From NCBI RefSeq assembly GCF_030733545.1, contig NZ_JASHIU010000012.1, forward strand, positions 1 to 64,000: a stretch of 64,000 nucleotides of DNA, written 5' to 3'. The position numbers and the translations under genes are program-made. A model generated the notes under the pieces. It was given only the letters and a program-made list of their open reading frames with translations, was not told where the DNA came from and searched no databases. Shown in pieces: positions 1-64,000 of the stretch; positions within the stretch are counted from its first letter, which is position 1, and every line of letters starts with the position of its first letter. Source of the DNA: Oceanicaulis sp. MMSF_3324 (GTDB lineage Bacteria; Pseudomonadota; Alphaproteobacteria; Caulobacterales; Maricaulaceae).

Positions 1-150
1 ACGCCCTCCCCCTCCGCCACGCGAACAGCAGCTGCTGCTGTGGATCCCAATGATCCCAGCACCTGGGGTCGGGTTCCGCGCAACTCGGCCTGCCCTTGCG
101 GCTCGGGCAAGAAGTTCAAGCATTGCCACGGGGCGATTGGTCAGGCCTGA
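1..150 (+). CDS. secA: Preprotein translocase ATPase SecA, 3' end only
   Basis: Only the last 49 codons are inside the window. The frame from base 1 ends at TGA 148-150 and encodes an Ala/Pro/Ser-rich linker, then [20 protein letters not shown] followed by KKFKHCH. The C-x-C-x8-C-H pattern is the SecA C-terminal zinc-binding tail, which binds SecB and phospholipids. SecA is the cytoplasmic ATPase motor of Sec export. The tail looks intact. The catalytic domains lie upstream of the window and were not seen. Confidence 0.93.
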
Positions 151-174
151 ACCTGACGCCCCCAGAGAGGCTCC

Positions 175-651
175 ATGCCCGAAACCACCCTGACGCGCCT
201 TGAGCCGGATCAGTTTGACGCTGTGAATGCGATGATCCTGCGCTCAAAGGCGTTCTGGGGATATGATGCCGACATGATGGCGAAGATGGAGACGGTGCTG
301 CGTCTCGATCCCGAAGCGGCCCGCCAGGGACGCGCCATCGCGGCCTGGCAAACCGGCGCTCCCATGGGGCTGGCCCAGATCAGCGCGCCCTATCACAGCG
401 ACACCGGTCTGGCCGTCATGCTGGACCTGTTGTTCATCGCACCCGAAGCGATCGGCTCCGGCCTCGGCAAACAGCTCTATGACTGGGCGCTGGAGCAGGC
501 GCGCATGGCCGACGCCGTCACCCTGCACATCCTGTCTGATCCACACGCTCGCGGCTTTTACACCGCAATGGGCGCGAGCTTTATCGAGGATCGGCCGTCA
601 AAGCTGATCCCGGACAGAACCTTGCCCTGGCTGGAGCACCGTCTGAGCTAG
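175..651 (+). CDS. GNAT-family N-acetyltransferase
   Basis: A 158-residue protein with the GNAT layout. An N-terminal strand and helix (TTLTRLEPDQ) lead to a central acetyl-CoA-binding region at about residues 85-105 (LLFIAPEAIGSGLGKQLYDW, the Q/R-x-x-G-x-G/A equivalent). The C-terminal part has the typical HILSDPHARGFYTAMGA stretch, where the Tyr after GF is often the general acid. GNATs transfer acetyl groups from acetyl-CoA to amines, but the substrate cannot be read from sequence. The ATG at 175 follows a GAGAGG ribosome site. It lies 24 bases after secA on the same strand and could be co-transcribed with it. Confidence 0.85.
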   Translation: MPETTLTRLEPDQFDAVNAMILRSKAFWGYDADMMAKMETVLRLDPEAARQGRAIAAWQTGAPMGLAQISAPYHSDTGLAVMLDLLFIAPEAIGSGLGKQLYDWALEQARMADAVTLHILSDPHARGFYTAMGASFIEDRPSKLIPDRTLPWLEHRLS

Positions 652-711
652 CCCAACACAATCATGGGACCTTTCGCGAATTCGGATTTCTTCTTACCGG
701 GGAATTCTTTT

Positions 712-741
712 GGCGCTAAACTCTCCTGAAAGGAGAGCGCC
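712..741 (+). promoter_or_regulatory. Hairpin masking the Shine-Dalgarno of the DUF2235 gene
   Basis: CTCTCCT (721-727) and AGGAGAG (731-737) are perfect complements separated by only GAA. GGCG at 712-715 extends the stem with CGCC at 738-741, leaving a 5-base bulge (ctaaa). The right arm contains the AGGAG ribosome-binding site, and the stem ends directly against the ATG at 742. The predicted RNA would hide the ribosome site, as in an RNA thermometer or another translational switch. The pairing is visible; the regulatory role is inferred. A DNA operator is the alternative reading. Confidence 0.55.
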
Positions 742-1857
742 ATGAAACACCTCATCGTCTGTTGCGACGGAACCTGGCAGACGCTTCGCCAGAAAACACC
801 CACCAACATCTCTTTGATCGCGATGTATCTGCAAAACCAGAACGCGATCACACAGACCCCTCAAATCGTTTATTACGATAGCGGAGTGGGCGCCGCCTTC
901 GACGCTGATGATGAGAATTTCTTTGATGGCGTTCAGGACAGTCTCACCCGCATGCTCGGCGGCGCCGTGGGAGACGGTCTGGAAGAAAAGATCTTCGACG
1001 CCTATCGCTTTCTGGCCTGCAATTACGAGCCAGGCGACCGCATCTATGTGTTCGGCTTTTCCCGAGGCGCGTTCACGGCGCGCTCCCTTTGCGGGCTGAT
1101 CTATGCGTCCGGTCTGGTGCGTCGGGACCGTCTGGACAAGATCGATGAAGCCTACGCCATGTATCGCTCCAAGGAGGTCACGCCCTACAGCAAGGAAGCG
1201 CTGGACTTCCGCAAGAGTCAGGGGGCTCGCCAACCCATCGATTTCCTGGGATGCTTTGATACGGTGGGCATGAACGGCATCCCGAACCTGTTCAACAATT
1301 TGCCGTTTGACCGCTTTTTCAATCGCAGTCACGGCTTTCACGACTACAAGATCAATCACACCGTCAAGCGCGCGCGCCATGCCTGTGCGCTGGATGAAGA
1401 TCGCAAACTCTTCCCCCTCACTCCCATGCGCCCGTCTGACCGGGCCAGCCCCGACCAGGTCAAGGAAGTCTGGTTTCCCGGTCACCATGGCGGCGTCGGC
1501 GGCGGCGAGATCGAGGGCCAGCCCTTTTCAGATTCAGCCCTGCTATGGATGGTGGCGGAAGCGGAAGCGGCCGGGCTCAGCTTTTCCAATGAATTATTCG
1601 AGCTGGCCGCACCCGACCCGATGGCCCGCATGATCAAGCCCAAAGGCTTGCAGAAGCTCGGCAACCGTGTCCGCAGCTTGCCGGAACCGTATGAGAGTGT
1701 ACGGCTGCATCCCAGCGTGATCGCCCGTTATGCAGCGCAGAAGAACTGGCGCCCGGCCGCTCTCAAGCCGCTCTTTCCGCGCCTGGACAAATCCTCAAGG
1801 GACTGGGAACTGTCGAACCAATCCCCAGATGCGCCTTTGGAAGAGGACGCCGATTAG
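742..1857 (+). CDS. DUF2235 family alpha/beta hydrolase
   Basis: A 371-residue protein. CDGTW sits at residues 8-12, the nucleophile motif G-F-S-R-G-A at about 105-110 (Ser107), CFDTVG near 170, and [13 protein letters not shown] near 245. These are the hallmarks of DUF2235, the catalytic domain also found in type VI lipase effectors of the Tle1 class and in stand-alone hydrolases. No signal peptide, VgrG or PAAR partner is present, so a chromosomal housekeeping or stress hydrolase is more likely than an effector. The start follows AGGAGAG, which is embedded in a hairpin. The 3' end overlaps convergent accA by 4 bases. Confidence 0.85.
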
Positions 1858-2834
1858 CCTTCGAGCAGGGACCGGCCAATCTGAAGGAACCGGTCGCGAC
1901 GACGCTGCCGCAGCTCGGTCGGGGTCAGCCCGTCCAGGCTCGACAAGGCGGTTTCAATCGCTTCGCCTACCTTGCGGATGGAGCCCGCACGGTCGCGATG
2001 CGCGCCGCCGATCGGCTCTTCGATGATATTATCGATGATCTTGAGCTCGATCAGATCCTGTGCGCTGACCTTCATGGCGAGCGCCGCGTCTTTGGCGCGT
2101 GCGCCGTCTCGCCACAGGATCGAGGCGCAGCCCTCCGGCGAGATCACCGAATAGATCGAGTGCTCAAGCATCATGACAGTGTTGGCCGAGGCCAGCGCCA
2201 CAGCGCCGCCCGACCCGCCTTCACCCGTGATCACGCTGACCAGCGGCGTGCCCAGCGTCAGGCAGCGCTCGGTCGAGCGGGCGATGGCTTCAGCCTGGCC
2301 GCGCTCTTCCGCGCCGATGCCCGGATAGGCGCCGGCCGTATCCACCAGCGTGACGACCGGAAGGTCAAAGCGCTCGGCCAGGTCCATCAGACGCATGGCC
2401 TTGCGATAGCCTTCAGGGCGCGCCATGCCGAAATTGTGCTTGAGGCGGGACTGGGTATCGTGACCTTTCTCATGGCCGATCAGAACCACAGGGCGCCCGT
2501 TCAGCCGGCCCAGACCGCCCAGGATCGCGTGGTCTTCGCCAAAGCGGCGATCGCCCGCCAGCTCTTCATAATCGGTCATCAGACCGGCGATGTAATCGCG
2601 CAGATGCGGGCGCTCAGGATGGCGCGCCACCATGGTCTTCCGCCAGGCGTCGAGCTTGGAATACAGCGACTTGAGCTGATCAGACGACTTCTGCCGCAAC
2701 TTGGCGATCTCTTCCGCCGCATCAGGGGCGTCCTCACCGTTCCGGGACAGGACGCTTTCAAGTTCTTCAATCTTGGCGTCAAGCTCGGCGATGGGCCGTT
2801 CGAAATCGAGATAAGTGCGCGTGGTATCAGACAT
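1854..2834 (-). CDS. accA: Acetyl-CoA carboxylase carboxyltransferase subunit alpha
   Basis: A 326-residue AccA, close to the family length. With AccD it transfers CO2 from biotinylated AccB to acetyl-CoA to give malonyl-CoA, the first step of fatty-acid synthesis. The N-terminus ([20 protein letters not shown]) and the core ([48 protein letters not shown]) are classic. I chose the ATG at 2834 ([11 protein letters not shown]). The upstream in-frame ATG at 2873 would add an unconserved 13-residue leader. It lies downstream of xerD, 101 bases away on the same strand. Confidence 0.96.
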
Positions 2835-2935
2835 GGACGGTCCTGGTGGATGGGCCCTTATGGGAGGGCGCAAACTAATGGGCGCTCAAGCGCGACGCAA
2901 TCTATGCACTGTTATGAGCAAATGACGGGCCGGTT

Positions 2936-3877
2936 TCACCCTTTTTCGGCTGTGTCATTGTGCGCCAATGGGTGCGCGTCCTGCACCAGCGCCTTCAGAC
3001 GCGCTTCGAGCACATGGGTGTAAATCTCGGTCGTGGACACGTCAGCATGCCCCAGAAGGCTCTGAACGCTACGCAAATCCGCGCCATTGGCCAGAAGATG
3101 GGTCGCAAAAGCGTGACGCATGACGTGCGGGCTGACCTGTTGAGGATCCAGCCCGGCCTCCAGCGTCAACGCCTTGAGCAGCTGCGCAAACCGCTCCCGC
3201 GTCAAATGCCCATCCTTTGCGGTTCTGGACGGAAAGAGATAACGCGCGGCCCGGGCATGGCTCTGAGCAGCGCGCAATGGCAGATGCGCCTCGCGCTCAG
3301 CCTTGTAGGCGTCAACGGCCCTTAAGGCGCTATCGGTCAGCGGCACAAGGCGATCCTTGCCCCCTTTCCCCGTCACGATCAAACAGCGCTCAGTGCGGGC
3401 GAACGCGGTCAAGGGCAGGGTGACCAACTCACTGACGCGCAATCCGCCCGCATAGAGCAGCTCCAGCAAGGCTCGCAAGCGTGCCCCGTCCGCGCCCTCG
3501 ACCCGCTCGGCCGCATCAAACAACGCCTCGACCTGTTGTTCACTCAAGACCTTGGGCAGCGGACGCGGTTTTTTAGGACCGGTCAGCGTTTTCGCCGGAT
3601 CATCAGCCCGCAATCCCTCTTTGAGCAGAAAACGGTAATAGCGCTTCAGGGCGGACAGCCGACGCGCCGCGGTCGCAGGTGACAGACCGTCTGCGGCGAG
3701 GTCCGACAGAAAGCGCTCCACATGCGCCGTCTGCGCCTCTTCAAGGCCGACGCCCTGTGATCCCAGCCTCTGAGCCGCATCTTCCAGGTCGCGCCGATAG
3801 GCGTCGAGCGTATTGCGCGCCGCACCTCGCTCAGCGGCCATCATGTCCAGGAACAGGTCGATGGAGCGTGCGCTCAC
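2936..3877 (-). CDS. xerD: Site-specific tyrosine recombinase XerD
   Basis: A 313-residue tyrosine recombinase that resolves chromosome dimers at dif together with XerC. The N-terminal SAM-like domain (SIDLFLDMMAAERGAARNTL) is followed by the catalytic domain. The active-site Arg is in AGGLRVSELV, then HVMRHAFATHLL (HxxR), LLGHADVSTT (His) and the nucleophile Tyr in EIYTHVLEAR. The GTG at 3877 is chosen because it forms a GTGA overlap with the upstream gene's stop and starts at the conserved SARSIDLFL; a longer in-frame start would add about 30 unconserved residues. XerD rather than XerC is inferred from its place beside accA. Confidence 0.9.
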   Translation of the reverse strand: MSARSIDLFLDMMAAERGAARNTLDAYRRDLEDAAQRLGSQGVGLEEAQTAHVERFLSDLAADGLSPATAARRLSALKRYYRFLLKEGLRADDPAKTLTGPKKPRPLPKVLSEQQVEALFDAAERVEGADGARLRALLELLYAGGLRVSELVTLPLTAFARTERCLIVTGKGGKDRLVPLTDSALRAVDAYKAEREAHLPLRAAQSHARAARYLFPSRTAKDGHLTRERFAQLLKALTLEAGLDPQQVSPHVMRHAFATHLLANGADLRSVQSLLGHADVSTTEIYTHVLEARLKALVQDAHPLAHNDTAEKG

Positions 3878-5529
3878 GCGGTATCCTCGATGACCCGAGC
3901 CAGAACATATTGCAGCGCCTGTCGCCGCAGACCCGCGTGATCGAGCGCCAGCATGGCCGCGGCGCACGTCTCCGCATCATCCGGATGGCGATCCAGCAAG
4001 GACGCAGCATGAAGCTGAGTCTCGCCCAGCGCCCCGGCGCCTGCCGCCAGCAATAACGGGCCGAAGGCGGGTGGGGTCACTCCGCTCTGACGCGTCAGGC
4101 CGGACAGCGCCTGTTGCAGCTCGCCTTGATCATCCGCGCCCAGCGACACCAGCCCGGCAGCCTGACACAGACGCTCCGGCGTCGCGTTCTCAAGTCGCGC
4201 CGCAAGCAAGGCCATGAAGCCGTCGCCCCGTACATCATCAAGAGCAATGGCGCGGGCGAAGTCGAGCGCGACCAGAACGCCCGGTGCAGGCGGCTCCCAT
4301 TCCGGCGCCGCTTTTTCGGACTCCGGCCCCGGCGCCACGGCATCCCCGTCCAGGGTTGGCAGTCCGCCCAGATCCGTCATTGGATCAACCTGTGACGCTT
4401 GGGAAGGTGGTGGCGCGGGCGGCCCGTCCATCAGGGCTTCGCGCCAGCGTTCAGCCGCATTGAGGTCGTCCACGGCAAGTGCTGCGAGCACAAAATGGAC
4501 GCCATGCGCCAGAGTGTTCTCGGTAATTGGCAAGCTGGCCACTTCCGGACCGAAGGTCAGGGCCGCCTCCATGAACAGGCCCTGCTGGGCCGCGTCCGAC
4601 AAGCGGATCGCCAGGGCTTCCGCGGCGATCTCGCGATCAAGATCCTGGCCGATCAGGGCCCCCAGCGCCGCGGCGCGCTCCGCCCCCTCCAGGGTGACCG
4701 CAGCTTCCAGCGCTTCGGGCAGTGTTTCCGGCAAGGCGATCGCCGGCCCGGTCCGTTCCGCCGCCAGATGCAGCCAGACCGGCGCCTCCTCATGCGGGAT
4801 CAGCCGCACGCCCGGCGCCAATGCTTCCATCAAGGTCAGTTGCAAGGCGGTCCTGGGTTGAAAATCGTCCGGCGCAGCTTGGTCGAGAACCAGAGCGTCA
4901 AACAGCGTATCGAAATTGGGGCTCTGGGCCTGGGCGCGGGCGAGTTCAGCGGTCAGCTCTGCAGCCGGAATGGCGCCGTTCAGCGCCAGGCAGCTGGCGC
5001 GCAAACGCAGCCAGTAAGCCGCATCCCGCCCCTCCAACAGTGCATCAGCAGCCCGACAGGCTTCCTGAGTCCGGCCCATGGCGAGCGCGGTTTCAGCGAA
5101 GACACGCGACAGCGCGTCTGATTCGTTCACGCGCGGGGTGCGGGACAGCAGCTCATAGACGAGCTGGGCGCGGCCGGCCGATAGCGCGCGATCTGCACGT
5201 TTGGCCGCCAGCCGAAAATCATCATCCGCGCCCTGAGGCGGTTCGCCTGACGACCTTAAAGCCGCCAGAGCCAGGCGCGCCGCTGCGGGGCTGGACCAGC
5301 CCGGACTGGCGCGATCAGGCAGGACCGACAACGCCCCATCAAGCGCACCGGCGTGCCCAGTGCTCCAGACGGTGTCCGGCAGGACCGGGTCCACGCCCAC
5401 TTCAAACGGATTGACATCCCCCAGCTCGACCACCTCGATCTGGCCGGTCGCCGGTTGGGATTGAGCGAATGCCGACCCGCCCGCCAGAATGCTGGCGGCC
5501 AGCAGCACGGCTTTAATCGACGAGCGCAT
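3874..5529 (-). CDS. Secreted protein of unknown function, helical-repeat-like
   Basis: A 551-residue protein that I do not recognise. Residues 1-22 form a Sec signal peptide ending SAFAQ, so it is periplasmic or surface-exposed. Beyond about residue 80 it is rich in Ala, Leu and Glu with repeating helix-pair character (RADRALSAGRAQLVYELLSR, ALAMGRTQEACRAADALLEG), resembling TPR or SEL1-like scaffolds without clean repeats. A Pro-rich low-complexity stretch lies near residues 370-405. It overlaps xerD by 4 bases and the small membrane gene upstream by 17, so the three are probably one transcript. Confidence 0.7.
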   Translation of the reverse strand: MRSSIKAVLLAASILAGGSAFAQSQPATGQIEVVELGDVNPFEVGVDPVLPDTVWSTGHAGALDGALSVLPDRASPGWSSPAAARLALAALRSSGEPPQGADDDFRLAAKRADRALSAGRAQLVYELLSRTPRVNESDALSRVFAETALAMGRTQEACRAADALLEGRDAAYWLRLRASCLALNGAIPAAELTAELARAQAQSPNFDTLFDALVLDQAAPDDFQPRTALQLTLMEALAPGVRLIPHEEAPVWLHLAAERTGPAIALPETLPEALEAAVTLEGAERAAALGALIGQDLDREIAAEALAIRLSDAAQQGLFMEAALTFGPEVASLPITENTLAHGVHFVLAALAVDDLNAAERWREALMDGPPAPPPSQASQVDPMTDLGGLPTLDGDAVAPGPESEKAAPEWEPPAPGVLVALDFARAIALDDVRGDGFMALLAARLENATPERLCQAAGLVSLGADDQGELQQALSGLTRQSGVTPPAFGPLLLAAGAGALGETQLHAASLLDRHPDDAETCAAAMLALDHAGLRRQALQYVLARVIEDTA

Positions 5530-5653
5530 CAGTCACCTCGACACGCACTTGTTCAGGCGTGGGTGCATTGGCGTCCGCAAGTCCCAACAGAGCGATAAAG
5601 CCGCCGATGATGATCACCAGCCCAACGCCCAGGCCGATCAGAATGGATTTCAT
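5513..5653 (-). CDS. Small single-pass membrane protein, 46 residues
   Basis: A short frame starting at ATG 5653 encodes MKSILIGLGVGLVIIIGGFI, then ALLGLADANAPTPEQVRVEV and TDALVD, ending at TAA. One strongly hydrophobic helix spans residues 4-24, followed by a short polar tail. Its 3' end overlaps the start of the 551-residue secreted protein by 17 bases, which suggests translational coupling. The upstream AAGGGACC is a plausible ribosome site. Function is unknown. Confidence 0.6.
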   Translation of the reverse strand: MKSILIGLGVGLVIIIGGFIALLGLADANAPTPEQVRVEVTDALVD

Positions 5654-5775
5654 GATGGTCCCTTTTCCGTCTCGCTTGCCCCTGAACCTACACTAAAGCA
5701 GCCGATTGCGGCGTTTTCCAGACGTGAGCAGCGATTGCTCGCCCGTGCAGCATTGGCGTATAGCCTTACAGTGTG

Positions 5776-6336
5776 ATGACAAATTCTGACAATCCGCCTG
5801 TGCTGAGCCGTCATGTGGCGCTCGTTGGCCTCATGGGCGTCGGTAAAACCACCATCGGCCGCCGGCTGGCCCGACGACTGACCGCCGCGTTTCGGGACGC
5901 CGACGAAGAAGTCGAGCGCGCCGCCGGTCGCAGCGTGAGCGAGATCTTCACCGATTTCGGCGAGCCCGCCTTTCGCGATGGCGAACGCAAGGTGATCGCC
6001 CGCCTGCTGGAAGAGCCTGAACCGATGATCATCGGTCTGGGCGGCGGCGCTTTCATCAATGAGGAGACCCGTGCGCTCATCAAGCAGCAAGCCATCTCGA
6101 TCTGGCTGCAAGCCGATCTGGACGTTCTGGTTGAACGCGTCGGACGCAAGCCGGGCGCGCGCCCGCTTCTGACCCAGGGCGATCCCGCTGAAATCATGGC
6201 GCGGCTTGAACGCGAACGCGCGCCGATCTACGCCCAGGCTGACATTGTGGTGGACACGTCCGTGGGCAGCCATGAACAATCCGCCGACCAGGTGCTGGAC
6301 GCCCTGGCGCAGTATCAGGATACGAATGCCGAATGA
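5776..6336 (+). CDS. aroK: Shikimate kinase
   Basis: A 186-residue P-loop kinase that phosphorylates shikimate at the 3-hydroxyl in the chorismate pathway. The Walker A is GLMGVGKTTIG near residue 18, followed by the shikimate-binding Asp (FRDADEEVE), the Arg in FRDGERKVI, GLGGGAF and the lid Arg in KPGARPLL. The ATG at 5776 is taken; the adjacent GTG at 5773 is an alternative. It overlaps aroB by ATGA, the usual coupled aroKB arrangement. Confidence 0.95.
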   Translation: MTNSDNPPVLSRHVALVGLMGVGKTTIGRRLARRLTAAFRDADEEVERAAGRSVSEIFTDFGEPAFRDGERKVIARLLEEPEPMIIGLGGGAFINEETRALIKQQAISIWLQADLDVLVERVGRKPGARPLLTQGDPAEIMARLERERAPIYAQADIVVDTSVGSHEQSADQVLDALAQYQDTNAE

Positions 6337-7439
6337 GCGTCTTACGCGTGATCGAAGTCGAGGCCGCTTCCCGAACCTACGAGGTGGTGATCGGGCGGGA
6401 CGCCCTGTCGAGCCGCGCCGACCGGCTCTCAGTCCGCGCGCCGCGTGGTCGGGCCGTCGTCGTGGCGGACACGGCAGCGCTGTCCCATCACGCCACGCGC
6501 CTGCATCAGGCGTTCGACGCCGCCGGCCTGGGTCTTGAGATCATCGAGATCGAGGGCGGGGAAGGCGCCAAGACCTGGACCAGCCTTGAGTTCCTGTGTG
6601 ATCGGCTGCTCGCGCTTAATGTCGAACGCTCCGAACCGGTAATCGCCTTTGGGGGCGGCACGGTGGGAGATCTGACCGGGTTCGCGTCGGCCATTCTCAA
6701 ACGCGGCACGCGCTTCATCCAGATCCCCACCACGCTTCTGGCCCAGGTCGATAGCTCGGTCGGCGGCAAGACCGGCATCAACACGAGCCATGGCAAGAAC
6801 CTGATCGGCGCGTTTCATCAACCCGATCTGGTGATCGCCGACACGGCCTTTCTCGACACCCTGCCCCGGCGCGAAGTGCTGGCGGGCTATGCCGAGATCG
6901 TCAAGGCCGGCCTGATTCAGGACGCTCCGCTGTTTGACCGTCTGGAAACGCAGGGCGTGGATGCGGTGACTGGCGACGGTCTCGTCCAGGCCATTGCAGA
7001 CGCGGTCGCTTTCAAGGCGCGGATCGTGGCGGAAGATGAACGCGAGAGCGGCGTGCGGGCGCTGCTCAATCTGGGGCACACCTTCGGGCATGCTTTTGAG
7101 GCCGAAGCGGACAAGGGCGCGTTGATCCATGGCGAAGCGGTGGCCTGCGGCCTCGCCCTCGCCTTCCGTTATTCCGCGCGGCTGGGCGCCTGCTCATCCA
7201 AGGACGCCGAGCGTGTAGCGCGCCATCTTCAGACCGTGGGGCTACCGGCCCGCATTTCCGAACTGCCCGGCGGGCCCTATGATGCGGCCCGCTTGCTCTC
7301 GCGCATGGGTGATGACAAGAAAAATTCAGGCGGCGCGATTACCTTGATCCTGGCGCGCGGGATCGGCGACGCTTTCATAACGCGCGAGACGGATCGGGAT
7401 GATCTGGCGGCGTTTTTGTCCAGTGAGGTTGAGGACTGA
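6333..7439 (+). CDS. aroB: 3-Dehydroquinate synthase
   Basis: A 368-residue enzyme converting DAHP to 3-dehydroquinate, with NAD and a divalent metal. Visible motifs are the NAD-binding FGGGTVGDLTGFASAILKRG, PTTLLAQVDSSVGGKTGIN, the metal-ligand segment LNLGHTFGHAFEAE and the C-terminal GDDKKNSGG. Length is typical. It overlaps aroK by 4 bases and the next gene by 1, so the three genes are one transcription unit. Confidence 0.97.
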   Translation: MSVLRVIEVEAASRTYEVVIGRDALSSRADRLSVRAPRGRAVVVADTAALSHHATRLHQAFDAAGLGLEIIEIEGGEGAKTWTSLEFLCDRLLALNVERSEPVIAFGGGTVGDLTGFASAILKRGTRFIQIPTTLLAQVDSSVGGKTGINTSHGKNLIGAFHQPDLVIADTAFLDTLPRREVLAGYAEIVKAGLIQDAPLFDRLETQGVDAVTGDGLVQAIADAVAFKARIVAEDERESGVRALLNLGHTFGHAFEAEADKGALIHGEAVACGLALAFRYSARLGACSSKDAERVARHLQTVGLPARISELPGGPYDAARLLSRMGDDKKNSGGAITLILARGIGDAFITRETDRDDLAAFLSSEVED

Positions 7440-8725
7440 TGACTTTCGAACCATGGATGGCGTGGACCGGTTTCGGCATTTTGTGCCTTCTGGCCTTTTC
7501 CGGGTTCTTCTCAGGCTCGGAGACCGCCCTCACCGCCACCTCCAAGGCGCGGATGCTGACCCTTGAAAAGGAAAAGGATCATCGCGCCCGCCGGGTGAAC
7601 CGTCTGATCGATGACCGCGAGAGCCTGATCGGCGCGATCTTGCTCGGCAACAATCTCGTCAACATCCTGGCCGCCTCACTGGCCTCGGCCGTGTTCCTCG
7701 CCATGTTCGGCGAAGCCGGCGTGCCCATCGCGACGCTGGTGATGACCTTGCTGGTGCTGATCTTCGCCGAAGTGCTGCCCAAGACCTATGCGCTGTCCAA
7801 TCCAGACCGCATGGCGCTCTTCGTCTCCCTGCCGATCCGCATGTTCGTTCTGGTGTTCGCGCCCGTCGTCGCCGCCGTTCAATGGCTGGTCCGGGTGACG
7901 CTGCGCATACTGGGTCTGTCGGTGGAAGGCCCGGTGCTGTCCGCCCATGACGAGATTCGCGGCCAGATCGACCTGCACCACCAGGAAGGCGGCGTGGTGA
8001 AAACCGACCGCGACATGCTGGGCGGCGTGCTCGACCTGCGCGAGCTGACGGTGGATGACGTGATGGTTCACCGCAAAAGCCTGATCATGTTCGACATCGA
8101 CCAGCCCGCCGAGCAGCTGGTCGCTGATGCCTTAAGCTGCCCGCACACCCGTTTGCCGCTGTATCGCGACGACACCGAGAACATTGTCGGCATCCTGCAT
8201 GTGCGCGATCTGGCGCGAGAGCTTCACAATGCCGGCGGCGACGCCAGCAAACTCGATATCGAGGCGATCAAGCGCGAACCCTGGTTCATTCCCGAAACGA
8301 CCGAGCTGCTCGAACAACTCACCGCCTTCCGTCAAAAGCGCGAGCACTTCGCCCTTGTGGTGGACGAGTATGGCGCGCTGATGGGCGTTGTGACCCTAGA
8401 GGACATCATCGAGGAAATCGTCGGTGAGATCGAGGACGAGCACGATGTCACCGTCGAGGGCGTCACGCCCCTGCCAGATGGCTTCATCCTGGTGGATGGC
8501 GGCGCGCCGGTGCGCGATGTGAACCGGGCGCTCGACTGGGAACTGCCCGATGACGAGGCCGTCACGATCGCCGGCCTTGTGATCCATGAAGCCCAGACCA
8601 TTCCTGAAGCCGGGCAGATCTTCCGCTTCCATGGGGTTCAGTTCGAAATCCTCGAGCGTCGCCGCAATCAGATCACCCGCATGCGCCTCAAGAAGGAACC
8701 CGAGGCGACCGAGGATGACGATTGA
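7439..8725 (+). CDS. CNNM/CorC-HlyC family membrane protein with CBS domains
   Basis: A 428-residue inner-membrane protein. The N-terminal DUF21/CNNM domain has several transmembrane helices (residues about 10-150) and the signature FFSGSETALTATS. A CBS pair (about 205-330, with VVDEYGALMGVVTLEDIIEE) and a C-terminal CorC_HlyC domain (about 345-415) follow. Relatives act in Mg2+ and Co2+ homeostasis; the haemolysin name is historical. The ATG overlaps the aroB stop by one base, and this aroKB-CorC-bolA order recurs in alphaproteobacteria. Confidence 0.9.
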   Translation: MTFEPWMAWTGFGILCLLAFSGFFSGSETALTATSKARMLTLEKEKDHRARRVNRLIDDRESLIGAILLGNNLVNILAASLASAVFLAMFGEAGVPIATLVMTLLVLIFAEVLPKTYALSNPDRMALFVSLPIRMFVLVFAPVVAAVQWLVRVTLRILGLSVEGPVLSAHDEIRGQIDLHHQEGGVVKTDRDMLGGVLDLRELTVDDVMVHRKSLIMFDIDQPAEQLVADALSCPHTRLPLYRDDTENIVGILHVRDLARELHNAGGDASKLDIEAIKREPWFIPETTELLEQLTAFRQKREHFALVVDEYGALMGVVTLEDIIEEIVGEIEDEHDVTVEGVTPLPDGFILVDGGAPVRDVNRALDWELPDDEAVTIAGLVIHEAQTIPEAGQIFRFHGVQFEILERRRNQITRMRLKKEPEATEDDD

Positions 8726-9001
8726 TCAGGCGGCTTCGCCGGGTGTGCGGGCCATGATAGCCAAGGCGTGAACCTGGACTTTCAGTAGTTCATCAAGGGC
8801 CTGGTTGACGAGACGGTGGCGCTGGACGCGGGTCTGGCCTTCAAAAGCGCTTGAGACGATCTCGACGGTGAAATGGCTTTCCCCCGCCCTCGCCTGCTCG
8901 GAATGACCGGCGTGAAGCGCGCTGTCATCGGTGATGACAAGGCTTTGCGGAGCCAGCGCCGCGGTCAGGCGATCCTCGATTTGCTGCTTTACGCTGGACA
9001 T
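8726..9001 (-). CDS. bolA: BolA family protein
   Basis: A 91-residue BolA, partner of monothiol glutaredoxins in Fe-S trafficking and iron sensing. The core has the BolA fold with HFTVEIVSSAFEGQTRVQRH, including the conserved His, then RLVNQALDELL. The ATG at 9001 (MSSVKQQIEDRL) fits the family. Its stop abuts the convergent CorC-family gene with no spacer. Confidence 0.92.
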   Translation of the reverse strand: MSSVKQQIEDRLTAALAPQSLVITDDSALHAGHSEQARAGESHFTVEIVSSAFEGQTRVQRHRLVNQALDELLKVQVHALAIMARTPGEAA

Positions 9002-9053
9002 TGTCATCCTCTGTTTATTGTTCAGCAGGCCGGTGCGCCCCATACTTAGGCAC

Positions 9054-9686
9054 ATGGATGGCGCTTACAAATATCGACCGCGGTTTAAAGACATCCGCAT
9101 CAAGCCGCCCAAGAACGAGGCGAAGCAGGATGAGAAGGTGTGCGAGCACCCTCAATGCCGCGCCAAGGCGACCGCGCGTGCGCCCAAAAGCCCCGCCAAT
9201 CGCAGCGAGTTCTACTGGTTCTGCCAGTCCCACGCCGCCCAGTACAACAAGGAATGGAATTTCTTTGAGGGCATGAGCGAGGATGCAGCCAAGGCGCACG
9301 CCGAGGCTGATTTCTATGGTCACCGTCCGACCTGGAGTTTCGCATCCGGGTCTAGCGCACGCCGCGCGGCGCAAAAGGCCAGCCAGAGCTTTGAAGAGGG
9401 CTTCGTTGATCCGTTCGACCTGTTTGGCGACCGTCCGCCGCCAGGTCAGGAACGCGCCCAGCGTGAATACGAAGACCCCAATGCCGGCATGGGGCGACTG
9501 CAGAAGCGGGCGCTCGATACCCTCCAGCTAGACCCCAAGGCCGACAAAGCCGCCGTCCGTCGACGCTATGCCGAGCTGGTTCGCCAATACCACCCGGACT
9601 CCAATGGCGGCGATCGGTCGATGGAAGAGCTGTTGCAGAAGGTGGTCGAGGCGTATCAGATCCTCAAAAGCTGCGGCATGGGCTAA
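9054..9686 (+). CDS. C-terminal J-domain protein
   Basis: A 210-residue protein. The first 130 residues hold cysteines and histidines (CEHPQCRAKA, FYWFCQSHAA) that could bind metal. A J-domain occupies roughly 145-208, with the Hsp70-stimulating HPD in VRQYHPDSNGG. It is expected to be a DnaK co-chaperone of the small class seen beside bolA in Caulobacter relatives. The ATG at 9054 is chosen; longer frames run into the divergent bolA start region. Confidence 0.85.
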   Translation: MDGAYKYRPRFKDIRIKPPKNEAKQDEKVCEHPQCRAKATARAPKSPANRSEFYWFCQSHAAQYNKEWNFFEGMSEDAAKAHAEADFYGHRPTWSFASGSSARRAAQKASQSFEEGFVDPFDLFGDRPPPGQERAQREYEDPNAGMGRLQKRALDTLQLDPKADKAAVRRRYAELVRQYHPDSNGGDRSMEELLQKVVEAYQILKSCGMG

Positions 9687-9715
9687 CCTGTCCAAAGCTT
9701 AATCTGACGGACAGG
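9687..9715 (+). terminator. Hairpin after the J-domain gene
   Basis: CCTGTCC (9687-9693) pairs with GGACAGG (9709-9715) across a 15-base loop directly after the stop codon. There is no T-tract, so it may be a weak or Rho-assisted terminator or a 3'-end stabiliser. Confidence 0.4.
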
Positions 9716-9768
9716 AAGCTGAAAGGTGACCCCGGTCATTTTCCCTGATGAACACTGGGGAGGACCAC

Positions 9769-10776
9769 ATGCTCATCTCATCACTTGCACTTTCGCTCGC
9801 CCTGTCGAGCTGTCCATCAAACGCACACTGCCTGGAAGACGACAATCTGTTGGCCGTCTCGACCAGCGCCGAGCGCGCCGAACTCATCCTGTCCGCCATG
9901 CAAACCGCTGAAACCCGGTTTGCCGATGTCTTCGAGCGCATGCCGGAACTGACCGCCGTCGTGGAAGACAGCTCTGAATTTCCCGGACTGGCGTCCGAAC
10001 TCGATGCCCAGGGCTATACCGTCAAACCCTGGGTCTCGCCCCAGGCCATGCGCGCCCAGCTCGAAGCCCAGGTCCGTCCCGCGGTCGAAGCCCAGATGAC
10101 GGGATCGCCGCAAGCGGTGATCGACGCCACGATCGAGGCGGCTCTCGCCGGTCGTGTCGAAAACAACAACAAGGTCCGCCATGGCGAAGCGATCATCGCC
10201 CATGAGCTGGGCCATATGTGGGTGCGCGATCTTTATGACTGGCCGGCGGTCGATCTGCAGGGCGCACGCGCCTATGGCGCGGCCGCGGCGCCGGACTGGT
10301 TTGATGAAACCGCCGCCGTGCTGATGGAAAGCGACGCGCTGACCGAAAGCCGCCGCGCTGGTCTGTGCGAAACGACGCCGGATGATCTGAGCGCACAGTT
10401 CGAGCGTTATTTCACCATGGAGCATCCGCTGCTCCAGCTGGCCTCCCTGGCCGCGGACCGCGCCGCGGCCGCTGCGGCGGCCGAAGGCGAGGACAGCGAG
10501 GGCCCGCGCATCATGGTGATGTCCGGCGAGGCGCTGGCCGCCCAGGGCGCGGACATGATCGGGGCGGAACAGTTTTACGGGCTGACCCGCGCCCTGATCG
10601 ATTATCTGACCGAGACAACCGGATCCGAAGCCGTGTTTGGCGACCTGGCGGAAGCACTGGCGACCGGGCAGAGCTTTGAAGACTGGCTTGCCGCCAATAC
10701 GCAGGGCTTGCCCGACAACCGCCCGGCCCTGACCGAAGCGCTGTCATCCCGTGTGGCGGAGAACTGCGCCGCCTGA
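9769..10776 (+). CDS. Secreted HExxH protein, putative zinc metallopeptidase
   Basis: A 335-residue protein of unrecognised family. An N-terminal hydrophobic segment (residues 1-14, then Cys) looks like a signal or lipoprotein leader, although the lipobox is not clean. HELGH lies at about 145-149 and WFDETAA near 180. The pattern HExxH followed about 30 residues later by E is that of gluzincin peptidases. The C-terminal half is Ala-rich and helical ([15 protein letters not shown]). The ATG at 9769 follows GGGGAGG with good spacing; an in-frame ATG at 9748 lies before that site. Peptidase activity is inferred from the motif alone. Confidence 0.65.
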
Positions 10777-10894
10777 CCGGTCTCACCTGATTTTGTGTAC
10801 TGAGGGGGAGTGGCGACAGGGCTTTGACGGGCTATGTGTGAGGCTTATGGTTTGTGCCGACCCTGTCGCGCCGCAGCAAAGAGCCTTTCCGCGT

Positions 10895-11884
10895 ATGACC
10901 GACGATACCCTGATCAGCCTCACCCCCGACACCAAAGCCGATTGCCAGGCCCTGTTTGGATTTGATCCGGGGTTCGACGTCGCCGCCTTTTCCGAGCGCG
11001 ACGACCATGTGCCGGACATCGACCCCACCTATGTGTTCGATCCGGCCACAACGCGCGCCATTCTGGCCGGTTTCGCCTTCAATCGTCGCGTCATGGTTCA
11101 GGGCTATCACGGCACCGGCAAATCCACCCATGTGGAACAAGTGGCGGCGCGGCTGAACTGGCCGATGATCCGGGTCAATCTCGACAGCCATGTCAGCCGG
11201 ATCGACATGGTCGGCAAGGACGCCATCGTTCTGAAGGATGGCCAGCAGATCACCGAATTCCAGGAAGGCATTTTGCCTTGGGCTGTCCAGCGCCCGGTCG
11301 CGCTTCTGTTTGACGAATACGATGCGGGTCGCCCCGATGTGATGTTCGTGATCCAGCGGGTGCTCGAAGCCTCAGGCTCCCTGACGCTGCTGGACCAGAA
11401 CCGGGTGATCCGCCCGAACCCGAATTTCCGCCTGTTCGCCACCACCAATACGGTGGGACTTGGCGATACGACCGGCCTCTATCACGGCACCCAGCAGATC
11501 AACCAGGGCCAGATGGACCGCTGGTCGATCGTGTCCACGCTCAATTATCTGCCCGCTGAAACCGAGCGCGAAATCGTCGCCGCCAAGCTGGGCGAGCAGG
11601 GCAAGACCGAAGCGGGCGCAAAGATGATCGCCGACATGGTCGCGGTCGCTGATCTGAGCCGAGAGGCTTTCATCAATGGTGACCTGTCCACCGTGATGAG
11701 CCCGCGCACCGTGCTGACCTGGGCGGAAAACACCCAGATCTTCGACAATCCGGGCGTCGCCTTCCGGCTGACCTTCCTGAACAAGTGCGATGAGCTGGAA
11801 CGGCCGATCGTGTCGGAATTCTATCAGCGCGTCTTTGGCGAAGACCTGCCCGAGAGCGCCCTGTCCTCCGGCGCCGCAGCCTAA
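10895..11884 (+). CDS. cobS: Cobaltochelatase AAA+ subunit CobS
   Basis: A 329-residue AAA+ ATPase. The Walker A is GYHGTGKST (residues 70-78), the Walker B is [10 protein letters not shown], and sensor-type segments follow in [20 protein letters not shown]. CobS with CobT forms the ATPase chaperone that loads cobalt through CobN in aerobic cobalamin synthesis. No cobN or other cob gene is in the window, so the role could be B12 synthesis or a retained metal-insertion module. The ATG at 10895 (MTDDTLISL) is chosen over longer frames. It lies 9 bases upstream of cobT. Confidence 0.93.
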
Positions 11885-11893
11885 GGGCGATCA

Positions 11894-13726
11894 ATGTCTG
11901 ACGGTTCGTCTGCAGACCAGTTCCGGCGTGCGTTGAGCGCGGCCACCCGCGCCATGTCCCATGAGCGCGAGCTGGACGTGAAGTTCGGCGGCGATGCCGC
12001 ACTGGCGCGCGGCAAGGTGGTGCTGCCCAACCCGCCCGAAAAGATGACGACGGAGGATGCGGCGCGTCTGCGCGGCAAGGCGGACGCGCTGGCGCTGAGG
12101 CTGCAGCTTCACAACTCCAAATCCCACCAGTCCGCCCTGCCCCCCGGGGCCCAGGCGCGCAAGATCTTCGACGCGGCCGAGCAGGCGCGTGTGGAAGCCA
12201 TCGGCGCACGCGCCATGCGCGGCGTGGCGGACAATCTTGATGCGGCGCTGTCAGACCGGTGCCGTCGCGAGGGCTGGAACCATGCCGAGGACCGGCAGAC
12301 CGCCCCGCTCGAAGACGCCATCTCCATGCTGGTGCGTGAGCGGATCACCGGTCGCCCCGCCCCCGAGGACGCCAAGGGCCTGATGAAGGTCTGGCGCGAG
12401 GACCTTGAAAGCCATGCCGGGCAAGCGCTGGATGCGCTGGCGGGCGCGGCGGATGATCAGGGCGCCTATGCAGAAGCCCTGCGACAGGTCATTCGCGATC
12501 TCGACCTGTCAGACGAGCTCGGCGAGCATGATCAGGACGAGGACGACACCGACGACAGCCAGGACGATTCCGGCGTCGAGCAGGAGCCTGAAGCGGGCGA
12601 AGACGACACCGATAGCGACCCCGATCAGGGCGAGGATGAGGAAGACGCCGCCGACGCCAAGGGCACGGCGGCCGATACCGACGACATCCACTTCGCCGAA
12701 GACAGCCAGACCCGGGTCGAGGCCGATGACGAGCCCAGCGACACCCAGCAATCGGCCAAGCCCAACTGGGTCAGCCCGCCGGGCGAGGATCCCAATGCCT
12801 ACAAGGTGTTCACCGACAAGTTCGATGAGGTCATCCAGGCATCTGATCTATGTGACTCCAATGAGTTGAACCGTCTGCGGCGGACGCTGGACCAGCACCT
12901 CAAAGGCCTTGAGAGCGCGGTGGGGCGTCTAGCCAACCGGCTGCAGCGCCGCCTGATGGCCCAGCAACAGCGCTCCTGGTCCTTCGATCTCGAGGAAGGG
13001 CAGCTCGATCCGGCCCGTCTGCCGCGCATCATCATGGATCCGATGATGCCGCTAAGCTTCAAGATGGAGAAGGACACCGACTTCCGCGACACGGTCGTCA
13101 CCTTGCTGCTGGACAATTCCGGCTCCATGCGCGGTCGCCCGATCCTCGTCGCCGCGGCCTGCGCGGACATTCTGGCGCGCACCCTGGAACGCTGCGGCGT
13201 GAAGACCGAGATTCTGGGCTTTACGACCCGCGCCTGGAAGGGCGGCCGCTCCAAGGAGGAATGGCTCAGCGAAGGCAAGCCGCCCAATCCGGGCCGGCTC
13301 AATGATCTGCGGCACATCATCTACAAAGGCGCGGATGCGCCCTGGCGGCGGTCCCGCTCCAATCTGGGCCTGATGCTGCGCGATGGCCTGCTGAAGGAAA
13401 ACATCGACGGCGAAGCCCTGCTCTGGGCGCACAAGCGCTTGCTGGCCCGTCCGGAACAGCGGCGGATCATGATGGTGATCTCAGACGGCGCCCCGGTGGA
13501 TGACGGCACCCAGTCAGCCAACTCCCCCGCCTATCTCGAAAAGCATTTGCGCGAAGTCATCGCCATGATCGAGAACAAGTCCGATGTGGAATTGCTCGCC
13601 ATCGGCATTGGCCACGATGTCACGCGCTATTATCGCAAGGCGGTGACCATTGTGGATGTGGAGCAACTGGCCGGGGCCATGACCGATCAGCTGGCCGCTC
13701 TGTTTGAAGAGGACAAGCGCCGCTGA
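11894..13726 (+). CDS. cobT: Cobaltochelatase subunit CobT
   Basis: A 610-residue protein with the CobT build. A helical N-terminal part (about 1-210) is followed by a highly acidic linker (about 215-290, rich in Asp and Glu: [15 protein letters not shown]) and a C-terminal von Willebrand A domain (about 395-608). The MIDAS motif D-N-S-G-S is in [13 protein letters not shown], with SDGAPVDD further on. It pairs with CobS as in BchI/BchD-type chelatase motors. It follows cobS by 9 bases, so they form an operon. Confidence 0.93.
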
Positions 13727-13774
13727 CACGTGCATAATCCGCAACCAGTCCGCGCAATTGAACTGGGGGTTTGC

Positions 13775-14794
13775 ATGCTTATCCGTCTCGGCCTGTCACT
13801 GTGCCTGTGTCCGCTGCTGATCGCCTGTGGCGGCGGGGGCGAAGCACAAACCACATCGGATCCCGCCAACCTTGTAGTGACACCGGTCCCGCTCTTCCCC
13901 GATGATCCGGGGCGGACCCGTCTGGGCGGTTTGCGCTATCTCGGCGGCGTGGCGCTCGCCCTTGAAGATGAGCGGTTCGGCGGATGGTCCGCGCTCGACA
14001 TTTCTGAAGACGGCGAACGCCTCCTGGCGGTCTCTGATCGCGGCTACTGGATGACCGCGTCCATTGCCTATGACGGCGCTTCGATCACGGGTCTTGAGAG
14101 CCTGTTGATTGTTCCGATTCTGGATGAAGCCGGAGAGCTGCTGTCCGGCAATCGCGCCGATTCCGAAGGTCTCGCCCCGTTGGGCCACGGCGCATATGCC
14201 CTCAGCTTCGAGCGGGAGCATCGCGTCTGGCGCTATGATCTGGGTGCAGACTGGAGCGGCGTGAGCGATGCCCGGCCCAGTCCGATGAACTCTCCCCTTG
14301 AAACCGAAACCCTCTCCAACAATGCCGGCATGGAAGGCCTGGCAGTGGTTGGCGACTGGCTCTGGTCAGCTCAGGAACACACCAGCGGTGATGCGCCCGT
14401 GCACATCTTTTCGCGCACGCCGCTGAACGCGCCAGAACTGACGCGGGCTACCTACCAGGTGGCGATGGAGCCCGAGTTCGGCGTCACGGAGCTGGACAGC
14501 GATGGCGATGGCGGGCTGTACATCCTGCAGCGCTTCTGGGCGCGTGATGTGGGCAATCGCATCCACATCCTGCATCTGGGCGCCGATCAGATTGCGAACG
14601 CGGCGAACCTGACCGAGCTGCAGCCCGAATTGATCGCCGCCATCGAGCCGGACACGATGACAGTGGATAATTTCGAGGGCATGACCATCGAAGAGATCGA
14701 TGGCGAAACCCGCCTCTTCCTGATCTCCGACGACAACTTCAATGACAGTCAGCGCACGCTCTTGCTGAGCTTCGCGATCGAACCGCGCGACTAG
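13775..14794 (+). CDS. Phytase-like (esterase-like activity) lipoprotein
   Basis: A 339-residue lipoprotein. The leader ends in the lipobox L-I-A-C at about residue 20, followed by Gly-rich GGGGE. The body matches the phytase-like beta-propeller family (PF13449 type): GLRYLGGVALALEDERFGGW, LDISEDGERLLAVSDRGYW, NAGMEGLAVVGDWLWS and LYILQRFWARDVGNRI are typical. Members are often annotated as esterase-like activity of phytase family; the true substrate is uncertain. It is unrelated in sequence to the beta-propeller phytase at 29500. The ATG at 13775 follows a GGGGG ribosome site. Confidence 0.8.
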   Translation: MLIRLGLSLCLCPLLIACGGGGEAQTTSDPANLVVTPVPLFPDDPGRTRLGGLRYLGGVALALEDERFGGWSALDISEDGERLLAVSDRGYWMTASIAYDGASITGLESLLIVPILDEAGELLSGNRADSEGLAPLGHGAYALSFEREHRVWRYDLGADWSGVSDARPSPMNSPLETETLSNNAGMEGLAVVGDWLWSAQEHTSGDAPVHIFSRTPLNAPELTRATYQVAMEPEFGVTELDSDGDGGLYILQRFWARDVGNRIHILHLGADQIANAANLTELQPELIAAIEPDTMTVDNFEGMTIEEIDGETRLFLISDDNFNDSQRTLLLSFAIEPRD

Positions 14795-14818
14795 CGCTCT
14801 GACAGACCGGCAAAGAAA

Positions 14819-14844
14819 AACGCCCGCCGTTTCCGGCGGGCGTT
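14819..14844 (-). terminator. Rho-independent terminator of rpmB
   Basis: CGCCCGCCG (14821-14829) and CGGCGGGCG (14834-14842) are perfect complements with a 4-base loop, flanked by AA and TT. Read on the minus strand the stem is followed by TTTTTCTTT, a strong T-tract, so it ends rpmB. On the plus strand it may also stop the phytase-like gene. Confidence 0.85.
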
Positions 14845-14870
14845 GTTTCTCGCGTCAAGACGTGCGCGGC

Positions 14871-15158
14871 TTAGGCAGCCGCCGCAGCTTTCTTCAGCTC
14901 GCGCTTGATTTTCAGCGCGTTGCTGGAGAGCTGCTCATCACGAGCTTTCAGCAGGAATTGGTCCAGACCCCCGACATGGTCGACGCTACGCAGCGCTTTG
15001 GCCGCGATGCGCAGACGGAAGGAGCGGCCCAGGGCCTCAGACGCGAGCGTCACCTGACACAGATTCGGCAGGAAGCGACGCTTGGTCTTGTTGTTGGCGT
15101 GAGACACGTTGTTGCCCGAAACCGGACCCGTCCCAGTAAGTTCGCAGCGGCGCGACAT
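14871..15158 (-). CDS. rpmB: 50S ribosomal protein L28
   Basis: A 95-residue L28 with the canonical start [20 protein letters not shown] and the core [16 protein letters not shown]. It carries the alphaproteobacterial C-terminal extension ending in Lys-Lys and an alanine run. L28 is a large-subunit protein near the E site. The single Cys near the N-terminus (RRCELTG) is present, but the full zinc set is not. It stands alone between two plus-strand genes, with its own terminator at 14819-14844. Confidence 0.97.
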
Positions 15159-15362
15159 GGCTTCCACCTTGTTCCACAACAGTCGTAAAATTATATGCGA
15201 CCGCGAGAGGGAGAACCCAAGATGCGGCGCGAGAGCGGGCGATGTACCGGGCTGGGTGGCCTGCGTCAAGGCGCAGCCGCATAGAAACTGGCGTTCATCT
15301 TGCAGACAGACCGCGTTAGATAGGCTGAGCCGACCGGCTGGGGCCAGAGGAATTTGAGTTTT

Positions 15363-16172
15363 ATGCTGACTGTGTCCAAACATGCCCGCTACGCCCTCGC
15401 CGCACTGGCGATGGCGGGTCTGCCCGCAACGGCCGACGCGCAAAGCGTTGAACCGCCTGAACACCTGTATGTGCAGTATTCGGGGTCGGTTCTGATTCTG
15501 AAGGTCGCCAATATTTCCCTGACCGCCGGCTTTAATGACGGCGTGTATTCCGCCGGCGCCACGTTTGAGAGCGGCGGCCTGCTGCGCTGGTTCGACGACA
15601 CCAATATCGAGGCCACGTCGAACGGTTATCGCCAGCCTGAAGGGCTGAGCCCCTATCGCTATGAGCATATCAACCACGCCAGCAACAAGGGGCGTGTGGT
15701 CGGCATCAACTTTGATGAGGGCGTCGCCATGCCTGACGTCCAGCCGCCCTTTGGCTCCATGGGTGAACCGCCCGCGACCGATGAAGAGCGCGCCGGCGCG
15801 CTTGACCCGATCTCGACGCTTCTGAGCCTGATGACCGGTCTGCCCAATGATGAGCACGGCGTGTGCGAAGGCCGGTTGCCGGTGTTTGACGGCAAGGCGC
15901 GTTACAATCTGCGGCTGAACAATCTGGGTCTCGATGATGTGCGCACCCGCGCCTGGTCTGGTGAGGCGATCCGGTGCCAGGCCTTTATCGAACCGATCAG
16001 CGGCTATGATAACGGTGATCGCCCGGATGAAGACGAGACCGCGCGCCCGGTGATCATCTGGCTTGCCCCGGTAGATGGCGTGAATGTCCCCGTGCGGTTC
16101 CGGGCCCAGACACAGATCGGCGCCATCACGATCCAGGCCACGCAGCTATATGCAGGCGACGCTACGCAATAA
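15363..16172 (+). CDS. DUF3108 domain secreted protein
   Basis: A 269-residue protein with a Sec signal peptide (about residues 1-25, ending ATADAQS). It has the DUF3108 pattern of a beta-rich envelope protein: [20 protein letters not shown], then [16 protein letters not shown], and a C-terminal [20 protein letters not shown]. Function is unknown; relatives are periplasmic. Cys pairs near residues 165 and 205 could form a disulfide. The ATG at 15363 is taken; an in-frame TTG at 15354 sits closer to the AGAGG site, so the start is not certain. Confidence 0.75.
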
Positions 16173-16218
16173 GCCGCATCCTCTTTAAGGTCCGGACTCA
16201 ATCTCGCTGGAGAGCGTC

Positions 16219-19032
16219 ATGACGCGCGCCCGCGCAGGCGATAGTCGTATCGCCGCGATCCTCGGCCCCACCAATACGGGCAAGACCCATCTCGCGCTCG
16301 AGCGCATGATGGCGCACGGGACGGGTGTGTTCGGCCTGCCGCTGAGACTTCTGGCGCGGGAGCTCTACGACAAGGTGGTCAAGGCCAAGGGCCCGGCTTC
16401 GGTCGCCCTGATCACAGGCGAGGAAAAGATCGTCCCGCCCACCGCGCGCTATTTCCTGTGCACGGTGGAGGCGATGCCGCTGAACATGCGGCCCGCCTTC
16501 CTGGCCGTGGACGAGATCCAGCTCGCAGCCGATCCCGAGCGGGGCCATATCTTCACCGACCGCTTGCTGCATGCCCGCGGCACGCAAGAGACTCTCTTTC
16601 TGGGCGCCGCGACCATGCGGCCGATCCTGCGCCATCTGATCCCCGATGCCGAGATCGAGGAGCGCGAACGCTTCTCCACCCTCAGCTATGCGGGCACGAA
16701 GAAGCTCACGAAACTGCCACGCCGGTCAGCCATCGTCGCCTTTAGCTCGGAGGATGTGTATTCCATCGCCGAGCTGGTGCGTCGTCAGCGTGGCGGCGCC
16801 GCCGTGGTTATGGGCGCGTTGAGCCCCCGGACCCGGAACGCCCAGGTCGAGCTTTATCAGTCTGGTGAAGTGGACTTCCTCATTGCGACCGACGCCATCG
16901 GCATGGGCCTGAACATGGACGTCGATCATGTGGCCTTCGCCAGCTACACCAAGTTTGACGGGCGCAAGCGTCGGCGACTCTTCCCTCAGGAAGTAGGCCA
17001 GATCGCCGGCCGCGCCGGACGTTTCCGGTCCGATGGCACATTCGGGGAAACCGCAGACGCCCGCCCCCTCGACCCCGATGTGATCGAGCGAGTGGAAGAT
17101 CACGAGTTCGAGCCGATCAAGAAACTGACCTGGCGCGAAAGCCATCTGGATCTGAGCTCGCTCGACAATCTGCGCTATTCGCTGAACGCTCCCTCCCCCG
17201 ATCCCGTGCTGGAACGGGTGCGCAGCGCATCAGATGAAGATGTGCTCGACCTGGTCTCGCGTGACCCGGATGTGCGAGAGCGCGCCGCCGCACGCGGCGG
17301 AACGGCGCGGCTTTGGGATGTGTGCCGGACGCCGGACTTTCGCAAGACCAGCCCGGACGACCATGCGCGCTTGATTTCAACGCTTTACATGCATTTGACC
17401 AGTTCCAAAGGCTATCTGCCCGATGCCTGGCTGGATGCACAGTTAAGCCGCCTGTCCAAGACCGCCGGAGACGTGGATGCGCTGGCGCAGAGACTGGCCT
17501 ATGTGCGCACCTGGTCTTACGCGGCGCACCGGAAGGACTGGACAAAAGACCCTGAATATTGGACGAGCCGTACCCGAGAGGTTGAAGATCAGCTCTCCGA
17601 TGCGCTTCATGAGCGTTTGACCGCCCGCTTCATCGACCGCCGCACGAGCGCGCTGATGAAGGGGCTGCGTGAGAAAACCGATTTGGAAGCCGGGCTGAAC
17701 CGCCTGGGCGAGGTCACTGTGGAGGGCCATTTCGTGGGACGATTGAACGGGCTGAGCTTTGAAGCCGACGCCGCGGGCGAACCGCTGGCGCGCCGGGCGG
17801 TGGCGAACGCCGCAATGAAGGCGGTCCGCCCCGAAGTGAACCGATTGCTCTCCCAGCTCTCCCAGGCCGAGGATGCAGAGCTGACGCTGGGCGAGGATGG
17901 CGTGCTGAGCTGGAAGGATGACCCGGTCGGACGTCTTCAGGCTGGCGGCGACCCGTTCACCCCCTCTGTCGCCCTGATCGGCGGGGAGCTCGGTTCGAGC
18001 GAACTGATCGCCCAGGCGGAAAAACGACTGATGGATTTTGCAGCCAGCCAGGCTGAAACCCGTCTCGAGCCACTTCTGAACCTTCGTAAGGCGCTCAAGG
18101 AAGACGGCAAGCTCGACGGGCTCGCCCGCGGCGTCGCCTATCAGCTGGTGGAAAGCTTTGGCGCCATGTCGCGGATCAAGCTCGCTGACGAGCTGGCGGC
18201 GCTGTCTGTTCCCGAGCGGCAATCGCTGCGCCGCGCAGGCGTGCGGATCGGCGAACACGCCGTGTTCATGCCCGCCCTGCTCAAGCCGGGCGCAGCGCGC
18301 CTTCTGTCCATGCTCAAGGCCATTCATGAAGGCGATATCGAACGCGCCGTGAACCCGCCGCCCGGGCTGACCAGCATTCCCAATGATCGGCGCTACACCC
18401 TGGCGGATTACGCCGCCGCCGGTTTTCAGCCGTGCGGACCGCGCGCCGTGCGCCTGGACATGCTCGAGCGCCTTGCGGACCTCATTCGCGAGCAGCGCTC
18501 TGAAAACAAGGAACGTCGCTTTGAACCCAATGCGCCCATGACGGCGCTGCTGGGATGTTCGAACGACGATCTGCGTGAAGTGCTCAAGGCGCTCGGCTAT
18601 CGCCGCGTCCAGAAAGCCGCAGAGGATCAGCCCGAATTGTGGGCGGGCCGCTCGCGGTCGACCCAGCGCCCGGCCCAGCCCGGTCAGAAGCCGCCGCACG
18701 CAAAAGGCAAGGGCAAGGGGCTGCGCAAGGACGCTCAGAAATCCCGGCCTCAGCCTGCCAAGGACAAGCCGGTTGATCCCGATTCCCCCTTCGCTGCCCT
18801 TGCCGCCCTGGAGCTCGAACAGCCCAAGCCCGCCAGCCAGAAGCGCCGCAAGCCGCGCAAGAAGCCCAAGGACAAGTCCGCCGAGACCCCGGCGGAGACG
18901 GCGCAAGACGAACACAAGCCCGCTGACGCCCCGACAGCCGATCCGTCAGCGTCCAGCCCGGACGCTGGGGCTGCGCCTATAGAGGCTCCGGCCGCTTCAG
19001 ATACGGCGAGTGCTGACAAAGATCACTCATGA
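16219..19032 (+). CDS. Suv3-like superfamily 2 RNA helicase
   Basis: A 937-residue helicase. Motif I is GPTNTGKT (16-23), the DEIQ box is in LAVDEIQLAADPE, motif III is LFLGAATMRP, motif V is LIATDAIGMGLNM and motif VI is QIAGRAGRF. This is the Suv3 (mitochondrial RNA degradosome helicase) type common in alphaproteobacteria. The C-terminal ~150 residues are low-complexity Lys/Pro/Ala (KRRKPRKKPKDKSAE), which suggests nucleic-acid or partner binding. It shares an ATGA overlap with the S4-domain gene, which supports a joint role in RNA or ribosome metabolism. Confidence 0.9.
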   Translation: MTRARAGDSRIAAILGPTNTGKTHLALERMMAHGTGVFGLPLRLLARELYDKVVKAKGPASVALITGEEKIVPPTARYFLCTVEAMPLNMRPAFLAVDEIQLAADPERGHIFTDRLLHARGTQETLFLGAATMRPILRHLIPDAEIEERERFSTLSYAGTKKLTKLPRRSAIVAFSSEDVYSIAELVRRQRGGAAVVMGALSPRTRNAQVELYQSGEVDFLIATDAIGMGLNMDVDHVAFASYTKFDGRKRRRLFPQEVGQIAGRAGRFRSDGTFGETADARPLDPDVIERVEDHEFEPIKKLTWRESHLDLSSLDNLRYSLNAPSPDPVLERVRSASDEDVLDLVSRDPDVRERAAARGGTARLWDVCRTPDFRKTSPDDHARLISTLYMHLTSSKGYLPDAWLDAQLSRLSKTAGDVDALAQRLAYVRTWSYAAHRKDWTKDPEYWTSRTREVEDQLSDALHERLTARFIDRRTSALMKGLREKTDLEAGLNRLGEVTVEGHFVGRLNGLSFEADAAGEPLARRAVANAAMKAVRPEVNRLLSQLSQAEDAELTLGEDGVLSWKDDPVGRLQAGGDPFTPSVALIGGELGSSELIAQAEKRLMDFAASQAETRLEPLLNLRKALKEDGKLDGLARGVAYQLVESFGAMSRIKLADELAALSVPERQSLRRAGVRIGEHAVFMPALLKPGAARLLSMLKAIHEGDIERAVNPPPGLTSIPNDRRYTLADYAAAGFQPCGPRAVRLDMLERLADLIREQRSENKERRFEPNAPMTALLGCSNDDLREVLKALGYRRVQKAAEDQPELWAGRSRSTQRPAQPGQKPPHAKGKGKGLRKDAQKSRPQPAKDKPVDPDSPFAALAALELEQPKPASQKRRKPRKKPKDKSAETPAETAQDEHKPADAPTADPSASSPDAGAAPIEAPAASDTASADKDHS

Positions 19033-19313
19033 GTGATCACGGCGACTCCATGCGTTGCGATGTGTGGCTGTTCCGCACACGCTTTTACAAGTCTCGGGGT
19101 CTGGCCGGACAGATGGTGGAAAAGGGCGCCGTCCGGATTGATCGCAATGGCAAGGTCGTACGACTGACCAAGCCCGCAGCGCCTGTCCGCGCGGGCGATT
19201 GTCTGGTGATCCGGCGCGATCCCGACCCGGTACGGCTCACCATATTGGCGCTGCCAGAACGACGTGGACCTGCACCCGAAGCCCGGTCATGCTACAGCCT
19301 TGAAACCGAGTAG
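19029..19313 (+). CDS. S4-domain RNA-binding protein, Hsp15-like
   Basis: A 94-residue protein consisting mainly of an S4 RNA-binding domain: MRCDVWLFRTRFYKSRGLAG, then VEKGAVRIDRNGKVVRL and RAGDCLVIRRDP. It resembles the heat-shock Hsp15/HslR group, which binds 50S subunits carrying nascent chains. It starts 4 bases inside the helicase gene and is 23 bases from the TerB-like gene. Confidence 0.85.
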   Translation: MSDHGDSMRCDVWLFRTRFYKSRGLAGQMVEKGAVRIDRNGKVVRLTKPAAPVRAGDCLVIRRDPDPVRLTILALPERRGPAPEARSCYSLETE

Positions 19314-19336
19314 CGCTTATCTTTTCTGGATCGATC

Positions 19337-19771
19337 ATGTTTGAAACCTTGAAACGCCTCTTCGCCGGATCCGAGAGCCCTCAGGAGAGATCCCTGAGCC
19401 CTGAGCTCTCCACCGCTGTCCTGCTGGTGGAAGCGGCGCTCTCTGACGGCATTTATGCTGATGTGGAAGAGGCAGAGATCATCACGGTTCTGTGCGCCGG
19501 ATTCGGGCTGGAGAAAGACCGGGCTGCCGAACTGCTCGACGAAGCCGAAGACCTTGCCGAGCAGGCTGTGGATCACCACCGCTTCACCCATGTGGTCAAG
19601 CAATTACCGCGTGACCAGCGGCTTTCCATTCTTGAGGATTTGTGGCGCGTGGTGCTGGCAGATGGCGAGCGCGACGCCCATGAGGACGCCCTGATCCGGC
19701 GCCTGGCGCCGCTGCTGGGCCTGTCCGATCGTGATCGCGCCCAGGCGCGTCATGCCGCCTCGGGCCGTTGA
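19337..19771 (+). CDS. TerB-family (tellurite resistance-like) protein
   Basis: A 144-residue all-helical TerB-like protein. ELSTAVLLVEAALSDGIYAD and the second half (LEDLWRVVLADGERDAHEDA, then LIRRLAPLLGLSD) show the paired acidic EF-like helices of TerB. The tellurite label comes from plasmid TerB; chromosomal single-domain copies have no proven tellurite role. It probably belongs to the helicase-S4 operon. Confidence 0.82.
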   Translation: MFETLKRLFAGSESPQERSLSPELSTAVLLVEAALSDGIYADVEEAEIITVLCAGFGLEKDRAAELLDEAEDLAEQAVDHHRFTHVVKQLPRDQRLSILEDLWRVVLADGERDAHEDALIRRLAPLLGLSDRDRAQARHAASGR

Positions 19772-19843
19772 CAAACGGCTCCCGGGGGGCCATGTCCCCG
19801 CCAACTTTCTGTCTATCATCCTTATTCCGGGACCGCCTGCGCG

Positions 19844-20179
19844 ATGACCTATATCGTCACTGACGCCTGTATTCGCTGCAAATTCACCGATTGCGTGGAA
19901 GTCTGTCCGGTGGACTGCTTCTATGAAGGCGAGAACATGCTCGTCATTCATCCCGATGAATGCATTGACTGCGGCGTCTGCGAGCCGGAATGTCCGATCG
20001 AGGCCATCAAGCCCGACACCGAGGATGACGCAGACGGCAAGTGGCTGGCGTTGAACTCCAAATACGCGACCGAGTGGCCCAACATCACCGTTCGCAAGGA
20101 TCCGCCGGCGGACTACAAGGAGTTCGAGACCATCACGAACAAGCTGGAGAAATACTTCTCCGAAAAACCGGCTACGTGA
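19844..20179 (+). CDS. fdxA: Seven-iron (3Fe-4S/4Fe-4S) ferredoxin
   Basis: A 111-residue FdxA-type ferredoxin. The first cluster motif is [18 protein letters not shown] and the second is [15 protein letters not shown], followed by the long C-terminal extension typical of the alphaproteobacterial form ([18 protein letters not shown]). It is a soluble electron carrier. It lies 72 bases after the TerB-like gene and upstream of carD, an order common in this class. Confidence 0.95.
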
Positions 20180-20201
20180 ATCTCTGAACGCCTTCAAAAT
20201 C

Positions 20202-20217
20202 TTAGCAATCCGTTAAC
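20202..20217 (+). promoter_or_regulatory. CtrA-like box upstream of carD
   Basis: TTAG (20202-20205), a 7-base spacer, then TTAAC (20213-20217). The known CtrA consensus in Caulobacter relatives is TTAA-N7-TTAAC, so this differs at one position. It sits about 40 bases before a candidate sigma-70 promoter. It could be chance, since only one site was seen. Confidence 0.35.
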
Positions 20218-20256
20218 CGCCTTCCGGGGGCGGAATGATCGCCGCTGCGCATCAAG

Positions 20257-20285
20257 TTGAGTTTTTGTAGTTTTTCTGTTATGGT
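20257..20285 (+). promoter_or_regulatory. Candidate sigma-70 promoter of carD
   Basis: TTGAGT (20257-20262) and TATGGT (20280-20285) are separated by 17 bases, each matching four of six consensus positions, within a T-rich stretch unusual for this GC-rich DNA. It predicts transcription from about 20292, giving carD a leader of about 170 bases. Confidence 0.45.
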
Positions 20286-20352
20286 CTTTGTCTTCGGTGA
20301 GCGCAGATGCGCGTATTCCGGGACAGCAACCGCCTTGATGTAACTGTTTCAC

Positions 20353-20398
20353 AAAAAGCCCGGCCGCTGGTCTTCAAGCAAGATCAGAGCGGGGCTTT
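20353..20398 (+). terminator. Long hairpin between fdxA and carD
   Basis: AAAGCCC (20355-20361) pairs with GGGCTTT (20392-20398). Inside, CGCT (20365-20368) pairs with AGCG (20388-20391) and GGTCTT (20369-20374) pairs with AAGATC (20380-20385) with one G-U, leaving a 5-base loop. It could end fdxA transcripts, as a T-run follows and an A-run precedes. If the promoter at 20257 is real, it lies inside the carD leader and could act as an attenuator. Confidence 0.6.
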
Positions 20399-20461
20399 GC
20401 GCGGTCCATTAGACCCCGTCACCATGATCAGTTCGGCAGGCTTTGGACGAGAGGGCCTCGT

Positions 20462-20980
20462 ATGACCAAGAAATCCGCCAACGATAATAAGACGTTCAAG
20501 AAAAGCGACTATGTGGTCTATCCAGCCCATGGCGTGGGCCGCGTTGTGGGCGTCGAAAAAGAAAGCGTCGCCGGATATGATATCGAGGTCTATGTCGTTT
20601 CCTTTGAACAGGACAAGATGACCCTTCGCGTTCCGACCGCGAAAGCCACGGCCGCCGGCATGCGTCCGCTGGCCAGCGACGATGTCCTCAAGGATGCGCT
20701 CAAGACCCTGAAGGGCAAGCCCAAGGTCAAGCGCACCATGTGGAGCCGCCGCGCCCAGGAATACGAAGCCAAGATCAATTCGGGCGACCTGATCTCCATT
20801 GCGGAAGTCGTTCGCGACCTGCACCGCCAGGAAGATCAGCCCGAACCGTCCTATTCCGAGCGTCAGCTTTATGAGTCCGCGCTGGACCGCATGGTCCGTG
20901 AAGTCGCCGCCGTCGAAAAAGTCGACCGCGAAAAAGCGCTGGAAATGCTGACCACGACCCTGACGAAAAAGGCCGCGTAA
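20462..20980 (+). CDS. carD: CarD-family transcriptional regulator
   Basis: A 172-residue CarD/CdnL protein. The N-terminal RNA-polymerase-interacting Tudor-like domain (KSDYVVYPAHGVGRVVGVEK, YVVSFEQDKMTLRVP) is followed by a helical DNA-binding domain (WSRRAQEYEAKINSGDLISI). It stabilises open promoter complexes by binding the polymerase beta subunit. It has its own upstream region, with a hairpin and candidate promoter, and a terminator at 21013-21046. Confidence 0.94.
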   Translation: MTKKSANDNKTFKKSDYVVYPAHGVGRVVGVEKESVAGYDIEVYVVSFEQDKMTLRVPTAKATAAGMRPLASDDVLKDALKTLKGKPKVKRTMWSRRAQEYEAKINSGDLISIAEVVRDLHRQEDQPEPSYSERQLYESALDRMVREVAAVEKVDREKALEMLTTTLTKKAA

Positions 20981-21012
20981 CAGGCCGACAGTCGTCAGCA
21001 TACGAATTGTGG

Positions 21013-21046
21013 ACACCCCGTCAGACGGTTCTGGCGGGGTGTTTTG
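21013..21046 (+). terminator. Rho-independent terminator of carD
   Basis: ACACCCCG (21013-21020) pairs with CGGGGTGT (21035-21042), followed by TTTTG. Placed 33 bases after the carD stop, in the plus orientation. Confidence 0.8.
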
Positions 21047-21160
21047 CATTCCACCCCAGCGTTTCGTGAACCATTACATCCTTGCGTGATCCAGACTGGC
21101 CATCGCCTCGTATAGACTTGGGAACAGATCAAAGGCCCATGCGAAACGAAAGCGAATGTG

Positions 21161-22066
21161 ATGTCACACTCAGCCCCGACTCGCTCCGCCCCGGCGCGGT
21201 CCGCAGACCCTGACCGTCGCTTCATGAAGCAGGCGATGGACGCCCCTCTTCTTGAACGCGAGGAAGAACTCGACCTCGCCACCGCGTGGAAGGAAAAGGG
21301 CGACGAAGAGGCGCTACATACGCTGACGACGGCCTATATGCGGCTCGTGATCTCCATCGCCGCCAAGTTTCGCCATTATGGCCTGCCTTTCCCCGATCTG
21401 GTCTCTGAAGGCAATATCGGACTGATGCAGGCGGCAGCGCGCTTTGAACCGGAGCGGGAAGTGCGCTTTTCGACTTACGCCACCTGGTGGATCCGCGCCT
21501 CGATCCAGGATTATGTGCTGCGCAACTGGTCCATCGTTCGGACCGGCACCACGGCGGCCCAGAAATCCCTGTTCTTCAATCTTCGCCGCCTGCGCGCCCT
21601 CATCAAGGACACCAGTTCAGGCCAGCTGACGCCTGAACACCGCGCCTATGTCGCGCAGGCCCTGCGCGTGGGTGAGGATGATGTGGAGAAGATGGCGAGC
21701 CGTCTGGCCGCCGTCGACCGCTCGCTCAACGCCCCCTTCTCAGAAGATGGCGAGGGGGAATGGCAAGACCTCTTGGCCGACGAGAATCCAGATCCGGAAA
21801 CCCTGGTGATGGAAGATCGAGATCAGGCGCAACGGGCCCAATGGCTGGGCGAAGCGCTGAGCCGTCTGAGCGAACGCGAGCAGCTGATCATCCGCGAACG
21901 CCGCTTGGGTGAAGACAGCGTCACGTTGGAAAAGCTGGGTGAACGCCTGGGCATTTCCAAGGAACGTGTGCGTCAGGTCGAGCATCAGGCGCTCAAGAAG
22001 CTCAAGCAGTATCTCACCGAAGTGGTGGGCGACCCCGAGGAAGCCGGCCTGCTGCCCACCGATTAG
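21161..22066 (+). CDS. rpoH: RNA polymerase sigma-32 (heat-shock) factor
   Basis: A 301-residue sigma-70-family factor of the RpoH group. Region 2 is PFPDLVSEGNIGLMQAAARF followed by RFSTYATWWIRASIQDYVLR. The RpoH box QKSLFFNLRRLR is the diagnostic heat-shock signature. Region 4.2 is TLEKLGERLGISKERVRQVE. The ATG at 21161 is chosen; a GTG directly precedes it. Its stop lies 2 bases from the convergent nuclease-like gene. Confidence 0.93.
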   Translation: MSHSAPTRSAPARSADPDRRFMKQAMDAPLLEREEELDLATAWKEKGDEEALHTLTTAYMRLVISIAAKFRHYGLPFPDLVSEGNIGLMQAAARFEPEREVRFSTYATWWIRASIQDYVLRNWSIVRTGTTAAQKSLFFNLRRLRALIKDTSSGQLTPEHRAYVAQALRVGEDDVEKMASRLAAVDRSLNAPFSEDGEGEWQDLLADENPDPETLVMEDRDQAQRAQWLGEALSRLSEREQLIIRERRLGEDSVTLEKLGERLGISKERVRQVEHQALKKLKQYLTEVVGDPEEAGLLPTD

Positions 22067-22068
22067 GG

Positions 22069-22860
22069 TCAGGGCAGCGATACCGGCGCCGGCGCATCGA
22101 TGATCTCGATCTGCGCCGGGCTTGCGACGTGGATCATCGGGCCGTTTTCGTCGTAGAGCCAGCCGCGCACCCGTATGTGAGCCCCATCCAGAGTTGCAGG
22201 ATCGTAGAGCCCCTGTTGCTCAAAGCGCTCACGGTCTTGCCGATTGAGGCTGACCGTAAAATCGGTGCGCCAGTTCGAGCCGAAATTGAGATAGAGGCGT
22301 CCATTGCGCGCCTCGCCCACCGCAACCACGCGGCCTTCGATGATCTGGGCGCTGTCGAGATGTTGCGCCAGGGGATCGGGGTCCGGCGAACGGATGAGAA
22401 AGCCCCCCTCAGCCCAACCGCCCCGATCCGCCGAACGCGCCTCGGCTTCCAGCTCGTAGAGCAAGGCTGAACGCATTGCGGCCGCAGGCCGAGGCCAGAC
22501 TATGGCCCAGCCCGCCTTTACCATTTCAGCGTCCAGATAGACCGTCTGAGACCCCCGGTTGAACATCGCCAGCACAATGGGCCGATCATACCGGTCGGGT
22601 CCCGCTTCGGTCTCAACGAGACGCAAGGCGTCGCCCGCTTCGTCCAGCAAGGACTGCAAAGCCAGCCGAGACGCATCGCTCTCCCCGCCCCGAATACCGG
22701 CCAGAAGCGCGTAGACACGCTTCCCTTCCGCATTCTCATAAAGGAAGCCATGCCCTGTGCGTGCGCCCAAAGCCTCGACCGGTTCGACCGGTCGGGCTTC
22801 AGGCGCCCGACAGGCGGACAGGCAGATCAGAACCAGCGTCAAACACGCGATCCATCTCAT
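22069..22860 (-). CDS. Thermonuclease-fold lipoprotein, possibly inactive
   Basis: A 263-residue lipoprotein with lipobox L-S-A-C at residues 14-17. The middle resembles the staphylococcal nuclease fold: ALQSLLDEAGDALRLVE, then DRYDRPIVLAMF and VKAGWAIVWPR, as in SNase-like proteins. However, the usual V-D-T-P-E metal and catalytic segment is replaced by GIRGGES, so nuclease activity is doubtful. A second beta-rich domain (RLYLNFGSNWRTDFTVSLNR) is also seen in SNase-like periplasmic proteins. It is convergent with rpoH. Confidence 0.65.
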   Translation of the reverse strand: MRWIACLTLVLICLSACRAPEARPVEPVEALGARTGHGFLYENAEGKRVYALLAGIRGGESDASRLALQSLLDEAGDALRLVETEAGPDRYDRPIVLAMFNRGSQTVYLDAEMVKAGWAIVWPRPAAAMRSALLYELEAEARSADRGGWAEGGFLIRSPDPDPLAQHLDSAQIIEGRVVAVGEARNGRLYLNFGSNWRTDFTVSLNRQDRERFEQQGLYDPATLDGAHIRVRGWLYDENGPMIHVASPAQIEIIDAPAPVSLP

Positions 22861-22914
22861 GACACACCCCCCAACAGGGGAATATACTGCCCGCCAGACT
22901 TTTAGAGGCCAAGC

Positions 22915-25017
22915 CTAGAACCGTGCGTTCATACGCAGCCAAGCTCCGGCGCCAGCCCCAGGGATGCGCTCGCCGACCGGCACGCCCAGCCCCGCATTAC
23001 GGTTATAGCCGCCCAGATGGTCGCGATAGGGCTGATCAAGCAGGTTCTCGACCCCCGCCGAAAGGCGCACGCGCTCGGATACATCCCAGTGGCCGTAAGC
23101 GTTCAAAAGGACGTGCCCCGGCGTTTCCGCCTCGTTGTTCTCACGCGACACCCGGTCCTGCTCGGCCACCATCAGGGTTTCAAGGCTCACGGACCAGACC
23201 GCCTGCTGATAGGTCGCGCTGAGCCGCAGAGAGGCCGGTGAGATGCGATACAGGTCATTATCCACATCCTCGCGTTCCCCGCGCATATAGGTCAGAACGC
23301 CATCCACACGCCAAGCCTGGGTCAGCACCAGTCCAAAATCTGCATCCAGCCCGTAAAGCCGCGCGTCCACATTGGAAAATCGCAAGGGCGTAGGGTCGCC
23401 ATTCATCGCCGAAACCATCTCTAGCGGCGTATCGGCGACGCCGGGCGTAATCGGTTCGGCCGGAACCCCCTGAATGTAATCCTCGACCCAGCTGACATAG
23501 GCCGTCGGCCGCAGATAGGCGCGGGCATTGGCGAAATCGAAGCCGACTTCAAGACTGGTCGCGACTTCAGGTTCAAGATCAAGCGAGCCGACATAGGTGT
23601 TGCCATCGGCCAGCCCGCCCGACGCTGTAATCGGCAACCAGCCATAGCGCTCGACCTGTCCGCCGACCCGGGATTTGCGCGCCAGCGCTCCGCGCATGGT
23701 CACGCTGTCAGAGACGGGACGGGCGATCCGTACGAGACCATCCAGCGTCACATCATCCCAATCGCGCTCGGCTCGGGTGAATGTCAGAGCCAGCATGCGC
23801 GGCCCCATGGGCAGCGCCGTTCCCAGCCGGGGCTCACCGGCTTGGGCGTCATGCGCATCCAGACGCAGACCCGCATAAAGCTCATAGCCGGCCGCCGGTC
23901 CTTCCCATTCGGCATAAACACCCGTTCGCGCCAGCTCCACGTCCGGGAACGGCGTAACCTGGAAATCAGGGTTCATCGGATTGGTGATTGTGGTGTCATG
24001 GCGGATATCAGCGCGGTCCAACCCCACACGGGCCACTCCGCCCTGGAAAGCCCGGTCTGCATCCAGGCTGAACCGGACAGTCTCAGAGCTCGCAAGGGTC
24101 TCACGCTGACGCATGGGCATGGGCGCCGGACGCAGATCGAAATTGTTCATGGCGTGATCAACGCGGGCGTGTTCCGCCGACACAGAGACGCCCCAGCCGC
24201 CCCATTGCGTGTTCAGGCCCAGACGGCTTGTGGACGTATCCATGAAGCGAATGTCCATGGGAAAGGGCGGATTGCCGGTCGGACCGCCTTCCTGGCGGCG
24301 AAAATCCGCTGTCAGCTCGGTCCGGGGCGCCAGGCGCACGCCATAGCCGAAGCCGTACACATCCCGCTCATGGCCCGTCCCGACCAGTGTTCCGTAAGGG
24401 GTATCGCGATCCTCACCGCGTTCTGTCGACGCAAGTAGCTCGAACCGTTGACGATCTATCGCGAGACCGGCCACCCCGCCAATCGCATGACTTTCATCCA
24501 CGCTGCGCACGACCGTGGTGAGGTCGCCCTGGAGCTCCGGACGAGCGGTCTGAGCATAATCGATATGCTTGAAGACGGCGTTCACGCCAGCGCTCAGGGA
24601 CGGGCCCTGACTGACCGGCGCCGGGCCGCGCGTCACTTCCAGACGGTCCAGCAAGGGCGCTGGCGCATAATGTAGCGGCGGATCCATGAGGTTCGGCCCG
24701 CCTGAATGAAACGCCTGCCCATCCAAACGCACTGCGATGCGCGCGCCGTAAAGACCGCGATACTGGACCTGGCCAGAGAGCGCGCCGTTATTGACCAGCG
24801 CAGCGCCCGGAAGGCGAGCCGCCAGGCCGGCGGCATCTGGCGCGGTTGCAGGCGCCAGATCGAGGATGACCGCATCCTGATCGGATGTGAGTGCGGACTG
24901 GCCGGTTACGGTGATGACATCGACCCAGCGCGGGTCCTGATCCGGCGCAGCTTCACGGGCGACGGCAGCGGAAGACAGCGCCAGTGCGGAAACGCTGGCG
25001 AAAAACAATTTGGTCAT
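22915..25017 (-). CDS. TonB-dependent receptor, probable copper (OprC-like) type
   Basis: A 700-residue outer-membrane receptor. Signal peptide (1-20), plug domain (about 35-150) and beta-barrel end in an aromatic Phe. The plug segment LMDPPLHYAPAPLLDRLEVT resembles the MDPP...DRV region of TonB-dependent copper receptors such as OprC. The barrel carries the Met-rich patch PAPMPMRQR. A DUF2946 gene, a family often found next to copper receptors, lies 79 bases upstream. Copper as substrate is an inference from these two points. Confidence 0.8.
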   Translation of the reverse strand: MTKLFFASVSALALSSAAVAREAAPDQDPRWVDVITVTGQSALTSDQDAVILDLAPATAPDAAGLAARLPGAALVNNGALSGQVQYRGLYGARIAVRLDGQAFHSGGPNLMDPPLHYAPAPLLDRLEVTRGPAPVSQGPSLSAGVNAVFKHIDYAQTARPELQGDLTTVVRSVDESHAIGGVAGLAIDRQRFELLASTERGEDRDTPYGTLVGTGHERDVYGFGYGVRLAPRTELTADFRRQEGGPTGNPPFPMDIRFMDTSTSRLGLNTQWGGWGVSVSAEHARVDHAMNNFDLRPAPMPMRQRETLASSETVRFSLDADRAFQGGVARVGLDRADIRHDTTITNPMNPDFQVTPFPDVELARTGVYAEWEGPAAGYELYAGLRLDAHDAQAGEPRLGTALPMGPRMLALTFTRAERDWDDVTLDGLVRIARPVSDSVTMRGALARKSRVGGQVERYGWLPITASGGLADGNTYVGSLDLEPEVATSLEVGFDFANARAYLRPTAYVSWVEDYIQGVPAEPITPGVADTPLEMVSAMNGDPTPLRFSNVDARLYGLDADFGLVLTQAWRVDGVLTYMRGEREDVDNDLYRISPASLRLSATYQQAVWSVSLETLMVAEQDRVSRENNEAETPGHVLLNAYGHWDVSERVRLSAGVENLLDQPYRDHLGGYNRNAGLGVPVGERIPGAGAGAWLRMNARF

Positions 25018-25096
25018 GGAGTTTCATATCTCAGAACAGATCACGCGCTTGCCATTGCAAGCGCCCAAACGCGCAGGAAGCGCGGCGGTGAGGGGA

Positions 25097-25498
25097 TCAG
25101 TTCTGGAACGGCGGGGCGCGCAAACCGACCGGCGGGCCAGCGGGTTGGCGCGGACTGGCCTGATCGATGCGCAAGGCGTGCGCGTTGGCCGTCTTACGCA
25201 CGACCCCGATGATCGGTTTCGCGATATCTTGCAGGACCGCAGCCTGCCCCAGGGCGCAGGCCACACACTCAGACGCGTCATATTGCGAAAGCGGCTGGGG
25301 CTCTTCCAGACCCGTCAAGGCCACCAATTCGGCGATCTGCGCCCGGGCGGCGGCATCCAGCGCCACCTGGCCGCACATGTATTGCGCCGCGTCAAACCCG
25401 GCGGCGTACGCCGTCGTCGCGAGGGGCGACCATAGCGCCTGCAGGACCACGAGCGCGGCGGCGACGCGGATCAGGACCGGATGAAAGCAGCGTAACAT
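25097..25498 (-). CDS. DUF2946-like exported protein
   Basis: A 133-residue protein with an N-terminal hydrophobic signal (about 10-32). Three cysteines lie downstream (YMCGQVAL; SECVACALG) and the extreme C-terminus reads GLRAPPFQN. The small size, paired Cys and terminal R-x-P-P resemble DUF2946, a family frequently linked to copper handling. It is the first gene of a probable two-gene unit with the receptor at 22915. Whether it binds copper is not shown by sequence. Confidence 0.6.
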   Translation of the reverse strand: MLRCFHPVLIRVAAALVVLQALWSPLATTAYAAGFDAAQYMCGQVALDAAARAQIAELVALTGLEEPQPLSQYDASECVACALGQAAVLQDIAKPIIGVVRKTANAHALRIDQASPRQPAGPPVGLRAPPFQN

Positions 25499-25567
25499 AA
25501 TAACGCTATAGGGCAGGCCCGCGCGTTTGGGAAGTGGACGGAATGCCTCACATCACACGCGTCACAC

Positions 25568-26179
25568 TCAGCTCTGTCGAATGATCTCCGCCTCGATCTG
25601 GGCCAGGCGTTCCTTGCCGAAAAACATCTCGTCACCCACAAAAATGGTGGGCATGCCAAACACGCCGCGGGCGACCGCGTCCTGAGTGTTGGCGACGAGA
25701 TGCGCCTTCACCTCCGTCTCCCCGGCTCGAGCCAGAAGCGTGTCGGCATCAAACCCGGCCTCAGAAAAATGCGCCCGGATCACCTCAGCCTGAGTAAAGT
25801 CCAGACCCAGCTCCCACATGCCGACAAACCCCACATCCATGAAGGCGCGCAGCCGGTCAGGCACGTCCAGCTCCACCGCCGCCGCCATGCGCATCAGGGG
25901 CAGGGTGTTCATGGGAAAATGCGGATTGAACTGGAAGGCGTCCAGTCCGTGCTCGGAGACGAAGCGGCGAATCTCGATGTGCTCGTAATCAAGCTTGTTC
26001 GTGATATCGGCGAACGCATAGTAGGGCGACTGATTGCCCGTCTCCTTGAATACTCCGCCCAGCAGACACGGATTATAGCGAAAGCTGACCCCCGTGCGGC
26101 TTTCCAGCTTGGGCAGGACCTTGTGCACCAGATAGGCGTTCGGGCTGCCCAGATCGGTAATGAATTCCGGCTCGATCAT
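25568..26179 (-). CDS. DsbA-fold 2-hydroxychromene-2-carboxylate isomerase-like protein
   Basis: A 203-residue protein of the kappa-GST/DsbA family. The N-terminus EFITDLGSPNAYLVHKVLPK carries the glutathione-contacting Ser in GSPNAY, and the C-terminus has ARGVFGMPTIFVGDEMFFGK with the cis-Pro. There is no CxxC, so it is an isomerase or GST-type protein rather than an oxidase. The name comes from naphthalene degradation, but most chromosomal copies have unknown substrates. The ATG at 26179 fits the family start, and a terminator of the next gene sits just upstream. Confidence 0.82.
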   Translation of the reverse strand: MIEPEFITDLGSPNAYLVHKVLPKLESRTGVSFRYNPCLLGGVFKETGNQSPYYAFADITNKLDYEHIEIRRFVSEHGLDAFQFNPHFPMNTLPLMRMAAAVELDVPDRLRAFMDVGFVGMWELGLDFTQAEVIRAHFSEAGFDADTLLARAGETEVKAHLVANTQDAVARGVFGMPTIFVGDEMFFGKERLAQIEAEIIRQS

Positions 26180-26279
26180 GCTCGTGGACCTCACTTGGCC
26201 GTCCTGCCCCCGTGCAGGCGCACTCCTGTATGAAGTCTCCGCTCCCGACCGCTCCCAGACAAGCCTTTCAGACATGACA

Positions 26280-26306
26280 AACCCCCGAAGCCAGGCTCCG
26301 GGGGTT
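26280..26306 (-). terminator. Terminator of the phytate-locus TonB receptor
   Basis: AACCCCCG (26280-26287) pairs with CGGGGGTT (26299-26306), with an inner AGC/GCT pairing. On the minus strand the stem runs into TTTGTC. It lies 23 bases beyond the receptor's stop codon. Confidence 0.75.
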
Positions 26307-26328
26307 CGACAGAAAGGCGTTGGCCGAT

Positions 26329-29265
26329 CTAGCCGCCGAAGGTGTAGCGGAAGCCGAACTGGGCCTGCCAGCTATACTCTTCATACTGGGACGTCAGCTC
26401 ACGGCCGGCATCGCGGAAGACCGCGCGGAACGGCTCGTCAAAAGCGTTCTTGTAATCAAAGTAGAGGCGGAAATTCTCGGTCAGGTCATACTTGGCCGAG
26501 AAATCGAACTGGGTGTGATCGAGAATGATGCGGTCTTCCGCAGCACTGTCGCCCAGCTCATCGATGTATTCGTCGCGATAGGACACCGCCGCCCGCAGAT
26601 CCAGACGGCCATCGTCATAGCCCAGGATCAGGTTGGCCACGTTCTGGGATTGAAGCGGCAGAGTGATCTCGCGGCCATCCGCCAGCGTCGCTTCGGAGTC
26701 CACATAGGTGTAATTGGCGCCCACGATGGTGTGCTGCAGCAGCCCCGGCAGCATGGTCAGGGCCTGCTGGTAGTTCAGCTCGACGCCTGTCAGATCCGCC
26801 TCTTGGAGGTTGATGAAGGTCGTCGCCTCCTCCAGCGCCACGCCGTTGATCACGGTGTCTTCATAGACCACCTGCGCGATGAAGTTGTCGATCGACTTGT
26901 AGAACACGCCAGCGGACAGGATGGCGTCCTCGGTCGGGTAGACCTCAAAGGCCAGATCGAAGTTCTGCGCTTCCTGACGCTCAAGGTCCGGATTGCCCGC
27001 TTCGGCTTCCACTTCGCCTTCGTCATTTTCCTCAAACGCGAGACGCGGGGCCGCCTGAGCCAGGTTCGGACGGGCGATCGAGGCGTAATAGGCCGCGCGG
27101 ACGATCAGATTGTCCGACGCCTCATAGCGCAGGTTCAGGCTGGGCAGCCAATCGGTGTAGGCGTTATCCGCCGTGACGCTGCGGCGATAGACACGATCGC
27201 CTTCAATCACCGTCTCGTCATCGCCAGCGTCATATTCAACATCGAGATCGCTCGCCAGCAGTTCGGCGCCCGTCAGGGACGGAGTGATGAAGCTTTCGAA
27301 CGCACCGGTGACATCGCCCGCCACCGCGGTTTCGATTTCCTGCTCGAGGATTTCAAAGCCATAGGCGTCATACTGGGTGTCTTCGACCCGCACACCGCCG
27401 ACCAGACGCAGGCGGTTGATATCGACCGAGCCCATCAGATAGGCCGAGAAGACATCTTCGTCCGCGCCGTAATTGTCGGCGTTGGACGCGACAGCGGTAT
27501 CGATGTCATTGAGCTCGAAGCTGCTGCGGTTCGAGTTGAAGAAATCCCGCACCGCGCCCGCGTCCAGAGCCGGACCGAAATTGGCGGCCAGCGGATACTC
27601 CACAGACGTCTGGAACTGGCTCAGCAGCACATCGGGACCATCAAAGCCGTCATAGACAAGCGTGGTGGCCTCATAGGTCTTCTCCCGCGTGCGGTACTGA
27701 ACACCTGATTGCACGAAGCCGGTAAAGGCGCCGAAGGTCATTTCGCGGCGCGCATTGAACTGGGCGGACCATTCATCGTCCTGCGCAGTCCCGTCGACCA
27801 GTTCCAAGTCGTCAAACTCATAGGAGTCGCCGTCGAAATAGGCTTGCTCCGCCACGCTGTCGCCGAAGATCACTTGCGGGATCTGGGCGTCGGTGACGTT
27901 CACGCCGAAAATGCCCTGGTCGAACTTGGCGCGGAAGCCGGTATCGATCCGGCCCGGCTCGGACTCCTCGGCGAAGGCGTAAGCGAGCTGGTAATCAAGG
28001 GTCCACGGACCTGCAAAGGTCTCGCCCCCCACCGCAATGGCGTAGATGGTCTGTTCTTCAAGGCGGTCCTTGATGTCCCGGTCCACCTCGAACTCGTCGC
28101 CGGTGGAGGCGTCAAAGAACGCGCCATTGCCGGACGACAGAGCGTCCGAATAATCCGGGTCCTCGAACTTGTTCTCGATCCGGTTGCGGTATTCCTGGTC
28201 AGAGAAATCCGAATAGGTGGTGCGCAGATAGAGATTGGTGCTCTCGTTCAGATCAAAATCGAGATTGAACACCACCGAGGTGCGCTCACGGGTGACGTCG
28301 TAATTGCGGTTCTCGAACTCTTCGGGGAACGGCACGCTTTCATCGACATTCCAGGTCCCGTCCGCTTCGGCGTTTTCAGAGCCGAAGGAGCGCTCCTGAT
28401 CAGAGATCGAAAACGCCACGCCCAGACGGTCATCCAGGAACTTGTCCGCAAAGGTCAGCGAGCCGCGATAGCCATACTCTTCCACCACATCGGCATAGAT
28501 GCCGCGCAGACGGAATTGCAGCAGGCGTTCGTCCTGATCGAGGCCCGAAAGAGTTTCGATCTCGATATTGCCGCCAATGGTGTCGCCGGGCATGTCCGGG
28601 GTCAGCGACTTGGCGATGACGATCGAGGACAGGACATCGGAATCGATAACGTCGAGCGGCACCTGACGGTTGTCTGATTCCGGGGACGGCAGGCGCACGC
28701 CATTGACCGTGGTGGTGTTCAGGTTCGGGTCGATTCCGCGGATCGAAACAAAGCGGCCCTCGCCCTGATCGTTGAGCACGTTGATGCCGGCGATGCGTCG
28801 TGCAGCCTCGGCCACGTTTTCATCGGGCAGGCGATCAACAGCGTCAGCGGACAGGACCGAGATCAGGCCATCCGCCGCGCGCTGACGGTTCAACGCGCTG
28901 GTCAGCTGACCGCGCTGACCAATGATCAAGATGTTGTCTTCAACCGCCACGTCCGCGCCGAGCACGAAGTTGGTCTCAACGGACTCATCCGCGCTGATCA
29001 GGCTGACCTCGCGGGACTGGGCGTCAGCGCCGAGATAATCGACCACAATGGTGAAATCACCCGTGGGCACGTTGACGAGACGGTAAGAGCCATCCCGAGA
29101 GGTGGTCACCGTCTGGCCCGTTTCTGAAATGCGCACGATCGCGCCCTGAAGGCCGACAGAACCAGTGGCTTCGGTCACCCGCCCCGTGATCTCGCCCGCT
29201 TGAGCAGCGCCCGCAGTCAGAGCCGCCACAGACACAGCGCCAAGCAAAGTGGTCATACGCTTCAT
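26329..29265 (-). CDS. TonB-dependent receptor next to phytase
   Basis: A 978-residue outer-membrane receptor. It has a signal peptide (1-23), an N-terminal carboxypeptidase-regulatory-like beta domain (about 25-95, SRDGSYRLVNVPTGDFTIVV), then a plug (about 120-260, with EAARRIAGINVLNDQGEGRF and VSIRGIDPNLNTTTVNGVRL) and a 22-strand barrel. The architecture matches the Xanthomonas/Caulobacter receptor class (TIGR01782 type). It is divergent from a beta-propeller phytase, so uptake of phytate or its products is plausible. The ATG at 29265 follows GGGGGA; a TTG 15 bases upstream lies inside that site. Confidence 0.88.
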   Translation of the reverse strand: MKRMTTLLGAVSVAALTAGAAQAGEITGRVTEATGSVGLQGAIVRISETGQTVTTSRDGSYRLVNVPTGDFTIVVDYLGADAQSREVSLISADESVETNFVLGADVAVEDNILIIGQRGQLTSALNRQRAADGLISVLSADAVDRLPDENVAEAARRIAGINVLNDQGEGRFVSIRGIDPNLNTTTVNGVRLPSPESDNRQVPLDVIDSDVLSSIVIAKSLTPDMPGDTIGGNIEIETLSGLDQDERLLQFRLRGIYADVVEEYGYRGSLTFADKFLDDRLGVAFSISDQERSFGSENAEADGTWNVDESVPFPEEFENRNYDVTRERTSVVFNLDFDLNESTNLYLRTTYSDFSDQEYRNRIENKFEDPDYSDALSSGNGAFFDASTGDEFEVDRDIKDRLEEQTIYAIAVGGETFAGPWTLDYQLAYAFAEESEPGRIDTGFRAKFDQGIFGVNVTDAQIPQVIFGDSVAEQAYFDGDSYEFDDLELVDGTAQDDEWSAQFNARREMTFGAFTGFVQSGVQYRTREKTYEATTLVYDGFDGPDVLLSQFQTSVEYPLAANFGPALDAGAVRDFFNSNRSSFELNDIDTAVASNADNYGADEDVFSAYLMGSVDINRLRLVGGVRVEDTQYDAYGFEILEQEIETAVAGDVTGAFESFITPSLTGAELLASDLDVEYDAGDDETVIEGDRVYRRSVTADNAYTDWLPSLNLRYEASDNLIVRAAYYASIARPNLAQAAPRLAFEENDEGEVEAEAGNPDLERQEAQNFDLAFEVYPTEDAILSAGVFYKSIDNFIAQVVYEDTVINGVALEEATTFINLQEADLTGVELNYQQALTMLPGLLQHTIVGANYTYVDSEATLADGREITLPLQSQNVANLILGYDDGRLDLRAAVSYRDEYIDELGDSAAEDRIILDHTQFDFSAKYDLTENFRLYFDYKNAFDEPFRAVFRDAGRELTSQYEEYSWQAQFGFRYTFGG

Positions 29266-29348
29266 CTCGAAATCCCCCAATGAGCTGTTCGATCAAACAA
29301 TAAAAGCGCCTGGACAGCGCTGATCTCACAGGGGCTTATGAAGAGCAG

Positions 29349-29387
29349 AAACAACAGTTTCGTGTCGGTCATGACACTGCTTTGTTT
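29349..29387. repeat. Imperfect dyad between the TonB receptor and phytase
   Basis: GTGTC (29362-29366) and GACAC (29373-29377) face each other across 6 bases. Outer arms AAACAACAG (29349-29357) and CTGCTTTGTTT (29377-29387) extend the symmetry imperfectly. The 234-base divergent region holds no clear Pho box. The dyad could be an operator for both genes; this is inference. Confidence 0.35.
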
Positions 29388-29499
29388 CAGTTAAACGCAT
29401 TCAAGATGACAAGCGCGGCGCTCCACTTGTTCCCGCAGTCCATATGCCTTTATGCAGAGCGCAAGATTGGCTTTCCGGCTTTGAAATGGGGGGTGCGTC

Positions 29500-30552
29500 A
29501 TGCGCGCAACACTTACAACACTGTCTGCTCTTTCACTGGCGATGGGACTGTCCGCTTGCGCGGAGGAAACCCTGCCGCCTCTGCCGCGCGTGTCCGTGCC
29601 GGCGAGCGTTGAAACCGCCGCCGTGGCGGGCGCTGGCGATGCGGCCGATGATCCGGCCTTCTGGCGCGCGGCCGACCCGGCGCAGTCGCGCATTCTGGGC
29701 ACAGACAAGAAAAGCGGGCTGTACGTCTACACCCTTGATGGCGGCACGGCGCAGTATCTGCCCGCCGGGCGGATGAACAATGTGGATGTGCGCTACGGGT
29801 TCCAGGCCGGGGATCGGACCGTCGACATCGCCGTCGCCTCCGACCGCACCCATATCGCCATGGCCGTCTTCTTCATCGACCCGGCGACCGGTGAGGTCAG
29901 CCCGGCGCCGGGCGAGGTCCTGCCGCTCGATTTCGTCGACCCTTACGGGCTGTGCCTGTATCAGCGTCCGTCCGACAATGCGCTCTTCGCCTTTGTCACC
30001 GAGGACGATACGGGCCGTCTCACCCAGGAGCTCCTGTGGTTTGAAGACGGCGCCATGCGCAGCGAAACTGTGCGTACCTTCGAGATCGGCTCCATCGCCG
30101 AAGGCTGTGCGGTGGATGACGCGACGGGCACGCTCTATGTGGCCGAAGAAATGACGGCGGTCTGGGTTTATGACGCGGACCCGCAATCGGGTGATGCGCG
30201 CATCAAGCTCGCCGACGTCAATTCCGACAGCCTCGTGGAGGATGCCGAAGGCGTCGCGCTCTGGCCGCAGGCTGACGCCGCCCCCTGGCTCGTGGTCTCC
30301 AGCCAGGGCGATAACGCCTATGCCGTGTTCGACACCGCAGACCATTCCCTTGTCGGCCGGTTCGAGATCAATGGCGGTGATATCGACCGCACCAGCGAAA
30401 CCGATGGCATCGACGTACACGCCCGACCCCTGCCCGGCCATCCTGAAGGCGTGTTCCTGGCGCAGGATGATGAGGAAGACAGCGGCGGGCAGAACTTCAA
30501 GCTGGCGGACCTCGCCGCGATTCGCGCCGCCCTGACCCAGGCGCCGCAATAA
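29500..30552 (+). CDS. Beta-propeller phytase
   Basis: A 350-residue lipoprotein (leader ending L-S-A-C at about residue 20) of the 3-phytase/BPP family, which frees phosphate from calcium phytate. Characteristic segments are DDPAFWRAADPAQSRILGTD followed by KKSGLYVY, GRMNNVDVRYGF, ASDRTHIAMAVF, then EDAEGVALW, SQGDNAYAVFD and a C-terminal ETDGIDV. The acidic calcium-binding positions look preserved (DGIDVH, EDAEG). Divergent pairing with a TonB receptor is the known arrangement for these enzymes in Caulobacter and Xanthomonas relatives. Confidence 0.88.
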   Translation: MRATLTTLSALSLAMGLSACAEETLPPLPRVSVPASVETAAVAGAGDAADDPAFWRAADPAQSRILGTDKKSGLYVYTLDGGTAQYLPAGRMNNVDVRYGFQAGDRTVDIAVASDRTHIAMAVFFIDPATGEVSPAPGEVLPLDFVDPYGLCLYQRPSDNALFAFVTEDDTGRLTQELLWFEDGAMRSETVRTFEIGSIAEGCAVDDATGTLYVAEEMTAVWVYDADPQSGDARIKLADVNSDSLVEDAEGVALWPQADAAPWLVVSSQGDNAYAVFDTADHSLVGRFEINGGDIDRTSETDGIDVHARPLPGHPEGVFLAQDDEEDSGGQNFKLADLAAIRAALTQAPQ

Positions 30553-30603
30553 GCATGCGCCGGGGTGACGATCGTCTCATCCCGGCGTATTTTGCGCCCG
30601 CGT

Positions 30604-30680
30604 GTCCCCGTAGCTCAGCAGGATAGAGCATCAGATTCCTAATCTGAGGGCCACTGGTTCGAATCCAGTCGGGGACACCA
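30604..30680 (+). tRNA. tRNA-Arg (CCT anticodon)
   Basis: Cloverleaf: acceptor GTCCCCG pairs with CGGGGAC. The D-stem is GCTC/GAGC. The anticodon stem TCAGA/TCTGA encloses the loop TTCCTAA with anticodon CCT. The T-arm is ACTGG-TTCGAAT-CCAGT, and the 3' end ACCA is encoded. It decodes AGG. Confidence 0.97.
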
Positions 30681-31105
30681 TTCAGACAACAGGTCATGCT
30701 TCAAAATCCGCACAGGGGTGCACCTTGCGTTGCGCCACCTCGTTGGCGGAGCTTATAGCCTGTCTTATGAGGACAGTCGCCATCTGCTCAATGACGACCC
30801 CTTGATGGTCAGCCTCTGGAAGACGCCCTCAATACAGTTGTGTGTTACCGGTTATCCCCGACCGCACCACAAAATGAAATCATGGCAATGCTTGGCATGC
30901 ACCCTGTAAACAGGCCGCCATGGCGCGTATAACGTTTATCAGACAGTTCTTTTATCCGGTCAGGGTCGGCTGGATTCAGCGCTACAAACTGAGAAAGAGT
31001 CTCAGATAGAGGCAAAATTCATCAAACCATTAAATAAAGGCTTTTCACGCCTTGAGCGTCACTCTAGCCTAACCATGGACAAACATTTAGAATTCGGGGG
31101 GTAGA
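30681..31105. other. Gene-free 425-base stretch between tRNA-Arg and the response regulator
   Basis: No convincing gene is seen. A 63-codon open frame at 30718-30909 has no ribosome site and no recognisable composition. The last 100 bases are AT-richer than the surroundings, as expected for a promoter of the downstream regulator. A 6-base inverted repeat CTGAGA/TCTCAG lies at 30989-31005. GGGGGG just before the ATG at 31106 is the ribosome site of that gene. Confidence 0.5.
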
Positions 31106-31522
31106 ATGGCGATAGGCGATCAAAAACCGGCTCTGCTGCTGGTTGAAGATGACGATCAGGAAGCCTTTCTCTTTGACAAAATGCTCCGCGAAGAGGCCGG
31201 AGCCGCCTCGATTGACCGTGCCATAAAAGGCGAACAGGCGCTTGAACTTGTTCGCGCCAACCCTCACTACGATTGCGTTGTTCTCGACCTGAAACTGTCA
31301 GGAGAGGACGGAGTCTGGGTCCTTGAGCAAATGGCTCAGGACGAAACGCTCTCGCATATCCCGGTCATCGTGTTTTCCGGCGACTCAGAACGCTTGCAGC
31401 AAGTCTGCTCACGCTATGACAATGTAGTGTCCTCGGTGCGCAAGCCCGAAACCCTCGAACAATACCGGGCGGCCCTGACCATCGTCATGGCCATTCTCCA
31501 GGCGGCGGTGAACGTCGCCTGA
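31106..31522 (+). CDS. Single-domain response regulator
   Basis: A 138-residue receiver domain with no output domain. The acidic pocket is VEDDD (residues 13-17), the phospho-accepting Asp is in VVLDLKLSG (D61), the switch Ser is in VFSGD (S91), and the conserved Lys is in VRKPE (K113). Such stand-alone receivers relay phosphate to phosphotransferases or act on protein partners. No kinase is adjacent. The family resembles the receiver proteins with the DLKLSGEDG loop often linked to phytochrome kinases, but no partner is visible here. Confidence 0.9.
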   Translation: MAIGDQKPALLLVEDDDQEAFLFDKMLREEAGAASIDRAIKGEQALELVRANPHYDCVVLDLKLSGEDGVWVLEQMAQDETLSHIPVIVFSGDSERLQQVCSRYDNVVSSVRKPETLEQYRAALTIVMAILQAAVNVA

Positions 31523-31599
31523 TCCTGAGCGATTGCGACGCTTGCCCCGCGTCCTTAACCGTTTAAGCTTCCTGGAAAATCATCCGGGAGGACAAAACA

Positions 31600-32394
31600 G
31601 TGGATCTCAACGGTAAAATCGCCATTGTCACCGGCGGCGCCAGCGGCATCGGCAAAGCCTGCGCCCGTGCATTTCACGCCAAGGGCGCCAAAGTCGTCAT
31701 CGCCGACCTGAACGCTGAAGCCGCCGCCAAGGCCGGTGAAGCCTTTGGCGGATTTGGCCAGGGCGTCGACGTCACCAACGAAGCGTCGCTGGCGCGTCTG
31801 ATCAACCAGACAGAACGCCAACTCGGCCCCGTGGACATCTTCATGTCAAATGCGGGGATCGGCGTGTCGGACGGCCCGCTCTGGGGCGCGGGCGACGCCC
31901 CGACCCCGTCCTGGGACGCCTGCTGGCAGGTCAATGTCATGGCCAGCGTGTTTGCGGCGCGTCTTCTGGCCAAGTCCATGGCCAGCCGCCAGGGCCATTT
32001 CATCATTACCGCTTCCGCCGCCGGACTGCTCAACCAGATCGGCGATGCGCCCTACTCCGCGACCAAGGCGGCTGCTGTGTCGTTTGCTGAAAGCCTTGCC
32101 ATCACCCATGGCGATGACGGGCTCAAGGTTCAATGCCTGTGCCCTGAAGGCGTCAACACCCCGCTCGTGAAAGGCATAGAGGGCGGCGCCCAGGGTTTGA
32201 GCGGCTATCTGGAAGCCGATGACGTAGCCCAGATCCTGCTCAAGGCGATGGAAGACAACCGTTTCATGGTCACCACCCATGAGCAGACGGCCGGCTACGC
32301 CGCCATGAAGGGCTCTGAACGTGATCGCTGGGTGGGCGGCATGCGCAAGCTGCGCCGCATGTTGATGGAAGCCAATAACGGTCGCCCGCTCTAG
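31600..32394 (+). CDS. SDR-family oxidoreductase
   Basis: A 264-residue classical short-chain dehydrogenase. The NAD(P) motif is TGGASGIG (residues 10-17), followed by NAG near 84 and the catalytic Ser-Tyr-Lys with YSATK near 152. The acidic residue in VIADLN suggests NAD preference. Substrate is unknown. Translation uses GTG at 31600 behind GGGAGG. Just upstream, CTTAA-CCGT-TTAAG at 31554-31567 is a small perfect palindrome. Confidence 0.9.
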   Translation: MDLNGKIAIVTGGASGIGKACARAFHAKGAKVVIADLNAEAAAKAGEAFGGFGQGVDVTNEASLARLINQTERQLGPVDIFMSNAGIGVSDGPLWGAGDAPTPSWDACWQVNVMASVFAARLLAKSMASRQGHFIITASAAGLLNQIGDAPYSATKAAAVSFAESLAITHGDDGLKVQCLCPEGVNTPLVKGIEGGAQGLSGYLEADDVAQILLKAMEDNRFMVTTHEQTAGYAAMKGSERDRWVGGMRKLRRMLMEANNGRPL

Positions 32395-32401
32395 GCTTGT
32401 C

Positions 32402-32422
32402 CGGGCGGCCTTGGGCCGCCCG
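32402..32422. terminator. Terminator-like hairpin between SDR and pgeF
   Basis: CGGGCGGCC (32402-32410) and GGCCGCCCG (32414-32422) pair perfectly over a TTG loop in the 29-base gap between two convergent genes. T-tracts are poor, so it probably serves both directions weakly. Confidence 0.65.
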
Positions 32423-32423
32423 A

Positions 32424-33203
32424 TCAGCCCGTCAGGGCAATAACACCGCACTGCCCTCCGAACTGGCCGGCATGACCGTCCCGGGCCGCCCGGCGGCAGG
32501 AAAAGAACCGGTCTTCCTGCGCAAAGGTGCAGGCCTTGATCCAGTGAATGCGAGACTGTGACAGGCCCGCCTTCACAAGCTGGCGGCGAGCGCCCTCTGA
32601 CACATCAAGGCCGGCGCCGCCCGCATCGTCACGCCGCAGGGCCATGGCGTCATCCAACGGCCCGAACAGCGCTTGAAATTGCTCGAGGACTTCAGGGCCC
32701 ACCCGATAATTCTGCGGGCTCACCGCCGGGCCGATCACCGCGTGGATCCTGTCCGGGCGAGCGCCATAGGCCTCTGACAACGCCTCGACAGCTCTGGGAA
32801 TCACCTCTGCGATCACGCCGCGCCAACCGGCATGGATGGCGGCGATGGCCCTCACCTGCGGGTCATAGAGCAACACAGGCGTGCAATCGGCCGTCTGAGC
32901 GCACAGAGCGAGCCCGGGTTGATTGGTGATGAGCGCATCACCCTCGCCTGCAAGCCCGTCTTCAGGGGCCGCCTCGACCCGGATCACCGTGTCGCCATGC
33001 ACCTGCCTAGCGAAAACCGGGCGCGCCTTGAAGGCCGCGCCCACTCGGCGCCGATTCTCTGTGACGGCGGCTTTGTCATCGCCGCGCGACCAGGACAGGT
33101 TCAAGCTGGCGTAGGGCCCTTTGCTCGCGCCGCCTGTCCGGGTGGTGAAGCCATGGGTCACATGGGCATCGCCGAACCCGTCCGCCCGTAAAATGTCCAG
33201 CAT
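32424..33203 (-). CDS. pgeF: Peptidoglycan editing/purine phosphorylase laccase-domain protein
   Basis: A 259-residue YfiH/PgeF-family (DUF152) protein. The conserved segments are HGFTTRTGGASKGPYASLNL, the metal-ligand Cys in QTADCTPVLLYD, His in AIHAGWRGVI, and EDRFFSCRRA near the C-terminus. Family members have purine nucleoside phosphorylase or deaminase activity and prevent L-Ser misincorporation into peptidoglycan. The ATG at 33203 is chosen (MLDILRADGFG). It lies 4 bases downstream of selO. Confidence 0.93.
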   Translation of the reverse strand: MLDILRADGFGDAHVTHGFTTRTGGASKGPYASLNLSWSRGDDKAAVTENRRRVGAAFKARPVFARQVHGDTVIRVEAAPEDGLAGEGDALITNQPGLALCAQTADCTPVLLYDPQVRAIAAIHAGWRGVIAEVIPRAVEALSEAYGARPDRIHAVIGPAVSPQNYRVGPEVLEQFQALFGPLDDAMALRRDDAGGAGLDVSEGARRQLVKAGLSQSRIHWIKACTFAQEDRFFSCRRAARDGHAGQFGGQCGVIALTG

Positions 33204-33207
33204 GGGG

Positions 33208-34650
33208 CTACTCCGATAAGAAGCCGATACGGTCACGCCCCAGATCATAGGCGGCGCGCGCCTGAGCCACATCCGCCAATGTCTGTTCGAGCACCGACCA
33301 GTCATCAGCCTCAGCGATGGGCGCCCAGCTCGCCTCCATGCGCTCGATGGTCATGTGAACCGGCGCATCCTTGTCAAAATAGGCATTCTGGAGACGCTCG
33401 GGTCTGACGCTCTCCCGCTCCAGCAACAAGGCCTGAACCGGTGCGAAGGCCTCATCGCGATACAACTCGCGCCGGTCCGAGGCGAGCGCGCGCGCCTGAG
33501 ACGGTTCGCCACAGAACCAGTCAAAGAAGATGGCTTCGAACGGAATTTCGAGTTCACGACTGGCGTTGAGCAAAGTACTGACCAGGGCGCCATCGCCGTC
33601 ATCGCCTTTCGGCGTCAGGCCCAGACGATGATGGAAGGCTTTGACGATCTCGCGCTTGTAATGGCCCGGATAGGCTTCCAGTGCCGCAATCAGGCTGTCC
33701 TGCTCTCCGACCAGGCTCAACGCGCCCGCCAGTTGCTGGAGCGCCCAGAACACGCTTTCAGGCTGGCGCGCATAGGCATAAAGCCCCTGCTCGTCGAAAT
33801 AGGCCGCCGTAAACCCCGGCTCGAAATGCGGCAGGAAACGCCAGGGGCCATAATCGAAGCTTTCTCCGGTCACCACGAGATTGTCGGTGTTCAGGACGCC
33901 GTGAACAAAGCCGGCCGCCATCCATTGCGCCGCCAGCCGCGCCGAGCGTTGCGAGACCGCGTCCAGAAGCGCGGCTGCGCGGTCTCCCTCGGCCTGCGCG
34001 GCCTCGGGGACCAGCTGATCAATGGCATACTCCACCAGCTCGCCGACCAGGTCCGCCCTGTCAAAATAGGCGTGCCGCTGGAACACCCCGAACCGCAGAT
34101 GGGAATGCTGGAGCCGCGTCATCACCGCAGATCGGGTTGGCGACGGCTCATCGCCGCGATGAAGCGGTTCGCCCGTCTCATAGATGGCGAAGGTCTTTGA
34201 CGTGTAGACCCCGAGCGCCTCGAGCATTTCGGACGCCAGCACCTCACGCACCGCGCCCTTGAGCGTCAAACGCCCATCGCCGGACCGGGAGTAAGGCGTT
34301 TGCCCCGACCCCTTGGTGCCCAGATCCAGCAGGCGATCATGCGAATCACGCAGCTGGCCGAACAGAAACCCTCGCCCATCGCCGATTTGCGGATTGTAGG
34401 TGCGAAACTGATGACCGTGATAGCGAATGGCCCGCGGCTCGGCCTGATTGTCCGGCAGGGGTTCGAAGCGATGTAAATGCTTCGCCCTCTCCGCCGTATC
34501 GAGCCCATCAAGCCCCACTTCCTGCGCCCAGCGGTCATTCCACCAGCGCAGCTCGGCCTTGGGAAACTCAGCCGGTTCGACCGGATCGGAATACGCGTCG
34601 CCCAGAGCCGCGAAACGCGGATCAGGACAGTATCGGGAGGTCATGCTCAT
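33208..34650 (-). CDS. selO: Protein adenylyltransferase SelO
   Basis: A 480-residue pseudokinase-fold AMPylator, matching the usual length. Diagnostic segments are RYHGHQFRTYNPQIGDGRGF, then GSGQTPYSRSGDGRLTLKGA, HGVLNTDNLVVTGESFDYGP and YARQPESVFWALQQLAGALS. SelO transfers AMP to Ser, Thr or Tyr of partner proteins and is linked to oxidative stress and glutathionylation. It forms a two-gene unit with pgeF (4-base gap). Confidence 0.94.
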   Translation of the reverse strand: MSMTSRYCPDPRFAALGDAYSDPVEPAEFPKAELRWWNDRWAQEVGLDGLDTAERAKHLHRFEPLPDNQAEPRAIRYHGHQFRTYNPQIGDGRGFLFGQLRDSHDRLLDLGTKGSGQTPYSRSGDGRLTLKGAVREVLASEMLEALGVYTSKTFAIYETGEPLHRGDEPSPTRSAVMTRLQHSHLRFGVFQRHAYFDRADLVGELVEYAIDQLVPEAAQAEGDRAAALLDAVSQRSARLAAQWMAAGFVHGVLNTDNLVVTGESFDYGPWRFLPHFEPGFTAAYFDEQGLYAYARQPESVFWALQQLAGALSLVGEQDSLIAALEAYPGHYKREIVKAFHHRLGLTPKGDDGDGALVSTLLNASRELEIPFEAIFFDWFCGEPSQARALASDRRELYRDEAFAPVQALLLERESVRPERLQNAYFDKDAPVHMTIERMEASWAPIAEADDWSVLEQTLADVAQARAAYDLGRDRIGFLSE

Positions 34651-34679
34651 AAGCCTGAGCTAAGCCTTGCCCGCTCTCA

Positions 34680-35615
34680 TCACAAGGCCTTGGCGCGGAA
34701 GGCGGTGTCGAGGGCTTTCGCCGCGGCCTCTACCGCGGTTACGCAGGCCGGGAACAAGCGCGACATGTTCAGGAAGCCGTGGGGCACCATCTTCCACAGC
34801 CTGTACTCGACACTGACGCCGGACGCCGTCAGCCGGTCGCGATAGGCGGCGCCCTCATCCAGCAGCGGGTCCATCTCGGCCGCCAGGATATAGGCGGGCG
34901 GCAAGCCTTTCAGGTCATCCGCCAGCAAGGGGGATATCCGCACATCAGCCGCATCAGCCTCCCGGATATAATGCTTGCGGATTTCCTCGAGCGTGAACTC
35001 GGAGAGGAGCGGCCCTTCCTGCCAGCGCGGGCGGTCCTTCTTGGTCTGCAGAAGCTGCATCAGCGGATAGAGCAGGAGCTGATAGTGCAGCTGATCCCGG
35101 CGGTCCCGCGCCACGCTCGCGGCCAGATTGCCGCCAGCGGAATCCCCGCCCACCGCCAGGCGGTCAGGGTCAAATCCATAAGCCGCCAGCTCGCCAGCCA
35201 GCGCGGCATCCATGGCGGCGAAGGCGTCATTCACTGCGGCCGGAAAGGGATGTTCGGGCGCCAGCCGGTAATCCACCGAGCAGATGCGCACGCCCGAAAC
35301 GGCCGCCAGACGGCGACAAAGCGGATCATGCGATTTGAGCGAGCCGACCATGAAGCCGCCGCCATGATAGAAAATCAGGCCCGGACCATGATCGGGCTGG
35401 GCGCCATAGGGGATATAGACGCGCGCCGGGCGCGCCCCCTCTCCGCCAGCAATTTCAATATCATGAAGCTCGGCCACCGGCGGGGCCTCGACCTCCACCA
35501 GCTCTTCCATCCGGGCCATGGCGTCGCGCATGGCCGTCACCGTTTTCTGAGGGTTGAACAGATCGTTCAACCCCGCCTGATTAATCCACGTGTCAAATAG
35601 GGATAAATCGCTCAT
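34680..35615 (-). CDS. Alpha/beta hydrolase, hormone-sensitive-lipase type
   Basis: A 311-residue carboxylesterase. The oxyanion motif is FYHGGGF near residue 85, the nucleophile motif is GGDSAGGNLA near 158, the acidic residue is in AAEMDPLLDEG and the His is in VPHGF. These are the HSL (family IV) esterase marks. It has no signal peptide, so it is cytoplasmic. Substrates are likely short-chain esters. Confidence 0.9.
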   Translation of the reverse strand: MSDLSLFDTWINQAGLNDLFNPQKTVTAMRDAMARMEELVEVEAPPVAELHDIEIAGGEGARPARVYIPYGAQPDHGPGLIFYHGGGFMVGSLKSHDPLCRRLAAVSGVRICSVDYRLAPEHPFPAAVNDAFAAMDAALAGELAAYGFDPDRLAVGGDSAGGNLAASVARDRRDQLHYQLLLYPLMQLLQTKKDRPRWQEGPLLSEFTLEEIRKHYIREADAADVRISPLLADDLKGLPPAYILAAEMDPLLDEGAAYRDRLTASGVSVEYRLWKMVPHGFLNMSRLFPACVTAVEAAAKALDTAFRAKAL

Positions 35616-35676
35616 GGGCTAAAGCTGGGCGAGCGACCGACCAAGCGCAAGTCAATCCTGCGTCATGAACGCATTC

Positions 35677-35907
35677 CTACTGCATCTGGATGGGGCTTTC
35701 GCGCTCGATCGCGCCAGACAGGGCGTCCTCGATCTCCCAACGCAGCACGCGCCAGGCGTTTGCGCTCTCATCCTCGCCCTTTTCCACCAGCTCGTTGACC
35801 GCCATGTCGGCATAGTTCAGCGCCATATCACCATGACGGTCCACCAGGGTGAAAGCGATGGCGCGAATATCAAGCGGGGTGATGCGGGATGGACGTTGGG
35901 CAGGCAT
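35677..35907 (-). CDS. Small conserved-looking protein of unknown function
   Basis: A 76-residue protein that I do not recognise. AAGGAG lies 6 bases before the ATG at 35907, a strong ribosome site. Composition is helical and acidic (LNYADMAVNELVEKGEDESA) with no membrane segment or Cys. It stands between the esterase and the DUF924 gene, all on the minus strand. Confidence 0.6.
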   Translation of the reverse strand: MPAQRPSRITPLDIRAIAFTLVDRHGDMALNYADMAVNELVEKGEDESANAWRVLRWEIEDALSGAIERESPIQMQ

Positions 35908-35999
35908 GTCAGGCTCCTTGAGGGTTTGCCACCCCCGTGCAAGCCGCCTGCCGAACCCGAGGCCTTTTAAATCAGCCCCTTAGAAAGCGTTGATGGTCA

Positions 36000-36014
36000 C
36001 CTGACTGAGTCAGG
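36000..36014. repeat. 15-base palindrome at the end of the DUF924 gene
   Basis: CCTGACT-G-AGTCAGG is symmetric around one base and overlaps the TGA stop of the DUF924 gene. An 11-base core of it (TGACTGAGTCA) recurs at 38583-38593, upstream of the fadD-type gene. Confidence 0.4.
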
Positions 36015-36609
36015 ACTGCCCTTGGGTCGTTTTTGCCGGGCGTTTCGAGCCGGGTGCATAACCGCCTTCCTCCAGGAAGCGCACTTCTTCAGGCCGCGGC
36101 GTCCGACCCAGAACCGCATTGCGGTGGGGGAAGCGGCCAAACCGGGCGATCACATCCATATGCGCGCGAGCATGACGGGTGTTTTCGCTGTCCGGCCCCA
36201 GGCGCTCCTCACACATCAGCACGGACAGCGCCTGATCCTCGATATCCTCGGAATGGGAGAAGGGCAGATAGACAAAGGCGCGACGCTCTTTGGGCAAGGC
36301 CCAGTCAAAGCCGGCCTCGAGCATGCTCATCGCCGCCTGACGCCCCAGCGGATCCAGCGCAAACGCCACATCGGACCCGCGCCAGACATTGCGCGGCGCC
36401 TGATCCAGAACCAGGACCAGGGCCAGCGCGCTTTCAGGCTCCACCAGCCAGGGATGATCCAGAACCGAACGGGTCTGCAGGAAGCTGTGACAGGCCGGCC
36501 CGAGCTTGCGACGCACCCGGGCGTCGAACGCCGGGCTCACATTGAACCAAGCCTTGGGCCCGGCCTCTTCGAACCAGAAGTCCAGAATGTCTTCCGGCAA
36601 CAGCGACAT
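36010..36609 (-). CDS. DUF924 family protein
   Basis: A 199-residue DUF924 protein: ILDFWFEEAGPKAWFNVSPA and then LVLVLDQAPRNVWRGSDVAF, with RRAFVYLPFSHSED and RFGRFPHRNAVLGR. The family has a TPR-like helical fold and unknown biochemical function. It begins 2 bases after the stop of the acyl-CoA ligase gene, so the two are co-translated. Confidence 0.9.
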   Translation of the reverse strand: MSLLPEDILDFWFEEAGPKAWFNVSPAFDARVRRKLGPACHSFLQTRSVLDHPWLVEPESALALVLVLDQAPRNVWRGSDVAFALDPLGRQAAMSMLEAGFDWALPKERRAFVYLPFSHSEDIEDQALSVLMCEERLGPDSENTRHARAHMDVIARFGRFPHRNAVLGRTPRPEEVRFLEEGGYAPGSKRPAKTTQGQS

Positions 36610-36611
36610 GA

Positions 36612-38426
36612 TCAGACCCGCTTCTCGCCAGACAGGATCTGCGCGCGCAAGTCCTGGGTCAAAGGCACATAGGCATTGGCGTCCGGATCATCGAAATAGA
36701 CCGGCTCGGCGATCAGTTCGGGATCCCAACCCTGTTTCACGAGGTCGGTTTTCTTGAGCTTGAAGGTGCCGGTCGTGTTCTCGTCCTGGGCTTCCTTGCT
36801 CAGACGCAGGAACAGCGGACGGGCGAAATGCGGCAGCTCCTTGTGGACATGGGCATGCAGCGCCTCCAGGTCGAGACCGTCTTCGCCCACCAGGGCGACC
36901 ATGCCGGCTTTGCCTGAATAGTCCGCCACTTCAACGCCATAGACATTGGCCTGGACGACCTTCTCATGGGTGCCGAAGACCTCGGCCACTTCGTTGGTGG
37001 AGACATTCTCGGACTTCCAGCGGAAGGTGTCGCCGACGCGGTCGATGAAGTAGAAATACCCTTGCGCGTCGCGCTTCATCAGGTCGCCCGTGCGGAAGTA
37101 GACATCGCCCTTGTCAAAGACATCGCGGAGAATCTTCTTCTTGGTGGCTTCCTCGTCACCGTAGCCGTCAAAGCGATAGCGGGCGTCATCCTCGCGGATT
37201 TCACCAATCGCCTCACCCACTTCACCGGGCTTGCACTCGATGCAGCGGCCATTGGCGTCGCGGATCGGGGCCTCCTCGTCCATGTCGAACTTGACGAGCT
37301 TGATGTTGAAACGCTTGGACAGATAGGGCGGCACGCGGCCGATGGCGCCCTGCTTGGAGTCCATGTTGATCAGGCCCACATTGCCTTCGGTCGCGCCATA
37401 GAATTCCATGATGCGCGGAATGCCGGAGCGTTCCACGAAGCGCGGCCAGACATCCGGGCGCAGGCCGTTGCCGATGGCGATGCGGATCTTGTGCTTCTTC
37501 TCCCACTCGTTCGGTTCGGCGGCCACGAGGAAGCGGCACAGCTCGCCCACATACATCAGCATGGTTGCACCGGTATCGGTCGCGTCCTTCCAGAAGCGAG
37601 TGGCGGAGAATTTCTTGCGCACGATCACCGCGCCGCCGAAGGACAGCGCCGCGCCGACTCCGCACAGGCCGCCGGTTGCATGGTACATCGGCAGCACCAT
37701 CATCATGCGGTCATCCTTGTCGGCATGACCGGCCACGCCAAAGACCTGGAGGTAATAGAGCGCGCGCGTGTGCGCCACAATCGCCGCCTTGGGCAGCCCG
37801 GTGGTGCCCGACGTGTACATCTTCATGCACGGATCGGAAGCCTTGAGATGGGCGCGATAGGACCGATCCGGACGCACATCGGACTGGCCCGACAGCGCCG
37901 CGTCGAAGTCTTGGCCACCCGGCGCCTTGGCCTGCTGGCCGTCGCTGACCCAGGGGGTGAGCCTGCAGTTGATGAGCGCGCAAGCGCTTTCATACTGCTC
38001 GGCCAGGTCGCCCTCGACGATCACATGGTCGGCTTCAGCCACATCAATGCAATGGGCGAGGGAGTGGCCTGTGATCTGATTGTTCAGGAGCGCCGCCATG
38101 ACGCCGATCTTGGTGAGCCCGTACCAGATCGCCACATATTCCCAGCGATTGGCCATGTAGAGAGCAACCGTGTCGCCCGGCTTCACGCCTTGCGCCAGGG
38201 CCCAGTGCGCCACCCGGTTCGCATACCGGTCAAACTGGGCATAGCTGATCTCGACACCGCTTTCGGTGATGAAGGCCGGGCGTTGGGCGTGCTTGTCGAC
38301 GCTGTCTTCAAACAGGTCCGGGGTCAGATACTCAGAGTCCGGGGTGATCTTTTTCAGCGCGCCGAGCATGCGCAACAACTGCGTCGTGTAGAACCACTCG
38401 CGACGGATCGTCGACCACAAACCCAT
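36612..38426 (-). CDS. Long-chain (FATP-type) acyl-CoA synthetase
   Basis: A 604-residue AMP-forming ligase of the FATP/FadD6 class. The AMP-binding motif is YTSGTTGLPKAAIVAH, followed by MEFYGATEGNVG and the FATP signature RVGDTFRWKSENVSTNEVAE. It activates long- or very-long-chain fatty acids, probably at the inner membrane, since the N-terminus has no cleavable signal but contains hydrophobic patches. It heads a two-gene unit with DUF924 and faces away from an XRE-type regulator. Confidence 0.9.
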   Translation of the reverse strand: MGLWSTIRREWFYTTQLLRMLGALKKITPDSEYLTPDLFEDSVDKHAQRPAFITESGVEISYAQFDRYANRVAHWALAQGVKPGDTVALYMANRWEYVAIWYGLTKIGVMAALLNNQITGHSLAHCIDVAEADHVIVEGDLAEQYESACALINCRLTPWVSDGQQAKAPGGQDFDAALSGQSDVRPDRSYRAHLKASDPCMKMYTSGTTGLPKAAIVAHTRALYYLQVFGVAGHADKDDRMMMVLPMYHATGGLCGVGAALSFGGAVIVRKKFSATRFWKDATDTGATMLMYVGELCRFLVAAEPNEWEKKHKIRIAIGNGLRPDVWPRFVERSGIPRIMEFYGATEGNVGLINMDSKQGAIGRVPPYLSKRFNIKLVKFDMDEEAPIRDANGRCIECKPGEVGEAIGEIREDDARYRFDGYGDEEATKKKILRDVFDKGDVYFRTGDLMKRDAQGYFYFIDRVGDTFRWKSENVSTNEVAEVFGTHEKVVQANVYGVEVADYSGKAGMVALVGEDGLDLEALHAHVHKELPHFARPLFLRLSKEAQDENTTGTFKLKKTDLVKQGWDPELIAEPVYFDDPDANAYVPLTQDLRAQILSGEKRV

Positions 38427-38582
38427 ATCAGTATCCTCCCTCGTATCCGCCCTGGCGGTTTAGTTGAGGGCGACAGTACGGCTCGAAAACGTCCGGTCAA
38501 GTTCAGCTCGGCATGTCGGTCACGCATTTTTCAACCGTCAATGCGTTGCAGTGCAGCACTATTGCGAATATGACCGGACGTG

Positions 38583-38593
38583 TGACTGAGTCA
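38583..38593. promoter_or_regulatory. TGACTGAGTCA palindrome in the divergent fadD/XRE region
   Basis: An 11-base odd-centred palindrome lies between the two divergent starts, 52 bases before the XRE gene. The same 11 bases occur at the other end of the fadD-DUF924 unit. GTGAC/GTCAC (38582-38586 and 38608-38612) add a wider symmetry. It is an operator candidate for the XRE protein; this is inference. Confidence 0.35.
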
Positions 38594-38644
38594 GATTCAA
38601 TAAACGCGTCACATCGCTCTGAACCATTAAGTAGGTCAAAAAAT

Positions 38645-39304
38645 ATGAACTGGGGAAAAGAGCTTAGAGCTTTCCGTCAACGCACCGGCTTGAAGCAGGA
38701 AGCGGCGGCTCATTTGCTTGGCGTCAGCCAGGCTTATGTCTCCCGGCTGGAAAATTCCACAGCATCTCCGTCAACGCAGCTTGAGGCCAAGCTCGAGCGC
38801 CTTCTGCAAGAGCCCGAGCACCGCCCGCTGTTTGAGCATTTCCGAACCACGATCAGCCATTCGCCGCACCTGATCAGCATGATCGCCGAGGTCGACAACA
38901 AGATTGTCGTCGACACGGTCAGCGAAGCGCTGCGCGATTACGGAACACCGTTCCAGCGTCTGATCCCGGGTCAGGTGCTTGAATCGTCCAATTCCGATGT
39001 GATCGAAATCCTGGACGCCTTCCTCGACCTTGGCGCCTTTTCAGGCCGGATCGCCTCCATGCAGGTGACCTGGACCTATGACTATGAGAACGAGCCGGTC
39101 TCTCACTGGCGCACTACCGAGATTCCTGTGCGCGATGATGCCGGACGCTGGTATCTGCATGGCGCCCATGTGGAGATCACCGCCGAGGAAAAAGAGCAGT
39201 TGCTGCGCGACTGGGGCGGCCCGATCAAGGTCCGCACCTTCGCCGACGACGAGGCGGATAACGGCGCCGCGCCCGACCCGGCCAACGACACCGAAGCGGC
39301 CTGA
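38645..39304 (+). CDS. XRE-family helix-turn-helix regulator with C-terminal sensor-like domain
   Basis: A 219-residue protein. An XRE helix-turn-helix occupies residues 5-55 (ELRAFRQRTGLKQEAAAHLL, VSQAYVSRLENS). The second half (about 90-200) is a single alpha/beta domain (DVIEILDAFLDLGAFSG, then VTWTYDYENEPVSHWRTTEI) that I cannot place but which could sense a ligand. The ATG at 38645 is the start that begins the HTH; longer frames add unconserved residues. Its divergent position suggests control of the acyl-CoA ligase unit. Confidence 0.8.
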   Translation: MNWGKELRAFRQRTGLKQEAAAHLLGVSQAYVSRLENSTASPSTQLEAKLERLLQEPEHRPLFEHFRTTISHSPHLISMIAEVDNKIVVDTVSEALRDYGTPFQRLIPGQVLESSNSDVIEILDAFLDLGAFSGRIASMQVTWTYDYENEPVSHWRTTEIPVRDDAGRWYLHGAHVEITAEEKEQLLRDWGGPIKVRTFADDEADNGAAPDPANDTEAA

Positions 39305-39322
39305 GCCGACACCTTTGCAATG

Positions 39323-39357
39323 CAAAACAGCCCGGACCTGAGGTCCGGGCTGTTTTG
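39323..39357. terminator. Bidirectional terminator between XRE gene and cydX
   Basis: A perfect 17-base-pair stem has arms 39323-39339 and 39341-39357. Its outer sequences are CAAAACAG and CTGTTTTG, giving T-runs in both directions between convergent genes. Confidence 0.9.
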
Positions 39358-39378
39358 TCTGGTGTGACCGTCAAACGC

Positions 39379-39504
39379 TCAGAACGCTTCGTCCGAGCTG
39401 CCGGTGTCTCCGGTATCGCTGAGCGCCAACTCGTGCCACATGGCGTTGAGGATGGCGAAGGCGCAGGCCAGGCCAAGGCCCAGAATCCAGGTGAAGTACC
39501 ACAT
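39379..39504 (-). CDS. cydX: Cytochrome bd accessory subunit CydX
   Basis: A 41-residue single-helix protein starting MWYFTWILGLGLACAFAILN, followed by a short acidic tail. CydX/YbgT is the small third subunit that stabilises the haems of cytochrome bd oxidase. The W-Y-F-x-W-I-L-G start and A-I-L-N-A-M-W-H-E segment are family hallmarks. It follows cydB by 17 bases. Confidence 0.93.
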   Translation of the reverse strand: MWYFTWILGLGLACAFAILNAMWHELALSDTGDTGSSDEAF

Positions 39505-39521
39505 CGTCCGTTCTCCTTGTC

Positions 39522-40667
39522 CTAGTAGTAATCGCCGCTTTCGACCTGTTCGGTCGTGACCCGGCCCCACATCACCTTGAACGCCCAGGCCGTGTAAGCC
39601 AGCACGATCGGCAACAGCACCGCCGTCACAATCAGCATGACGAACAGCGTCGTATGGCTTGAAGACGCGTTCCACACCGTCAGCGACGCATTGGGATCAA
39701 TGCTGGAGGGCAGGATGAAGGGAAACATCGACAGGCCAACGGTCGAGATGATGCCGATCACGGAAACCTTCGAGCCGATGAAGGTAAGTGCCTCGGAGTT
39801 CGAGCGCAGGCCGAACAGCGCCAGTGCTGCACCGCCAAAGCCCAGAACCGGCGCAAGCACCATCCACGGATACCGGCCGTAATTGTTCAGCCAGGCGCCG
39901 CCATCGCGGACGGCCTCTGTCAGGCGCGGATTGGCAGGCCCGTCCGGGGCGACGGTGTTGGTGACCTGATAGCCCAGATCTCCCAACGCCACCCAGGCGC
40001 CGGCAATGGCGAACAGCACGATCGAGGCGAAGGCGAAGAGCGGCGCGAAGGTCCGCGCGCGATCGCGCACCGGCCCGTACTCCGCCTTCATGGACAGCCA
40101 GGCCGCGCCATGCAGGAACAGCATGGTCACGCTCAACAGACCGCACAGCAGAGCGAACGGATTGAGCAGGCCGAAGAAAGTGCCATCCCAGAAGATGCGC
40201 ATGTCGTCATTCATCCGGAAGGGTGCGCCGACCAGCACATTGCCCACGGCCACGCCAAAGATCAGCGCCGGGACAAAACCGCCAGTGAACAGCGCCCAGT
40301 CCCAGAAATTGCGCCAGCGCGGATCATCCCGCTTGGAGCGGTATTTGAACCCGACCGGCCGCAGGATCAGCGCGGCCAGAACCACGAACATCGCCAGATA
40401 GAAGGACGAGAAGGAGACGGCGTAGACCAGGGGCCAGGCCGCGAAGATCGCGCCCCCGCCCAGGATCAGCCAGACCTGATTGCCTTCCCAGGTCGGCCCG
40501 ACCGTGTTGATGGCGATGCGCCGTTCGGTGTCGGTCCGCGCGACGAAGGGCAGAAGCCCCGCCACGCCCAGATCAAAGCCGTCCGTAATGGCGAAGCCGA
40601 TCAGCAACACGCCCAGAAGCGCCCACCAGATGACCCGCAGCAGTTCGTATGACAGAGGAATGTCCAT
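39522..40667 (-). CDS. cydB: Cytochrome bd ubiquinol oxidase subunit II
   Basis: A 381-residue polytopic membrane protein. The start MDIPLSYELLRVIWWALLGV is followed by the typical GFAITDGFDLGVAGLLPF and TVGPTWEGNQVWLILGGGAI. CydB is the structural partner of CydA in the high-affinity oxygen-reducing, non-proton-pumping oxidase. It is 12 bases downstream of cydA. Confidence 0.96.
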   Translation of the reverse strand: MDIPLSYELLRVIWWALLGVLLIGFAITDGFDLGVAGLLPFVARTDTERRIAINTVGPTWEGNQVWLILGGGAIFAAWPLVYAVSFSSFYLAMFVVLAALILRPVGFKYRSKRDDPRWRNFWDWALFTGGFVPALIFGVAVGNVLVGAPFRMNDDMRIFWDGTFFGLLNPFALLCGLLSVTMLFLHGAAWLSMKAEYGPVRDRARTFAPLFAFASIVLFAIAGAWVALGDLGYQVTNTVAPDGPANPRLTEAVRDGGAWLNNYGRYPWMVLAPVLGFGGAALALFGLRSNSEALTFIGSKVSVIGIISTVGLSMFPFILPSSIDPNASLTVWNASSSHTTLFVMLIVTAVLLPIVLAYTAWAFKVMWGRVTTEQVESGDYY

Positions 40668-40679
40668 GGTCTCTCCTCC

Positions 40680-42257
40680 CTATTCCGCCGGAAGCGGGGT
40701 GAAGCCGCTGCGACGTTTCAGGGATGAGCCGCGAGCCGGTCCGTCAGGATAGGGACCGCGGCGAATGAATTTGATCATGAGGGCGACCTCGACCACCGCC
40801 AGCGCCCCGTAGAGCACGGTGAAGCCGACGATCGTCAGGATCATCTGGGTCGGATGCAGGCTCGACACCCCTTCAAAGGTCGGCAGCACGCCTTCAATAA
40901 TCCAGGGTTGGCGACCATACTCGGCCAGCAGCCAGCCCAGCTCCGCGGCGACCCAGGGCAGCGGCAACGAGACCAGCGCCAGTTTCAGGAACCAGCGGGT
41001 TTCATGCTTGCGCAGCGAGCTGAGCACGAAGGCCGTTCCGAACAGGGCGATGAAGTAAAAGCCCAGCCCCGCCATCAGTCGGAAGCTCCAGAACATCACC
41101 GCCACATTGGGCACGGTGTCCATGGCCGCCTGGGCGATCAGCTCCGGCCCCGCATCGCGCGGGTCTTCCACATAGCGGCGCAGAAGCATGGCATAGCCCA
41201 GATCATACTTGGCTTCCTGGAACTGGGTCATCGCGACGGCGTCATCGGGATCTTCGCGCAGGCGCATCATCGCGTCATAGGCCCGAACCCCGTTCTCGAT
41301 GCGGGTCTCGGCATGAGCGACCAGCGGCAGGATGCCCTCGACCTGGGTGTCCAGTGACCGCGTGGCGATCAGGCCCAGCACCCAGGGGATCTCGATGGCG
41401 TGCTCGGTCTCATGGGTTTCCCGATTGGGAAAGCCCACAACCGTCAACGGCGCCGGCGCCTCCTCGGTGTGCCACATGGCCTCGAGAGCGGCCAGTTTCA
41501 TCTTCTGGTTATCGGTCAGCGCATACCCGCTCTCATCGCCCAGAACGACTGCCGACAGGGCGCCCGCCAGACCGAAGGCGGCCGCGACCGTCATCGAGCG
41601 CTTGGCGAAACCGACAAAGCGGCGGTTGAGCAGGAAGAACGCCGATATGGCCAGCACGAACAGGGCGCCGGTCACATAGCCCGCCGACACGGTGTGCACG
41701 AATTTCGCCTGGGCGACCGGGTTGAACAGCACCGCCATGAAGTCGGTGACTTCCATGCGCATGGTGTCGGGATTGAATTCGGACCCGACCGGGTTCTGCA
41801 TCCAGCCATTGGCGATCAGGATCCACAGGGCGGACAGGTTGGTGGCGATGGCCATGAACCAGGTCGCGGCCAAATGGCCCAGCTTGCTCATCCGGTCCCA
41901 GCCAAAGAAGAACAGGCCCACCAGCGTCGCCTCGAGGAAGAAGGCCATCAGGCCCTCGATCGCCAGCGGGGCGCCGAAGATGTCGCCCACATAGTGGGAG
42001 TAATAGGACCAGTTCATGCCGAACTGGAATTCCATGGTGATCCCGGTGGACACGCCGAGCACGAAATTGATTCCGAACAGGGTGCCCCAGAACTTCGTCA
42101 TGTCCCGCCAGACCTGACGCCCTGTCATCACATAAACGCTCTCCATGATGGCGAGGATGATGGACAGTCCAAGTGTGAGCGGTACAAAGAGGAAGTGATA
42201 CATGGCTGTCAGCGCGAATTGCCAGCGCGACAGCTCCACAACGGTCATGTCGACCAT
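40680..42257 (-). CDS. cydA: Cytochrome bd ubiquinol oxidase subunit I
   Basis: A 525-residue haem-bearing subunit. The N-terminal haem-ligand region is SRWQFALTAMYHFLFVPLTL (axial His in YHFLF). Further landmarks are GITMEFQFGMNWSYYSHYVG, NGWMQNPVGSEFN and the conserved EYGRQPWIIEGVLPT. It oxidises ubiquinol and reduces O2 to water at low oxygen. The ATG at 42257 follows GGAGAG; upstream and downstream in-frame ATGs exist within 12 bases. It is divergent from cydDC, with no obvious FNR box between. Confidence 0.96.
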   Translation of the reverse strand: MVDMTVVELSRWQFALTAMYHFLFVPLTLGLSIILAIMESVYVMTGRQVWRDMTKFWGTLFGINFVLGVSTGITMEFQFGMNWSYYSHYVGDIFGAPLAIEGLMAFFLEATLVGLFFFGWDRMSKLGHLAATWFMAIATNLSALWILIANGWMQNPVGSEFNPDTMRMEVTDFMAVLFNPVAQAKFVHTVSAGYVTGALFVLAISAFFLLNRRFVGFAKRSMTVAAAFGLAGALSAVVLGDESGYALTDNQKMKLAALEAMWHTEEAPAPLTVVGFPNRETHETEHAIEIPWVLGLIATRSLDTQVEGILPLVAHAETRIENGVRAYDAMMRLREDPDDAVAMTQFQEAKYDLGYAMLLRRYVEDPRDAGPELIAQAAMDTVPNVAVMFWSFRLMAGLGFYFIALFGTAFVLSSLRKHETRWFLKLALVSLPLPWVAAELGWLLAEYGRQPWIIEGVLPTFEGVSSLHPTQMILTIVGFTVLYGALAVVEVALMIKFIRRGPYPDGPARGSSLKRRSGFTPLPAE

Positions 42258-42405
42258 TTCACTCTCCAATGCCTTTTGGCGGCGGTTAAAAGTATACGCC
42301 CTCAGGCGCAGCCGATGTCTTTATGATGCAAGCGCGTTAGCTTGTACCGTCTGCAAGGTGTCGCATGGGACGAGCGGTCGCACTTCAATCCGGACAAGGG
42401 CGTGT

Positions 42406-44145
42406 ATGTCGGGGGTCATGAGTAACACTGATTTGTCTGCTGCGGACATGAAGGCGGCCCAGAAAGCCCGGAAGACCCGGTTGGCCGCCTATCTGAAAGC
42501 CTGGGGCGCGCCCGCCACGGGACTGACCCGGCAGAGCACGGCCTTCGGCGCAGCGCAATACGCCGTCTTCGTCGGTTTCGCCTGGGGCGCGGCCTGGGCG
42601 GTCAGCGCACTGGTCAATGGCGCCGCCCTGTGGCCGGGCCTGGTCCTCGCCCTGGTCTGCGCTGTCCTGCGCGCGGTGTTTCAGGCCGCCGAAACCCGCA
42701 CTGGCATCCTCGCCTCCCTGAAAGTGCGCAGCACTGTGCGCTCCCTGGCTGCGCGCAAGCTGGTCGAGCGCGGCCCGTCCTATGTCGAGCGCGCCGATTC
42801 AGGCGAGACGGCCTCCGCCCTGATTGACGCAGTGGACAAGCTCGACGGGTTTTTCGGCCGCTATCGCCCCTTGATGGGCGTCGTGATGATGGGCCCCTTG
42901 ATCATCATGGCCGCGGCGTTCTCCGCCAGCTATGTGGTCGGTCTGATCTTTCTCGTCACCGCGCCGCTTCTGATCGTCTTCATGGCGCTGGTCGGCGCCG
43001 GCGCGGCCGCAGCCTCCAAGGATCAGCTCACCACGCTCCAGCGCCTGGCGGGTCGTTTCAATGACCGCCTGCGCGCGCTTGAAACGCTCAACGCCTTCAA
43101 CGCCGCCGAACGCGAGCGCGACGGCCTCGCCGCTGCCTCGGATGATTTTCGCCGCCGCACCATGAAGGTGCTGGCCATGGCGTTTCTCTCTTCTGGGGTC
43201 CTGGAGTTTTTCGCCGCCGTCTCCGTGGCCGGTTCGGCGATCTATATCGGTTTCTCGCTTCTCGGTGAGCTGCCCTTTAACCCAGGCGAGACCATCACCC
43301 TGCAGACCGGCCTTTTCTGCCTGATCCTGGCGCCGGAATTCTACATGCCGCTGCGTCGGCTCTCCGCCGCCTATCATGACCGTGCGGACGCGGAGGCCGG
43401 CGTCGAAGCCCTCGCGCCGCTGTTTGACGGCCCTGAAGACACGGACCTCGCGCACACCTCTACGGATGCCGAGCGCGCCAACAAGACCGGCAGGCTTCAG
43501 AACGCGCCCTCTATTGCGTTCAACCAGGCCGGATCGGTCTATTCAGATGGTCGCCGCGGCCTCGCTCCGCTCAGCTTTGAAGCGCCCGCCGGTCAGATCA
43601 CCGCGCTTTGGGGCCCCTCGGGCGTCGGCAAATCCACGGCGTTGAAAATGCTGCTGGGTTATGCCCCGCTCAGCGATGGCGAGATCCGGATCGACGGCCA
43701 GCCCATGACGGCGCCATTGATCGGTCAGGCGGCCTGGATCGCCCAGCGTCCGCATGTGTTTTTCGGTGATCTCATCGACAATATCAGCCTGTTTGACAAA
43801 GCCCTGGCGCGCGAACGCATCACCAGCGCCGCGGAAACCGCGGGCGTCATGGACTTCGCCGCCAGCCTGCCCGAAGGCCTTGAGACGAAGGTGGGCGAAA
43901 ACGGCTACGGCCTTTCAGGCGGTCAGGCCCAGCGGGTCGCCCTAGCGCGCGCCTGGGCGGTCGATATGAAACTGGTCCTGCTGGACGAACCCACCGCCCA
44001 TCTGGATGGCGAGGCCGAGGCGCGCTTTCTCACCGCGCTCAAACGCATCAGTGAAGGCCGCACCATCGTGATCGCCACGCACAGCCCGGCGGTCCGCGCC
44101 CTGGCCGACCATGTGATCGAACTTCAGCCGGAGGATGCGGCATGA
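42406..44145 (+). CDS. cydD: Thiol reductant ABC exporter subunit CydD
   Basis: A 579-residue ABC half-transporter. Transmembrane domain (about 55-400) and nucleotide-binding domain (about 405-575) with Walker A GPSGVGKST, signature LSGGQAQRVALARA and Walker B LVLLDEPTAHLDGE. With CydC it exports cysteine and glutathione to the periplasm, which is needed to assemble cytochrome bd. The ATG at 42406 has AAGGG 5 bases upstream; the ATG at 42418 is the alternative. It overlaps cydC by ATGA. Confidence 0.9.
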   Translation: MSGVMSNTDLSAADMKAAQKARKTRLAAYLKAWGAPATGLTRQSTAFGAAQYAVFVGFAWGAAWAVSALVNGAALWPGLVLALVCAVLRAVFQAAETRTGILASLKVRSTVRSLAARKLVERGPSYVERADSGETASALIDAVDKLDGFFGRYRPLMGVVMMGPLIIMAAAFSASYVVGLIFLVTAPLLIVFMALVGAGAAAASKDQLTTLQRLAGRFNDRLRALETLNAFNAAERERDGLAAASDDFRRRTMKVLAMAFLSSGVLEFFAAVSVAGSAIYIGFSLLGELPFNPGETITLQTGLFCLILAPEFYMPLRRLSAAYHDRADAEAGVEALAPLFDGPEDTDLAHTSTDAERANKTGRLQNAPSIAFNQAGSVYSDGRRGLAPLSFEAPAGQITALWGPSGVGKSTALKMLLGYAPLSDGEIRIDGQPMTAPLIGQAAWIAQRPHVFFGDLIDNISLFDKALARERITSAAETAGVMDFAASLPEGLETKVGENGYGLSGGQAQRVALARAWAVDMKLVLLDEPTAHLDGEAEARFLTALKRISEGRTIVIATHSPAVRALADHVIELQPEDAA

Positions 44146-45869
44146 CCGATTTGCGCTTCTTCCTGGCCCTGGCCCGCCCGGATCGCTGGTGGCTGCGTCT
44201 GGGCGCCGCGCTCGCCGCTCTGACCCTGTTGGCCGGCATCGGACTATTGTCGCTGTCGGGCTGGTTCATCACCGCCTCCGCCGTCGCCGGACTGACCGGC
44301 GCCGGGCGAGCGTTCAATTATCTCTTCGCCTCGGGCGGGGTGCGCGGCTTTGCTCTGGGCCGGACCGTCGGACGGTATGCCGAACGCATGGTCACCCATG
44401 AGGCCACCTTCCGCATTCTGGCGCGGCTTCGCTTGTGGGTGTTTGATACGGTGGCGCCGCTGGCGCCAGCCCGACTGGGACGCATGCGCGGCGGCGACCT
44501 CCTCTCGCGCGTCACTCAGGACGTGGACGCGCTCGACAGCCTGTATCTGCGCTTTGTCACGCCGGTGACCGCTGCGGTGACCGGGGCCGTTTTCGCCAGC
44601 GTCATCCTGGCTTTTCTCGCCCCCGCCGCCCTGCCCGGCGTGCTGGGCGTGTTTATTCTGGCAAGCGTTGTGCTACCGCTCTGGGCGGCCCGATCTGCAC
44701 GTCAGGCTGGCGAAGACCTGACCCGGGAGGCCAGCACGATGCGCGCCGAAGCCGGAGATCTCGTCTCCGGTCTTGCAGAATTGAAAGCCTATGGCGCGGC
44801 CCATCGCGTGATCGGTCACCTGGAAGCAGCGGATGCCGGGTCAGTGTCTGCCCAGACCCGTCTCTCTTCAGCCTCCATGATCAATGGGGCGCTGCTGGCG
44901 CTCGCTGCACCAGCCAGTTTTGTTCTGGGCTTCGGCCTGGCCGCCGCCTCCGGCGCCAGCGCACCGCTGTGCGCGCTGGCGGGCTTTATCGCGTTTGCGC
45001 TGTTTGAAGCCGCTGCACCGCTGGTTCAGGCGGCCGAGCTTTATGGCAAGACCAGCGCCTCCGCCCGGCGTCTGAAGGCGCTGACGGAAATCGAACCTGC
45101 CGTGTCCGAACCCGATTCCCCCGCCAGCTTGCCGAGCCGATGGGACATCGCCATCGAGCAGGTCCGGTTCCGCTATCCCGATACGGCGGCAGACGCTCTG
45201 AGTGACGTCACCCTGTCCTTGCCCGAGGGCGAACGGCTGGCGCTCGTCGGGGCGTCCGGGGCGGGCAAGTCGAGCCTCATCAAGCTGCTGATGCGGTTCT
45301 ACGAGCCGCAAGCGGGCGCGATTACGCTGGGCGGACAGCCCCTTGATTCTCTCGCTATCAAGGCGTCTAGGGAACGTTTCGCGCTTGTCGATCAACGCGC
45401 TGAATTACTCTCGACCACCTTGCGCGCCAATCTCAGACTGGCGGCGCACGACGCGGATGAAGACCAGTTGTGGGATGCGCTTGAACGTGCGGGCGCAGCT
45501 GATTTCGTCAAGCAGCTTCCAGACGGCCTGCAAACCTGGATTGGGGAAAAAGGCGGCCTCATTTCCGGCGGTCAGGCGCGCCGGATCGCTCTGGCGCGGG
45601 CGTTCGTCAAGAACGCCCCCGTCCTGCTGCTTGATGAGCCCACCGAGGGGCTGGACGGGAACACCGAAGCCGGTTTCCTGGATGCCCTCGATCGCTGGCT
45701 TGATGAGGATTCACGCCGCACTGCGCTGTTCGTGACCCATCGCGCTCGCCTGCTCGAACGAGCGCGTCAGGTCGCGGTCCTCGATCAGGGACGCATCTGC
45801 GGGCTCGGAGCCGTATCCGATCTCCGCCAGTCAGATGCACTGTTCAAGCGCCTGTTCCCGACGCTCTAG
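44142..45869 (+). CDS. cydC: Thiol reductant ABC exporter subunit CydC
   Basis: A 575-residue ABC half-transporter. The membrane domain starts DLRFFLALARPDRWWLRLGA. The nucleotide-binding domain has Walker A GASGAGKSSL, signature ISGGQARRIALARA and Walker B VLLLDEPTEGLDG. It is the partner of CydD. Its stop TAG is inside CTAG, shared with the convergent unknown gene. Confidence 0.94.
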   Translation: MTDLRFFLALARPDRWWLRLGAALAALTLLAGIGLLSLSGWFITASAVAGLTGAGRAFNYLFASGGVRGFALGRTVGRYAERMVTHEATFRILARLRLWVFDTVAPLAPARLGRMRGGDLLSRVTQDVDALDSLYLRFVTPVTAAVTGAVFASVILAFLAPAALPGVLGVFILASVVLPLWAARSARQAGEDLTREASTMRAEAGDLVSGLAELKAYGAAHRVIGHLEAADAGSVSAQTRLSSASMINGALLALAAPASFVLGFGLAAASGASAPLCALAGFIAFALFEAAAPLVQAAELYGKTSASARRLKALTEIEPAVSEPDSPASLPSRWDIAIEQVRFRYPDTAADALSDVTLSLPEGERLALVGASGAGKSSLIKLLMRFYEPQAGAITLGGQPLDSLAIKASRERFALVDQRAELLSTTLRANLRLAAHDADEDQLWDALERAGAADFVKQLPDGLQTWIGEKGGLISGGQARRIALARAFVKNAPVLLLDEPTEGLDGNTEAGFLDALDRWLDEDSRRTALFVTHRARLLERARQVAVLDQGRICGLGAVSDLRQSDALFKRLFPTL

Positions 45870-46351
45870 TGGTCGCCGGGCGGCGGCGGCGGCGGAAACG
45901 GAGTGGTCGGAGGCTCGCGGTCACCATTGCCGACGCCAGGATCTGTAACGATACGCTGACCTGTTACAGAATTGCGCAGAACAACCTGATAGCGGTAGGT
46001 GAAGAAGCATTTGCACTTGTCGATGACAATGACGCTCTGACGCCCCTCATCCCCAAAGCTGACCTCGAAATCATGATCCGCCGGCATAACGGCGATACCG
46101 TCCCAGCTCTTGTTGGCGAGCTCGAAGGACTCAAATTCCCAGTCCTTGGACATGATCACAAAAATCAGTTTCGTCGGAAAGTTGATCGCGAAATTGCCTT
46201 CGTGTTCGCCCACATAGGCGGCGAAGGTATCGACCAGCTTACCGTCAATCTCGCGCACGGTCGGCTGAACATACACTCCGATATGTCTCACATCGAGACC
46301 GGGCAGGCCCAGCGCCTTCACGCGTTCGACCTGCTTGTCCACTCCACTCAT
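45866..46351 (-). CDS. Unknown beta-rich protein coupled to the TIR-like/TPR protein
   Basis: A 161-residue protein of unrecognised family. It has no signal peptide. The middle is rich in alternating hydrophobic strands (FAINFPTKLIFVIMSKDWEF, SFELANKSWDG), then DKCKCFFTYRYQVVLRNSVT and a C-terminal IVTDPGVGN. The last residues are a Pro run (PFPPPPPP). ATG 46351 follows the upstream gene's TAG after one base, behind GGGGG, so translation is coupled. It shares its stop with cydC through CTAG. Confidence 0.65.
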   Translation of the reverse strand: MSGVDKQVERVKALGLPGLDVRHIGVYVQPTVREIDGKLVDTFAAYVGEHEGNFAINFPTKLIFVIMSKDWEFESFELANKSWDGIAVMPADHDFEVSFGDEGRQSVIVIDKCKCFFTYRYQVVLRNSVTGQRIVTDPGVGNGDREPPTTPFPPPPPPGDH

Positions 46352-46352
46352 G

Positions 46353-48359
46353 CTAGCCCCCTTCATACGGCGCGGCTTGCGCTGTATTGCCCTGATCAAT
46401 GTCGTTCCAGAAAGCCACAAAGTCGCGGCTGGCATAGCCGCGCCCTTCAAGCGCCCGACGCGCCTGCATCGCCTGTGCGATATCGCCAAGTCGCCAGTAC
46501 AGACGCGCTTCGAGATCGATCGCCGCCAGTCTGCGCGGCTCCGCGATCATGCCCAGCTGGTTGAGGGCGGACCGGTAAAGGGTTTCCGCCTCCCCCTGTC
46601 GGCCCAGCGCAGACAAGGCCTCACCGCGGATATAATAGGCATGGGCCAGTGCGCTACGCGCCACTTCCTTGCCGTTGGCGATGGCCTGTTCGCCTGCGCT
46701 GATGGCCTGAGTCGTCTCCAGAACAGCCGTCTCGTAAGAACCGGCCCGGAACGCCAGCTCACCCGCCAGGGTCAGCGCCCACGTCCGGGTCAGATACAGG
46801 GTGTCGTTCTCACCGTTCTCATTGGTGCGCGCCGCCAGCCTGCGCGCCTCACCGATCAGCAACTGCGCCCGCACCATCTCGTCCCGGCTGAGCGCCACCC
46901 GGGCGCGCTGATAGATCAGCTGAACATAGTGACGGCCATAACTGTTGTTTTCCGGCGCTTCAGCAAACAGCGCACTGACCGTGTCCAGAGCCTCGTCGAG
47001 CAAGTCTGCGCTGCGCTCATCCTGACCCATATCCGTGGCGATCCCGGCGATCTCGCCCTGGGTATGCGCCACTTTCAGGCGCAGGCGGGACAAGCCGGGC
47101 GTTTGCTCCAGCTCCTGACGGTACAACGCCAGTTCGCGTTCGCGTGTTTCAAGCGCCTCATTGAGCGCGCCCGCATCGCGTTGCGCGTCCGCGAGCCAGC
47201 CCAACGTATTGCCCAGATCCCCCGGGCCAATGACGCGTTCTTCGATCAGCCCGCTTTCAAAAATGTCCACCGCTTCCTCGAACAGGGCCGTGGCGGATAC
47301 AGGGTTGCCTGTATCGAGATCGATCACGCCAAGATTGAGGGCCGCATAGCCCAGTTCCGCCCGGTAACTGGGATTGTCAGGCTCCCGCGCATTGAGCGTT
47401 TGCGCCATATCGGCATAGATATCCATATAGGTCTCAGCCGTTGCCATATCGCCGCTGCGATACGCCTGATTGCCAACCCAGTATGCCGATTGGGCGTGGT
47501 CGTAGACGCGCTGAAGACTGTTCGGCGAACGCGCCAGAAGCGCTTCCGTCATCTCGTAGGCCGCCAGAAACGCCTCGCGCGCCTGTTCGGGCTGTCCGTG
47601 GATGTCTCGGGCCTCGCCAATCAGATTGAACAGGCGGGCGCGCCGCCCCAGCTCGTCATCAGACAAACCGGCGACAGACGTGTTGAGATAGGCGCGTGTC
47701 AGGTCATCGGCCAGCCGCACCAAGGTCTCCTGGCGAGCTGTTTGCGGCAGATTTTCGGTAATGTCGGTCAGCAGGCGGCTCGTAAAGGCCTGAGCCTCGG
47801 CCGCCTCATCCTGGTACGCGCTGATCTGATCGGCCTGCCAGACCGTAACCCCCAGCATCATTGCGGAAGCGACCGCCAACCCGGTTGCAAGCGGGCGATA
47901 GGCGATACTGGTCGCCAATGTTCGGGCAATCGAAATACCGGCATCCGCGCTGGCTTCATGAGCGATCTCATCCGCGAGCACTTCAACGCTGGTTTCGTCA
48001 TTATACAAAGCGCCCAGGACCGGCGGCTGCGGCAACGTCCAGAACGAGCCGTTGCTGCGCCGCTCAGCACGCAAGGCCATGGGCAGAACCGGACGTTCGG
48101 TCTCCATCCCGACGACACGGATGTGCCGCATGCCATTGGACCAGGTGAAATCCTCGAGGAAATTATTGAGCGTCTGGCATTTCAGAGCGGCCGGCGAACA
48201 CATGACGATCAGACGCGCCTTTTTCTCGGCCACGCCAACATCCGTCGACAGAACTGTGCGCACGCCGCGATCGAGCAAGGCCTGACGCAAGCGCGCAGCG
48301 CGCGCCTGATCAGCGTTAGCGGCGGCGATAATCACCAGAGGCTGTTTTCTGGAGCTCAA
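46353..48359 (-). CDS. TIR-like N-terminal, one TM helix, and TPR-repeat protein
   Basis: A 668-residue protein. Residues 7-95 look like a degenerate TIR or TIR-like flavodoxin fold: LVIIAAANADQARAARLRQA, then KKARLIVMCSPAALKCQTLN and FLEDF. A single transmembrane helix is at about 156-174. About 200-640 is a long TPR array (AREAFLAAYEMTEALLARSP; AELGYAALNLGVIDLDTGNP; SALAHAYYIRGEALSALGRQ). The layout is cytoplasmic TIR, membrane anchor, and TPR scaffold. I do not see a clear catalytic Glu for NAD cleavage. It heads a two-gene unit with the 161-residue protein. Confidence 0.7.
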   Translation of the reverse strand: MSSRKQPLVIIAAANADQARAARLRQALLDRGVRTVLSTDVGVAEKKARLIVMCSPAALKCQTLNNFLEDFTWSNGMRHIRVVGMETERPVLPMALRAERRSNGSFWTLPQPPVLGALYNDETSVEVLADEIAHEASADAGISIARTLATSIAYRPLATGLAVASAMMLGVTVWQADQISAYQDEAAEAQAFTSRLLTDITENLPQTARQETLVRLADDLTRAYLNTSVAGLSDDELGRRARLFNLIGEARDIHGQPEQAREAFLAAYEMTEALLARSPNSLQRVYDHAQSAYWVGNQAYRSGDMATAETYMDIYADMAQTLNAREPDNPSYRAELGYAALNLGVIDLDTGNPVSATALFEEAVDIFESGLIEERVIGPGDLGNTLGWLADAQRDAGALNEALETRERELALYRQELEQTPGLSRLRLKVAHTQGEIAGIATDMGQDERSADLLDEALDTVSALFAEAPENNSYGRHYVQLIYQRARVALSRDEMVRAQLLIGEARRLAARTNENGENDTLYLTRTWALTLAGELAFRAGSYETAVLETTQAISAGEQAIANGKEVARSALAHAYYIRGEALSALGRQGEAETLYRSALNQLGMIAEPRRLAAIDLEARLYWRLGDIAQAMQARRALEGRGYASRDFVAFWNDIDQGNTAQAAPYEGG

Positions 48360-48432
48360 CGATTCAGTTCCTGAAATGGGAAAGCGACCTCATCGCTTTG
48401 TATAGCCTTTTGATTGATATGGATGCATCAGG

Positions 48433-48476
48433 ATTAATGGAGCGTAGACTATGTGTGGCCGGCTTGCTCCATTAAT
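48433..48476. repeat. Perfect 11-base inverted repeat upstream of the TIR-like gene
   Basis: ATTAATGGAGC (48433-48443) and GCTCCATTAAT (48466-48476) are exact complements, separated by 22 bases. It lies 74-117 bases upstream of the TIR-like/TPR start, inside the AT-rich 342-base gap 48360-48701. Apart from this repeat and the one at 48539, the gap shows no gene. Confidence 0.55.
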
Positions 48477-48538
48477 TCTCACGCAGGACGCGATCCGGAC
48501 CGGATGGTCCACCTTCACCGGCAAAGCCACAAGCCCAT

Positions 48539-48564
48539 GAATTTGTTTATTTAATTGAATTTGT
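48539..48564. repeat. Direct repeat GAATTTGT x2, 18-base period
   Basis: GAATTTGT occurs at 48539-48546 and 48557-48564, with a 10-base AT-only spacer between. It is upstream of the TIR-like gene and downstream of tRNA-Leu (both minus strand). Operator or promoter element is possible. Confidence 0.4.
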
Positions 48565-48701
48565 GGAAAAACATTCAAGACCTTGCAGGGGCTGAGGACA
48601 TTCGGATGACGCTTCAGCAACTCGCCGTAAAGTCTATAGATTTTGCTGTGGAAAGGTGACGTTGTCGCCGGCCTCCATGCCCGGAGCCGGTCGCCAAACA
48701 T

Positions 48702-48788
48702 TGGTACGGGCGGTCGGACTCGAACCGACAAGGGCTTGCGCCCGGGGGATTTTGAATCCCCTGCGTCTACCAATTCCGCCACGCCCGC
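48702..48788 (-). tRNA. tRNA-Leu (CAA anticodon)
   Basis: A class II tRNA with a long variable arm. The acceptor GCGGGCG pairs with CGCCCGT (G-U at the end). The anticodon stem GGGGA/TCCCC encloses TTCAAAA with anticodon CAA. The variable arm is GGGCGCAAGCCC-like, the T-arm is GTCGG-TTCGAGT-CCGAC, and CCA is encoded. It decodes TTG. Confidence 0.97.
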
Positions 48789-48937
48789 ACGCATGTCGAC
48801 GCAAGCGGTCTGTATGCCTTGAAAACCGCAGGCGGTCGAGCCCGGTTTTTCAGTTGGCGCGCCACGGCTTGATGACATGGACGAGGCCCGCTGCTGGCTC
48901 TAAGACAGACAGGAATTCAGCCTCAAAGGTGAACGTG

Positions 48938-49615
48938 ATGGCGCACGCAGGGCCGCAGGGACCGCATACAGACCAGAATGCGCAAAGCGAGCAGATGGCG
49001 CTGACCGAGGCGCTCGCGATCATCGCTGATGACGCGCCTGCGGACGGGCTGACTTTGGGCCAGTTCAGTAACGCTCTGGGCGAGCGTGTGTTTGGCGCCT
49101 TGCTGTTCGCGCTCGCCATTCCGGTCTGCATGCCTTTTCTGTATGGCGTGCCGCAGATTGTCGCCCTGCCGATGATGGCCATAGCCGCGCAAATGGCGGC
49201 GGGTCGCCCTCACCCCTGGATGCCCCGAAGCTTCAGGGACCGACCGCTGGACAAGGCGAGCCTGGTGCGTATCGCACGCTGGGCGAAGAAGTGGTTCGGC
49301 TGGCTGGAAACCCTGGCGCGCCCGCGCCTCGCCCTTCTGTCCGGCCCCACCGCAGAACGGCTGGTCGGCGCCATATTCGTCCTGTTCTGCGCGTCCATAC
49401 TGATCCCCCTGCCCGCCACCAACACCGCGCCCGGCATCGGGATTGCGATCGCCTCGATCGGGCTGTTGACGCGCGACGGCCTGCTGGTTCTGGCGGGTCT
49501 CGTGCTCGGCCTCTTGTGGATCAGCCTGCTGATCATCGGCTTCACGTTTTTTGGAGCGGCGTTTATCGATCTGCTCAAAGACTTCATTCTGGGACTGTTC
49601 GGGGCCAGCGGCTGA
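48938..49615 (+). CDS. ExoD-family membrane protein
   Basis: A 225-residue inner-membrane protein with the ExoD layout. A cytoplasmic N-terminus (LTLGQFSNALGERVFGALLF) is followed by about four to five hydrophobic helices, including IPVCMPFLYGVPQIVALPMM and LFCASILIPLPATNTAPGIG. The family was first linked to exopolysaccharide and alkali stress in rhizobia; its activity is not known. The ATG at 48938 is chosen behind AAAGGTG. Confidence 0.85.
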   Translation: MAHAGPQGPHTDQNAQSEQMALTEALAIIADDAPADGLTLGQFSNALGERVFGALLFALAIPVCMPFLYGVPQIVALPMMAIAAQMAAGRPHPWMPRSFRDRPLDKASLVRIARWAKKWFGWLETLARPRLALLSGPTAERLVGAIFVLFCASILIPLPATNTAPGIGIAIASIGLLTRDGLLVLAGLVLGLLWISLLIIGFTFFGAAFIDLLKDFILGLFGASG

Positions 49616-49669
49616 GCCTGCGTCGACCCGTCGCTCGCCCTGATCGTTTCTGTGAACTAGGTTGGCCAT

Positions 49670-50203
49670 ATGCACGCTTTGCAATCACTTCTGGATCGCT
49701 GGACCCGTCCCGACACCTGGCCGCTGATCGGGGCGCTGGCCTCCGCCAGCCTGCTGGCCGGCGCATTCGGGTTCGAGCTGATCGGGCGTTACGCGCCTTG
49801 CCCGTTGTGCATCGAACAACGCTGGGCGCATGCCTATTTGCTGGTCACCGGCCTGGTGCTGTTTACCGGCCTGCGCGTACTCAAGCCCGCCAGTGCGCTG
49901 GTCGACCGGGCCGCCTCGCTGATCATCGCCGGTCTGGCCGGTTTCAGCGCCTGGGTCGCGGGTTATCACGCCGGCGGCGAGTACGGCTTCTGGCGGCTGG
50001 ACTGCCAGGCCGCCGACACCGATGCGATCAGCGTGGACCAGTTACTGTCTTCCCTGAACACCGCAACCAATGTCGTTCTGTGCGATGAACCGGCCTGGAC
50101 GCTGTTTGGCGTCTCCATGGCGGGATACAATGTCATCATCAGCGGGCTGGTGATGCTGATCTCGATCCTGGTCGTGTTCCGCAAACCCTATCGGAGCGTG
50201 TAA
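49670..50203 (+). CDS. dsbB: Disulfide bond formation protein B family
   Basis: A 177-residue DsbB-like quinone reductase with four transmembrane helices. The first periplasmic Cys pair is CPLC (44-47) in YAPCPLCIEQRWAH, and the second pair is C112 and C138. It passes electrons from DsbA to ubiquinone. No dsbA is adjacent. Its stop TAA overlaps the ATG of coq7, which suggests co-expression with a ubiquinone-synthesis gene. Confidence 0.9.
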   Translation: MHALQSLLDRWTRPDTWPLIGALASASLLAGAFGFELIGRYAPCPLCIEQRWAHAYLLVTGLVLFTGLRVLKPASALVDRAASLIIAGLAGFSAWVAGYHAGGEYGFWRLDCQAADTDAISVDQLLSSLNTATNVVLCDEPAWTLFGVSMAGYNVIISGLVMLISILVVFRKPYRSV

Positions 50204-50769
50204 TGGCGCAACGCAAGACCATCCGTCGTCCCGGCCGCAAGGCTGACGCCTCGCGTATCGAATCCATGGTGCGCGTCGACCATGCCGGCGAGTACGCCGC
50301 CGTCGCCATCTATCAGGGGCAACGCGCCGTCTTCAAAGGCCGGCCGGAGAAAGCGCGCATTGCCAGCCAGCTCGTCCATATGGAAGCGGATGAGCAACAT
50401 CACCTGCAGGCGTTCGACGATCATATCCGCAGCGGCAAGGCGCGCCCGACCCTGCTGTCCCCGATCGCGAATTTCGCGGGCTTCGTCCTGGGCGCCGGCA
50501 CGGCGTTGCTGGGCGAAAAGGCCGCCCATGCGTGCACCGAAGCCGTCGAGGCCGTGATCGAAGGCCATTATGACGATCAGGTGCAGGAGCTTCGCTGGGC
50601 CGGCAATGATGAACTGGCCGACCAGTTCGCCCAGTTCCGTGACGAGGAAACCGCGCACAAGGATCTGGCCGTCGAGGAAGGCGCCAAGGACGCGGCGGGT
50701 TATTCGGTCCTGTCCACACTGATCTCAACCGGCTGCCACACCGGGATCGCCCTGTGCAAACGGATCTAG
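50203..50769 (+). CDS. coq7: Demethoxyubiquinone hydroxylase (Coq7)
   Basis: A 188-residue di-iron monooxygenase that makes the C6 (last) hydroxylation in ubiquinone synthesis. The two ExxH repeats are visible: RVDHAGEYAAVAIYQGQ, MEADEQHH, EAVEAVIEGHY and FRDEETAHKD. The Glu and His ligands are all present. Start ATG overlaps the dsbB stop (TAATG). Confidence 0.94.
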   Translation: MAQRKTIRRPGRKADASRIESMVRVDHAGEYAAVAIYQGQRAVFKGRPEKARIASQLVHMEADEQHHLQAFDDHIRSGKARPTLLSPIANFAGFVLGAGTALLGEKAAHACTEAVEAVIEGHYDDQVQELRWAGNDELADQFAQFRDEETAHKDLAVEEGAKDAAGYSVLSTLISTGCHTGIALCKRI

Positions 50770-51602
50770 CGCTCCAGCGCCTTGAGCCGTTCCACCGCCG
50801 CCATCTTGTCGATGGCCGCTTTGACGTAGGCATCCAGCGGTGCGCCGTCTGAATAATCCGCATCCGCGGTGAAATGGACCCGGCGATCCGCCTTGAGCTT
50901 GGCGGTTTTCTCCGCGCCCTTGCCATCTCCCGCCGGATGCACGGCGATGGACACCCCGCCCTGCTCCTTGACGGTGCGCATGCAGGGCACGTCGGTATCC
51001 CCATCACCCACATAGATCATGTTGCGGAACGGTACGGGGCGGTCATCCTCGGGCACATAGGCGTTGACCTCGGCATGGTCGGACAGATCCAGCGCGCCTT
51101 TGTTGATGCGGAACAGAAACTGGGTCTTGTTGGTGTAATTGACCGCCGACGCCGCCCAGACCGGCACATCATCGGCATTGTATTTGAACTCGCTGGCGAA
51201 GATCGCATCGAACTCCTCGCCCACCGCGCTCGCCGCGATCATCTCCTTGAGCCCCGATGAGATGATGTAGTGCTGAATCCGGACCCCGCGCTCGGCCCCA
51301 TAGGCGCGCAGGCGTTCGAACCAGCCCTCCGCCACACCGGGAAAGAACGCCACGGACTGGCCATGGCGCTCGATATCCTCGCGGCGGAAGCGGACATCCT
51401 CACGCTGAGCAGCTTTCACCATCTCGTGCATGTAGATGAGGATATTGTCCGCGCCCAGACGCGCCGCCTCGCCGTTCACCCGATCCCAGAACGCGCCGAT
51501 CTCCTCGCCGATCTCGGGAATGAAGGAATGCTCCTGCATGGAGCCGGGACTCAGCGTGCCGTCGAAATCATAGGCGATGGCGATGGTGGGCGTGTGGGTC
51601 AT
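50766..51602 (-). CDS. HAD-superfamily phosphatase
   Basis: A 278-residue HAD hydrolase. Motif I is AYDFDGTLSPG (DxD nucleophile), motif II is YIISSGLKEMI, and motif IV is IYVGDGDTDVPCM. A large cap of about 80 residues lies between motifs I and II (YMHEMVKAAQREDVRFRRED). The substrate is unknown. The ATG at 51602 is chosen. It shares CTAG with the convergent coq7 stop. Confidence 0.88.
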   Translation of the reverse strand: MTHTPTIAIAYDFDGTLSPGSMQEHSFIPEIGEEIGAFWDRVNGEAARLGADNILIYMHEMVKAAQREDVRFRREDIERHGQSVAFFPGVAEGWFERLRAYGAERGVRIQHYIISSGLKEMIAASAVGEEFDAIFASEFKYNADDVPVWAASAVNYTNKTQFLFRINKGALDLSDHAEVNAYVPEDDRPVPFRNMIYVGDGDTDVPCMRTVKEQGGVSIAVHPAGDGKGAEKTAKLKADRRVHFTADADYSDGAPLDAYVKAAIDKMAAVERLKALER

Positions 51603-51650
51603 GGATCGCGATGAAGCCTGTTTCGGGGCGAAGCGCAAGCCGGCTCAGGA

Positions 51651-52217
51651 TCAGGCCTCCAGCTCCACATCCCAGTACAGATAATCAAGCCAGCTTTCGT
51701 GCAGGTATTTGGGCGGGAAACGCCGGCCCTGGGACTGCAGCTGATGCTGGCTGGGCCGGTCCGCATCGCGCAAGAGCGGCATCTTGGCTTCACGCGGCGT
51801 GCGCCCGCCCTTCTTGAGGTTACACGGCGCGCAGGCGGCGACGATATTGTCCCAGGTGGTCCGGCCGCCATAGGCGCGCGGCACCACATGATCAAAGGTC
51901 AGCTGATCAAGCTTGTCCGTGCCGCAATACTGGCAGCGGAAGCCGTCACGCAGGAAGACGTTGAACCGGGTGAAGGCGGGCGGACGATCCTGGCTGACAT
52001 AGTCGCGCAGGGCGACGACCGACGGCGCGCGAATCGAGCGCGACGGGCTTCTGATCTCGGTATTGTATTCAGAGACGATGTCCACACGCTCGAGAAAGGC
52101 CGCCTTGATGGCTTCCTGCCAGGGCCAGGTGGACAGAGGATAATAGGACAGCGGTTGATAGTCCGCATTCAGGACAAGGCATCTCAGGTCATCAGGCGCA
52201 GCCTTAAAGACCCGCAT
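51651..52217 (-). CDS. HNH endonuclease family protein
   Basis: A 188-residue HNH protein. The nuclease core has two CxxC pairs (CQYCG and CAPC) flanking DHVVPRAYGG and N-x-V-x-A. The N-terminal half (LNADYQPLSYYPLSTWPWQE) is the usual companion of this chromosomal HNH class in alphaproteobacteria, which is not tied to a phage here. The biological target is unknown. The ATG at 52217 is the family start. Confidence 0.9.
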   Translation of the reverse strand: MRVFKAAPDDLRCLVLNADYQPLSYYPLSTWPWQEAIKAAFLERVDIVSEYNTEIRSPSRSIRAPSVVALRDYVSQDRPPAFTRFNVFLRDGFRCQYCGTDKLDQLTFDHVVPRAYGGRTTWDNIVAACAPCNLKKGGRTPREAKMPLLRDADRPSQHQLQSQGRRFPPKYLHESWLDYLYWDVELEA

Positions 52218-52424
52218 GACCGCCCCCGCACCCAAGCGCCGGGCGGCGCGTTTGAAGGAGGATGGCCCCCTGATATGCAAGCGTCGTCTTGAAGACGCGC
52301 CTCCCTCTGAGCCTTCGGGCTGATCCATCCAGCGAATCAACAACCCAGTCCTTGAGACAGACGAACAATACGCCTGTTCTTATGACATGGCTATGACACA
52401 GGCTCGACGCTTGTTTGACAGTCG

Positions 52425-53087
52425 CTAGCCGCGCAACCGGCCTGACAGGGCCGCCTCGATGAAGTGCTGACCCAGCTCCAGCCCATCCGGTCCGATGGAG
52501 TGGGGAATGCCGCGGGAGATATGGAATTGCGCGCCATGGCCGGCCTCGGCGAGGCCCTGCGCCGCCATGAAGGTCATGCCCACCGGGAGCACATCATCGC
52601 TGTCGCCATGAATGAGCAGGATCGGCGGCTTGGCCGTGATTTCGGACTTCAGCCGCTCCGGCCCCGGCAGCGCGCCGGAATAGCCGATAACGCCCGCGGG
52701 CGCGACTTCGCGACGAAGCGCGGTGTGCAGCGCCATCATGGTGCCTTGGGAGAACCCGATCAGGATGAGGTTCTCCGGCGCAACCTCCCAGCGCTTGAGC
52801 TCGGAGCTGACAAACTGCTCCGCCGTGGCATGCGCCGAGCGCACGCCCTGCTCCATCGCCGCCGGATCGAGCCGGGAAATCGGGAACCATTGATACCCGC
52901 CCGGCGCGCCGGGCACGGGTTCGGGCGCATCGGGCGAGGCCCAAGCCACGTCCGGAAAATGCGGCGCCCAGTGCTGGGCCAGACCTGCGAGATCGGCGCC
53001 ATTGGAGCCATACCCATGAAACAGGATGACCAGGTGTTTCGCCTGACCCGATTTGGGCGCGATGCGCGGACCGTCGATCAAGATCAT
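52425..53087 (-). CDS. Phospholipase/carboxylesterase (alpha/beta hydrolase)
   Basis: A 220-residue esterase of the acyl-protein-thioesterase/carboxylesterase group. HGYGSNGADL supplies the oxyanion loop, GFSQGTMMAL holds the nucleophile Ser, HGDSDDVLPV the Asp, and the His is in GIPHSIG. It has no signal peptide. The ATG at 53087 is chosen. Confidence 0.9.
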   Translation of the reverse strand: MILIDGPRIAPKSGQAKHLVILFHGYGSNGADLAGLAQHWAPHFPDVAWASPDAPEPVPGAPGGYQWFPISRLDPAAMEQGVRSAHATAEQFVSSELKRWEVAPENLILIGFSQGTMMALHTALRREVAPAGVIGYSGALPGPERLKSEITAKPPILLIHGDSDDVLPVGMTFMAAQGLAEAGHGAQFHISRGIPHSIGPDGLELGQHFIEAALSGRLRG

Positions 53088-53187
53088 GGAGTGCGTCCCT
53101 CTTAAGTGTTCGGCGATCATAAAGCGCTGACCGATCTGGAAAACCCCAAGCCTCGCGCCAGCTTCAGCACGGTGTTATCTAGCAGGC

Positions 53188-54060
53188 ATGAGCGCTTTCC
53201 TCACCCGTTTCGCCCCCTCGCCCACCGGCTATCTGCATCTGGGGCACGCCTTCTCGGCCATGACCGTATTTGACGCCGCGCGGGACGCAGGTGGGACATG
53301 CCTTCTGAGGGTCGAGGATATCGATGTGACGCGCTGCAAGCCCGAATACGAGACGGCCGTATATGAGGATCTGGACTGGCTTGGCTGTGAGTGGCCCGAG
53401 CCCGTGCGTCGCCAGAGCGAGCATTTCTCCGAGTATCACTCGGCTCTCGAGAAGCTGCACGCCAAGGGCCTCGTTTATCGCTGTTTCAAGACCCGCAAGG
53501 AGATCGCCGAGGACATCGCCCGCGCGCCGCATCATCCGGGCGAAGGCCCTGAAGGCGTGATCTATCCCGGTCCGTCAGAGCCCATGAGCCCGGACGAAGA
53601 GGCCGAACGGTTGGACAAGGGCGAGGCGTTCGCCTGGCGCCTGTCCATCTCCGCCTGCCGGGATCATCTCGGTGAGACGTTTGACCGTCTGAGCTTTATC
53701 GAGACCGGCGAAGGCCCGGACGGGGAAACCGGCGAGGTGCGCGCCCGCCCGGAAACGCTGGGCGATGTGATCCTGGGCCGCAAGGATGTGGGGACGAGCT
53801 ATCACCTCGCCTGCACCCATGATGACGCATTGCAGGGCGTCACCCATGTGATCCGGGGCGTGGACCTGTATTTCGCCACCCATCTGCATCGGCTGCTGCA
53901 AGAACTGATGGGCTGGCCGGTCCCCGTCTATCGCCATCACAAGCTGATGCTCGATGAAACCGGAAAGCGCTTCGCCAAGCGCGACCAGTCCCTCACCCTG
54001 CGCGCCCTGCGGGAAGCAGGCGAAACACCAGACAGTCTGCGCCAGCGGGTGGGGCTCTAG
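53188..54060 (+). CDS. gluQ: Glutamyl-Q tRNA(Asp) synthetase
   Basis: A 290-residue truncated glutamyl-tRNA synthetase. The HIGH-like motif is PSPTGYLHLGHAFS, and the KMSKS-like motif is KRFAKRDQS. It lacks the anticodon-binding domain, as expected for GluQ-RS, which glutamylates queuosine of tRNA-Asp. The Cys-x-Cys zinc site of the E. coli enzyme is not present (only one Cys in YRCFKTRK). It shares CTAG with the convergent MFS gene. Confidence 0.93.
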   Translation: MSAFLTRFAPSPTGYLHLGHAFSAMTVFDAARDAGGTCLLRVEDIDVTRCKPEYETAVYEDLDWLGCEWPEPVRRQSEHFSEYHSALEKLHAKGLVYRCFKTRKEIAEDIARAPHHPGEGPEGVIYPGPSEPMSPDEEAERLDKGEAFAWRLSISACRDHLGETFDRLSFIETGEGPDGETGEVRARPETLGDVILGRKDVGTSYHLACTHDDALQGVTHVIRGVDLYFATHLHRLLQELMGWPVPVYRHHKLMLDETGKRFAKRDQSLTLRALREAGETPDSLRQRVGL

Positions 54061-55304
54061 CCGCCTGTCTGGCGTTTGCGCATCACGAACAGGGCCAGCG
54101 CGATGACGTTGAACATCGCCGCCATCACGAAGGGCGCACCGGGGAACACCAGCCCCGCCACCCCGTCTTCAAAGGCGAAAAAGAGCTGGGTGTAGATAAG
54201 CGGGCTGAGGATCAGCACGATGGCGCCCAGCCCGGACAACCCGCCCTGCAACTCGCCCTGGGCGTCCTGCGGGGTGCGCTCGGTCATCACCTTCTGAAGC
54301 GCCGGTCCCTCCATGCCCGTGAACAGCGCCGGCAGGAGCCACAGATAGAGCACCAGGGATGTCGGCGCGGTCGCTAGCCCGATCAGGGCCACCGCTTCCA
54401 GCGCAAACGCGATCCAGATCACGCGCCGCTCGCCGATCCGCGGCATCAGGAAGGGCGTGACCACGGCCTGGCAGATCACGAACAGCACGCCATAGGCGGC
54501 GAGCGAGACGCCGATCTCGCCTTCGGTCCAATCGAATTTGGCGATGGCCACATAGGACCAGACCGCCGGGTACACAAAGCCCGCGAGCTGGGCGAGGAAA
54601 TAGACCCAGACCAGCACCCCGAGCCCTTCGGCGCGGCGCAGGCGCATCAGGGTCGCGATGGGGTTCGAGCGCTTCCAGGAAAAGGAGCGGCGGTGTTCTC
54701 GCTTGAGCGATTCCGGCACCACGAACCAGCCATACAGCGCATTGACCCCGGCCAGCGCCGCCGCAGCGAAGAACGGCGCGCGCGGGGTCAGCTCGCCTAA
54801 AAGCCCGCCCAGCGCTGGTCCAAGCACAAACCCCGCTCCCATCGCCGCGCCCAGAAGTCCAAAGCGGCGCGCGCGCTCTTCAGGGGTGGAAATGTCGGCG
54901 ATATAGGCGTTGGCCGTGGAATGGGTCGCGGCGAACACGCCCGACAGCATCCGCGCGATGAAGAACACGAACAGGGCGTGCGCGAGCCCCATCAACAGGA
55001 AGTCCACCATCAGGGCGGTCAGCGACAGCAGCAGCACCGGCCGCCGACCAAAGCGGTCCGACAAACCGCCGATGATCGGCGAGAAGACGAACTGCATCAG
55101 CGCGAAGACGAAGGTCGCAAGCCCGCCCCAGCGCGCCGCCTCCCCCACGCCGCCGCCGGTCAGATCCATCAGAAGACTGGGCAACACCGGAATGATCAGC
55201 GCAAAGCCCAGCGCATCAATCGCCACGGTGCCGGTAATGAACACGGTCGCGGCCGCGCGAGGGGCCGGCTTCACAGCGGATGGATCAGGCGAGTTCCGGG
55301 TCAT
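54057..55304 (-). CDS. MFS transporter, tetracycline-resistance (TCR) type
   Basis: A 415-residue 12-helix drug/H+ antiporter-like protein. The TM1 start is AIDALGFALIIPVLPSLLMD. The loop 2-3 signature is GGLSDRFGRRPVLLLSL, and the motif C segment is AMGAGFVLGPALGGLLGE. TetA-like proteins of this kind are widespread in chromosomes and often have no tetracycline role. No adjacent TetR is present. Confidence 0.87.
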   Translation of the reverse strand: MTRNSPDPSAVKPAPRAAATVFITGTVAIDALGFALIIPVLPSLLMDLTGGGVGEAARWGGLATFVFALMQFVFSPIIGGLSDRFGRRPVLLLSLTALMVDFLLMGLAHALFVFFIARMLSGVFAATHSTANAYIADISTPEERARRFGLLGAAMGAGFVLGPALGGLLGELTPRAPFFAAAALAGVNALYGWFVVPESLKREHRRSFSWKRSNPIATLMRLRRAEGLGVLVWVYFLAQLAGFVYPAVWSYVAIAKFDWTEGEIGVSLAAYGVLFVICQAVVTPFLMPRIGERRVIWIAFALEAVALIGLATAPTSLVLYLWLLPALFTGMEGPALQKVMTERTPQDAQGELQGGLSGLGAIVLILSPLIYTQLFFAFEDGVAGLVFPGAPFVMAAMFNVIALALFVMRKRQTGG

Positions 55305-55359
55305 GCCTGTCTATGCGCAGACCTGGGAACAACCAGCAAGCCCGGATCTCTTGCGCGCC

Positions 55360-55776
55360 TTATTGCGTCCGCGTCACATACGGCATGGGCGCTGCGTTAT
55401 AGAGTTCCGGTCCGCTGAAAAACCCGTCCATGACGCAGCGCGCCAGCACGCCTTCACCGACGGGGATATCCGGCCAGGGGTCACACCGGGTCTGGCGGTC
55501 ACCGAGATCCCCGCCGCGCTCAAAAGTCAGTGTGATCGCACTGCCTTCACGCTCCCATCGCACGGGCGCGCCATTGGGGGCGCCGTCATCGCCCAGCTGT
55601 CCGGCGCCGGACATGGCGCCCCCTTCAGCCGGCTCAAAGACCAGAGGCAGCACATCAAGATCGACACCGACCGTGTAGCTTTTCCCGGCCGGGGTCATTA
55701 CGTCGTCCTGCCCCAGGGCCGGACCCGCCAGGCACGTTGCGACCGCCACTGCGGCGGCAAGGGTAATGCACTTCAT
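55360..55776 (-). CDS. Small secreted C-W-P-V-G-C family protein, copy 1
   Basis: A 138-residue exported protein with a signal peptide (about residues 1-22, ending ALGQ). It shares the core C98-x2-W101-P-x3-V-G107-x6-C114 with four other proteins in the window, and ends VTRTQ. The N-terminal region after cleavage has the shared G-x-x-Y-x-V pattern (AGKSYTVGVD). Function is unknown. The ATG at 55776 is chosen because it begins the signal peptide. It lies downstream of the M61 peptidase gene. Confidence 0.7.
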   Translation of the reverse strand: MKCITLAAAVAVATCLAGPALGQDDVMTPAGKSYTVGVDLDVLPLVFEPAEGGAMSGAGQLGDDGAPNGAPVRWEREGSAITLTFERGGDLGDRQTRCDPWPDIPVGEGVLARCVMDGFFSGPELYNAAPMPYVTRTQ

Positions 55777-55849
55777 CAGGTCTCTCCCGCTATGTGTGTC
55801 CAGAGCCTGACCCCATGAGGTTAAGATATCGACCTGCGTCGGCTCGCCC

Positions 55850-57337
55850 CTACTGGCTCGCCGTGTAGAAGCCGCTCTCCGAATCAAGCGTCAGGTTCGG
55901 TGTGCGCACGCGATCAGGCAGCTCCAGCGGACGCCCCTCCTCGACAAAGGCGCGCATCTCCGCCGCCAGGGTCGGGTCGGCCTGTTCCTCGATCCATTCG
56001 TAAACCCGCGACACGTCCGGGCGCTCTGCGCCGTTCTCGCGGGCTTCGCGCGACAGATCGCGCATCAGATCATCCAGGCCGACTGCCCCGTCCGTGCGGG
56101 CTTCCAGAGTTTCATTGAGCATGAGGGCGATCAGCTCGCCGCGCGTATAGCTCATCATGGCGCGCTCATCATTGACGGCCCAGAGTTCGGCCATCTCTTC
56201 ATGGGTGAAGTCACGATGATCCGCCTCGCGATAGGCGTTGATCGCCGCATTCAGGGTCTCAGCGTATTTGGCGTCGTCATAGAGCCCCGAACGCCAGGCC
56301 ATCTCCCGCGCATAGTAATTGGTGAAGCCTTCAACGAACCAGCGTGCGCCATGAGGGGCGTCGCCGTCTGCCAGAAAGAACAGGACGCCATTCCAGTTAT
56401 GGAAGTACTCGTGCGCCACCACATCCTGAAGGCTGGGATGGATCCAGGCGCCGTCCGGCCCCAGTGACAGATCCGGGCTGAAATAGAGGGCAAAGGCATT
56501 GGTGATCGCGGTCCCGCCGAGCGCAAAGCCGTTCTCCACCACCTCGCCCGCCGCGCCATAGGCGATGAAATACCAGTCGCCGGCTTCCGCAGCGCCTTCA
56601 AACAGGGCGCGGGTTTCAACAAGCGCCGGCTCGATCAGCTCCAGAAGCGCGTCAGGCTCCTGCGGCGTTCCCGGCATGGGCAGGGCGCCCAGCTGCGCCC
56701 CGTCTTCCAGCGTATGGACCACACCTCCAGGACCCGCCGCAAACAGGCTTTCAGGCAAGCGCGTCTGGGTCAGCGTGACCGACAACGGACCCGCGCCGGG
56801 CCCGAACGGGGAAAAGGCCCGCCACCCCTGCGCCTCAATACCCGTCCATTGCGTGGAGAGCGTCAGGCTGCCCCCCTCCTCATGCACGATATGGGTGGGC
56901 AGGAAGACCGAAATGCCGGTGTAGAAGGCGACGCCCTCAGCGCTGATAACGGGCTGGTACTGATCCACGTCAGACAGGGCGCCCGCGCCCTGATGCAGCT
57001 GATAGTGCAGCGTGATGCGATCAGACGGAGCGTGAGATACCGTGACGGTCAAAGCCTGCGGATCAAAGCGCGCTTCACACGTTTGAGAGCACACGACGTC
57101 GAAATCGGAGAACCAGTCCGCTTCAGGAAAGGTGAATCCAAAATCGCGATCGAGATCGAGCACGCTCTCTCCCGACGCCGTCCCTGCAAAGCTGACCGCA
57201 ACGCCTAAAGATCCATCATTGGAGACATCAAACTCGAGCGCGAGATCCGCTTGGTCTGGCGACGGCGCAGCAACCGGGCTGCACGCCGTCATCATCCCCG
57301 CGGCGATCACCGCCGCAACCCTACCCCATACCATCAT
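55850..57337 (-). CDS. M61-like aminopeptidase lipoprotein
   Basis: A 495-residue lipoprotein with lipobox M-T-A-C (Cys19). The zinc motif is HEYFHNW (residues 309-315), with the third ligand Glu at about 336 in RWFVEGFTNYYA, as in M61 glycyl aminopeptidases. The N-terminal half is beta-rich, as in that family. Two Cys (83, 87) may pair. The ATG at 57337 follows a GGGGGG site; an in-frame ATG at 57349 lies before it. It is 21 bases downstream of the S9 peptidase. Confidence 0.85.
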   Translation of the reverse strand: MMVWGRVAAVIAAGMMTACSPVAAPSPDQADLALEFDVSNDGSLGVAVSFAGTASGESVLDLDRDFGFTFPEADWFSDFDVVCSQTCEARFDPQALTVTVSHAPSDRITLHYQLHQGAGALSDVDQYQPVISAEGVAFYTGISVFLPTHIVHEEGGSLTLSTQWTGIEAQGWRAFSPFGPGAGPLSVTLTQTRLPESLFAAGPGGVVHTLEDGAQLGALPMPGTPQEPDALLELIEPALVETRALFEGAAEAGDWYFIAYGAAGEVVENGFALGGTAITNAFALYFSPDLSLGPDGAWIHPSLQDVVAHEYFHNWNGVLFFLADGDAPHGARWFVEGFTNYYAREMAWRSGLYDDAKYAETLNAAINAYREADHRDFTHEEMAELWAVNDERAMMSYTRGELIALMLNETLEARTDGAVGLDDLMRDLSREARENGAERPDVSRVYEWIEEQADPTLAAEMRAFVEEGRPLELPDRVRTPNLTLDSESGFYTASQ

Positions 57338-57358
57338 GTCGCCCCCCATCGGTTCGCC

Positions 57359-59335
57359 TTACTCGGCGGCCTCGACATCCAGAACATCTTCGAGGAATTC
57401 GGCCTGTCGACGATAATAGAAGAGCTGGTTGGAGAGCTTGCGCCAGCCATGCCCTTCATCGGGAATGCGGATGAAATCCGCCCGGACGCCGTTCTCGCGC
57501 AGGGTGCGCACCATCACCTCGGTTTCATAGATGTCGATGCGCGGATCCATGACGCCGTGGGAATACAGAACCGGCACATTGATCTGGTCCGCCTGACGGA
57601 TCGGCGAATTCTCGGTGTAGTAATCGCGCCAGCGCTGTTCGGTGATGTCGCCGTATTCGATACGGTCAGACGCCTTGAGCGCCGGGGATGCAATCTCGAG
57701 CGCCGTCACCCAGTCCGCCACGCCATAAAGCGCCGCGCCCGCCGTGAAGTGCCCGGGGAAGTTCGCCAGCACCGCATTCACAGCATAACCGCCATAGGAT
57801 CCGCCCACGACGGCGGCGCGGTCCGCGTCCACCCGACCGTCTTCTTCCAGCCAGTTGAGCATGTCCACGAGGTCGGCGATGGATTCAAGCCGATTCTCGC
57901 GATCATCGAGCGTCACATAGGTATGTCCGAACCCGGTCGAGCCGCGCACATTCGGTTCGAACACCGCCATGCCGCGATCCACATGGTACTGCACCACCGC
58001 ATCAAAGGTCGGGCGGGACTGGGACGTCGGCCCGCCATGGACGAAGAACACCACCGGCGGCAGCCGGTCATCCGTGCGCGAGCTGTCGTCAGGCAGATAC
58101 AGAAGACCTTGCAGCTCGACCCCGTCGCGCGCGGTGATCCGGACATCTTCGGGCCGCACCAGACGGTCCGCATCGAGCCCCGCCATGGAGGCGGAGAAGG
58201 TGTCGAACACCTCACCGGTCTGCATGTCCCAGAGCTGGAAACCGCCCGGCGTGCGCCAGCCGTTGACATTGATCAGCACCCGGCTGGACTGATCCGTGCA
58301 GCTGATGCCGTACACGCCTTCGACCAGGTCAGGCGTTTCGATCGCCTCGCCGGTGCTCAAATCGCGGGCGTGGAGCCGGGAATAGCCCCCTTCATTGACG
58401 CTCCAGACCAGATAGCGGTCATTGGCGCCGCACAGATCCACGCCCTCGATGTCATGTCCGACGCTTTCGATTACATCAAAGCTGTTGGTGAAGACGTCAT
58501 AGCGCATCAGGGCGCTGTATTCGCGCTCCCGGTTGGAGACCAGGTAAAAGCCCGAGGAGTCATCGAGCCAGCTGACCGAGCCATGCGCGGCGCGGCGCTC
58601 TGGCGCTGAAATCTGGGTGAAGGCGCCTGTCGCCAGGTTGAGAAGCCCCAGATCGTCGGAATCCTCGCCGCGGGACTGGCTGACGGTGACGAAGCGGCCA
58701 TCGGGCGAGATCGCACCGGGATAGTTTGCGTAAGACCCCTCATAGACCATTGACCGCTCGCCGGTTTCCAGATCGGCGGTGTAGATGTCGAAGTCGAGAT
58801 TGTTGCGCGCTGTGGAGGCGAAGACGATGGTCTGACCATCCGCGCCGAAATCGCCGAACACCCGGAAGGCGCCCTCTTCCGCCGGAAAAACCTGCTCTTC
58901 GCTCAGGCCATCTGCGGAGATCCGATAATAGGCTTCCTGCTCATTGCCGTCATTGTCGGCGCCATAGATCAGGCTGTCGCCATCGGGCGTCCAGCGAAAG
59001 AAGGTGATGCCATTGCCATAGGTCAGACGGGTGGGCTGTCCGCCCTCTGCGTCCATGATCCAGAGCTGGGGTTCGCCGGTAATCGACCAGCGGAACGCGG
59101 CTTTGGACCCATCGGGGGAAAGCTGTGCGCCGCCCGCCGCGCCATTGGCCGCCAGCAGGTAGCGTGCGATGTCCGCCGGATCTTCCCCGGCCAGGCCAAT
59201 GCTGACCGCTTCATCAGTGGGCGAAACCGCTTCCAGGCTCTCATCATAGCCCGACTGGCCGCCTGCCGTCTGGGCGAACGCCGAAGCGCCCATGAGCGTG
59301 GAGCCTGCAAGCAGGACTGATAGCAAATGTGTCAT
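57359..59335 (-). CDS. S9-family prolyl oligopeptidase-like peptidase
   Basis: A 658-residue exported serine peptidase with signal peptide (1-21, ending AFAQ). An N-terminal beta-propeller (about 65-385, with repeats such as AQLSPDGSKAAFRW and FRWTPDGDSLIYG) is followed by an alpha/beta hydrolase domain. The catalytic Ser513 is in GGSYGG, Asp near 593 is in HGVMDPRID, and His near 628 is in DEGHGW. It is likely a periplasmic dipeptidyl or acylaminoacyl peptidase. It forms a unit with the M61 gene. Confidence 0.9.
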   Translation of the reverse strand: MTHLLSVLLAGSTLMGASAFAQTAGGQSGYDESLEAVSPTDEAVSIGLAGEDPADIARYLLAANGAAGGAQLSPDGSKAAFRWSITGEPQLWIMDAEGGQPTRLTYGNGITFFRWTPDGDSLIYGADNDGNEQEAYYRISADGLSEEQVFPAEEGAFRVFGDFGADGQTIVFASTARNNLDFDIYTADLETGERSMVYEGSYANYPGAISPDGRFVTVSQSRGEDSDDLGLLNLATGAFTQISAPERRAAHGSVSWLDDSSGFYLVSNREREYSALMRYDVFTNSFDVIESVGHDIEGVDLCGANDRYLVWSVNEGGYSRLHARDLSTGEAIETPDLVEGVYGISCTDQSSRVLINVNGWRTPGGFQLWDMQTGEVFDTFSASMAGLDADRLVRPEDVRITARDGVELQGLLYLPDDSSRTDDRLPPVVFFVHGGPTSQSRPTFDAVVQYHVDRGMAVFEPNVRGSTGFGHTYVTLDDRENRLESIADLVDMLNWLEEDGRVDADRAAVVGGSYGGYAVNAVLANFPGHFTAGAALYGVADWVTALEIASPALKASDRIEYGDITEQRWRDYYTENSPIRQADQINVPVLYSHGVMDPRIDIYETEVMVRTLRENGVRADFIRIPDEGHGWRKLSNQLFYYRRQAEFLEDVLDVEAAE

Positions 59336-59415
59336 GGAAATCCCCGATCTTCGCGTCTGACCAGAAGTGTATGGCCAAATGCGAGGATCGGGAAGTTGTC
59401 CCCATATAACGCGCG

Positions 59416-60444
59416 CTAGAAGCCGTAGAGCAGCGACACGTCCAGCCGCGTATCGGTGGGTTCAAAGCCCGGCTCGGTCTCGAACTCATGCTCGATATGC
59501 AGACCGGTCTGAACCGCCCAGTGTCCGAACAGCCGGTTGGTCAGCGTGAAGCGCTGATCCACCCGTGAGCCGCCTCCGCCATAGACTGTGGTCTTGGACT
59601 CAAACCGGCTGGTCTCGCTGATCTGGAAGGTGAAATCAGACGCCGCCTCGGCCACCCAGTCATTCAGGGTTACACCGCTGCCGGCCCGTTCGCGCCAGCG
59701 GTGACCGGCGCCGGCGCGCAGTTCCAGATTGACCCGCTCGCCGTCAATGGCATGCCAGACCCCGCCCGCCGTCGCGAAGGCGGATTGTTCATAGGCGCCG
59801 ACCAGATCGCGTTCATAGGAACCACCGGCGTAATAGCCGAAGCCCGAATCCAGCGCCCGCGACACCCGGCTTTCGACCAGCCAGTTGTCCCGGCTCGTCC
59901 GGTCGCCGTTTTCGGTGAGGAAGTACTCAAACTGGTTATCCACGCGCCAGCCATGGGGCAGCTCCCGATCCAGTTCGAACGCGAACGAGAAGTCCACAAG
60001 GTCGGTATTGCCATCCTCGACCTGGACGCCGGCGCGGATCTGCCCGGACCATGCCTCGCCCTGCAAGGCGCGGATCGGAGCGGCGAGCCATCCGCCCGAC
60101 CCTTCGGGCGCACCCGACAACGCCACCGGAGCGCCTCCGATGGAGCGCGGTTGAGTTTCGGGTTCCGGCTCGGGCTCAGGCTGCGGTTCGGGGTCCGGCA
60201 AAGGCCAGTCGCTCAGCGCGCTTGCGCGATCGGGCAGATGAGCCAGCACATCCGCATGAACCGCCGCGCGCCCGCCCTCGACCAGCACGGCGACCATATC
60301 GGCGGTTTCCACAAAGCGCGCTTCATCAATGCCGCGCCGATCCGCTTCCGCGAGCAGATTGCGGTATTCAGGCGGAATGTCGGCAAGGGCAGGCGCGGTG
60401 AAAGCGGCCAGAGCAAGGGCCAGGGCGCTGGTGCGAAAGGTCAT
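59416..60444 (-). CDS. DUF481 outer-membrane protein
   Basis: A 342-residue protein with signal peptide (1-21, ending ALAD). A helical N-terminal part (25-75) and a Pro/Glu linker (PLPDPEPQPEPEPEPE) lead to a DUF481 beta-barrel (about 130-342): GQIRAGVQVEDGNTDLVDFS, then LTENGDRTSRDNWLVESRVS and RLDVSLLYGF with a terminal Phe. DUF481/YdiY proteins are salt-stress-linked outer-membrane barrels. Confidence 0.88.
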   Translation of the reverse strand: MTFRTSALALALAAFTAPALADIPPEYRNLLAEADRRGIDEARFVETADMVAVLVEGGRAAVHADVLAHLPDRASALSDWPLPDPEPQPEPEPEPETQPRSIGGAPVALSGAPEGSGGWLAAPIRALQGEAWSGQIRAGVQVEDGNTDLVDFSFAFELDRELPHGWRVDNQFEYFLTENGDRTSRDNWLVESRVSRALDSGFGYYAGGSYERDLVGAYEQSAFATAGGVWHAIDGERVNLELRAGAGHRWRERAGSGVTLNDWVAEAASDFTFQISETSRFESKTTVYGGGGSRVDQRFTLTNRLFGHWAVQTGLHIEHEFETEPGFEPTDTRLDVSLLYGF

Positions 60445-60515
60445 AAGTCATCCTGATCACGGCGGGTGATTAACCGTGTTTGTGACCTAGACGCCTTTAG
60501 ATTTCGTTCAACCGT

Positions 60516-60914
60516 CTATTGGATCCGCCCGAACCAGCCATCGGGCTCGTCTCCGGTCCACCAGCAGGGCAATTGGTCGTAATAGTCACCGACCTCAAGC
60601 GCAGGCCAGCGCTCACATCGCGCACTGTCGGTTCCCGGAGCCAGAAGCGGCAGGTCTTCGCCCGTAAGGGTCACAGCGCCATCGGGGTCCATCATCCACT
60701 GCCCTTCATTGCCCTGGGCGAAGGGCGGGTGCAGACCGTTGAAGCCCACATGAAACGAGCCATCCGCGTCAAAACTGACCCGGTAGCCTTCATCACCGCC
60801 CGGAGAGCCCATCTGATAGACCTGACCCGCTGGCGAAGGGGCGTCCTCGGCTATGGCGACAGGCGCCGCAAGCACCATAAGGGCGGGCGCAAGGCTCAAC
60901 AGGGCCAGCTTCAT
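60516..60914 (-). CDS. Small secreted C-W-P-V-G-C family protein, copy 2
   Basis: A 132-residue exported protein with signal peptide (about 1-22). The core is C100-E-R-W103-P-x3-V-G109-x7-C117-W118, and the end is WFGRIQ. After the signal, AGQVYQMG and YRVSFDADGSFHVGF form the shared beta-rich front. Only the two family cysteines are in the mature chain. It starts 2 bases after the stop of the thioredoxin-like gene, so it is in that operon. Confidence 0.7.
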   Translation of the reverse strand: MKLALLSLAPALMVLAAPVAIAEDAPSPAGQVYQMGSPGGDEGYRVSFDADGSFHVGFNGLHPPFAQGNEGQWMMDPDGAVTLTGEDLPLLAPGTDSARCERWPALEVGDYYDQLPCWWTGDEPDGWFGRIQ

Positions 60915-60916
60915 GA

Positions 60917-61843
60917 TCAGTGTTCCTCGTGTCCGGCAGCATCACCCGCCATGGCGGCGCGCGTCTCTTCGATCTGGGCTTCAAACCGGGCGAGCAGATC
61001 GAACTCGATCTCGGCGACGCGTAAGATGACCGCATCGGTCAGATCATCTGACGGCGTCACGCCGAGCGCGTCCAGGTCGGCCCGGTCAGCAACAGCCAGG
61101 CCCTGCGCTTGCGCCTCCTGACCCGCCCCGTAGCGGGCAATGGAGCGGGCCATGCCTGTGGCATAGGCGTGCTGGCTTGCTGCGTGTTCGGCGCTGATCT
61201 CACCGTTTTCACGCTGGCTGGCCAGCGTCTGCATGGCGGTCTGATAGGGCGGCCAGTTGGCAGCGACCGCGCTCAGATCGGCGCTGGCGACGGGCGCGCC
61301 ATTCCAATCGAGCCCGCCATACCGGCTGAGATAGGCGGCGATATCCGAGGGCGCCGCGTTATAGGCGGTGCGCCAGTCATGGGCGGTGGCCCCGTTCAGG
61401 GCCGCCCCGTCTTCCTGCGCGATCACGACCGTCGGCGTGCCGAAACTAGCCGCGAGGCCAAAGCGTTGCAGCTGGTCCTGATTGCGGTGGCGCTGGCCCA
61501 CATCGACACGAGCGAGGACGTAATGATCCGCGATCAGCGTCGAAAGCCGGTCATTCTCGTCCAGCGTTTCGGCCAGGCCCACGCTGTCATGGCACCAGTC
61601 TGCGCCAAAGACGATAAGCGCCAGCTTGCCCTCGTCCTGCGCTTGCGCCAGCGCGGCGTCTATGACGGCAGCGGCGTCCGCGTCCTGAGGGTAAAATGTT
61701 GTGTCGTGGGCGTCTTGCGCCCGCGCCATGGCGCCCAGCAAAACCAGCAGAATCGCTGCAAGATAAAAGGCCGCTTTCAAGCTCAACCCGTATTCCGCCC
61801 CGTATGGTCGGTCATGGCCCTGACGGGCGTGAATGGCGCTCAT
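60917..61843 (-). CDS. Thioredoxin-fold protein with a single cysteine
   Basis: A 308-residue protein with an N-terminal membrane or signal helix (about 20-42, AAFYLAAILLVLLGAMARA). The thioredoxin-like part (about 55-175) carries FGADWCHDS where CxxC would be, and the cis-Pro segment GTPTVVI. The second Cys is Ser and no other Cys exists in the protein, so it cannot form an internal disulfide. The C-terminal half is Ala-rich and helical. It lies between copies 3 and 2 of the secreted family with 1- and 2-base gaps. Confidence 0.7.
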   Translation of the reverse strand: MSAIHARQGHDRPYGAEYGLSLKAAFYLAAILLVLLGAMARAQDAHDTTFYPQDADAAAVIDAALAQAQDEGKLALIVFGADWCHDSVGLAETLDENDRLSTLIADHYVLARVDVGQRHRNQDQLQRFGLAASFGTPTVVIAQEDGAALNGATAHDWRTAYNAAPSDIAAYLSRYGGLDWNGAPVASADLSAVAANWPPYQTAMQTLASQRENGEISAEHAASQHAYATGMARSIARYGAGQEAQAQGLAVADRADLDALGVTPSDDLTDAVILRVAEIEFDLLARFEAQIEETRAAMAGDAAGHEEH

Positions 61844-61844
61844 C

Positions 61845-62246
61845 TTATTGTGTCCGTCTGACGCTATAGCTGTTTGCATCGACCCAGCAGACATCAGAGC
61901 GCACCTCGCCGACCATCATTTCAGGCCAGGCGTTGCAATAGATGTCTTCGAAATAGACCGGCCTGACAGCTGATTCCACATCGAACTGAACCGAGTACTC
62001 CGTCAGAGTTAGAAGCGCCGACCCCGAAATATTATTCATGGAATCACGGGCCCCGCTGCACTCCATACTGCCCATCAGGATATCATCCGGCCCCGTCTCG
62101 TCCTCGAACCGGAGCACGCAATCAAGCCAGTTATCGATCTCGATAGTATAGCCGTGTCCGAGCGGATATTGAGGCGCGGCGTCTTCGGACGCATCAAGGC
62201 CCGCCAGGGCCAAACCGCTCACCAGGACAATGATGTTTGCAATCAT
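61845..62246 (-). CDS. Small secreted C-W-P-V-G-C family protein, copy 3
   Basis: A 133-residue exported protein. The hydrophobic leader is short (about 2-16). The core is C104-N-A-W107-P-x3-V-G113-x6-C120-W121, and the chain ends VRRTQ. Two more Cys (43, 63) match positions 44 and 62 of copy 4, so these two form a subgroup with a likely second disulfide. GCGGAGA precedes the ATG. It is 1 base upstream of the thioredoxin-like gene. Confidence 0.68.
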   Translation of the reverse strand: MIANIIVLVSGLALAGLDASEDAAPQYPLGHGYTIEIDNWLDCVLRFEDETGPDDILMGSMECSGARDSMNNISGSALLTLTEYSVQFDVESAVRPVYFEDIYCNAWPEMMVGEVRSDVCWVDANSYSVRRTQ

Positions 62247-62261
62247 GACTGTCTCCGCAAT

Positions 62262-62354
62262 CTATTCAAAAAAGTCTGTCTTATGAGCTGCCCAATGGGC
62301 CTGACGCCCTAGCCAGCGATTAATAAGGGCGTCAAAGGCCGGATCGGATTTCAT
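62262..62354 (-). CDS. Possible 30-residue microprotein
   Basis: A frame from ATG 62352-62354 to TAG 62262-62264 encodes a Trp- and His-containing peptide beginning MKSDPAFDALINRWLG. AGGG lies a few bases before the ATG. It fills part of the 197-base gap between copies 4 and 3. The frame stays open back to the copy-4 stop region and could use an upstream GTG (about 57 residues). Nothing is known like it; a chance frame is possible. Confidence 0.35.
   Translation of the reverse strand: MKSDPAFDALINRWLGRQAHWAAHKTDFFE
62298..62340. repeat. Inverted repeat inside the gap of the secreted-family operon
   Basis: TGACGCCCT (62302-62310) pairs with AGGGCGTCA (62326-62334). GGCC at 62298-62301 and 62337-62340 extends it with a 2-base bulge. 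The loop is 15 bases. There is no T-tract, so it may be an RNA processing or stability hairpin within the operon. Confidence 0.5.
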
Positions 62355-62443
62355 GATGCCCTGACCCTTCGATACAGCAGACACAGGCGCTTGAAAGCCA
62401 GCCAGTCGTCGCACCCCTCGAAACGAGCGGGCCACACCCTGGT

Positions 62444-62857
62444 TTATTCAAGCCGTGAAATGGCCTGGACCGAGTCATCGCTGATCCAGCAAACCTCGGT
62501 CGCGCTGTCGCCGACCGCGATCGGAGTCCAGCTCTCGCATTCACTTGCAAAGAACTGCGAGGCCCCGCCATCTCCCTGGTACGCGCCATCCGCCACAAGG
62601 GAGTTGAAAATGACCCACTGGCCCAGAACCGACCAGCGCGCCACACGGCCCGTGAGTCCCACAGTGGATGTGCAGGTGGCGTAGATCGAGCCTGCCCCCT
62701 CCCCTTCACCCATGAAGTGGAACCGGCACAGCTCCCCGCCATACAGGGTCACCGCATAGCTCAGGCCATCAAGATCCGGCGCGGGGGCCTCCTGCGCCAG
62801 CGCAACAGCGGACACAGACAGGCCGACAGCGGCGATCATCGTCACATAGCGTTTCAT
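62444..62857 (-). CDS. Small secreted C-W-T-V-G-C family protein, copy 4
   Basis: A 137-residue exported protein with signal peptide (about 1-21, ending ALAQ). The core is C107-E-S-W110-T-x3-V-G116-x6-C123-W124, with Thr where others have Pro, and the chain ends ISRLE. C44 and C62 are the extra pair also seen in copy 3. DGLSYAVTLY is the shared front strand. It begins 4 bases after copy 5. Confidence 0.7.
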   Translation of the reverse strand: MKRYVTMIAAVGLSVSAVALAQEAPAPDLDGLSYAVTLYGGELCRFHFMGEGEGAGSIYATCTSTVGLTGRVARWSVLGQWVIFNSLVADGAYQGDGGASQFFASECESWTPIAVGDSATEVCWISDDSVQAISRLE

Positions 62858-62861
62858 GGCC

Positions 62862-63275
62862 CTACTCCACCCGCGTGGCGGAATCGAGCTCAAGGCCCGC
62901 GCCCGCGCCATGGCCCAGCCAGCACAGCGCGCCCGCATCCAGGGACTCGCCCACGGCATAGCCCGGCCAGTCGCCGCAAATATACGTCAGCTCGCCCTGA
63001 TCGCCGGTATAGGTGAAGGTTATCTCGTCTTCGCCTGTGCGCACCCAGTTGCCCCAGCCCACGCCCGAGGGCGGCCAACTGATCCCGAAAATCTCGCTGG
63101 CGAGCGCCGCATCAAGCTCCATCGAGCCATCGGCATGGATAGTCAGATAGCCGTCCATTCCCGCCGAAATGCGAAACCGGCCTTCAGGGTCAGCGGCGTG
63201 TGCGCTTGCGGTTGCGCCGAGGGAGAGAACGCTCGCGGCCAGACCGGCCGTCGCGGTTTTCAGGAATACTGTCAT
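62862..63275 (-). CDS. Small secreted C-W-P-V-G-C family protein, copy 5
   Basis: A 137-residue exported protein with signal peptide (about 1-27, ending ASAHA). The core is C100-G-D-W103-P-x3-V-G109-x8-C118-W119, and the chain ends ATRVE. The front has EGRFRISAGMDGYLTIHADG. Only two Cys are present in the mature chain. It is the first gene of the operon, and a promoter should lie in the 187-base divergent gap before the HTH gene at 63463. Confidence 0.7.
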   Translation of the reverse strand: MTVFLKTATAGLAASVLSLGATASAHAADPEGRFRISAGMDGYLTIHADGSMELDAALASEIFGISWPPSGVGWGNWVRTGEDEITFTYTGDQGELTYICGDWPGYAVGESLDAGALCWLGHGAGAGLELDSATRVE

Positions 63276-63462
63276 GGCTGTCCCCCTTTGCCCGTTTCGC
63301 AGAGCCTGCGCGATGAGGGATGAAGGGGGCGTGAATGGGGCCGCGCCTTGTGCCTGCAGCCTGGCCTTGGCATCCTGCTGTCGCCTTCCTGTCGTGGGCG
63401 ACAGGGCGCTGAAACGCTAGGTCATCCAGGCCTTTGGGCGAGAACAGACAGGACTCCCGACG

Positions 63463-63912
63463 ATGAATCACACTCACGGCCTGCGCGCGCTGCGCCTGGA
63501 CAAGGGCTGGTCACAGGAACAGCTCGCTGCGATCAGCGGGTTGAGTGAACGCACCATCCAGCGCGCCGAACGCGGGGATACGCCCAGCCTCGACACCGTC
63601 GGGGCGCTGGCCGCCAGTTTTGACCTGTCCTCCGCCCAGATGCGCGACATCATCCAAGCGCCCCAGGAGGCCCCTGACATGACCGAAACCGCTTCATCCG
63701 CCTCATCCGCCACACCTGTGCTGACCGCCCCGCGCAAACGGGTCCTGCTCTGGTCCGCGATCTATGTGGGCGTGCTGACCTGGCTGGGCCTGATGGTCGC
63801 CTTGCTGGGCTGGGACCCCGAAATGATCGGCTTTGTCGCCCTGGTCGGCGGCGGCCTTCTGGGCCCTTACGCCGCCATGCAACTCATCCAGACCGGCGAC
63901 AGCGACACCTAG
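63463..63912 (+). CDS. Membrane-anchored XRE-type HTH protein
   Basis: A 149-residue protein. The helix-turn-helix is at residues 5-58 (LRALRLDKGWSQEQLAAISG, LSERTIQRAERGDTPSL). After a Ser/Thr/Ala linker there are two transmembrane helices (about 94-114 and 119-142). HTH-2TM proteins can regulate from the membrane. It is divergent from the secreted-family operon and could control it, though this is only positional inference. The rest of the window (63913-64000) shows no gene. Confidence 0.8.
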   Translation: MNHTHGLRALRLDKGWSQEQLAAISGLSERTIQRAERGDTPSLDTVGALAASFDLSSAQMRDIIQAPQEAPDMTETASSASSATPVLTAPRKRVLLWSAIYVGVLTWLGLMVALLGWDPEMIGFVALVGGGLLGPYAAMQLIQTGDSDT

Positions 63913-64000
63913 CGCGGGCGGGACAGCCTGACGTCAAGGATGTGCGCTCGCGTCGAGGCTTTGGCGCGGGCAATGCGAAGGACGCACAAAAAAGGCCGGG

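Follow-up and report, generated by a model that had tools for sequence, protein, structure and literature searches.

What keeps five small and very divergent exported proteins together at one alphaproteobacterial locus, and why do they all close on nearly the same three residues? The question is raised by a stretch of 64,000 nucleotides from Oceanicaulis sp. MMSF_3324 (hereafter the window). In the original prediction the five were old duplicates of no described family, kept for a structural or sorting reason, with a disulfide between two motif cysteines and a C-terminal Arg-x-[Gln/Glu] serving as a fixed recognition tag.

Results

All five open reading frames are present on the minus strand. 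They encode proteins of 132-138 amino acids with N-termini that, judged by eye, look like the predicted signal peptides, and with mature lengths of about 110 residues. P0001 (55360..55776, 138 aa, end RTQ) lies downstream of genes for a DUF481 protein, an S9 peptidase and an M61-type protein. P0002 (60516..60914, 132 aa, end RIQ) is the nearest of the five to a shorter form of the family described below. P0003 (61845..62246, 133 aa, end RTQ) and P0004 (62444..62857, 137 aa, end RLE) have four Cys each, and P0005 (62862..63275, 137 aa, end RVE) has two in its mature part. The five C-termini are thus as first read. The motif C-x2-W-[PT]-x3-V-G-x(6-8)-C also occurs in all five, its last spacer having originally been given as x(5-8); Trp directly follows the second Cys in four proteins and Val in the fifth.

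A profile of 60 relatives, built with the window and genomes G007 and G008 excluded but with short forms from further members of the window's genus retained, recovered all five window proteins with E-values between 4.5e-16 and 1.1e-6, compared with 5.3 for the best-scoring of 2000 shuffled sequences. This comparison supports their being duplicates within one old, divergent alphaproteobacterial family, undescribed in the libraries searched. No Pfam, NCBIfam or PHROGs model matched the family above cut-off, and lipocalin-type Pfam models gave no match at E <= 1 for the five window proteins. Against Pfam, 17 long members yielded a single sub-threshold match (Myosin_N) and 21 short members sub-threshold matches only; DUF4923, GH43_C and Lipocalin_4 matched some short forms below threshold, and the short-form relatives likewise had no Pfam or NCBIfam match above cut-off. 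A PDB sequence search gave no solved structure at E <= 1. In the window's own genome, the five-row profile had one extra match at E <= 10, a partial one (E 0.011) to an open reading frame without the motif.

The family extends to other genera, and some of its members are shorter and have another Cys partner; the original prediction noticed neither point. The five-protein profile aligned to this short form with an HHalign probability of 98.4% (E 8e-15), the last residues included. We call a member long if a Cys follows the invariant Cys and short if none does, so that the informative count is that of Cys before it. The last profile round gave 80 ORF matches. Seven were removed: from G007, two fragments of a disrupted P0002 orthologue and a P0001 orthologue whose frame runs into a different C-terminus (end RQA); a fragment from G012 (L040); and three matches unlike family members. 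The remaining 73 members comprise 47 long and 26 short forms. Matches outside the 73, read later, included two long forms (G113:C212 and G123:C146) and several short forms; three others, in G017, G126 and G008, were not family or gave no match. Short and long forms are homologous, with P-x-G-x-x-[YFW], G-x-W, the invariant Cys, VGE and a Trp in common and with the same predicted strand order; in Maricaulaceae the short forms usually end R-[IV]-E. They differ from the long forms in length, in having the Cys partner before the invariant Cys (strand 5) rather than after it, and, as far as their loci were read, in lying away from the DUF481 gene.

The invariant Cys (Cys76 of mature P0002, codon 60615..60617, minus strand) is present in 73/73 members of alignment A4. 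The long-form partner (Cys93 of P0002, codon 60564..60566, minus strand) immediately precedes the conserved Trp94. Three exclusive patterns occur around the invariant Cys: one Cys before and none after (26/73), none before and one after (31/73), or two before and one after (16/73). Every long form thus has exactly one Cys after it and none or two before (47/47), and the total is even in all 73 members, a count to be read with the caveat that the collecting profile includes the Cys columns and Cys-less relatives may be under-collected. The two motif Cys are therefore very probably disulfide-bonded, as was originally proposed. Because the count is always even and the patterns are exclusive, the partner Cys of the disulfide seems to have moved to another strand between short and long forms.

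The gene at 59416..60444 (minus strand) encodes an outer-membrane beta-barrel protein of 342 aa that belongs to DUF481 (PF04338, E 1.2e-41) and has Phe as its last residue; in its sequence the barrel is preceded by an extension at the N-terminus and by a linker rich in Pro and Glu. The long-form arrays have this gene as their conserved partner, a tie that the original prediction overlooked. Orthologues (at least 62% identity) are found in 15 of 137 genomes of the bacterial family. A long-form array adjoins the orthologue in 14 of these, and in the 15th the contig ends 14 bases beyond the gene. The matches read in the remaining genomes of the bacterial family were short forms or false; within the window's genus, 12/15 genomes have no orthologue, and the matches read there were short forms. 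Among the 47 long-form genes, 39 are at the DUF481 locus, one is at a contig edge and seven are elsewhere in module-bearing g9 genomes. The nearest array gene lies upstream of the DUF481 gene on the same strand, at -39 to 829 bp (12 loci) or 1.5-1.8 kb (2 loci). In G007, the array gene nearest to DUF481 is a broken piece.

Of the long forms read later, G113:C212 has no DUF481 match within its 4 kb and G123:C146 shares its 3.1 kb contig with an XRE gene. G313, from another family of the order, has three long-form relatives around a TonB-receptor-like gene, and its 12 kb gave no match to the window DUF481 protein. The linkage rests on two genera, which means that the 14 genomes do not count as independent cases. 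The close relatives searched had no array outside the genomes that carry this DUF481 gene, which suggests a joint function. We set aside a viral or plasmid origin: viral contigs held no relative of the small proteins (queries A2 and P0002), and the DUF481 protein had just two plasmid matches, at 28% identity.

Other neighbours are less constant. The thioredoxin-like gene (60917..61844, minus strand; Thioredoxin_7, W-C-H-D-S; probable ATG at 61844, longest ORF start at 61894) probably belongs to an older locus and not to the module, since a 49%-identical copy lies between MFS and thiC genes in the array-less G010. The S9 prolyl-oligopeptidase-family gene (57359..59335, minus strand) is at the locus in all three module-bearing g1 genomes but is unmatched at the g9 module loci; the M61-type peptidase-like gene (55850..57349, minus strand) has no match at the G007 or G008 loci. 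A divergent neighbour (63463..63912, plus strand) encodes an XRE-type HTH protein with a C-terminal half that is hydrophobic by eye. Relatives of it lie within the module or next to it in G007, G109, G115 and G124, and also near thiC in G116, a genome without the module.

The arrays themselves turn over: each locus has between one and six intact copies, and subtypes are common to different genera. The two intact pairs tested have dN/dS well below 1: 0.24 for P0005 and its G007 orthologue (87% identical) and 0.13 for P0003 and its G008 orthologue (67% identical; dS 1.8, near saturation). One array pair of G008 and G110 is 81% identical, compared with 64% for DUF481 and 85% for thiC, but two other pairs are at 56% and 46%; with such conflicting identities, transfer of array genes between genera is not claimed.

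AlphaFold models of P0002, the one window protein modelled (pLDDT 87.0), and of a short relative (pLDDT 94.7) contain strands only, eight in the short form and seven of at least 3 residues in P0002. The proteins are thus predicted to be small, all-beta and weakly calycin-like. The best-ranked Foldseek rows against the PDB include several lipocalin-like barrels, weak and mixed with other folds; all matches had E > 0.03 (PDB E >= 0.057) and TM-scores <= 0.50, and the best in a viral structure library was a phage lipoprotein (E 0.033). LptY/YedD, the NlpE N-domain and TP0435 are small barrels among the Foldseek matches listed (E 0.077 or worse). NlpE and TP0435 are lipoproteins. So is LptY, described as an 8-stranded lipocalin-like barrel that has two Cys placed for a disulfide and binds the LptD translocon (PMC12644819). 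Unlike these, the proteins studied here are arrayed and divergent, and none of the 73 members has a canonical lipobox ([LVI][ASTVIG][GAS]C) in its first 35 residues, with start codons set by a simple rule and by eye.

In calycins and lipocalins, a final-strand Lys or Arg is latched by a cation-pi contact to a first-strand Trp (PMC2954199). Here, Arg at -3 and a strand-1 aromatic are both present in 52/73 members and both missing in 5, with the aromatic alone in 13 and Arg alone in 3. The association (Fisher p 0.019, without kinship correction) comes from sequence counts, and the aromatic is mostly Tyr or Phe, with Trp in 3.

Discussion

We tentatively propose that the array proteins are exchangeable partners functionally coupled to the DUF481 barrel; their physical partnership and role we infer from the linkage. 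They would be exported by Sec and oxidised in the periplasm, and each would fold into a small calycin-like barrel closed by its disulfide, the terminal Arg-x-[Gln/Glu] at the end of the last strand probably helping to close it. Each protein would then act as an exchangeable subunit of the DUF481 barrel, be it adaptor, plug or exported cargo. Array sets may differ between genomes because the ligand or threat met differs.

It is possible, if unlikely, that the DUF481 barrel is itself an exporter that carries the mini-barrels to the surface or medium, by analogy with the type 11 secretion system (T11SS). The genetic logic is the same, an outer-membrane barrel gene co-occurring with small barrel genes. 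In T11SS, predicted cargo is encoded near the barrel gene and has a common C-terminal eight-stranded barrel (PMC12282271). The extension and linker ahead of the DUF481 barrel would suit such a role, and array variability fits surface exposure. However, the T11SS barrel is of the DUF560 family, no model of which matched at E <= 1 among 10 window proteins scanned, including the partner. DUF481 is another barrel family, with 12 strands listed (TC 1.B.75; PMC4827864), and the array proteins have no separate effector domain. Moreover, short forms occur without a DUF481 orthologue, so no such exporter is needed for them, and nothing beyond the Sec-like peptide was noticed as a secretion signal.

We consider it rather improbable that the small proteins confer immunity, or act as decoys, against bacteriocins, phages or predators using the DUF481 barrel as receptor. 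Patchy, divergent arrays with sets differing between genomes, the broken copies in G007 and the HTH-protein neighbours at some loci are in line with it. Against it stand the low dN/dS of both pairs, the lack of a viral-contig relative for the two queries, and the lack of any PADLOC match to the five window proteins or the DUF481 protein. PADLOC matches were limited to HTH-containing models for the XRE neighbour, and a defence system was rejected.

It seems to us improbable that a sorting or export machine recognises the C-terminus as a tag. The end is carried by 5/5 window proteins and is far from random, as only 8 of 447 background ORFs of at least 200 aa (window plus 39 fetched stretches) end in R-x-[EQ], or 7 of 444 without three family ORFs; these ORFs were picked mechanically and non-overlapping, and some will be spurious. 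Arg at -3 is found in 29/39 DUF481-linked long forms versus 0/7 unlinked ones, and the two long forms read later are also without it. Yet the seven unlinked rows form two tree groups, one of six rows, and so reflect few events, and 10/39 linked members have no Arg there. The exact end is found in 44/73 members (24/47 long, 20/26 short). It is absent from 16/39 linked long forms and present in 19/25 short forms whose genomes lack a DUF481 orthologue, which rules out an obligatory tag. In both models, the final strand stops with the Arg (in P0002 the first of the codons 60519..60527, minus strand, for Arg-Ile-Gln). By these predicted structures the Arg-x-[Gln/Glu] terminus ends that strand and is structural; of the two reasons first offered for the retention of the duplicates, the structural one fits better.

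Inh is a small periplasmic barrel of similar size. We set aside as very improbable that the array proteins are Inh-like periplasmic inhibitors of the S9 and M61 peptidases: although the peptidase genes are in the same gene string and Inh matched a single distant relative of the short form below threshold (E 0.023), the g9 module loci have no S9 or M61 match and the G007 and G008 loci no M61 match, PF02974 did not match the five window proteins or the A2/A3 members, and no Inh-named row was among the 50 Foldseek matches listed for either model.

Returning to the proposed coupling of array and barrel, a more specific version is doubtful. The locus might encode a new two-part envelope system of Maricaulaceae, with a DUF481 barrel exporting or displaying swappable mini-barrels, derived from an old alphaproteobacterial periplasmic fold in which the stabilising disulfide moved between neighbouring strands at recruitment.

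The family offers a natural case of a disulfide seemingly changing partner within one fold, with no intermediate among the 73 members, and it illustrates that when several proteins have a conspicuous C-terminus in common, this may be where a beta-strand stops and no tag at all. On the DUF481 family of outer-membrane barrels the literature searched says little, namely passing mentions (at most 3 occurrences each), none in a title or abstract. The variable small exported proteins that co-occur with one such barrel are a direct handle on its role.

Homology and Extent of the Family

The original prediction held that five small secreted proteins share a motif and C-terminal ends. These ORFs and features are present as described, and the motif needed a single correction, the gap between VG and the second Cys being x(6-8). 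P, G, C-x2-W, VG, C and the final R were common to all five in a five-way alignment, and BLAST between their mature parts was marginal (best E 2e-4). Each of the five was nevertheless found, at E <= 1.1e-6, by a profile from 60 relatives from which the window and the loci of genomes G007 and G008 were left out; among 2000 shuffled copies the best reached E 5.3. Because this held-out profile recovered all of them and the shuffles scored far worse, the five proteins are true homologues, and their motif is not a product of chance.

A five-row profile search revealed no sixth convincing copy in the same genome. Searching with the five proteins gave matches in 19 of 61 genomes (E <= 0.1, own genome counted). 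Within the bacterial family, Maricaulaceae, alignment A3 matched 32 of 137 genomes, and within the order alignment A4 matched 35 of 348 (both E <= 0.001); a weak A3 match in genome G017 is probably false. Seventy-three intact members were gathered from the window and 39 of 40 fetched stretches of 9-20 kb; the fortieth overlaps the window and was therefore left out.

The family has two forms, long (that of the window's five) and short. The short form has about 90 mature residues and a consensus near GPxGxxY...FxxDGxY...GxWxxxxxxLC...C-x2-W...VGES...W..DGS..xITR[IV]E, and at E <= 1e-4 its alignment A2 gave matches across the class in 9 of 385 genomes. Alignment of the five with 21 short forms, no sequence being common to both sets, gave a probability of 98.4% and E 8e-15, the match extending to the last residues. 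Alphaproteobacteria also have a broad set of short secreted proteins (L163, L164, L178-L191) with GNTV..., LC...C, VGDSW and often an AGR end; in every match read, the last 100 residues contain exactly two Cys. Seven of these proteins, scanned against Pfam and NCBIfam, reached no cut-off.

For the five, Pfam and PHROGs returned nothing at E <= 1 and NCBIfam a single match at E 0.11. Scanning 21 short members against Pfam and NCBIfam, and 17 long members against Pfam, gave no match below E 0.015, and sequence search of solved structures found none at E <= 1. Ten distant relatives gave sub-threshold Pfam matches, lipocalin-like in part. As far as sequence searches reach, this is not a named family in the libraries used.

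Predicted Fold and Cysteine Patterns

AlphaFold2 models, built on 73-row and 42-row alignments, were confident and all-beta with no helix predicted, both for P0002, the window's member 2 (mean pLDDT 87.0, pTM 0.80), and for a short relative (pLDDT 94.7, pTM 0.81). Foldseek against the PDB gave neither model a match below E 0.057. The best rows included LTBP1 (a tick lipocalin), a pneumococcal lipocalin lipoprotein, TP0435, a Shewanella lipoprotein and YedD/LptY, and also neurexin, phospholipase and other unrelated folds. With reserve, the modeled mini-barrel may be called calycin-like.

One Cys is invariant (73/73). In mature parts, short members have one Cys before it and none after (26/73), and long members have one after it, with either none (31/73) or two (16/73) before. 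Since only these three patterns occur, the Cys number is even in every member. Likewise, outside this set, the last 100 residues contain exactly two Cys in all 31 short-form-like rows (29 distinct ORFs) from other genomes and orders. In G313, a genome of another family of the order, three long-form relatives have four Cys each (4, 4 and 3 in the last 100 residues, the missing one lying further upstream). By strand positions, Cys46 and Cys60 of the short form oppose each other over the strand 5-6 hairpin, and the partner in long forms comes immediately ahead of the Trp that follows strand 7. From these positions we infer that the predicted disulfide was relocated from strands 5-6 to strands 6-7. 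Its broader taxonomic spread suggests that the short form is the older.

The C-Terminal End

Among long members 24 of 47, and among short members 20 of 26, have the Arg-x-[Gln/Glu] end; for background ORFs the count is 8 of 447, or 7 of 444 once family ORFs are set aside. Arg at -3 is found in 29 of the 39 DUF481-linked long forms vs none of seven unlinked ones, and two further long forms outside the 47 lack it as well; taken alone, this would speak for a terminal tag. However, the seven form two groups on the tree, and 19 of 25 short members from genomes without a DUF481 orthologue have the R-x-[EQ] end. A structural role is the better reading. In both models this Arg is the final residue of the last strand, and calycins are described (PMC2954199) as stacking a final-strand Lys/Arg on a first-strand Trp. 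Arg at -3 and a strand-1 aromatic occur together in 52 of 73 members, the aromatic alone in 13, Arg alone in three and neither in five (p 0.019, uncorrected). This co-occurrence fits, and does not prove, a barrel latch.

DUF481 Linkage and Array Turnover

On the minus strand the order is members 5, 4 and 3, a thioredoxin-like gene (60917-61844; W-C-H-D-S, a single Cys replacing CxxC), member 2, the DUF481 outer-membrane barrel gene (59416-60444), S9 peptidase, M61-like peptidase and member 1; thiC, named by eye, lies directly past the window edge. DUF481 orthologues (62-87% identity to the window's) occur in 15 of 137 genomes of the bacterial family, own genome counted: three Oceanicaulis genomes, out of 15, and 12 from Maricaulis. 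The next-best DUF481 proteins reach at most 47%. A long-form array adjoins the orthologue in 14 of the 15 carriers, its closest gene being upstream on the same strand (a broken copy in G007). In the fifteenth, G125, the contig stops 14 bases beyond the DUF481 gene, and A3 found no family match. Family matches read in the remaining genomes were short forms or false.

The DUF481 locus accounts for 39 of the 47 long-form genes counted. One more is at a contig edge, and the other seven lie away from the locus in Maricaulis genomes possessing the module; of the two further long forms, one is likewise away from it and the other is on a contig of 3.1 kb. Across eight fetched loci from both genera, thiC flanks the array on its other side, matching its place past the window edge. 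G010, an Oceanicaulis genome lacking the module, has MFS and thioredoxin-like genes, then thiC two ORFs on, and DUF481, S9 and array genes are absent there. The S9 and M61 genes are outside the conserved link.

Several Maricaulis loci (L037, L088, L089, L092, L095, L098) have a second, more divergent DUF481 gene downstream (34-45% identical to the window's). Some arrays contain or adjoin a gene for a SnoaL/NTF2-like secreted protein, identified by eye (L036 9404-9910; L089 8959-9358; L099 5612-6061; L095 8530-8874). In DNA the G008 copy shares 80-83% identity with two Maricaulis loci and 71% with another; DUF481 gene DNA in that comparison is lower, 67-69%.

The member tree, midpoint-rooted and built on few columns, groups by subtype and not by genome. 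Since several subtypes are common to both genera, the window's five are old duplicates. Loci carry one to six intact copies. In G007 the member 2 orthologue is broken and the member 1 orthologue's frame continues into a different C-terminus (L035 7741-8214 and 11648-12045), and both are probable pseudogenes inside the array. The stretch 61694-62860, which includes members 3 and 4, does not match G007 at the DNA level, while the flanks on both sides do. Two intact orthologous pairs gave dN/dS of 0.24 and 0.13 (the second with dS 1.8, near saturation), neighboring genes 0.05-0.36. From 62861 to 64000 and onward, member 5 to the XRE gene is 92% identical to G007 (89% if followed through thiC), above the 83% of the DUF481/S9 region. 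Its dS values, 0.29 and 0.11, are low vs 0.65-0.82, and this flank looks as if it had recently recombined.

Possible Function

Two precedents illustrate what a small barrel and an outer-membrane barrel can do together; by the tests made, neither is a relative. LptY is described in PMC12644819 as a barrel of the lipocalin-like kind, predicted to have a disulfide, which binds the outer-membrane LPS translocon. T11SS barrels export nearby-encoded cargo with a small barrel domain, as stated in PMC12282271. Against a DUF481 partnership, few independent lineages are involved, some long-form copies are unlinked to the DUF481 locus, and the G313 long-form genes (L161, G313:C4, 5790-6287, 6251-6688 and 10003-10482, ending RTR, RRQ and RVE) instead surround a TonB-receptor-like ORF identified by eye (6795-9071, 758 aa); the window's DUF481 protein had no match in this 12 kb of G313. 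We nevertheless think that the mini-barrels act together with the DUF481 barrel.
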